Source: Thiobacillus sp.
GTDB taxonomy: Bacteria; Pseudomonadota; Gammaproteobacteria; Burkholderiales; Thiobacillaceae
Length of the DNA stretch: 33,067 nt
Assembly (NCBI GenBank): GCA_024709425.1
Contig: JANJWS010000040.1
Span: 1-33,067, forward strand
Reading direction: 5' to 3'
The stretch's first letter is position 1. Each line of letters starts with the position of its first letter. The notes beneath the pieces were generated by a model that did no database searches, was not told the origin of the DNA, and saw nothing but the letters and a program-made list of their open reading frames with translations. Position numbers and translations under genes: made by a program. This document shows, in pieces, positions 1 through 33,067 of this stretch.

Positions 1-2
1 AG

Positions 3-353
3 CTTGACCGGCTGCTTGCCCATGTCCAGTGCGGCGACGCCGGCGCGGATTTCCTCTTCCTTGCGGAAGCGGATCTGGGTCGAGATGTCGGGGCGGCTGA
101 CGGCGAGCGTGCCGGATTCGCCGCAGCAGCGGTCGGACAGCCGCACGCCGCCGCCGAGCAGGGCGTTGGCGACCTTCATCGGCGCGTAGGTCTTGATGGG
201 GGTGTGGCAGGGGTCGTGGTAGAGATATTTCTGCCCACTCGCACCGTCCAGCTGCACGCCTTTTTCCATCAGGTATTCGTGGATGTCGAGCAGGCGGCAG
301 CCGGGGAAGATCTTGCCGAATTCTTATTTCAGCAGCTGGTCCATTCAGGTGCC
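3..353 (-). pseudogene. In-frame continuation of the FAD/Fe-S oxidoreductase beyond three stop codons (second CCG domain), cut by the window edge
   Basis: Reading on in the same frame past the TGA at 354-356 gives GT, a second TGA (345-347), MDQLLK, a TAA (324-326), then an unbroken stretch to position 3. That stretch contains HDPCHTP and CCGESG, the hallmarks of the second CCG domain. In the family the three stop positions are normally Cys, Cys and Tyr (SCGTC...LLKYEF, from memory). All three are thus explained by a third-base C-to-A change (TGC to TGA twice, TAC to TAA once). The remainder shows no frameshift and keeps coding character, which suggests a very recent lesion or a sequence error. 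Selenocysteine could read TGA but not TAA. The true C terminus lies outside the window. Confidence 0.75.
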
Positions 354-3300
354 TCAGGACACGATCACGGTCTTGATGTCCAGGTATTTGAGCGTGTTGG
401 CGATGCGGTGGAACAGCACGCGGTTCTGCGCGGTGATGGCTTCGCCCTTGTCGGCCTGCCCCCCGGCGATTTGCGGATAGCCGCAACACAGATACCCCGG
501 CGGCAGCACGGTTTGCACACCCAGGTCGAACAGCATGGCCTGGGTGGCGAGGCCGATCTGGGAAAACAGGCGCTCGGAGCCGCAGCCGGGGAAGTAGAAC
601 ACGGCGTCGGCATCGTCGGAGAGCTTCGCGGGATTGCGCAGGATGGGCACGATCCTCGGGTCTTCCAGCCCCATCAGCGCGCGTGAGGTCTTCTTCGGCA
701 GTCCCCCGGGCATCGGTCGGTTGACCATGTGGATCACCTGCGCGACCGGCTTGGGCCGGCCCAGCGTGGCGGGCGGATGGCGTGTCTGGTCCTGGATCAG
801 GCCGAGACGCTTGAACAGCTGGTGGCCGGCGCGCTGGCCGGCGTAGCCCCATTCGATGAGCGCTTTTCTGAGCGCCTTGATCGTTTTCGGGTCGGTGGCG
901 TTGAGGAAGGCCATCGACGCCCAGCTGCCGGGGTTGAATTTCTTCTTGCCCTGGCGGCGCAGGAGATTGCGCATGGCGATGGAGACGTCGCCGAAGTCGA
1001 TGTCGACCGGGCACGGGTTCTTGCACTTGTGGCAGATGGTGCAGTGGTCGGCGACGTCGCCGAATTCGTCGAAGTGCCTGAGCGACACGCCACGCCGCGT
1101 CTGCTCTTCATACAGGAATGCCTCGATCAGCAGCGAGGTGGCGAGGATCTTGTTGCGCGGGCTGTAGAGGAGGTTCGCGCGCGGGATGTGGGTGTTGCAC
1201 ACCGGCTTGCACTTGCCGCAGCGCAGGCAGTCCTTGATCGAGTCGGCGATGGCCTCGATCTCGGTCGATTCGAGGATGATCGACTCGGCCTCCAGCAGGC
1301 CGAACGACGGCGTGTAGGCATTGCGCAGGTCGGCGCCGGGCATGAGCTTGCCCTGGTTGAAGCGGCCGTTGGGGTCGACTTTCTTCTTGTAGTCGGCGAA
1401 GGTCGCCAGCGTCGCTGCGTCGAGGAATTCGAGCTTGGTGAGCCCGATGCCGTGCTCGCCCGAAATCACGCCGCCGAGGTCGGTGGCGAGCTTCATGATG
1501 CGCGCGACCGCCGCGTTGGCGGCCTGCAGCATGGCGTAATCGTCGGAGTTGACGGGGATGTTGGTGTGCACGTTGCCGTCGCCGGCGTGCATGTGCAGCG
1601 CGACGAACACGCGGTTCTTCAGTACGTCCTTGTGGAGGCGGTCGCAGGCTTCGAGGATGGGCGTGTATTCGCGGCCGACGAAGAGCTGGTGCAGCTCGCG
1701 CCGCACTTCGCGCTTCCAGGACACGCGGATGTGCTTGTCGCGCAGGGCGGTGAAGATAGTGAGCGGAGAGTGGTCAGCGGCGAGCGGTGAGTCGGCGGGG
1801 GGGGTGAACGGCGCGTCGAGGTCGGCGAGGTACGCCGCCCAGCGCTGGCGCACTGTGGCGATGAGTGCCAGCGCCTGCGCCTGCTTGTCGGTGACCTGGG
1901 CGGGGTCGGCGACGGTATCGTCGTCTTCCAGCAGCGGCAGCTCGCCCGCGAAAAACTCGCCCAGGGCATCGAGTAGCTTCAGCTTGTTGGCGATCGACAG
2001 CTCGATGTTGATGCGCTCGATGCCGTCGGTGTAGTCGCCCAGGCGCGGCAGCGGGATGACGACGTCCTCGTTGATCTTGAAGGCGTTGGTGTGTGCGGCG
2101 ATGGCGGCGGTGCGGGCGCGGTCGAGCCAGAATTTCTTGCGCGTTTCCGCCGACACGGCGATGAAGCCTTCGCCGCCGCGCGCGTTGGCGAGACGGACGA
2201 TCCGGGATGCGGCCTCCCCCACGGCGACCTCGTTGTCCGAGACGACGTCGATCAGCAGCACCATGTTCGGCCGCGCGGCGCGGGGCGCCTTGGTGGCGTA
2301 GCCGACCGCCTTGACGTAGCGCGCGTCGAGGTGTTCCAGGCCGGCGAGCAGGACGTCCGGGTGGGTGTCGCAGTAGTCCTTGATTTCGACGATGGCCGGG
2401 GTGGCGTCGCGCGCGCTGCCGAAGAACTCCAGGCACACCGTGCGCGTGTGCGCGGGCAGGCGGTGCAGCACGAAGCGCGCCGAGGTGACCAGGCCGTCGC
2501 AGCCTTCCTTCTGGATGCCCGGCAAGCCGGCGAGGAACTTGTCGGTGACGTCCTTGCCCAGTCCCGTCTTGCGAAAGCGGCTGCCAGGGATGGTGAGGAT
2601 TTCCGGCGAGCCTTTGGGCGTCTTGCCGTCGGTGGCGTAGCGGCGGATTTCGAAAGTGGCGGAGGGCGCGTCGTGGATCTTGCCGCGGTTGTGGTCAAGC
2701 CGCGTGATCTCGATCCAGTCGGCGTCGGGGGTGACCATCTTCCACGACACCAGGTTGTCGAGCGCGGTGCCCCACAGCACGGCCTTCTTGCCGCCGGCGT
2801 TCATCGACACGTTGCCGCCGATGGTCGAGGCGTCCGCCGAGGTGGGGTCGACCGCGAACACCAGGCCGGCGGCGTCGGCGGCTTCCATTACGCGCCGGGT
2901 GACGACGCCGGCGCCGCAGTGGATGGTCGGCACCTCGAACTCGCAGCCGGGCAGGTGCAGCATTTCGACCGCGCCCAGCGTTTCCAGCTTTTCCGTATTG
3001 ATCACGGCCGCGCGGTCGGTGAGCGGCACCGCGCCACCGGTGTAGCCGGTGCCGCCGCCGCGTGGGATGACGGTGAGGCCGAGCTCGACGAGACCGGCGA
3101 CCAGCGGCGCCATCTCGGCTTCGGTGTCCGGGGTCAGCACGACGAAGGGGTACTCGACGCGCCAGTCGGTGGCGTCGGTCACATGGGAGACGCGGGCGAG
3201 CCCGTCGAACGCGATGTTGTCGCGGCGGGTGAGTCCGGCGAGCCGCTGCCGGATGCGCGCGCGCAGGCTGGCGGTGTCGGCGAACCACGACTCGAACTCG

Positions 3301-3635
3301 CGTACCGCACGTCCGGCGGCGGCGAGCAGCTGGCCGACCAGTTCGTTGCCCTGGCGGCGCGCCTCGATCTCGCGCAGGCGGTGGCGCAGCGCCTCGACCA
3401 GCATTGCGCGCCGCTTGGGGTTGTCGAGCAGGTCGTCTTCCAGGTAGGGATTGCGCCGCACCACCCAGATGTCGCCCAGCACCTCGAACAGCATGCGCGC
3501 CGAACGCCCCGTCCTGCGCTCGCCGCGCAGGGTGTTGAGCACGTCCCAGGCGTCGGCGCCGAGCAGGCGGATGACGATCTCGCGGTCGGAGAACGACGTG
3601 TAGTTGTAGGGGATCTCGCGCAGGCGTGCGGTCAT
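354..3635 (-). CDS. DUF3683/FAD-linked oxidase/Fe-S (CCG-domain) oxidoreductase, interrupted near its C terminus
   Basis: This is a probable D-lactate/2-hydroxyacid dehydrogenase of the fused flavin plus iron-sulfur type. In order the protein shows a DUF3683 N terminus (about 1-120), a PCMH-type FAD-binding domain (about 160-350, with the glycine-rich stretch [12 protein letters not shown]), an FAD-oxidase C-terminal domain (to about 780), two 4Fe-4S motifs (C803, C806, C809, C813 and C865, C868, C871, C875) and the first CCG domain (C1018, then C1050-C1051). The open frame ends at a TGA at 354-356, after residue 1093. Homology-like sequence continues in the same frame to the window edge, so the stop looks like a lesion or an error and not the natural end. 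The ATG at 3635 gives the usual [12 protein letters not shown] start; no clear Shine-Dalgarno precedes it. Substrate specificity is inferred from the family. Expression is divergent from the lipid operon. Confidence 0.9.
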
Positions 3636-3710
3636 GCGGGCTGGGGCGGGCGCGGCCGGAAGGACGCCGCACCGGTCATCTTCAAAGGATGCATTTTAAG
3701 GGATAGCCGC

Positions 3711-3716
3711 TACAAT
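3711..3716 (+). promoter_or_regulatory. Possible -10 element (TACAAT) of the lipid operon
   Basis: TACAAT lies about 30 bp before the start of the CDP-alcohol transferase, in the short divergent gap. No convincing -35 hexamer is seen at the usual distance, so this is a weak call. Confidence 0.3.
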
Positions 3717-3746
3717 CGCGCGAAAACACTAAATCGGGGAGGGGCT

Positions 3747-4358
3747 TTGGCTTCCGTGTACGACTTGAAACCACGCTTCCAGGCGCTGTTGCGGCCGCTG
3801 GTCGGGCGCCTCGCTGCGCTGGGCGTGACCGCCAACCAGGTGACGCTGGCGGCGGTCATGCTCTCGCTCGTCGGCGGCGGCCTCATCGCCTGGCAGCCCT
3901 TCGCCAGTTGGACATTGCTGCTGCTGCCGGGTTTCCTGCTGGCGCGCATGGCGCTCAATGCCATCGACGGCATGCTGGCGCGCGAGCATGGGCAGCAGTC
4001 GCGCCTCGGCGCCCTCCTCAACGAGCTCGGCGACGTCGTGTCCGATGCGGCGCTCTACCTGCCGCTGGCGTGGGTGCCCATGGTGTGGGTGCCGCTGATC
4101 GAAGCCATCGTCGTGCTCGCCGTGGTGAGCGAGATGGCCGGCGTGGTCGCGGTGCAGATCGGCGCGCGCCGGCAGTACCAGGGGCCGATGGGCAAGAGCG
4201 ACCGCGCGCTGTGGTTCGGCGCGCTGGGCCTCGCGCTGGGGTTGGGCGTCGAACCCGGCAACTGGATCAACTGGGGACTGGGTGCGATGGCGCTGTTGCT
4301 GGTGGCCACCATCGTCAACCGCGCGCGCGGCGCGCTGAAGGAAAGCGGTGCCGCCTAA
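3747..4358 (+). CDS. CDP-alcohol phosphatidyltransferase family protein (YnbA-like)
   Basis: An integral membrane enzyme of about 203 residues that would move a phosphatidyl group from CDP-diacylglycerol to an unknown alcohol. The family motif D-x2-DG-x2-AR-x8-G-x3-D-x3-D is present in a variant form: N71, D74, G75, A78, R79, G88, N92, D96. Two of the four metal-binding Asp are therefore Asn. I recall NAIDG/NELGD forms as typical of this YnbA-like subfamily, so the change is probably characteristic and not damage. Several hydrophobic segments follow. The start is probably TTG at 3747 (MASVYDLKPRF), just after GGGGAGGGG; GTG at 3756 is an alternative. It overlaps the CdsA-like gene by 11 bp, and the operon continues with an acyltransferase. 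Head-group specificity cannot be read from the sequence. Confidence 0.85.
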   Translation: MASVYDLKPRFQALLRPLVGRLAALGVTANQVTLAAVMLSLVGGGLIAWQPFASWTLLLLPGFLLARMALNAIDGMLAREHGQQSRLGALLNELGDVVSDAALYLPLAWVPMVWVPLIEAIVVLAVVSEMAGVVAVQIGARRQYQGPMGKSDRALWFGALGLALGLGVEPGNWINWGLGAMALLLVATIVNRARGALKESGAA

Positions 4359-5274
4359 CCTGCGCTACGCGCTCTACGGCATTCTCGCCCTGCTGCTGCT
4401 GGGCACTGTCGTCATCGGGCTGAAGCGTGTCCTGAAGCCGGGTTCCGGCGATACCGAACTGTGGCTGCGCATGCGTTCGTGGTGGGTGATGGCGGGGCTT
4501 TTCATGCTCGCGATCGCGGTCGATCGTACCTGGTCGATCCTGTTCTTCGCGCTGGTGAGCTTCCTCGCACTGAAGGAATACCTCAGCATCATTCCCACCC
4601 GCCGCGCCGACCGCCGCGTGCTGCTGTGGGCCTACCTCGCCATCCCGGTGCAGTACTGGTGGGTCGCCGAAGCCTGGTTCGGCATGTTCATCATCTTCAT
4701 CCCGGTGTACCTGTTCCTGTTCATTCCGCTGCGCATGGTCACCATCGGCGACACGCAGGGCTTTCTCAAGGCCGCCGGCACGCTGCACTGGGGCCTGATG
4801 ACCACGGTGTTTTCGCTGTCGCACGCGGCTTTCCTGCTGGCGCTGCCGGAGGCCGGCAACCCGGCGGCGGGCAGCGCGGGGCTGCTGCTGTTCCTGGTCT
4901 TCCTCACCCAGTTCAATGATGTCATGCAGTTCGTCTGGGGCAAGCTCGCCGGGCGGCGCAAGGTCATCCCGAAGGTGAGTCCCGGCAAGACCGTGGCGGG
5001 CTTCGTCGGTGGCGTGGCGACGACCACGCTGCTCGCCTGGCTCGCAGCGCCGTACCTGACGCCGCTGACGGGGTGGCAGCCGCTGGCCGCGGGCCTCCTC
5101 ATCGGCATCGGCGGCTTCGTCGGCGACGTGACGATCTCCGCGGTGAAGCGCGATCTCGGCATCAAGGACAGCGGCAGCCTCATTCCGGGCCATGGCGGCA
5201 TCCTCGACCGCGTCGACAGCCTCACCTACACCGCGCCGCTTTTCTTCCACTTCGTCTATTTCCTGCATTACTGA
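4348..5274 (+). CDS. Phosphatidate cytidylyltransferase family protein (CdsA/YnbB-like)
   Basis: Predicted to make CDP-diacylglycerol from phosphatidate and CTP in the inner membrane. The 308-residue protein has many hydrophobic helices and ends with the CDS signature: SAVKRDLGIKD, then PGHGGILDRVDS, which holds the conserved KR, KD and DR-x-D residues. The start is GTG at 4348, inside the last codons of the upstream transferase gene, which suggests translational coupling. The stop is 2 bp before the ATG of the acyltransferase gene. Housekeeping cdsA usually lies with uppS and dxr, so this is more likely the second, YnbB-type paralogue. It would supply CDP-diacylglycerol directly to the transferase encoded beside it. 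That substrate channel is an inference from gene order. Confidence 0.9.
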   Translation: MPPNLRYALYGILALLLLGTVVIGLKRVLKPGSGDTELWLRMRSWWVMAGLFMLAIAVDRTWSILFFALVSFLALKEYLSIIPTRRADRRVLLWAYLAIPVQYWWVAEAWFGMFIIFIPVYLFLFIPLRMVTIGDTQGFLKAAGTLHWGLMTTVFSLSHAAFLLALPEAGNPAAGSAGLLLFLVFLTQFNDVMQFVWGKLAGRRKVIPKVSPGKTVAGFVGGVATTTLLAWLAAPYLTPLTGWQPLAAGLLIGIGGFVGDVTISAVKRDLGIKDSGSLIPGHGGILDRVDSLTYTAPLFFHFVYFLHY

Positions 5275-5276
5275 CG

Positions 5277-6095
5277 ATGCGCTGGATCCAGGCCGGATTC
5301 TTCGTGCTGGTGGTGCGTCCGTTGCTCGCCGTGGTGCTGGGGATCAACCTGCGCCACGCCGGGCGCCTTCCGAAAACGGGGCCGGCGATCCTCGCCGCCA
5401 ACCACAACAGCCATCTCGACACGTTATTGCTGATGAGCCTGTATCCGCTGGCGCAGTTGCATCGCGTGCGGCCGGTGGCCGCGGCCGACTACTTCCTGAA
5501 GAACCGCATCGTCGCGTGGTTTGCCCTGAACGTCCTGCGCATTTTGCCGCTGTCGCGGCGACCGAGCGGGCGTGGCGCGTTGCCACCCCTGACCATGAAA
5601 CCCGCCATGCCCGCTTCCCTCTCCCCAGCCCTCTCCCGCAAGCGGGCGAGGGGGATGTGGAATCGCGTCGCGATGTTTCTCGCCAAGAAGGCGCCCCCTC
5701 CCCAACCCTCCTTCCGGTCGGCGGAGGGGGCAGGCGTCATGCCCAAACCGATTAACGAAAAACCGCTCGCGCACATCGAGGCGGCGCTGGCCGCGGGCGA
5801 CATCCTTATCCTGTTTCCCGAAGGCTCGCGTGGCGAGCCGGAAAAGCGTGGCGAGCTGAAGAGCGGGATCGCCCATCTGATGGAGCAGGCGCCGCAGGTG
5901 CCCGTCGTGCCGGTGTTCCTGCGCGGGCTGGGGAAGGCGCTGCCGAAGGGGGAGTGGGTGCCAGTGCCGTTCTTTGCGGACGGTTACGTCGGTGAGCCGC
6001 TGGTCTGGCAGGGCAGCCGGGCGGCGACGATGGCGGCGCTGAGCGAGCGCTTCGCGGCGCTCGAACGCGAGAGCGTGCCGCTGGCGTGGGAATGA
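5277..6095 (+). CDS. 1-acyl-sn-glycerol-3-phosphate acyltransferase-like protein (PlsC family) with an inserted repeat
   Basis: A predicted acyltransferase that would make phosphatidate for the CdsA-like enzyme encoded just upstream. It has an N-terminal hydrophobic segment, the catalytic H43-x4-D48 motif (NHNSHLD) and the FPEGSRG motif at 180-186. The 272 residues exceed what the fold needs. Between ILPLSR (ending at 94) and the PLAHIEAAL helix (from 163) lies a Pro/Ala/Arg-rich stretch of about 65 residues; E. coli PlsC bridges this distance with about 25. The extra DNA is a palindromic repeat also found downstream of the rhodanese gene. The frame stays open through it. The insert may form a surface loop or inactivate the enzyme. 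ATG at 5277 follows the upstream stop by 2 bp. Confidence 0.85.
   Translation: MRWIQAGFFVLVVRPLLAVVLGINLRHAGRLPKTGPAILAANHNSHLDTLLLMSLYPLAQLHRVRPVAAADYFLKNRIVAWFALNVLRILPLSRRPSGRGALPPLTMKPAMPASLSPALSRKRARGMWNRVAMFLAKKAPPPQPSFRSAEGAGVMPKPINEKPLAHIEAALAAGDILILFPEGSRGEPEKRGELKSGIAHLMEQAPQVPVVPVFLRGLGKALPKGEWVPVPFFADGYVGEPLVWQGSRAATMAALSERFAALERESVPLAWE
5566..5687 (+). repeat. Dispersed palindromic repeat, copy A, in frame inside the acyltransferase gene
   Basis: About 120 bp that align, inverted, with 25402-25522. Shared blocks include TGGCGCGTTGCC, ATGAAAC-CGCCA, CCCG-TTCCCTC and a CCCTCTCCC / GAGGGGG hairpin. A further block, GTG...CGC-TCGCG-TGTTT, lies downstream. A second palindromic C-rich stretch (CCCTCC ... 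GGAGGG, about 5706-5730) follows in the same gene. It supplies about 40 codons without breaking the frame. Confidence 0.7.
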
Positions 6096-6123
6096 TCCCC
6101 GCCTGGCGGCACGGAGGCGACGC

Positions 6124-6543
6124 TTACTTGGCGAGGTAGAGCTCGATGACCTTTTTCCACTGTTCCGGGGTCAGCACCTTGCGTGTGTAGTCGCGGCAGG
6201 CGAGCTTGGCGACCACGAGCTTGATCTCCTTGCGCTGGACGTCGCGTACCATCTTCTGGATGTCAGCGTTGCCCTTGCCGTCGATCATGGCCTGGTTGAT
6301 CGCCTTGCGGTCGGCGACGATCTCGCGCTCCATGCGCTCGCGGTCGGCGCGTCCGGAGGCGATCCAGGCTTCGAGCTTCGCTTTCTGGTCGTCGCTGAGG
6401 CCAAGGTCCTTGGCGTGGTCGATGGCCACCGGCATCAACGTCGGGGCGGGGGAGACATAGGTTTCGAGCGCCTGGCGCTCGCCGGCCTGAACGGACGCGG
6501 AAGCCAGCGCAAGAGTGAGGGCGAGAGTGCGAAGGATCTTCAT
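6124..6543 (-). CDS. Spy/CpxP-like (LTxxQ) periplasmic protein
   Basis: A small secreted helical protein of about 139 residues. MKILRTLALTLALASASVQA is a clean signal peptide, so I start at the ATG at 6543 and not at the in-frame ATG 45 bp upstream. The mature part is charged and helical. It contains DLGLSDDQKAKLEAW and VLTPEQWKKV, both of which match the L(T/S)xxQ pattern of Spy/CpxP-type periplasmic chaperones and metal- or envelope-stress proteins. Two Cys-free LTxxQ copies are usual; one Cys (LACRDY) is present here near the end. A promoter with an embedded 8-bp inverted repeat precedes it, so it is probably induced by a dedicated regulator. Its exact role is unknown. Confidence 0.75.
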   Translation of the reverse strand: MKILRTLALTLALASASVQAGERQALETYVSPAPTLMPVAIDHAKDLGLSDDQKAKLEAWIASGRADRERMEREIVADRKAINQAMIDGKGNADIQKMVRDVQRKEIKLVVAKLACRDYTRKVLTPEQWKKVIELYLAK

Positions 6544-6571
6544 GGCGGTGGACCTTTCGGAGGAATGAACA

Positions 6572-6608
6572 ATAAGCATATTAGACAATGCTTATATATT
6601 GTTGGCAA
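6572..6608 (-). promoter_or_regulatory. Promoter with embedded operator for the Spy-like gene
   Basis: On the minus strand TTGCCA (6603-6608) and TCTAAT (6580-6585) are 17 bp apart, a good sigma-70 layout. A perfect inverted repeat ATAAGCAT-8 bp-ATGCTTAT (6572-6595) covers the -10 and part of the spacer. That is where a repressor or a MerR/ArsR-type regulator would bind. No regulator gene is adjacent. Confidence 0.6.
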
Positions 6609-6674
6609 TGGTACAAACGGAGACCATGCGCACGCTCGTGACGACCCCGCGCCGGCGATGGTGGGGGCGGCGCG

Positions 6675-7580
6675 TCAGCGCTTGCGGAACATCGAGCGGA
6701 TGAGACGAACGGCCATCAGCGCCAGGGCGCCGGCTGCGACGCCGACCCCGGCATCGGCGGCCAGTGGCAGCAGCCACGCCAGGGGCCCAGGCGCCGGTGC
6801 CAGCGCAGCGACCGCATGATGCACCGCTGGCAGGCCGTGCGCCAGGATACCGCCACCCACCAGGAACATGGCCGCCGTGCCGACTACGGAAAGCGTCTTC
6901 ATGAGCCACGGGGCGGCCGCGAGCAGGCCGCGACCGAGCGCACGTGGCGCGGCATTGGCCCGGCCGGCGAGATACAGTCCGGCGTCGTCGAGCTTGATGA
7001 TGCCGGCGACCAGGCCATAGACCCCGACGGTCATGAGCACGGCAATGCCGGCGAGCACCGCGACCTGCATGCTGAAGGACGCGGCCGCGACAGTCCCCAG
7101 CGTAATGACGATGATCTCGGCGGAGAGGATGAAATCGGTACGCACCGCCCCCTGGATTTTTTCCCGCTCCAGCGCCATCAGGTCGACCGCGGGGTGGGCG
7201 AGCGCATGGGCCAGCTCCGCGTCGTGGACGGCCGCCTCGACGGGGTGGAGGTATTTGTGCGCGAGTTTCTCGACGCCTTCGTAACAGAGGAAGGCACCAC
7301 CCAGCATCAGCAGCGGGGTGATCGCCCAGGGCGCCGCGGCGCTGATGGTGAGCGCCGCCGGCACGAGGATCAGTTTATTGCGGAACGATCCTCGCGCCAC
7401 GGCCCACACCACCGGCAGTTCGCGTTCTGCACGCACGCCGGCGACCTGCTGCGCGTTGAGCGCGAGATCGTCGCCCAGCACGCCAGAGGTCTTCTTCGCA
7501 GCGACCTTGGTCATCACCGACACGTCGTCGAGGACGGTGGCGATGTCGTCGATGAGCGCGAGCAGACTGGCGCCGGCCAT
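6675..7580 (-). CDS. DUF808 family membrane protein (YedI-like)
   Basis: A 301-residue inner-membrane protein. The N-terminal block (MAGASLLALIDDIATVLDDV, then KVAAKKTSGVLGDDLALNAQQV) is the diagnostic start of the DUF808/YedI family. Six or so hydrophobic segments follow, among them the glycine-rich PLLMLGGAFLCYEG. Length agrees with the family. No biochemical role is established for it, and none can be inferred here. It ends 131 bp before the Spy-like gene's start side. It begins only 4 bp from the end of a MITE-like insertion that separates it from nadA, so it may have lost its original promoter or gained one from that element. Confidence 0.9.
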   Translation of the reverse strand: MAGASLLALIDDIATVLDDVSVMTKVAAKKTSGVLGDDLALNAQQVAGVRAERELPVVWAVARGSFRNKLILVPAALTISAAAPWAITPLLMLGGAFLCYEGVEKLAHKYLHPVEAAVHDAELAHALAHPAVDLMALEREKIQGAVRTDFILSAEIIVITLGTVAAASFSMQVAVLAGIAVLMTVGVYGLVAGIIKLDDAGLYLAGRANAAPRALGRGLLAAAPWLMKTLSVVGTAAMFLVGGGILAHGLPAVHHAVAALAPAPGPLAWLLPLAADAGVGVAAGALALMAVRLIRSMFRKR

Positions 7581-7584
7581 GGAT

Positions 7585-7742
7585 TAGGGCGTGATAATCC
7601 TAATTTGGCGTCCGCGACGAGGCCGGTTCGGGATGCAGACCGCGAAGCGGGCCACGCCGCAGTGTCGTTCACTGCAAGCGGCTTGCGACAAAGGGATGCG
7701 CCCGAATCCGTCCGAACGTGAAATTAGTGTTATCACGCCCTA
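7585..7742. mobile_element. MITE-like element, 158 bp, with 22-bp terminal inverted repeats
   Basis: The left end (7585-7606) and the right end (7721-7742) are inverted copies, TAGGGCGTGATAA-2 bp-CTAATTT, differing at only two positions. Both ends begin with TA, as expected for a TA target-site duplication of the IS630/Tc1-mariner type. The interior of about 114 bp has no coding potential. The terminal TA at 7741-7742 forms part of the TAG stop of nadA. Confidence 0.7.
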
Positions 7743-8804
7743 GTCGCCGAGCTGGATGCGGCCCGCCTTCTCGGCGGCGGCGAAGTCCAGCATCCGCTGG
7801 ATCGACACCGCGGCCTTCGCGCGGACGCTTTCCTCGATGTGGATTTCGTTGTTGCCACGCTCCAGCACGGCCGCCAGGTTCATCAGGCCGTTCATTGCCA
7901 TCCAGGGACAGTGCGCACACGAGGTGCAGGTGGCGCCGACACCCGCGGTCGGCGCCTCGATCAGGGACTTGCCGGGCGCGACTTCGTGCATCTTGTGGAA
8001 GATGCCATTGTCGGTGGCAACGATGAATTCCGGGTTGGGCAGGGTGCGCACCGCCTCGATCAGCTGGGTGGTCGAGCCGACCACGTCGGCAAGCGCGATC
8101 ACCGCCTCGGGCGACTCGGGGTGGACCAGCACCGCCGCATCGGGGTGCTCGGCGTGCAGGGTCTTCAGCGCCTCCGCCTTGAACGCCTCGTGCACCACGC
8201 ACGAGCCCTGCCAGAGGATCATGTCGGCGCCGGTCACGTGACGAACGTACTCGCCGAGGTGGCGGTCCGGCGCCCACAAGAGCTTGTGGCCCTGCCGGTG
8301 CAGGTACTTGACGATCTTGGCGGCGATGCCGGAGGTGACCACCCAGTCGGCGCGCGCCTTCACCGCCGCGCTGGTGTTGGCGTAGACCACCGACAGACGG
8401 TCGGGGTGGGCGTCGCAGAAGGCGGCGAACTCGTCCGCCGGACAGGCGAGGTCGAGCGAGCACTCGGCGCCGAGGTCGGGCATGAGCACGCGCTTTTCCG
8501 GATTGAGGATCTTCGCCGTCTCGCCCATGAACTTCACGCCGGCGACGATCAGCGTCTTCGCCGGGTGGGCGTGGCCGAAGCGCGCCATCTCCAGCGAATC
8601 CGACACGCAGCCGCCGGTTTCCTCGGCGAGGTCCTGCAGGTCGCCGGACGTATAGTAGTGCGCCACCAGCACCGCGTCCTGCTGTTTCATCAGCATCTTG
8701 ATGCGCGTCTTCAGCGCTTCGCGTTCGGCGGGATCGAGCTTCTCCTCCACCAGCGGCGGCGCCTGGATGACGGGTTTGGCCGGAACGGAAAACGCGCGGG
8801 GCAT
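7740..8804 (-). CDS. nadA: Quinolinate synthase A
   Basis: This enzyme condenses iminoaspartate with dihydroxyacetone phosphate to quinolinate in de novo NAD synthesis, using a 4Fe-4S cluster in the cytoplasm. The protein has 354 residues when started at [10 protein letters not shown] (8804); a longer ORF upstream lacks family character. Three cysteines, C115, C202 and C299, lie exactly where the E. coli ligands C113, C200 and C297 would fall. Other family landmarks are [28 protein letters not shown] and [13 protein letters not shown]. The C terminus RIQLGD is followed by a TAG whose first bases come from a MITE-like insertion, so a few native residues may have been lost. It is divergent from hda. 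Confidence 0.96.
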
Positions 8805-8913
8805 GTCGGGACTCGGAGGCGGCAAGGCAGAAAGGCGCAAGTATAGCGCCACCGCCCCGCAGCCGCGTTCCTCCACCTACCGTCGCGGGGACAAGTGCCG
8901 TATCCTCGCGCCC

Positions 8914-9564
8914 ATGCAGCAACTCGTCCTCGATATCCGTCCCCCCGCTCGCCCTGAACTATGCCGCTTCGTCGTCGGGCGCAACATCGAACTCATGGCG
9001 CAGCTGCAGGCAATGCTCGACGGCCGCGCCGCGGAGCGGGCCGTTTACGTTTGGGGGGCGCCGGGGAGCGGCAAGAGCTATCTGCTGCAGGCGTGGGCCA
9101 ACGCCTGTACCGCACGCGGGCTGGCGGTCGCATCGGGCGGCTTGCAGGCGGCGCCGGTGGTCGTGGCGGATGCGGTCGAGCACTGGGACGAGGCGCAGCA
9201 GCGTGCGGCCTTTGCTGCCTTCAATGCGGTGCGCGAGGCGGGCGGGGTGTGGCTTGCCGCCGGTAACGCCGCACCGGCCGATTTGCCAGTGATGCCTGAA
9301 CTGCGCACGCGCTTTGGCTGGGGACTGGTGTTCCAGTTGCAGGGGCTGGACGATGCGGAGAAACGCGCCGCACTGGCGCAGCATGCTGAGACGCTGGGGT
9401 TCCGTCTCGACCCTGCGGTGGCGGACTATCTCCTCAACCACACGGCGCGCGACATGCAGAGTCTGCTGGGGGTGCTGGAGGCGCTCGATCGCTTCAGCCT
9501 GGAAATGCGGCGCCCCATCACGCTGCCGCTGTTGCGGCAGCTGCTGGCGAATCAGGCCTGCTGA
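8914..9564 (+). CDS. hda: DnaA regulatory inactivator Hda
   Basis: A 216-residue AAA+ protein that, with the DNA-loaded sliding clamp, stimulates ATP hydrolysis by DnaA after initiation. The N-terminal MQQLVLDI is a clamp-binding type motif, followed by FVVGRN and a Walker A P-loop GAPGSGKS. The acidic VVADAVEHWDE region stands in for Walker B. The C-terminal part carries AAA+ helical-lid features. It is shorter than DnaA and has no DnaA domain IV, which identifies it as Hda. The start is ATG 8914; upstream sequence in the same frame belongs to the opposite strand's nadA. The last codons overlap the 3' end of the convergent thioredoxin gene. Confidence 0.92.
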   Translation: MQQLVLDIRPPARPELCRFVVGRNIELMAQLQAMLDGRAAERAVYVWGAPGSGKSYLLQAWANACTARGLAVASGGLQAAPVVVADAVEHWDEAQQRAAFAAFNAVREAGGVWLAAGNAAPADLPVMPELRTRFGWGLVFQLQGLDDAEKRAALAQHAETLGFRLDPAVADYLLNHTARDMQSLLGVLEALDRFSLEMRRPITLPLLRQLLANQAC

Positions 9565-9923
9565 TTCTGCTGGGCGGCGATGTCCTTGTGAACCTGCGCC
9601 ATATCCAGTCCCATCACCTGTTCGATCAGTCCATCCAGCGCGTGGCCGGGGAGGGAACCGGCCTCGGAGTAGAGGATGACCTGCTCGCGGAACACCATCA
9701 GTGTCGGAATCGAACGAATCTGGAAGAAGCCGGCCAGCTCCTGTTCATTTTCCGTGTTGACCTTGGCGAAGACGATGCCCGGATGCTTCTCGGCGGCGGC
9801 CTCGAAGACCGGGGCGAAGCCACGGCAGGGGCCGCACCATGGCGCCCAGAAATCGACGATGACGATGTCGTTGTCATTGATGGTGGATTCGAAATTGTCC
9901 TTGGTGAGTTCGATGACGGCCAT
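9552..9923 (-). CDS. Thioredoxin family protein
   Basis: A 123-residue cytoplasmic thiol-disulfide oxidoreductase with the canonical active site WCGPC (C30, C33), the FAKVNTENEQEL strand-turn and the cis-Pro region RSIPTLMVF. There is no signal peptide, so it acts in the cytoplasm. A Gln/Ala-rich tail (DIAAQQNQQA) extends past the usual thioredoxin fold by about 15 residues. It converges on hda with a 13-bp overlap. A hairpin terminator upstream isolates it from the next minus-strand gene. It is likely a TrxA-like paralogue and not the housekeeping thioredoxin beside rho, but that cannot be settled here. Confidence 0.9.
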   Translation of the reverse strand: MAVIELTKDNFESTINDNDIVIVDFWAPWCGPCRGFAPVFEAAAEKHPGIVFAKVNTENEQELAGFFQIRSIPTLMVFREQVILYSEAGSLPGHALDGLIEQVMGLDMAQVHKDIAAQQNQQA

Positions 9924-9950
9924 GCTGGATTCCCGCTAGGTTGAGATAAC

Positions 9951-9980
9951 AAAAAGGCGCGGGGACGAATCCTCGCGCCT
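9951..9980 (-). terminator. Rho-independent terminator downstream of the small unknown gene
   Basis: On the minus strand AGGCGCG ... CGCGCCT (9955-9980), extended by inner GG/CC pairs, is followed by TTTTT. It would stop transcripts coming from 10378 before they reach the thioredoxin gene. Confidence 0.75.
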
Positions 9981-10005
9981 AGTGCCACCCTATCACGGAT
10001 GGCCG

Positions 10006-10086
10006 GCCTCCGACAACGCGGAGGCGTCTTGTCGGGCAAGTCGAGGCCTGCGCGCCTCTTGCCCGGGTCCAGCCGAAGCCGGCTGG
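10006..10086. repeat. Three consecutive perfect hairpins in the 3' region of the small unknown gene
   Basis: GCCTCCG/CGGAGGC (10006-10025), CGGGCAAG/CTTGCCCG (10033-10065, with an inner GAGGC/GCCTC) and CCAGCC/GGCTGG (10069-10086) lie in series before the terminator. They may protect or process the 3' end of the transcript. None has its own T-run. Confidence 0.5.
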
Positions 10087-10105
10087 CCTTGAATTCGTCA
10101 GAACT

Positions 10106-10378
10106 TCACTTGGCAAACGCCTGCCCAAACAGCCCGTGGCGCGGGGCACCGGCGCTGCTGCTTCGAGGGGCATGCTTGGCGTGCTTGAGGTTGTTGCGTA
10201 CTTCGGCCCGGTTGACCGCCATGATCAGTTCGGTGGCGAGCACGCGCGCCTGGTGGGGGCTCAGGTCGAGTTCGCAGCCATGTGCCAGCAGCGACAGGAT
10301 CACACGGTCGCGGCCCTGACCGTCTTCCCGTAGGTTGATGTCGAGCGCGTTGCCGTTTTCCATTTCAATCACGTTCAT
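10106..10378 (-). CDS. Small protein of unknown function
   Basis: A 90-residue soluble protein I do not recognise. It begins MNVIEMENGNALDINL, preceded by AAGGAG three bases before the ATG, which fixes the start. An in-frame extension to about 10461 exists but is A+T-rich and unlike coding sequence here. The protein has an amphipathic middle (SPHQARVLATELIMAVNRAEVRN, a helix-turn-like stretch) and a basic, Ser/Ala-rich tail ending in GLFGQAFAK. One Cys is present. No signal peptide or membrane segment is visible. The gene has its own terminator and structured 3' region, so it is probably a monocistronic unit, divergent from msrP. Confidence 0.6.
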   Translation of the reverse strand: MNVIEMENGNALDINLREDGQGRDRVILSLLAHGCELDLSPHQARVLATELIMAVNRAEVRNNLKHAKHAPRSSSAGAPRHGLFGQAFAK

Positions 10379-10688
10379 GTCTCCTTGTGGTGCCCTCAGT
10401 ACATGGGCTTGCAGTGTTCGTGCCAGATTTTGAAGTTGTGTTAACGCATTGAATAAGCGCATTGTTTCAGGCGGTGGTGACGGCGTCGTGACGACCGGTC
10501 GGCCCGGGTGTTGACGAGCGCTCGACAGCGCGGCGGCGGTTTCGTCAATTCGGGGTACGCCTGACGTTCTTCGCCGGCACGCGGTGGGGCGCCAGCGAAA
10601 CCAAAACCTGACGGCGACGGTCCAGTGCATGAGGGTGGCCATGATCGAGTTCCATCCTGCCGCGTCCTCCATTCGATGAGGTGTAGCC
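10379..10688. other. 310-bp divergent intergenic region
   Basis: It separates the small unknown gene (-) from msrP (+). It holds the AAGGAG of the former and GAGG, 7 bp before the ATG, of the latter. A+T-rich sequence near 10430-10465 (TTAACGCATTGAATAAGCGCATTG) could hold the minus-strand promoter. No ORF with coding character was seen. Confidence 0.5.
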
Positions 10689-11627
10689 ATGCTGATTCGC
10701 CATCCCCCCGACATCCCACCGTCTGACATCACGCCCCCTGAGGTCTACCGGGAGCGCCGGCGCTTCATACAGGGGCTGGGCGCCGCGGTCGCCGTCACGG
10801 CACTGGGCACCGCAGGCCACGTTTCGGCAGGTTCCCGCCTCCCTGCGGTTCGCCGCGGCAGCCACGTGCTGGACGACGCCAAAACGCCTTATCGCGATGT
10901 CACGACCTACAACAATTTCTACGAATTCGGGACCGGCAAGGATGATCCGGCGGCTCATGCGGGTACACTGCGGACGCGCCCGTGGACGGTTGTGGTCGAG
11001 GGCGCGGTCAAGCGGCCGCGGCTGTGGGATATCGAAGCTTTGCTGCGGCTTGCGCCGCTGGAGGAACGTGTCTACCGCATGCGCTGCGTGGAAGGCTGGT
11101 CGATGGTGATCTCCTGGGTGGGCTTCCCTCTGCGCGAACTGATACGCCGAACCGAACCGACTGGCCGGGCCAAATATGTCGAGTTCGTCACCCTGCACGA
11201 TCCTGCACAGATGCCGGGCCAGCGCCGGCGTGTGCTCGACTGGCCCTACGTCGAGGGATTGCGCATGGATGAGGCGATGCACCCGCTCACGCTGCTCGCC
11301 ATGGGGCTTTACGGCGAGATGCTGCCGAACCAGAACGGCGCGCCGATTCGCTTGGTGGTGCCCTGGAAATACGGGTTCAAGAGCGCGAAGTCGCTGGTCG
11401 CGATAAGGTTCGTCGAGAAGCAGCCGCGCACCGCCTGGATGGCGGCGGCGCCCAACGAATACGGCTTCTACTCCAACGTCAACCCGCAGGTCGATCACCC
11501 ACGCTGGAGCCAGGCGAAGGAACGACGCATCGGCGAATTTTTCAAGCGCGACACGCTGCTGTTCAACGGCTACGCAGAGCAGGTCGCCGATCTGTATCGT
11601 GGCATGGACCTGAAGCGCCACTTCTGA
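10689..11627 (+). CDS. msrP: Protein-methionine-sulfoxide reductase catalytic subunit MsrP (molybdoenzyme)
   Basis: A periplasmic molybdopterin enzyme that reduces methionine sulfoxide in envelope proteins, receiving electrons from MsrQ. The 312-residue precursor has a twin-arginine signal (RRRFIQGLG from residue 23) followed by a hydrophobic stretch. The mature part has the sulfite-oxidase fold, with C133 in [11 protein letters not shown] as the molybdenum ligand. Other MsrP landmarks are [19 protein letters not shown] and the C-terminal [11 protein letters not shown]. Start ATG 10689 follows a GAGG. Its TGA overlaps the msrQ ATG by one base, so the two are co-translated as usual for this pair. 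Confidence 0.96.
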
Positions 11628-12229
11628 TGCGATACCGGCTGGCGTGGCCCGCGCCATGGCTGTTCGGGCTCGGCCTGCTGCCCTTGCTGCGGATCATCTA
11701 TCTGGGTGTTGCTGGCGAGCTTGGTGCCAATCCGATCGAGTTCATCACCCGTTCGACCGGTACCTGGGCGCTGGTCGGCCTGCTGCTGACACTGGCGGTC
11801 ACGCCGTTGCGTCGACTCACCGGCTGGACAGGCCTGATGCGCCATCGGCGCACGCTCGGTTTGTTTGCCTTCTTCTATGCTTGCCTGCACGCTCTTGCGT
11901 ATGTCTGGCTCGACCAGTTCTTCGATCCGGCCGCCATCCTCCATGACATCGTCAAACGACCGTTCGTCACGGCGGGCTTTGCGGCCTTCACGCTGCTGGT
12001 TCCCTTGGCCATGACCTCCACCCGGGCCATGATGCGCCGTCTTGGTCATCGCTGGTCGGTCTTGCACCGCCTCATCTATCCGGCGGCTCTTCTGGGTGTC
12101 GTGCACTTCCTCTGGCTGGTGAAGAAGGACCTGACGGAGCCCCTGGCTTACGCAGTCGTGCTCGTCCTGCTGCTTGCACTGCGCCTGCCGTGGGGCCGGC
12201 GGGCACTGGGGGCGATTCGCGGGCAATAA
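11627..12229 (+). CDS. msrQ: Protein-methionine-sulfoxide reductase heme-binding subunit MsrQ
   Basis: A 200-residue inner-membrane b-type cytochrome of the ferric-reductase-like family. It passes electrons from the respiratory chain or flavin to MsrP. About six hydrophobic helices are present. Candidate heme-ligand histidines lie in the helices containing [12 protein letters not shown] (H near 88), [11 protein letters not shown] and [11 protein letters not shown]. The start ATG overlaps the msrP stop. The gene is followed directly by a hairpin that can act in both directions and also ends the H1-like transcript from the other strand. Length and order match msrPQ in other proteobacteria. Confidence 0.95.
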
Positions 12230-12253
12230 AAAACGGGGGACAAGCCCCCGTTT
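12228..12253. terminator. Bidirectional terminator between msrQ and the H1-like gene
   Basis: CGGGGG-ACAAG-CCCCCG (12234-12250) is flanked by six A on the left and TTT on the right. On the minus strand it is a strong terminator (stem plus TTTTTT) for the H1-like gene. On the plus strand the U-run is short, so it is weaker for msrPQ. Confidence 0.85.
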
Positions 12254-12276
12254 CAGATTGGGCAAGGCCCGACCTG

Positions 12277-12852
12277 TTAGAGCCCGAAAGGCTTGATGAC
12301 CGGTACCGCCGGCGCGGGGGCAGCAGGTGCAGCGGCAGGCGCGGGAACCGGCGCAGGCTTGGCTGGTGCGGCCTTCTTGGCGGCAGGTTTCTTGGCAGGA
12401 GCCGCTTTCTTGGCCGCCGGCTTGGCGGCAGGTTTTGCGGCGACCTTTTTTGCTGCCGGCTTGGCTGCCGGTTTCTTGGCCGGTGCTGCCTTCTTGGCCG
12501 GAGCGGCTTTCTTGGCCGGTGCTGCCTTTTTGGCCGGAGCGGCTTTCTTGGCGACGACTTTTTTGGCTGCCGGCTTGGCAGCGGCCTTCTTCACTGCCGG
12601 CTTGGCGGCGGGCTTCTTGGCCGGTGCTGCCTTCTTGGCCGGAGCGGCCTTCTTGGCGACGACCTTCTTGGCTGCCGGCTTGGCGGCAGCCTTCTTCACT
12701 GCCGGCTTGGCGGCGGGCTTCTTGGCGGGGGCTGCCTTTTTGGCCGGGGCGGCCTTCTTGGCGGCGGGCTTGGCGGCGGCCTTCTTCACTGCCGGCTTGG
12801 CGGCGGCTTTCTTGGCTGCCGGCTTGGCGGCGGGTTTTTTCACTGTTGCCAT
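12277..12852 (-). CDS. Alanine/lysine/proline-rich histone H1-like protein (HctB/AlgP type)
   Basis: A 191-residue protein built almost only from Ala, Lys and Pro ([12 protein letters not shown] and [10 protein letters not shown] units), ending in a neutral PAPV/APAAA tail and VIKPFGL. Such proteins bind DNA non-specifically through lysine and compact the nucleoid. AlgP of Pseudomonas and BpH1 of Bordetella are relatives by composition. Residues 49-80 are repeated almost exactly at 84-115, so the repeat number is likely to vary between strains. AAGGAG lies 6 bp before the ATG. A good promoter lies about 160 bp upstream. It is near an AlgZ/AlgR pair, as algP is near algR in Pseudomonas. Low-complexity coding sequence also gives long antisense frames that are not genes. 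Confidence 0.9.
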
Positions 12853-13009
12853 CTAACACTCCTTAGAAGTTGAACACACGAACCAGTCACTACAGGTTTG
12901 AAGCAACGTGCAGTCTGAAATGCACTTCCAAAGCGTGGTACCGACAGGCAACCGATTGCCCGAAACCCGCTTGGCACGGGCGATACCGAGGCTCCGCTTG
13001 GTGAGTCTC

Positions 13010-13037
13010 ATTCTAGTGAGTTTTTTCGGGTGTTCAA
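13010..13037 (-). promoter_or_regulatory. Sigma-70-type promoter of the H1-like gene
   Basis: On the minus strand TTGAAC (13032-13037) and TAGAAT (13010-13015) are 16 bp apart. Transcription would start near 13003 and leave a leader of about 150 nt before the AAGGAG site. Confidence 0.6.
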
Positions 13038-13095
13038 CGAATAGTCGGTGTGATGCGAAAACGTGCCGATGAAAAATGTCGCAGTGAAGCAAAAT

Positions 13096-13110
13096 GTATC
13101 GAAACGATAC
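13096..13110. repeat. Perfect 15-bp palindrome GTATCG-AAA-CGATAC
   Basis: It lies in the 300-bp gap between lysA and the H1-like gene, about 60 bp upstream of the H1-like promoter. Its symmetry suits a dimeric regulator. Apart from this, the promoter and the leader, the gap 12853-13152 shows nothing recognisable. Confidence 0.4.
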
Positions 13111-13152
13111 TAAAAGTCAGGTTTCCGATGCATCGGGTTGGTCAATGCAAAG

Positions 13153-14397
13153 TCAACAGGGAAGCCGTTCCTGGGCCATCATGCCCTTCTGGGTCTCACG
13201 CTCTCGAATCAGATGAAATTCATTCTTGTCGACGAGTACTTCGGCGGAACGCGGGCGCGAATTGTAGTTGGAAGCCATGCTCATGCCGTAGGCGCCGGCC
13301 GACAGAATGGCCAGCAGGTCGCCTTCCCCGATCGCCAGATCGCGCGCAAAGCCAATGAAATCGCCGGTTTCACAGATCGGGCCGACGACGTCGTAGCGCT
13401 GCGCGGGGGTCGTTCCCGCGTTGACGGCGACGATGTCGTGGTAGGCCTCGTAAAGCGCGGGGCGCATCAGGTCGTTCATCGCGGCGTCGATGATGGCGAA
13501 ATTCTTTTCTTCGCCCGGTTTCAGATATTCGACGCGGGCCAGCAGCAGCCCGGCATTGCCGACCAGCGAGCGCCCGGGTTCGAGCAGCAGGCGCTCGCGT
13601 CGCCCCGCGAACTTCTGCGCCAGCACCCGGCCGTAGGCGGCGAGGTCGGGCGGAGTCTCGTCGCGGTAGCGGATGCCAACGCCGCCGCCAAGGTCGATGT
13701 GGTGCAGCGTGATGCCGTCCTCGGCCAGCGCGTCGACCAGGGCGAGCACGCGGTCGGCGGCATCCGCCAGCGGCGACAGGTCGGTGAGCTGCGAGCCGAT
13801 GTGGCAGTCGATGCCGGTCACCTTGAGGTGGGGCAGGCTTGCCGCCAGGCGATACAAGGCGCGCGCCTGGGCGATCGGCACGCCGAACTTGTTCTGCTTG
13901 AGCCCCGTGGAAATGTAGGGATGGGTCTTGGGGTCGACGTCGGGATTGACCCGAAACGAAATCGGCGCGACCCGGCCCATTTCGCCTGCGATGCGGTTCA
14001 GCCGGTGCAGTTCGCTTTCCGATTCGACGTTGAAGCAGAGAATGCCGGCTTCGAGCGCGGCGCGCATCTCGGCCGCCGACTTGCCCACACCGGAAAACAC
14101 CACCTTGCCGGCATCTCCCCCGGCAGCCAGCACGCGGGCGAGTTCGCCCCCGGAGACGATGTCGAAGCCGGCACCGAGACGCGCGAACAGGTTGAGCAGG
14201 GCGAGGCTGGAATTGGCCTTCACCGCATAGCAGATGAGATGCGGCGTGGCGGCGAAAGCCTCGGCGTAGGCGCGGTAGGCGGTTTCGAGCGCTTGGCGGG
14301 AGTAGACGTAGAGCGGGGTGCCGAAGCGTTCGGCGAGTGTGTCCAGCGCCACGTCCTCAAGATGGAGGCGGCCGTCGATGCGATGCAGGGTGTTCAA
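13153..14397 (-). CDS. lysA: Diaminopimelate decarboxylase
   Basis: It catalyses the last step of lysine synthesis, decarboxylating meso-diaminopimelate with PLP in the cytoplasm. The 414-residue alanine-racemase-fold protein has the PLP lysine K60 in CYAVKAN. It also shows HIGSQ, the glycine loop DLGGGVGI, LEPGRS (phosphate and substrate binding) and the GPICETGD cysteine motif from the partner subunit. The start codon is TTG at 14397. It overlaps the TGA of the lptM-type lipoprotein gene in a TTGA arrangement, so translation is coupled. The tail (RLPC) ends 300 bp before the H1-like start. Confidence 0.96.
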   Translation of the reverse strand: MNTLHRIDGRLHLEDVALDTLAERFGTPLYVYSRQALETAYRAYAEAFAATPHLICYAVKANSSLALLNLFARLGAGFDIVSGGELARVLAAGGDAGKVVFSGVGKSAAEMRAALEAGILCFNVESESELHRLNRIAGEMGRVAPISFRVNPDVDPKTHPYISTGLKQNKFGVPIAQARALYRLAASLPHLKVTGIDCHIGSQLTDLSPLADAADRVLALVDALAEDGITLHHIDLGGGVGIRYRDETPPDLAAYGRVLAQKFAGRRERLLLEPGRSLVGNAGLLLARVEYLKPGEEKNFAIIDAAMNDLMRPALYEAYHDIVAVNAGTTPAQRYDVVGPICETGDFIGFARDLAIGEGDLLAILSAGAYGMSMASNYNSRPRSAEVLVDKNEFHLIRERETQKGMMAQERLPC

Positions 14398-14519
14398 TTG
14401 GCAGTCCGTTGCGGGGCGGAGGTTTTTTCGGGAAGATACAGGTCACCCTTGGAGCCGCAGGCGGCGAGGCCGAGCCCGCAAAGCAACAGGGACACTATAT
14501 ATATGGTGCGCAAATTCAT
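14394..14519 (-). CDS. lptM: LptM/LppL-type small lipoprotein
   Basis: A 41-residue precursor, MNLRTIYIVSLLLCGLGLAAC plus a short tail. LAAC is a lipobox, so the mature protein starts at the lipidated Cys. It continues GSKGDLYLPE, the conserved CG-KG-LYLP pattern of LptM (YifL/LppL), which assists LptD maturation at the outer membrane. The gene precedes lysA, as lppL does in Pseudomonas. Its stop overlaps the lysA TTG start. The ATG is only 24 bp from the divergent cyaY ATG, so promoters of one gene must lie within the other or within the TATATATA stretch at the 5' end of this gene. Confidence 0.85.
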   Translation of the reverse strand: MNLRTIYIVSLLLCGLGLAACGSKGDLYLPEKTSAPQRTAN

Positions 14520-14543
14520 GCGCGGAATGTTAGCACGGACACC

Positions 14544-14852
14544 ATGAGCGAAATCGACTTCAATACGGCGGCCGGCGCGACGTTGGCCCGCATCGAACAG
14601 GCGCTGGAAGCGGCGGATCTGGATTTCGAGACGCCGGCCGACGGCATCCTCGAGATCGAGTTCGACGATGGCAGCAAGATCATCGTCAACCGCCACGGCG
14701 TGGCGCGCGAAATCTGGGTCGCGGCGCGCTCGGGGGGCTTCCACTTCAAACCGCAGGACGGCGGCTGGGTCGACACCCGCGACGGCATCCCCCTGTTCGA
14801 GAAGCTCGCCGCGCTGATCGCCGCGCAGGGCGGCGGCACGATCGACTTCTAA
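14544..14852 (+). CDS. cyaY: Iron-sulfur cluster assembly protein CyaY (frataxin)
   Basis: A 102-residue cytoplasmic frataxin that binds iron and modulates cysteine desulfurase during Fe-S cluster assembly. It begins MSEIDFNTAAGATLARIEQAL, an acidic helix that would carry the iron-binding surface. It continues with GILEIEFDDGSKIIVN, then the hallmark Trp-containing sheet REIWVAARSGGFHFKP and a DGIPLFEKL helix. Length is normal. The ATG at 14544 is chosen because upstream sequence in frame lies across the divergent lptM/lysA genes. A GTG-started MarR-type gene follows after 8 bp. Confidence 0.93.
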   Translation: MSEIDFNTAAGATLARIEQALEAADLDFETPADGILEIEFDDGSKIIVNRHGVAREIWVAARSGGFHFKPQDGGWVDTRDGIPLFEKLAALIAAQGGGTIDF

Positions 14853-14860
14853 GCCTGCCC

Positions 14861-15451
14861 GTGAAAAGCCAGGCGCTCACCCTGTTCGACCTGGTGGAGC
14901 GCCTGTCCCTCCTGACCCGCGCCGACCTGCGGCAGGCGGGCGCCGCGCAGCATTTGCAGCCGGTGCACCTGCAGGTGCTGTTCTATCTCAACCAGGCCAA
15001 CCGCTTTTCCAACACGCCGCAGGCGCTGACGGAATACCTCGGGCTCACCAAGGGCACGGTGTCGCAGACGGTGCTGGTGCTGGCGCGCCGCCGCCTGATC
15101 TCGCGCTACGCCGATCCGCGTGACGGCCGCGTGGTGCGGCTGATCCTGACCGAGGGGGGTACGACGCTGCTGAAGACGCTTTCCGCCGGCGGCGCCTGGC
15201 GCGACATCGTGCAGACCGCCAGTCCGGCCCGGGTAACCTCGGCGATCGTGGTCTTGCGCCAGGTGCTGGCGCAGGTGCAGGCGCAGAGCGGCAAGCGCAG
15301 CTTCGGCGTGTGCGCCACCTGCCGCCATAACCAGCGAATCGGGCCGCGCAGCTATTTCTGCGCGTTGATGCAGGAGAAACTGTCCAGCCCCGAAGTGCGG
15401 CGCATCTGCCGCGAGCACGCGCCCCCGGTGGCGCTGGGGGAGTCGCCCTAG
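14861..15451 (+). CDS. MarR-family winged-helix protein with a C-terminal four-cysteine motif
   Basis: A predicted DNA-binding regulator of 196 residues. Residues 35-105 form a winged helix (LTEYLGLTKGTVSQTVLVL as the recognition part, RRRLISRYADPRDGR as the wing). The C-terminal quarter is unusual for MarR. It carries C151-x2-C154, C167 and C183, with H156 and H186 close by, a spacing suited to zinc or an Fe-S cluster. The start is GTG 14861, 8 bp after cyaY. Co-transcription with frataxin would fit an iron, Fe-S or redox sensor, but that is an inference. It converges on argH, and both stop codons lie in one inverted repeat. Confidence 0.75.
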   Translation: MKSQALTLFDLVERLSLLTRADLRQAGAAQHLQPVHLQVLFYLNQANRFSNTPQALTEYLGLTKGTVSQTVLVLARRRLISRYADPRDGRVVRLILTEGGTTLLKTLSAGGAWRDIVQTASPARVTSAIVVLRQVLAQVQAQSGKRSFGVCATCRHNQRIGPRSYFCALMQEKLSSPEVRRICREHAPPVALGESP

Positions 15452-15485
15452 CAGCCGATTTCCTTCAAGTCCGACAGGCTGCTAG
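15448..15485. terminator. Inverted repeat between convergent MarR-type gene and argH
   Basis: CTAGCAGCC (15448-15456) and GGCTGCTAG (15477-15485) are perfect 9-bp arms around a 20-bp loop. The TAG stops of both genes lie in the arms. There is no T-run, so it may be a factor-dependent terminator, a 3'-end stabiliser or a small dispersed repeat. Confidence 0.5.
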
Positions 15486-16873
15486 AGCCTGTTCCGTGCG
15501 CGGGCGATCGCCGCGCGCACCTGCGCCGGCGCGGTGCCGCCGAGGTGGTCGCGGGCGGCGAGCGAGCCTTCCAGGGTCAGCACCGCGTAGACGTCGTCGG
15601 CGATGACCGCGCTGAACGCCTGCAATTCGGCGAGTGGCAGGTCGGCCAGGTCGCGGCCGGTCGCTTCCGCGGCGCGCACGGCGCGCGCCACCACTTCGTG
15701 GGCGTCGCGGAATGGCACGCCCTTCTTCACCAGATAGTCGGCGAGATCGGTGGCCGTGGCGAAGCCCTGCATCACCGCCGCGCGCATCGCCTCGGGCTTG
15801 ACCGTCACGCCACCGAGCATGTCGGCGTAGATCGCCAGGGTGTCGGCGAGCGTGTCGACGGTGTCGAACAGCGGCTCCTTGTCCTCCTGGTTGTCCTTGT
15901 TGTAGGCAAGCGGCTGGCCCTTCATCAGCGTCAACAGCGCGACGAGGTGGCCGTTGACGCGGCCGGTCTTGCCGCGCACCAGCTCGGGCACGTCGGGATT
16001 CTTCTTCTGCGGCATGATCGACGAGCCGGTGCAGAAGCGGTCGGCGAGGTCGATGAAGCCGAAGCGTGGGCTCATCCACAGGATCAGCTCTTCCGACAGG
16101 CGGGAGAGGTGGGTCATCACCAGCGCTGCGGCGGCGGTGAATTCGATGGCGAAGTCGCGATCCGACACGGCGTCGAGCGAGTTTTCGCACACGCCCTCGA
16201 AGCCGAGTTCGCGCGCGACGTATTCCCTATCAATCGGGTAGCTGGTGCCGGCCAGCGCCGCCGCGCCCAGCGGCAGGCGATTGACCCTGCGGCGGCAGTC
16301 GGCCATGCGCTCGGCGTCGCGCGCCAGCATTTCGAAGTAGGCGAGCAGGTGGTGGCCGAAGGTGACGGGTTGCGCCACCTGCAGGTGGGTGAAGCCGGGC
16401 ATCACGGTGTCGACATGGCGTTCGGCCAGAGCCACGAGCGCAGTCTGGCAGGCGCGCAGGCCGGCCACGATGCGGTCGATGGCGTCGCGCAGATACAGGC
16501 GGACGTCGGTCGCGACCTGATCGTTGCGCGAACGGCCGGTGTGCAGGCGCTTGCCGGCGTCGCCGATCTTCGCGGTGAGCGCCGCCTCGATGTTGAGGTG
16601 GACGTCCTCCTTGTCCAGCGACCAGGCGAAGCGGCCGGCGCGGATCTCGTCCAGGAGCTCGGCCATGCCGCGGCGGATGGCGTCGAGATCGTCCTTGGAG
16701 AGGACGCCGACGTGGTGCAACATGGCGGCGTGCGCCAGCGAACCCTGAATGTCGAACTCGGCCAGCCGATAATCGAAGGGAATCGACGCGGTGTAGCGTT
16801 TGACGATTTCGGATACCGGTTCGGCAAAGCGGCCGGACCAGGCGCCTGCGGGCGGCGTCGCTGACGTGCTCAT
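15482..16873 (-). CDS. argH: Argininosuccinate lyase
   Basis: It cleaves argininosuccinate to arginine and fumarate, the last step of arginine synthesis, as a cytoplasmic homotetramer. The 463 residues match the family. The superfamily signature [11 protein letters not shown] lies at 283-293, with the catalytic Ser loop. [10 protein letters not shown] (111-120) and the TH pair at 162-163 ([12 protein letters not shown]) complete the active site made by three subunits. The ATG at 16873 is 8 bp from the divergent histidine-kinase start, an arrangement shared with the argH-algZ locus of Pseudomonas. It ends in RNRL and a TAG inside an inverted repeat. Confidence 0.97.
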
Positions 16874-16881
16874 GGGACGGG

Positions 16882-17943
16882 ATGGGGGGAATGAAAAAAG
16901 GGAATCATAACAACCGGGCGGTGGAATTGCCGAACTTCTGCCACCTCGGGGTGATGCTGCGCATCATCCTCGCGGTCGAAGCTGCGCTGGCGGCGGGGGT
17001 GGTGGCGCGCGTGTCCGACCTCGCAAGTTTCGTCGGGCACTTCGTCGAGCTCTCCGCGCTGGCGCAGCCGGCGCTGCTGCTGACCCTGCTCGCGTTGTGC
17101 GCGGCGAGCCGCTGGCTGTGCCGACTATCCTATCCGGCAGGCGTGGCTGTCACGCTTGGCGTGGCAGTGGCGGTTCCGGCGCTGGTCGTCAGCTGGCTGG
17201 GGCCGCTGGGGCTCGCCGCGCAACCGGTCGCGCCGATCGGCGTGGCCGCATTCGGACTGCTGCTGGGGATCGGCCTGCTCGGTTATTTCAATCTGCGTAC
17301 CCGCGCACTGTCGCCCGCCATTACCGAAGCGCGCCTGCAGGCCCTGCAGGCCCGCATTCGCCCCCATTTCTTGTTCAACAGCCTCAACGCCGTGCTCTCG
17401 TTGGTGCGCAGCGACCCTCGCCGCGCCGAGCACGCGCTGGAGAACCTGGCTGATCTGTTCCGCGCCCTGATGAGCGAGGCCAGGCAGCTGGTGCCGCTGG
17501 AGGATGAGGTCGCGCTCACTCGCGCTTACCTGGAGCTGGAGCAGCTTCGGCTGGGTGATCGCCTGCAGGTGGCCTGGCATATCCAGAAGATGCCGAGCGA
17601 GGCCTTGATTCCGCCATTGGTGATCCAGCCACTGGCGGAGAACGCGGTCTATCACGGCATCGAGCCGCATGCGGCTGGTGGCGAGATCAGTCTCAACCTC
17701 TATCGCAGCGGCGACAAGGTGCATATCGTCGTGCGCAACCCGGTCGCTTCGGACGCGAACCACCACAAGGGCAACCGCATCGCATTGGACAATATCCGCG
17801 AGCGCCTGCTGCTGCACTTCGATCTCGACGCCCAGCTCAAGTCGGAGCAGCTGGGCGCCGTTTATCAGGTGCATATCGTCCTGCCGTATACCGCTGACCG
17901 TGAACGCCCCCCATCCGCCACTGCGCGTCCTCATCGTCGATGA
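16882..17943 (+). CDS. LytS/AlgZ(FimS)-family sensor histidine kinase
   Basis: A membrane kinase of 353 residues paired with the LytTR response regulator that follows. The N-terminal half holds four or more hydrophobic helices and no large periplasmic domain. The His_kinase domain starts with [16 protein letters not shown], where H162 is the phosphoacceptor candidate. The ATPase part shows [19 protein letters not shown] (N-box) and DNIRERL. The order after divergent argH is the same as in Pseudomonas, which supports AlgZ/FimS homology. The start could be ATG 16882 or ATG 16891; both are close to a G-rich stretch. The end overlaps the regulator gene by 44 bp. Confidence 0.88.
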
Positions 17944-18664
17944 CGAGGCGCCGGCGCGCCGACGTCTTTCCGATGTGATCGCCGACTGTGCGGGACAACT
18001 CGCCGTCGCCGTCGTCGGCGAGGCGGAAAACGGGCTGGATGCCCTGGAGCAGGTGCAGCGCCAGGCAATCGACGCGATCTTGCTCGATATCCGCATGCCG
18101 GGCATGGATGGCCTGGAATGTGCAAGCCACCTCAACCGACTTGCCGCGGCACCCGCGATCATCTTCACGACCGCCTATGATGCCTATGCGTGTCAGGCGT
18201 TCGACCTCAATGCGGTCGATTACCTGGTCAAGCCGGTCCGCGCCGAGCGTCTGGTGCGTGCCCTGTCCCGCGCCCACCGGCTGAATCCCGTGACGCTCGA
18301 TCACCTGCGCGAGGCGCACCCAAAGGCACGCACCCATCTGTCGGTAATCGAAAAGGGACGTATGGTGCTGATTCCGGTGGTCGACATCCTCTATTTCAAG
18401 GCGGAATTGAAATACGTCACGATCCGTACCACAGCACGCGAGTACCTCATCGAGGAGTCACTCGCCCGGCTGGAAAGTGAATTTGGCGACGCCTTCGTTC
18501 GCATCCATCGCAACTGCCTGGTGGCGGCGGCGCGCATTCGCGAAATCGGGAAGTCTCCCACGGAGGACGAAGGCCATTGCCTGAGCCTGGACGGATTGGA
18601 TGAACGTCTGGCTGTCAGTCGGCGTCAGTACGCCGGCCTTCGGGAAAAATATAAATCAACATAA
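17900..18664 (+). CDS. LytTR-type response regulator (AlgR-like)
   Basis: A 254-residue cytoplasmic regulator. The receiver domain (about 8-125) starts [15 protein letters not shown], has the phosphoacceptor D63 in ILLDIRMPGMDG and the conserved Lys in DYLVKPV. The C-terminal LytTR DNA-binding domain (about 150-250) shows VVDILYFKAELKYV, EESLARLE and FVRIHRNCLVA. Start GTG 17900 lies inside the kinase gene. In Pseudomonas algR is followed by hemC; here it is followed by a structured non-coding stretch and a NUDIX gene, so downstream synteny is broken. A 16-bp palindrome lies 20 bp after the stop. Confidence 0.92.
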   Translation: MNAPHPPLRVLIVDDEAPARRRLSDVIADCAGQLAVAVVGEAENGLDALEQVQRQAIDAILLDIRMPGMDGLECASHLNRLAAAPAIIFTTAYDAYACQAFDLNAVDYLVKPVRAERLVRALSRAHRLNPVTLDHLREAHPKARTHLSVIEKGRMVLIPVVDILYFKAELKYVTIRTTAREYLIEESLARLESEFGDAFVRIHRNCLVAAARIREIGKSPTEDEGHCLSLDGLDERLAVSRRQYAGLREKYKST

Positions 18665-18684
18665 TCAACAAGATACGAGATATC

Positions 18685-18700
18685 TACAACTAAAGTTGTA
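18685..18700. promoter_or_regulatory. Palindrome TACAACT-AA-AGTTGTA downstream of the AlgR-like gene
   Basis: Perfect 7-bp arms in an A+T-rich stretch, just upstream of the RNA candidate. It may be an operator for the RNA gene, because a weak TAGTCA-17 bp-TAGGAT promoter (18701-18729) adjoins it. Confidence 0.4.
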
Positions 18701-18735
18701 TAGTCAAATCACGAACCCCCTTGTAGGATGCGATC

Positions 18736-18829
18736 GCTTGCTGCTTGGGCTGCAAGCAGGAAGTTCTCCGCAACGAGGGGCCTGTCCCTCAACTTCGCCG
18801 GGTTCGCAAGGACCCGGCGCTTTTTTTTT
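18736..18829 (+). ncRNA. Candidate structured small RNA, about 95 nt
   Basis: The gap between the AlgR-like gene and the NUDIX gene has no ORF of its own but can fold into three stems in series. They are CTGCTTG-GGCTG-CAAGCAG (18741-18759), AAGTT ... GAGGG-loop-CCCTC-AACTT with a 9-nt bulge (18761-18795) and a strong terminator hairpin. A weak promoter-like pair precedes it. It matches no RNA family I can name (not 6S, not TPP or SAM-type). It could also be the structured 3' end of the AlgZR mRNA. Confidence 0.45.
18796..18829 (+). terminator. Strong rho-independent terminator
   Basis: CGCCGGGT (18796-18803) and ACCCGGCG (18812-18819) form a perfect 8-bp stem followed by nine T (18821-18829). 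It ends either the candidate small RNA or the AlgZR transcript, 30 bp before the NUDIX start. Confidence 0.9.
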
Positions 18830-18859
18830 GTTCCCATGTCTGCCGGTATCATATGTGTC

Positions 18860-19417
18860 ATGGATACCGACACGCCTGACCTCGCCGAAACGCCACTCGC
18901 TTCCGAAATCGTGTTCGAAGGCCGGCTGCTGCACGTCAAGCGCGATCGCGTGCGCCTGCCCGACGGCGCCGAATCGACGCGCGAATACATCGTTCACCCC
19001 GGTGCCGTCGTCGTCATCCCCGTGTTCGACAACGGCGATCTGCTGCTCGAGCGCCAGCATCGCTACCCGCTGCGCCGCGACTTCATCGAACTGCCCGCCG
19101 GCAAGATCGACCCGGGCGAGGCCGACCTCACCTGCGCCAGGCGCGAACTGGAAGAGGAAACCGGCTATACCGCCAGCGAATGGCGCGAGGTCACCACCAT
19201 CTATCCGTGCATCGGCTACTCGAACGAGCGGCTGGCGTTCTATCTGGCGAAGGGGCTCAAGGAAGGCAACCACGGCCGCGACCACGACGAATTCCTGGAG
19301 ATCCTCCGCGTGCCGTTCGGCGAGGCGATGGACTGGCTGCGCAGCGGGAAGATTTGCGAGACCAAGACCGTGATCGGGCTGTTCTGGCTGGAAAAGATGC
19401 TGCAGCAGGGCTGGTAG
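18860..19417 (+). CDS. NUDIX hydrolase, ADP-ribose pyrophosphatase type
   Basis: A 185-residue cytoplasmic hydrolase that probably splits ADP-ribose or related nucleoside diphosphate sugars to AMP and a phosphosugar. The Nudix box is complete: GKIDPGE, seven residues, RELEEETGY, with the metal-binding glutamates. It is preceded by RDFIELPAG, as in the NudF group. YPCIGYSNERLAFYLAKGL follows, also typical of that group. I start at ATG 18860; ATG 18836 is in frame but lies directly against the terminator T-run. A TATCAT element at 18847-18852 would give an almost leaderless mRNA; neither start has a Shine-Dalgarno. The gene converges on metH with a cassette cluster between them. Confidence 0.9.
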   Translation: MDTDTPDLAETPLASEIVFEGRLLHVKRDRVRLPDGAESTREYIVHPGAVVVIPVFDNGDLLLERQHRYPLRRDFIELPAGKIDPGEADLTCARRELEEETGYTASEWREVTTIYPCIGYSNERLAFYLAKGLKEGNHGRDHDEFLEILRVPFGEAMDWLRSGKICETKTVIGLFWLEKMLQQGW

Positions 19418-19436
19418 ACCCTGGCCGCGGAGTACG

Positions 19437-19540
19437 GTGAAAGCAAGCTGCAATCTCGATCCAAACCCTCCAAGGGGGTCAACCGAAAGGCGGCTACTGC
19501 AAGCGGGCGTTCGGGAAGGGCGTGATGGGCGTCGCCTCAT
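19437..19540 (+). repeat. 104-bp inverted repeat, left copy, bordering the gene-cassette cluster
   Basis: Inverted relative to 20990-21093, with about 97 of 104 positions identical. The 7 differences are concentrated in the part after CGATCCAAA. It begins 19 bp after the NUDIX stop. The flanks show no direct target duplication. Between this repeat and 19671 no gene is seen; short open stretches there lack coding character. Confidence 0.9.
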
Positions 19541-19671
19541 TGGCCTTGGTGGCCCGTCTTGACGCCCCCGCATTGCGTCGCTTCGTGGCCAAGAGCAGCC
19601 AGTGAACTTGGCTCCAAGCGACATGGAGGACGCCATTCCTCCAGTCGCAAGCAGGAGCTGGATTCAGAGGC

Positions 19672-19731
19672 GCTCCATTTGACGCTCATTTCGCTGCGCT
19701 TCATTCGCGCATATGAGCTTGGTCGTTGGGC
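19672..19731 (+). other. attC-like recombination site 0 (degenerate left arm)
   Basis: It ends with a perfect R' core GTTGGGC (19725-19731) directly before the first cassette gene. Inner arms GCTCAT and ATGAGC can pair, with 5-6 bp between them and the outer boxes. The expected R'' (GCCCAAC-like) is degraded to GCTCCAT. The ATG of the next gene is 3 bp after the core, as expected for a cassette start. Confidence 0.55.
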
Positions 19732-19734
19732 GTC

Positions 19735-20166
19735 ATGAAAATCAGTCTCCGCAAAGTATTCTCAACTGATTGGCCAGCCTTAGCTGCGAGCGTGGGAATC
19801 CCGATCATATGGGTAATTCATTTCGTATTCCCGCATCTTCAAGAATCGGCACTTCCGCTTTCTCTCTGGTTTCCTGTCAGCCTCTCGGGTGCACTAATCT
19901 TTTGGCTGTTCTGGCGCATTGGTCGGGTAGCCAAGCTGTTCGCTCATGGGCAACTTGCTGTAGGAAGAATCACTCATCTAAGGCTCGCCAAAGATCGCGG
20001 TCGTCTTGAGTTCGAGTTCGAGTATCAGGGCAAACCCATATCAACCTGGTCGCCCGTCCATCAAACCAAGGCGGTGCTATCACTCACCCCTGGGACAGTC
20101 GTTGAGGTGCTGTTCGATACAAGCCGCCCAACCCGAGCTATCGTGAGGCATCTTTATGCAGCATGA
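19735..20166 (+). CDS. Cassette-borne DUF3592-like membrane protein
   Basis: A 143-residue protein beginning MKISLRKVFSTDWPAL. Two hydrophobic segments (about 14-34 and 42-62) are followed by a beta-rich soluble part. That part has VGRITHLRLAKDRGRLEFEFEY and ends VEVLFDTSRPTRAIVRHLYAA, the DUF3592 pattern of a Tyr-rich strand and a late D-x-x-x-P turn. Its function is unknown. The ATG lies 3 bp after the R' core of an attC-like site and the stop lies 31 bp before the next attC, so it fills one integron cassette. Base composition is visibly less G+C-rich than the neighbours, a sign of transfer. Confidence 0.7.
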   Translation: MKISLRKVFSTDWPALAASVGIPIIWVIHFVFPHLQESALPLSLWFPVSLSGALIFWLFWRIGRVAKLFAHGQLAVGRITHLRLAKDRGRLEFEFEYQGKPISTWSPVHQTKAVLSLTPGTVVEVLFDTSRPTRAIVRHLYAA

Positions 20167-20197
20167 GAAAACACTGCCCGTGTGGTTCCGTCGCCAC

Positions 20198-20275
20198 GCC
20201 CAACCCTGCATTCCACCCGACCGGCTACAGCGGGCTTCGCCCGCTTCCGCCGTCGGGTGAATTTGAACGTTGGGC
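20198..20275 (+). other. attC recombination site 1
   Basis: R'' GCCCAAC (20198-20204) and R' GTTGGGC (20269-20275) are perfect complements. The inner arms TTC-C-ACCCGAC and GTCGGGTGAA pair with one extra base in the left arm. This is the extrahelical base expected on the recombining bottom strand of true attC sites. A central AGCGGGC-TT-CGCCCGCT hairpin fills the loop. Length is 78 bp. Confidence 0.85.
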
Positions 20276-20290
20276 CTCTTGATTGGCGCA

Positions 20291-20334
20291 TTGACGGCAC
20301 GTACGTAATGACGTACCATACGAACTTCACGTGA
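20291..20334 (+). promoter_or_regulatory. Promoter and operator of the cassette toxin-antitoxin genes
   Basis: TTGACG (20291-20296) and TACCAT (20314-20319) are 17 bp apart. The spacer and -10 hold a perfect palindrome GTACGT-AATG-ACGTAC (20301-20316). A second one, TTCACGTGAA (20325-20334), overlaps the likely transcript start. This fits autorepression by a Phd/YefM-type antitoxin complex. Confidence 0.65.
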
Positions 20335-20346
20335 AGGAGAGCGAAC

Positions 20347-20589
20347 ATGGCAGCCCTTACCGCGAGCGAAGCTCGCGCCAACCTATATCGCCTTATCGAC
20401 CAAGCGGCCGAATCACATCAGCCTATCCACATTGCGGGAAAGAGGACCAGCGCGGTTCTCCTATCCACCGAAGACTGGGACGCCATTCAGGAAACGCTCT
20501 ATTTGCTCTCGATCCCTGGCATGCGCGAATCGATCAAGGAGGGTATGGCCGAGCCTGTTGGCAAGAGTGCCAAGAGGCTTAAGTGGTGA
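20347..20589 (+). CDS. Type II antitoxin, Phd/YefM family
   Basis: An 80-residue antitoxin starting MAALTASEARANLYRLIDQA. This is the standard Phd/YefM N-terminal DNA-binding fold (AxxARxxLxxLxxxA). It continues PIHIAGKRTSAVLLSTEDWDAIQETLYLL and has a charged C-terminal tail that would wrap around the toxin. AAGGAG lies 7 bp before the ATG. Two palindromes upstream suit autorepression. The end overlaps the toxin start (GTGGTGA). The pair fills one integron cassette; toxin-antitoxin cassettes are known to stabilise cassette arrays. Confidence 0.9.
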   Translation: MAALTASEARANLYRLIDQAAESHQPIHIAGKRTSAVLLSTEDWDAIQETLYLLSIPGMRESIKEGMAEPVGKSAKRLKW

Positions 20590-20849
20590 GTTGGCAGATC
20601 GTCTATTCGAAGCACGCACAGAAGGACGCCAAGAAACTGGCGGCCGTGGGCTTCAAGGACAAGGCGCTGGATCTGCTAGCGGTTCTCGCGGCGGATCCGT
20701 TCCAGAATCCGCCACCCTATGAAAAGCTCGTTGGTGACCTTGCCGGAGCCTACTCGCGACGCATCAACATCCAGCACCGTTTGGTCTACGAGGTCTTCGC
20801 CAGGGAGCGCATTGTCCGTGTGCTTCGCATGTGGTCGCACTACGAGTAG
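20583..20849 (+). CDS. Type II toxin, Txe/YoeB family (RelE superfamily)
   Basis: An 88-residue basic toxin that probably cleaves mRNA at the ribosome. It begins MVSWQIVYSKHAQKDAKKLAA and has the YoeB/Txe core PPPYEKLVGDLAGAYSRRIN followed by QHRLVYEV. It ends RVLRMWSHYE, where the terminal His-Tyr of the family is catalytic in YoeB. The start is GTG 20583 or GTG 20586, overlapping the antitoxin stop. The stop is 2 bp before the R'' core of attC site 2, so the pair is compactly packed in its cassette. No damage is seen, so it should be active. Confidence 0.9.
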   Translation: MVSWQIVYSKHAQKDAKKLAAVGFKDKALDLLAVLAADPFQNPPPYEKLVGDLAGAYSRRINIQHRLVYEVFARERIVRVLRMWSHYE

Positions 20850-20851
20850 AG

Positions 20852-20921
20852 GCCCAACCCGGCGGTGCAGGGGACGCTGCGCGATAAAGCCGCGCCGCGC
20901 CCCTGACCTTGAACGTTGAAT
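20852..20921 (+). other. attC recombination site 2
   Basis: R'' is GCCCAAC (20852-20858) and R' is GTTGAAT (20915-20921), which fits the GTTRRRY consensus though it does not pair fully with R''. The inner arms GGT-G-CAGGGG and CCCCTG-A-CC pair. CCTTGAAC precedes R', much like TTTGAAC in site 1. Length is 70 bp. Two further hairpins (TGACCGG/CCGGTCA, 20929-20954; AAGCGG/CCGCTT, 20959-20983) follow before the right inverted repeat. Confidence 0.8.
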
Positions 20922-20989
20922 GGTGCTTTGACCGGTAAGTGGCGAAGCCGGTCATATGAAGCGGTCAGCCTGGCAGGCCGCTTTGCCCG

Positions 20990-21093
20990 ATGAGGCGACG
21001 CCCATCACGCCCTTCCCGAACGCCCGCTTGCAGTAGCCGCCTTTCGATTAGCCGCCTTGGCGAATTTGGATCGAGATTGCAGCTTGCTTTCAC
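20990..21093 (-). repeat. 104-bp inverted repeat, right copy
   Basis: Reverse complement of 19437-19540 with 7 differences. It lies 42 bp from the stop of metH. Together the copies enclose all three attC sites and both cassettes, so recombination between them could invert the enclosed cluster. Confidence 0.9.
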
Positions 21094-21135
21094 TTGGGCG
21101 CGCGTCTTGCCCACCCAAGGCAGGCCGGCCCCCGC

Positions 21136-24903
<3,768 letters not shown>

Positions 24904-24932
24904 GGCGGGCGGTCGGGGCGAGCGAATTTGCC

Positions 24933-24938
24933 ATTATA
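24933..24938 (-). promoter_or_regulatory. Consensus -10 element (TATAAT) for metH
   Basis: TATAAT on the minus strand, 30 bp upstream of the metH ATG. No good -35 hexamer is seen at 16-18 bp. Confidence 0.45.
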
Positions 24939-25002
24939 TCGGTTGGCGCAGGCGCTTCCCGGGATGCTATGGTGTAGGGGTCAAGCCTTTCTGGAACGGT
25001 CC

Positions 25003-25389
25003 ATGAAACATCTCGAACCCAAGGAAGCCTATGCCTTCCTGCAATCGCACCCCGAGGCAGTTTTCATCGACTGCCGCTCGGAAATCGAATACCTGTTCGT
25101 CGGCCATCCAGCCGGTGCCATCCACATCGCCTGGCAGGACAGCCCCGACTGGGATATCAACCCGGATTTCCTCGGCCACGCGCGCAAGGCGGCATCGGTC
25201 AACCGCCCCGTCGTGTTGATCTGCCGTTCCGGGCGCCGTTCGGTGGATGCGGGGCATTATCTTGAGAAGTACGGATTTCCCGACGTCTACAACGTGCTGC
25301 ATGGCTTCGAGGGCGACATGGACGAGCATCACCACCGTAGCACGAAGAACGGCTGGCGCTTCGACGGCCTGCCTTGGGAACAGACCTGA
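25003..25389 (+). CDS. Rhodanese-like sulfurtransferase domain protein
   Basis: A 128-residue single-domain rhodanese. The N-terminal MKHLEPKEAYAFLQSHPEAV leads to FIDCRSEIEYLFVGHPAGA. The active loop is LICRSGRRS with the persulfide Cys C74. A late HGFEGDMDEHHHRS follows, a His-rich stretch typical of this short subfamily. There is no signal peptide, so it is cytoplasmic. The start ATG 25003 faces divergent metH across 99 bp, where TTGGCG and TATGGT (19 bp apart) may be its promoter. Proximity to metH suggests, but does not show, a role in sulfur metabolism. A dispersed repeat lies downstream. Confidence 0.9.
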   Translation: MKHLEPKEAYAFLQSHPEAVFIDCRSEIEYLFVGHPAGAIHIAWQDSPDWDINPDFLGHARKAASVNRPVVLICRSGRRSVDAGHYLEKYGFPDVYNVLHGFEGDMDEHHHRSTKNGWRFDGLPWEQT

Positions 25390-25401
25390 GGCCGCAGGTG
25401 G

Positions 25402-25522
25402 GTTAACGCCGAAACAGCGCGAAGCGCTCACATTGTCCCCCTCTCCCTCGGGGAGAGAGCAGGGGTGAGGGAAACGGGTGTGGCGTGTTTCATCGTCATG
25501 GGGGCAACGCGCCATGCCCGTC
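25402..25522 (-). repeat. Dispersed palindromic repeat, copy C, between the rhodanese gene and xthA
   Basis: About 120 bp that align in inverted orientation with copy A at 5566-5687 along their whole length, including both flanks of the CCCTCTCCC/GGGAGAGAG hairpin. It fills nearly the whole gap and runs into the last codon of xthA. This intergenic copy shows that the element in the acyltransferase gene is a repeat and not native coding sequence. Confidence 0.75.
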
Positions 25523-26294
25523 AGGCCGGCGCCGCCACCTCGGCCAGCACGGGCGCGTGATCCGACGGCCGTTCCAGCTTGCGCATGTCGCGGTCGATGC
25601 TGGCGGCGGTGCAGCGCGCCGCCAGCGGCGCTGACAGCAGGATGTGGTCGATGCGCAGGCCGTGGTTGCGGCGGAACCCCATCATGCGGTAATCCCACCA
25701 GGAAAAGCTCTTCTCCGGCTGCTCGAACAGGCGAAAACTGTCCGCAAGACCGAGTGCCAGCAGGCCCCTGAAGCGTTCGCGCTCCGGTTCCGACACCAGC
25801 ACGCTGCCTTCCCACGCCTTGGGATCGTGCACGTCGCGATCTTCCGGGGCGACGTTGTAGTCGCCCAGCACGGCGAGTTGCGGGTGGCGCGCGAGTTCGT
25901 CCTTCAGCCACGCCGCCAGCGCGTCGAACCAGGCGAGCTTGTAGGCATATTTGTCGGAGCCTACACTCTGGCCGTTCGGGCAGTACACGCACACGAGTCG
26001 GACGCCATCGATGGTGGCGGCGATCACACGTTTCTGCTCATCGTCCAGCCCCGGGATGCCGACCTGGACGTCGCGCGGGTCGGATCGGCTGACGATCGCG
26101 ACACCGTTGTAGGTTTTCTGTCCGGCGAATGTGGCCCGGTAGCCCGCGGCTTGCAGCTCGGCGATCGGGAAATTCTCGTCCGTAAGCTTGGTTTCCTGCA
26201 GGCACACCGCGTCGGGTTGGCGGGTGGCGAGAAAATCCAGCAGTTGCGGCAAGCGGATCTTGAGGGAGTTGACGTTCCAGGCGGCGATCTTCAT
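25521..26294 (-). CDS. xth: Exodeoxyribonuclease III family protein
   Basis: A 257-residue AP endonuclease/3' exonuclease of base-excision repair. It begins [18 protein letters not shown] (metal-binding Asn). [12 protein letters not shown] follows with the catalytic Glu, then [28 protein letters not shown] carries the Asp/Asn pair, SWWDYR and LRIDHILLS come next, and the protein ends PSDHAPV with the general-base His. All catalytic motifs of the EEP fold are intact. The start ATG 26294 is natural, since the Met-Lys-Ile strand is the first of the fold. A repeat element abuts its 3' end; the DUF4124 gene lies 21 bp upstream on the same strand. Confidence 0.95.
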
Positions 26295-26315
26295 CGCGCC
26301 GAGTGTACCGCAGCC

Positions 26316-26831
26316 CTACTCCGTCGGCGCGGGGGGCGGCGCTGGCGCGGCGGCTGGCTGGCGGACGGGAACGGACCGGGGGTAGCCTGCACGGTCGAGG
26401 GCACCGTGCCACTGACCGGCCTCGAAGCCGTTGAGCCGGTCGCTGCCGACGACGAGCACGGGGACGCTGAGCTTGCCGGTGAGTTTCTGCAGTTCGGCCT
26501 GCGCTTCGGGGTTGGCCTGCGGATCCTTGTTGTTGAAGGGTACGCCTCGTTCGCCGAGCAGCTTGCGTGCCTGATCGCACGGGGCGCCACAGTCGCTGGC
26601 GTAGAGCGTCACCGGCGATTTCTCGCGGGCGACACGACTGCTGTAGGATTCGCCGCCTTCGATGACGCTGCCCTTCATGGCCTTTTGCTGCACGTTGCGC
26701 ACGCTCGCGGGCGGCGGCTGGTCGCTGTAGACCGTGCGCCCCTGTTCATCCTTCCACTGATAGACCTGCGCGGCCGACAGCGGCGCACTCGCCGCCAGAC
26801 ACGCTGCCAGGACCAGCCATCCCGTATTCAT
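26316..26831 (-). CDS. Periplasmic DUF4124/glutaredoxin-like protein
   Basis: A 171-residue exported protein. MNTGWLVLAACLAASAPLSA is a signal peptide. GGAG lies 7 bp before this ATG, so I prefer it to the ATG 12 bp upstream. The DUF4124 domain follows (YQWKDEQGRTVYSDQPPP), then a glutaredoxin-like fold: VTLYASDCGAPCDQARKLL with a CxxxC pair in place of CxxC, and a SVPVLVVG cis-Pro strand with LNGFEAGQ. The tail is Pro/Ala-rich. A thiol or metal-handling role in the envelope is likely from the fold but unproven. It is upstream of xthA in the same direction and may be cotranscribed with it. Confidence 0.8.
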   Translation of the reverse strand: MNTGWLVLAACLAASAPLSAAQVYQWKDEQGRTVYSDQPPPASVRNVQQKAMKGSVIEGGESYSSRVAREKSPVTLYASDCGAPCDQARKLLGERGVPFNNKDPQANPEAQAELQKLTGKLSVPVLVVGSDRLNGFEAGQWHGALDRAGYPRSVPVRQPAAAPAPPPAPTE

Positions 26832-26914
26832 GCCGCTCTCCATCCAGACGCAATCTCCCCTTTTAGCGGCCGGAATGCGGCCCAACTTTAGTGTGGGGGC
26901 CTGCGGCACATGCT

Positions 26915-28954
26915 TCACACCATGCCGTTGTGGCGCAGCAGCGCGTCGATGGCCGGTTCGCGCCCGCGGAAGGCCTTGAACGATTCGAGTGCCGGGCGTG
27001 CGCCGCCCTGGGCGAGAATTTCGCTCCAGAAACGGTGGCCGATTTCCGGATTCAACACGCCGCCGTAGCCCTCGGCCTCGTCCTCGAACAGTGCATAGGC
27101 GTCGGCGGAGAGCACTTCCGCCCACTTGTAGCTGTAGTAGCCCGCTGCGTAGCCGCCGGCAAAGATGTGCGAGAAGTTGTTGGGGAAGCGGTTGTACGCC
27201 GGCGGCACGATGACCGCGGTTTTCTTCCGTATTTCCTCGATCAGGTCCTGCGCGCTGCGCGTCCCGTTGGGGTCGAAGTCGTCATGCAGCTGCATGTCGA
27301 AGCTGGCGAACTCGATCTGGCGCAGGGTTTGCAGGCCGGCCTGGAAGTTCTTCGCCGCGAGCATCTTGTCGAAGAGTTCGCGCGGCAGCGCCTCTCCGCT
27401 GTCGACGTGGGCGGTCATGTGCTTCAGCACGTCCCATTCCCAGCAGAAGTTCTCCATGAACTGGCTGGGCAGTTCGACCGCGTCCCATTCGACGCCGTTG
27501 ATGCCCGACACGCCGAGTTCCTCGACCTGGGTGAGGAGATGGTGCAGGCCGTGGCCGGCTTCGTGGAACAGCGTGATGACCTCGTCGTGGGTGAACAGCG
27601 CCGGCTTGCCGCCGACCGGCGCGGAGAAGTTGCAGTTGAGATACGCTACCGGTGTCTGGATGCCGTCGGCCTTGCGGCGGCGGGTGATGACGTCGTCCAT
27701 CCACGCGCCGCCGCGCTTGGAGGCGCGGGCGTACAAATCGAGGTAGAACTGGCCGATGCGCTGGCCGGCGCGGTCGTAGAGTGTGTAGAACTTGACGTCG
27801 GGGTGCCACACCGGGGCGCGATCCTCGCGGATGGACAACCCGTAGAGCGTCTCGACCAGCTTGAACAGGCCGTCCAGCACGCGCGGCTCGGGGAAATACT
27901 GCTTCACTTCCTGGTCGGAGAAACTGTAGCGCACCACGCGCAGCTTTTCCGACACGTAGGCGTTGTCCCAGGCTTCCAGCGTTTCAAGCCCCAGCTCGCT
28001 GGCGGCGAACGCCTTCAGTTCGGCGAAATCCTGTTCCGCATAGGGACGCGCGCGCGCGGCGAGTTCGTCGAGAAACTTCAGCACTTCGGCGGGGGAATCG
28101 GCCATCTTGGCTTCCAGCGAGACCTGGGCGTAGCTCGCGAATCCCAACAGTTCTGCGGCTTCACGGCGCAACCGAAGAACCTGCGAGATCAATGGCGTGT
28201 TGTCGAGTTCGGTCGGGCCGAATTCCGAGGCGCGCGTGACATAGGCGCGGTACAGCGTTTCGCGCAGGCCGCGGTTGTCGGCGTACTGCATCACCGGCAG
28301 GTAGGACGGCATCTGCAGGGTGATCTTCCAGCCCGACTTGCCGTCGGCCTCGGCCGCGGCCTGCATCATCGCCAGCACGTCCTCCGGCACGCCGGCAAGT
28401 TCGCCAGCGTGCTCGACGTACAGAGCGAAGGCGTTGGTGGCGTCGAGCAGGTTTTCCTCGAATTTCGCCGACAGTTGCGCCAGTTCCTCCTGCAGCTGCA
28501 TGAAGCGCGCCTTCTTGTCCGCGGGCAGTTCGGCGCCGCCCAGACGAAAATCGCGCAGTTCGTTGTCGACGATCTTTCGGCGGGCAGGCGACAGCGTTGC
28601 GAACGCGGGGCTCGCCGCGAGCGCCTTGTATTTGGCGAACAAGGCTTCGTTCTGTCCGAGCTCGGCGTAGTAAACGGTGATCTTCGGCAGGTTGGCGTTG
28701 TAGACCTCGCGCAGTTCGGGCGAATCCATCACCGAATGCAGGTGCGACACCTGGCCCCAGGCGCGGCCAAGTCGTTCATTCGTGTCTTCCATCGGGGTGA
28801 TGAAGGCGTCCCATTCGGCCGGGGTGTCGGGGGCTTCGGCCCGCTGCACCGCGGCACGGCACTCGGCCAGCAGCTGGTCGATCGCCGGGGTGACGTGTTC
28901 GGGTTTGAAGTCGGCAAAGCGGGGCAGGCCGGAGAAATCGAGCAGGGGGTTCAT
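26915..28954 (-). CDS. prlC: Oligopeptidase A (M3 family zinc metallopeptidase)
   Basis: A cytoplasmic oligopeptidase that degrades peptides released by larger proteases and cleaved signal peptides. With the start at MNPLLDFSGLPRF (28954) it has 679 residues, normal for PrlC. An in-frame extension of 19 residues to 29011 is Arg/Pro-rich and unlikely. The zinc site HEAGH is at 464-468 (TLFHEAGHGLHH), with the third ligand Glu about 25 residues later near GVEWDAVELPSQFMENF. FAGGYAAGYYSYKWAEVL near the C terminus is the substrate-binding Tyr/His loop. It is divergent from the carbonic anhydrase gene, with a palindromic ATTATAAT between them. Confidence 0.95.
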   Translation of the reverse strand: MNPLLDFSGLPRFADFKPEHVTPAIDQLLAECRAAVQRAEAPDTPAEWDAFITPMEDTNERLGRAWGQVSHLHSVMDSPELREVYNANLPKITVYYAELGQNEALFAKYKALAASPAFATLSPARRKIVDNELRDFRLGGAELPADKKARFMQLQEELAQLSAKFEENLLDATNAFALYVEHAGELAGVPEDVLAMMQAAAEADGKSGWKITLQMPSYLPVMQYADNRGLRETLYRAYVTRASEFGPTELDNTPLISQVLRLRREAAELLGFASYAQVSLEAKMADSPAEVLKFLDELAARARPYAEQDFAELKAFAASELGLETLEAWDNAYVSEKLRVVRYSFSDQEVKQYFPEPRVLDGLFKLVETLYGLSIREDRAPVWHPDVKFYTLYDRAGQRIGQFYLDLYARASKRGGAWMDDVITRRRKADGIQTPVAYLNCNFSAPVGGKPALFTHDEVITLFHEAGHGLHHLLTQVEELGVSGINGVEWDAVELPSQFMENFCWEWDVLKHMTAHVDSGEALPRELFDKMLAAKNFQAGLQTLRQIEFASFDMQLHDDFDPNGTRSAQDLIEEIRKKTAVIVPPAYNRFPNNFSHIFAGGYAAGYYSYKWAEVLSADAYALFEDEAEGYGGVLNPEIGHRFWSEILAQGGARPALESFKAFRGREPAIDALLRHNGMV

Positions 28955-29013
28955 GGTGCATCTTTCACGAAGAGGGCGGGGCGGGCGCGCAGGCCAAATG
29001 GGCCCACGCAACG

Positions 29014-29021
29014 ATTATAAT
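29014..29021. promoter_or_regulatory. Shared -10 palindrome ATTATAAT of divergent prlC and carbonic anhydrase genes
   Basis: It contains TATAAT on both strands (29016-29021 on plus, 29014-29019 on minus) in the 106-bp divergent gap. No clear -35 hexamers are visible on either side. Confidence 0.4.
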
Positions 29022-29060
29022 TTGTGCCCGCCTCCATGGCGTTTCAACCCCTGACCCGAC

Positions 29061-29600
29061 ATGGCCTTGAACGATCCCGTCGCACCCTACCAGGGGCATC
29101 TTCCGCAGCTCGCGCCGGGCGCCTGGGTGCACCCGCGCGCCACCGTCATCGGCGAAGTGACGCTGGGACGTGACGTCTCGGTATGGCCCGGCGCGGCGAT
29201 CCGCGGCGACGTCAATTCGATCGCCATCGGCGAGGCGACCAATATCCAGGACAACAGCGTGCTGCATGTGTCGCACCGGATGGCGGAGAACCCGGCGGGC
29301 GGGCCGCTCGTCATTGGCGCGCGCGTCACCGTCGGCCACACCGTCATCCTGCACGCCTGCACGATCGAAGACGAATGCCTGATCGGCATGGGATCAATCA
29401 TCCTCGACCGCGCGGTGATCCGGAAACACGTGCTGCTCGGCGCCGGCTCGCTGGTGCCGGAAGGCAAGATCCTCGAATCCGGGCACCTGTATCTCGGCCG
29501 CCCCGCCAAGCTGGTGCGCGCGCTGACCGAGCAGGAAATCGCCTATTTCAGCTATTCCGCCCAACACTATGTCAAGCTGGCGCAGTCATACGCACCCTGA
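29061..29600 (+). CDS. Gamma-carbonic anhydrase family protein (YrdA-like)
   Basis: A 179-residue left-handed beta-helix protein made of hexapeptide repeats (VIGEVTLGRDVSVWPGAAIRG and later turns). The metal-ligand histidines of the family appear as H69 (NSVLHVSH) and H93 and H98 (VGHTVILHACTI). It would trimerise and bind zinc or iron. Many YrdA-type members have weak or no carbonic anhydrase activity, so the name is by family. The C-terminal helix (LTEQEIAYFSYSAQHYVKLAQ) is typical. It starts the operon that continues with a TlpA-like thioredoxin 4 bp downstream. Confidence 0.9.
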   Translation: MALNDPVAPYQGHLPQLAPGAWVHPRATVIGEVTLGRDVSVWPGAAIRGDVNSIAIGEATNIQDNSVLHVSHRMAENPAGGPLVIGARVTVGHTVILHACTIEDECLIGMGSIILDRAVIRKHVLLGAGSLVPEGKILESGHLYLGRPAKLVRALTEQEIAYFSYSAQHYVKLAQSYAP

Positions 29601-29604
29601 CCCC

Positions 29605-30099
29605 ATGAAATTCGCCAAACCCGCTTTGATCGCCATCGCCGTGCTCGTCCTCGTCGGCGCGCTGGCGTATGCGCTGACGGAAAAGCCGAAGGCGCCCGCG
29701 GCGACGTTCACCACGCTGGAGGGCCGGCCCATCGCGCTGGACAGCCTGCGTGGCAAGGTGGTGCTGGTGAACTTCTGGGCCACCTCGTGCCCCGGCTGCA
29801 TCAAGGAAATGCCTGGCATGATCGAGGTCTATCGGCAATACCGGGATCGCGGCTTCGAGATCGTCGCCGTCGCCATGCAGTACGATCCGCCGCAATACGT
29901 GACGAATTTTGTGCAGACGCGGCAGTTGCCGTTCCCGGTCGCGCTCGACGCCGATGGCAGCCACGCGCGAGCGTTCGGCGATGTGCGGCTGACGCCGACG
30001 AGCTTCCTCGTCGGCAAGGATGGCCGCATTGTGGAACAGAAACTCGGCGAGCTCGATTTCGTTCGGCTGCGCGCGCTGCTCGACCGGGAGCTGTCGTGA
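29605..30099 (+). CDS. Membrane-anchored TlpA/ResA-like thioredoxin-fold protein
   Basis: A 164-residue protein with an N-terminal membrane anchor (AKPALIAIAVLVLVGALAYAL) and a periplasmic thioredoxin-like AhpC/TSA-Redoxin domain. The active site is WATSCPGC (C62, C65). GFEIVAVAMQYDPP and LTPTSFLVGKDGRI (cis-Pro loop) are ResA/TlpA features. It would reduce disulfides in the periplasm, for example in cytochrome c maturation. The start ATG 29605 is 4 bp after the previous stop. The TGA overlaps the GTG start of a Cys-rich lipoprotein gene, so the two products may be partners. Confidence 0.9.
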   Translation: MKFAKPALIAIAVLVLVGALAYALTEKPKAPAATFTTLEGRPIALDSLRGKVVLVNFWATSCPGCIKEMPGMIEVYRQYRDRGFEIVAVAMQYDPPQYVTNFVQTRQLPFPVALDADGSHARAFGDVRLTPTSFLVGKDGRIVEQKLGELDFVRLRALLDRELS

Positions 30100-30326
30100 A
30101 GCACACGCTTGTGGTGGTGTGCGCCGTCTTCCTCGTGGCATGCGTCCCCGCGGCGCCGAAGGCGAACAAGCCCTCGCCAGCCGGGCCGCCGCCACCGCCG
30201 CTTGCCGACGAGGGTATCGTCTGCCCCGCCGACGTGCGTCAGTGTCCCGACGGCACCTACGTGAGCCGCGATCCGGACAACGGCTGCGCGTTCCGAACCT
30301 GCCCCGACGCGGCCGGCTCCCGATAA
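30096..30326 (+). CDS. Small cysteine-rich lipoprotein
   Basis: A 76-residue precursor from GTG 30096, overlapping the TlpA-like stop. MKHTLVVVCAVFLVAC ends in a lipobox (LVAC, C16). A Pro-rich linker (SPAGPPPPPLADEG) leads to a compact domain with four Cys: C43, C50, C64 and C69 (VCPADVRQC, DNGCAFRTC), enough for two disulfides. Its function is unknown. Coupling to a disulfide-handling thioredoxin suggests that it is a substrate, or that both act in one envelope redox task. It is complete and short, and ettA follows after 23 bp. Confidence 0.75.
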   Translation: MKHTLVVVCAVFLVACVPAAPKANKPSPAGPPPPPLADEGIVCPADVRQCPDGTYVSRDPDNGCAFRTCPDAAGSR

Positions 30327-30349
30327 CTTCATCTGCGGAAACTTCTCTT

Positions 30350-32014
<1,665 letters not shown>

Positions 32015-32022
32015 CTGGCGAG

Positions 32023-32049
32023 TTTTGTATATTTTGATAATATACAAAA
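32023..32049 (+). promoter_or_regulatory. Perfect 10-bp inverted repeat abutting the brnT start (operator)
   Basis: TTTTGTATAT-7 bp-ATATACAAAA ends at the base before the brnT ATG. The sequence includes GATAAT (32036-32041), a possible -10 that would give a leaderless or nearly leaderless mRNA, in agreement with the lack of a Shine-Dalgarno. BrnA autorepresses in known systems, so this is the likely operator. Confidence 0.7.
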
Positions 32050-32349
32050 ATGTTTGATCTGGGTCTGGTCGCTGGTTTCGAGTGGGACGCTGGAAATGGG
32101 CGGAAGAACGAGAAGCACGGCGTCACGGCGGCGGAAGCGGAGCAGGTTTTCTTCAATCAACCCCTGTTTTTGCTCGAAGACGTGAAGCACAGCCAGGACG
32201 AGGCGCGCTACCATGCGCTGGGACTGACGCACGACGGCCGCCGACTGCATGTCACCTTCACGCTGCGCGGCGCGGGTACCCGTATCCGCGTGATCTCGGC
32301 GCGGGACATGCATCGCAAGGAAAGGGCATTCTATGAGCAAGCGACTTAA
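32050..32349 (+). CDS. brnT: BrnT family toxin
   Basis: A 99-residue ribonuclease toxin of the BrnT family (RelE-like fold). It begins MFDLGLVAGFEWDAGNGRKNEKHGV, where FEWD ... N ... KHGV is the family hallmark. It continues EAEQVFFNQP, a DEARYHALGLTHDGRRLHV block and IRVISARDMHRKERAFYE with the catalytic-region Arg and Glu residues. The toxin gene comes first, as in other brnTA loci. The end overlaps the antitoxin start by 17 bp. The start is fixed by the palindromic operator that touches the ATG. The sequence appears intact. Confidence 0.92.
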   Translation: MFDLGLVAGFEWDAGNGRKNEKHGVTAAEAEQVFFNQPLFLLEDVKHSQDEARYHALGLTHDGRRLHVTFTLRGAGTRIRVISARDMHRKERAFYEQAT

Positions 32350-32599
32350 ACCGATCCCACGCTTCGCCACCGAAGCCGATGAGCGCGCGTTCTGGGAAAG
32401 CCACGATAGCAGTGACTACGTGGACTGGAACGAGGCGACGCGGGCCGTCATGCCCAACCTCAAGCCCACCACCCAGACCATTTCCTTGCGCCTGCCCCTG
32501 CACCTGCTGGACACCATCAAGGCTGCCGCCAACGCGCGCGATGTGCCGTATCAGTCGCTGATCAAGGTCTGGCTGCAGGAAAAAGTCGACCAGCGCTGA
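32333..32599 (+). CDS. brnA: BrnA family antitoxin
   Basis: An 88-residue antitoxin with an N-terminal toxin-binding part (FATEADERAFWESHDSSDYV) and a C-terminal ribbon-helix-helix. The latter reads TISLRLPLHLLDTIKAAANA followed by GVPYQ-like DVPYQSLIKVWLQEKV. This is the BrnA/CopG arrangement in which the RHH lies at the C terminus and binds the operator. It overlaps brnT by 17 bp, so translation is coupled. The start is ATG 32333 (MSKRLKPIPRF). The pair probably acts as a stress-responsive module on the chromosome. Confidence 0.92.
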   Translation: MSKRLKPIPRFATEADERAFWESHDSSDYVDWNEATRAVMPNLKPTTQTISLRLPLHLLDTIKAAANARDVPYQSLIKVWLQEKVDQR

Positions 32600-32752
32600 A
32601 ACCGCAATACCCATGGCGATGAGGCACAGCATGCACTACTGTCCTGACGTGAAAGGGCGCACAGGCTTGAATGAGGTCACTCCTGCCCCGCGCTGGGTAC
32701 ACGAAGCGGCCCCGTGCAACGCCATGCGGTCATGTCCGGAGGATGTCGCGCG

Positions 32753-33067
32753 ATGATTCTTGCCCCGCTGGCCGACGCTGATCGCTACCGTGCGCTGCAC
32801 CCACTGTTTGCACGCGCCTTCGATTTCCTGCGCGCCACCGACCTGGCCACGCTGCCGCCCGGCCGCCACGTCATCGACGGCGAGGTGCTGTTCGTCATTA
32901 TCGAAGATCGACCGGGCCGCACGCGTGAGGCGGCGAAACTGGAATGCCATCGCCGTTACATCGACATCCAGTTCGTCTTCGAAGGCGTCGATGAAATGGG
33001 CTGGAAGGCGCTATCCGAGTGCCGTCAACTGGCGACCGACTATGACGCGGCGCGCGACATCAGCTTC
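32753..33067 (+). CDS. YhcH/YjgK/YiaL (DUF386) family protein, partial (cut by the right edge)
   Basis: The frame from ATG 32753 stays open to the window end (105 codons). It reads MILAPLADADRYRALHPLFARA..., then GRHVIDGEVLFVIIEDRPGR, AAKLECHRRYIDIQFVFEG and MGWKALSEC. The xxxHRxYIDIQ strand and the GRHxIDG turn are the signature of the cupin-like YhcH/EbgC/NanQ family, linked to sugar or sialic acid handling and biofilm dispersal in other bacteria. About 50 C-terminal residues are missing. GGAGG lies 10 bp before the ATG. The 153-bp gap after brnA (32600-32752) shows nothing recognisable. Confidence 0.85.
   Translation, partial: MILAPLADADRYRALHPLFARAFDFLRATDLATLPPGRHVIDGEVLFVIIEDRPGRTREAAKLECHRRYIDIQFVFEGVDEMGWKALSECRQLATDYDAARDISF

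Follow-up and report, generated by a model that had tools for sequence, protein, structure and literature searches.

Dispersed palindromic repeats read in frame within a PlsC-like acyltransferase and other conserved genes of a Thiobacillus genome

The window (the whole 33,067-nucleotide stretch of Thiobacillus DNA analyzed here) contains an open reading frame for a PlsC-like acyltransferase whose translation matches the Pfam Acyltransferase family (PF01553; E 4e-16, above the cut-off) in two separate stretches. The motifs H43-x4-D48 and F180-P-E-G, read from the translation, are both present and lie on either side of an insertion through which the frame remains open; the first-pass annotation of this DNA had described both the position of the insertion and the unbroken frame correctly. 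In a codon alignment, residues 97-162 replace five residues of three same-genus orthologues (L062, L063 and L065), a net gain of 61 codons (183 nt) over three of the four orthologues aligned; the fourth, L064, has five extra residues of its own in this loop. The insertion had originally been given as 65 residues, mostly the product of a single dispersed palindrome. That repeat, which we call element A, does account for about two thirds of it, but the insertion extends beyond the repeat first described, and most of the rest belongs to a second dispersed repeat, B, which completes it. Repeat B ends in ATGCCCAAACCGATTAACG; when positions 5684-5757 were searched against the same genome, 37 places matched at E<=10, the query's own among them. 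The features of the window are collected in Table 1.

Table 1. Coordinates of the genes, repeats and insertions discussed, in window positions
Feature	Position	Strand	Basis
PlsC-like acyltransferase ORF, 272 aa, host of the insert	5277..6095	+	Pfam PF01553; genus and order orthologues
Dispersed palindromic element A, read in frame	5563..5686	+	27-copy alignment, genome search
Hairpin 1 of element A, 13-bp stem AGCGGGCGTGGCG / CGCCATGCCCGCT	5565..5615	+	DNA fold of whole element
Triplex-type core of element A	5612..5654	+	Covariance model, E 6e-12; the copy is itself in the model's alignment
Second dispersed repeat B, completing the PlsC insert; ends approximate	5693..5757	+	Own-genome search, alignment with 11 other copies
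metH (B12-dependent methionine synthase, 1255 aa), second in-frame host	21136..24903	-	MetH domains in Pfam
metH in-frame insert, about residues 204-231	24211..24294	-	Skipped by orthologues, unmatched in solved structure
Triplex-type core in metH insert	24251-24293	-	Core hits
Intergenic copy of element A	25403..25524	-	Pair match, alignment, stop-codon scan, neighbour genes

PlsC is patchily distributed in the genus, being detected at E<=1e-10 (beyond the element's own matches) in five of the 35 other genomes. Three of these (G008, G025, G030) give two-piece matches to about residues 1-97 and 156-272 of the window protein, the second piece in G033 being 162-272, and the match in G024 is more distant than these four. 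In a sample of the order the protein was found at E<=1e-20 in 9 of 149 genomes besides the present one (G000), each time as two pieces with no insert. Genus and order orthologues alike thus skip roughly residues 100-160 of the query, and none of the five genus and nine order genomes that have PlsC carries the same insertion. A fold prediction from the single sequence, made without an alignment, was useless (pLDDT 43.8).

Element A was delimited from an alignment of 27 copies, some of them partial, set in a single orientation; this places its start three bases to the left of the annotated one. The element begins with a YTAA end, followed by a 13-bp hairpin, a core CCCTCTCCCC..CCCTCTCCCGCAAGCGGGCGAGGGGG, a small hairpin GAATCGCTTCGCGATG and a second YTAA end. 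The aligned ends are mostly YTAACGGG and CACGYTAA, and are inverted (YTAACG/CGYTAA); since the end letters, compared by eye, disagree within a copy, no target-site duplication is evident. The DNA-fold z score is -2.2 for the plsC copy and -0.9 and -4.0 for two others. Covariation in hairpin 1 is not convincing: among the genome's own copies 269 of 325 cells are paired, a value reached by 131 of 500 shuffles, and among all copies 707 of 816, reached by 4 of 500 shuffles, a result that can arise from relatedness alone. In some copies the two end modules enclose a different centre. In two of them (L024 and L027, on contigs C75 and C93) this is another middle of about 90 bp (GATGAAGCCTCTAAG...), which suggests, from these alignments, that the middle modules may be exchangeable. 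No Rfam family reaches its gathering score in the window.

The repeat is abundant in its own genome (2.71 Mb, 109 contigs). A search with positions 5555-5745 gave 57 matches at E<=10, the best 23 of which, the plsC copy included, are near full length, and with the core pattern TCTCCCGCNNGCGGGNGAGGG there are 33 hits over the two strands (19 and 14), with none for the reversed control. The pair of copies from which the annotation started is real: positions 5567-5679 align with 25520-25411 of the opposite strand over 116 columns at 78% identity (E 3e-20), and the second copy indeed has a rhodanese-domain ORF on one side and an exonuclease III-type gene on the other. What had been taken for shared flanks of the two copies, however, is the element's own 5' part, and the true flanks vary between copies. 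With about 23 long copies of A, 94 core sites and the empty sites in PlsC orthologues, the view that this is a repeat and not native coding DNA is supported; the rival idea, of a native variable region or domain of PlsC, could appeal only to the five extra residues of L064, and is ruled out by an insertion that consists of two dispersed repeats and is absent from the orthologues examined.

Most copies of A are situated differently from that in plsC. The first-pass annotation had pointed to copies inside genes, and to their reading phase, as the matter to be counted; such copies exist, but a codon-usage scan of 28 copies of A placed only two inside genes with an ORF running through, those in plsC and in an ABC transporter ATPase gene, and in a later census 2 of the 20 testable copies of A (22 in all) were in frame in genes. 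The phase is identical in the two genes and corresponds to one of the two frames open in the consensus, one per strand. More often, A abuts a gene: in 12 of 27 copies, as judged (some weakly) by codon-usage score, the end of the element holds the stop codon of the adjoining gene. When eight of these 12 genes were tested in Pfam, six were above the cut-off (glutamate-tRNA ligase type, cytochrome c assembly, ChrB, M20 peptidase, beta-CASP and glycosyltransferase), one had sub-cut-off matches and one had none; a further one of the 12 is the window's exonuclease III-type gene, whose stop codon is the terminal TGA (25521-25523) of the intergenic copy. Of the 81 long copies from other genomes, where the coding caller was trained on little sequence, none passes the requirement that both flanks be coding; these 81 include two that are the same T. 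denitrificans RG places counted twice and 14 loci that were not listed by name and were assigned to Kiruna2. Under looser limits 14 ORFs appeared at 84 copies (three from the own genome), and by eye only the ABC ATPase is interrupted inside.

This ATPase, encoded on contig C64 (Pfam ABC_tran, E 2e-27), has matches at E<=1e-30 in 29 of the 35 other genus genomes and in none of 24 genomes from other families of the order. Twenty-seven of the 29 matches come as two pieces that skip the insert; the other two are a single near-full match in G028 and a C-terminal piece in G030. In the loop occupied by A in G000, the G028 orthologue has a different palindrome, TGAGC..GAAGGGCTCAGGA (L204, G028:C41:211193-211216). 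With up to two mismatches allowed, the pattern of this palindrome has 29 strand hits in G028 (one exact, the loop itself, five with one mismatch and 23 with two) and none in G000. The same loop has an AAQGKP-like stretch in three other species (L207, L219, L221).

The window contains another in-frame insertion, in metH, which is skipped in all 35 of the other genus genomes sampled, while the flanks match these relatives at 86-96%; its place is likewise unmatched against the best solved methionine synthase. It was the occurrence of this second insertion in the same window that led us to undertake a census of the core, with a covariance model built from 16 of the genome's own copies. The model gave 123 matches at E<=0.01, which merged into 94 distinct sites: 14 in frame in genes, 58 outside genes, 15 flanked by coding sequence whose frame does not stay open across the site, and seven that were dropped as too near a contig end or lacking sequence, leaving 87 testable. 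The 14 in-frame sites fall in 12 genes, namely plsC, the ABC ATPase gene, metH, leuS (three sites), hypD, hypF, pepN, the gene for an error-prone DNA polymerase, hrpA, ygiQ, an AddB-like ORF and a small ORF on contig C86 that we take to be Uma2-like.

In the hosts other than plsC, the ABC ATPase and metH, the inserts were recognized by comparison with a profile or a structure. When NCBIfam was applied to the ten further ORF pieces, eight were above the cut-off (two of them from the same leuS), the AddB-like piece fell below it and the C86 piece had no match; the last two are the weakest hosts. Leucyl-tRNA synthetase has three separate core sites in its gene (contig C93, at 40008, 40447 and 41109; L188, L286), and against the best solved structure two stretches, of 19 and 27 residues, are clearly additional, with eight more extra residues near the third core. 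HypD and PepN each have an extra stretch of 10 residues at the core in the corresponding comparison; at the pepN site an additional in-frame signal on the opposite strand was left out. In LeuRS the query stretch is longer than that of the profile (826 vs 757), as it is in the error-prone polymerase (682 vs 631) and in YgiQ (634 vs 557).

Several other features were noted in passing. The hypF gene (L297, contig C82:1-2649) contains an array of repeat-derived sequence that includes four core sites, of which one was called in frame; the same contig encodes hypD, likewise with an insert. Three of the 15 sites with coding flanks but no open passage (C40, C90 and C52), at which flanks in one frame are separated by a stop, were considered as broken or bypassed genes and then read as gaps between two genes. 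In the window, an inverted repeat pair of 118 nt (19437-19554 and 20976-21093; 89% complementary) is separated by 1.4 kb, and the ORF between its arms (19726-20163) belongs to no Pfam family.

The core is poor in stop codons, with a mean of 5.49 of the six frames open per copy (93 copies); the corresponding means are 4.70 in pieces drawn at random from the window and 4.66 in cores after shuffling. Core copies are nonetheless depleted in genes: 14 of 87 are in genes, compared with 158 of 400 random positions drawn from the window only and scored with the same caller (odds ratio 0.29, p 2e-5). The caller marks no more than these 158 random positions as in-gene, so that the 14 in-gene sites are a floor. 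Five strand and phase classes are represented among the 14, sense phase 1 being the commonest (6 of 14), and the insert peptides are rich in Pro, Gly, Ser and Arg.

Element A and its core also occur in other genomes. The genus assignment itself is borne out by two loci of the same-genus genome G002, L073 and L082, in each of which all 156 sampled 40-mers recur in records of Thiobacillus denitrificans strain RG. Any match to A at E<=1e-5 was found in at least 17 of the 36 genus genomes, G000 included, in most of them to the core alone. The pattern of the 5' half occurs in 94 stretches of a collection of genome contigs, and the 80 of these that were listed all come from Gallionella, Gallionellales, Gallionellaceae, Nitrosomonadales or Thiobacillus records. 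The Kiruna2 bin-1694 metagenome-assembled genome has dozens of copies (e.g. L096, L099, L112), many at contig ends, and the 60 that were fetched share an identical 56-nt 5' end; to judge from these sequences, it is as if the element had recently been active there. At one locus (L072, G013:C2, about 27705-27824) A lies directly 5' of a signal-peptide/binding-protein-like ORF, with its ATGTTTCACGC end as a candidate start codon. No transposase could be tied to the element: across the genus, RAYT-like PF01797 genes (29 of 36 genomes with a match, two in G000) do not track the copy number of A, and G023 has 31 matches to A, mostly to the core, yet no PF01797 gene.

The most familiar protein-coding palindromes are the palindromic elements (RPEs) of Rickettsia, for which reduced genomes and weak selection have often been invoked; the Thiobacillus host is a free-living sulfur oxidiser. 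Like the RPEs, the repeats described here are palindromes of roughly 100-150 bp that lie within one lineage in frame in conserved genes, with more than one insert in some hosts: a dispersed palindrome is open in frame in plsC and the ABC ATPase gene, and core copies lie in 12 genes. In contrast to RPEs, most full copies are intergenic and several frames are used, the comparison being one of descriptions, not of sequences. The first-pass annotation's likening of A to the RPEs serves as an apt working likeness, in so far as both are stop-poor palindromic repeats in frame in conserved genes. The setting that it stressed, an unrelated G+C-rich genome, is not the first such case: REPs inside genes have already been published for Thauera, Xanthomonas and other bacteria (PMC3733652).

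RPEs and other fused MITEs are reviewed in PMC2229807 and PMC10969869, and PMC3733652 (Di Nocera 2013) also covers RPEs. It describes REPs inside the genes of several species, Thauera included, with ends that supply TAG stops, and clusters in Thauera and R. conorii that encode 43-82 aa; genes for DnaE2 and an RNA helicase are among those hit. These GTAG/CGTC REPs resemble A in occurring in genes of G+C-rich bacteria and in providing stops with their ends, but A is longer, ends in YTAA with no GTAG or CGTC tag, and has a triplex-motif core. REPs near stop codons are treated in PMC12306157. The core itself has the order CCCTCTCCC-loop-GGGAGAGGG-loop-third block, with blocks as in the E. coli TMECO; compared with the latter, it shows the polypyrimidine-polypurine hairpin and third block of the TM/BoxC repeats. 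According to PMC4666352 the triplex motif is present in more than 260 genomes and is always intergenic in E. coli MG1655, whereas here 14 of the 87 testable sites are in frame in genes. The enterobacterial MITEs ERIC, YAPL and RU-3 are likewise short and carry open frames, and some have become in-frame fusions with genes (PMC2229807); they belong to a different lineage, and neither a TA target nor a target-site duplication is evident for A. Among the titles that the literature searches listed, none concerns element A or translated triplex-motif repeats in Thiobacillus. Protein-coding palindromes are known in kind; it is the type of repeat and the number of genes hit that are unusual here, and both the set of hosts and the extent of the inserts are wider than first noted, so that the annotation had understated its finding.

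We consider it quite probable that stop-poor repeats have been inserted, in a near-neutral fashion, into loops that tolerate them, working much as the RPEs do and without the GTAG/CGTC tag. Element A would then be a short palindromic repeat, non-autonomous and probably mobile in the past, that belongs to Thiobacillus and bacteria of Gallionella type and is built of a 5' hairpin, a triplex-type polypyrimidine/polypurine core, a small 3' hairpin and YTAA ends. Its copies would settle mostly between genes, often abutting one, in which case the end of the element would supply the stop codon; a copy that enters a coding region would survive only in a loop that tolerates it, and only with the frame kept and no stop brought in. 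For plsC this would mean A and B translated as 61 net residues, placed after LPLSRRP and ahead of the PLAHIEAAL stretch that precedes FPEG; as many as ten further genes, leuS three times over, would likewise have taken in other repeats that share the core. The cell, to judge from the open frames, probably makes proteins with extra repeat-encoded loops, and these enzymes would presumably stay active.

It is unlikely, though worth weighing, that the copy in plsC is instead a recent inactivating insertion whose frame is open by chance, in an enzyme now dead. The frame would be kept by chance in one case out of three, the core is nearly free of stops, and the gene is patchy in the genus. At 13 of its 126 positions the plsC copy departs from the consensus, much as intergenic copies do, and only three of these changes are private, so that the insertion could be a recent one, in a gene that is dead and has had no time to decay. 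Plain dN for the window plsC is somewhat high as well (0.14-0.17, vs 0.05-0.13 for insert-free pairs); the adjacent cdsA has the same tendency (0.060-0.071 vs 0.044-0.048), with dN/dS of 0.10-0.14 for the window pairs against three relatives. Against inactivation, the motifs are intact on both sides of the insert, the 14 in-frame copies include those in leuS and metH, genes unlikely to be dead, and dN/dS outside the insert is like that of the insert-free orthologues (0.16-0.22 against four orthologues; 0.14-0.27 for the six insert-free pairs), a ratio that spans the whole branch and so is no proof of selection after the insertion. That the added loops were recruited, be it for binding, for localisation, for variation driven by instability or for some other function, we regard as improbable: retention of a high-copy repeat in several conserved proteins, and a different dispersed repeat at the same place in the G028 ATPase, would suit it, but the spread of in-gene copies over five frame and strand classes, the Pro/Gly/Ser/Arg-rich peptides and the overall avoidance of genes do not. 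Still more improbable is an assembly or binning artefact that joined repeats into genes. The assembly is in 109 contigs with 6.1% estimated contamination, and repeats are where assemblies err; both halves of plsC, of the ABC ATPase gene and of metH, however, each correspond to one orthologue with a continuous frame, the plsC copy is unlike every other aligned copy, and the similarity of the metH flanks to genus relatives speaks in the same sense.

Beyond the near-neutral insertion of such repeats, a broader reading can be put forward, at slightly less than even odds. The triplex-type repeats of the Thiobacillus lineage might have become a genome-wide source of in-frame protein insertions; the near absence of stops from any of the motif's six frames would explain why even indispensable enzymes are reached, LeuRS by three insertions in leuS; one and the same loop, that of the ABC ATPase in G000 and G028, might then have been hit independently by different families of repeats in different species. 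The empty sites available in Thiobacillus, together with inserts in enzymes of solved structure, make the cost and the fate of repeat-derived residues measurable. For annotators there is also a warning, in that Pro/Gly/Ser-rich insert peptides in genomes of this sort, such as SPALSRKRARG and PLPQAGEG, can be repeat-derived.
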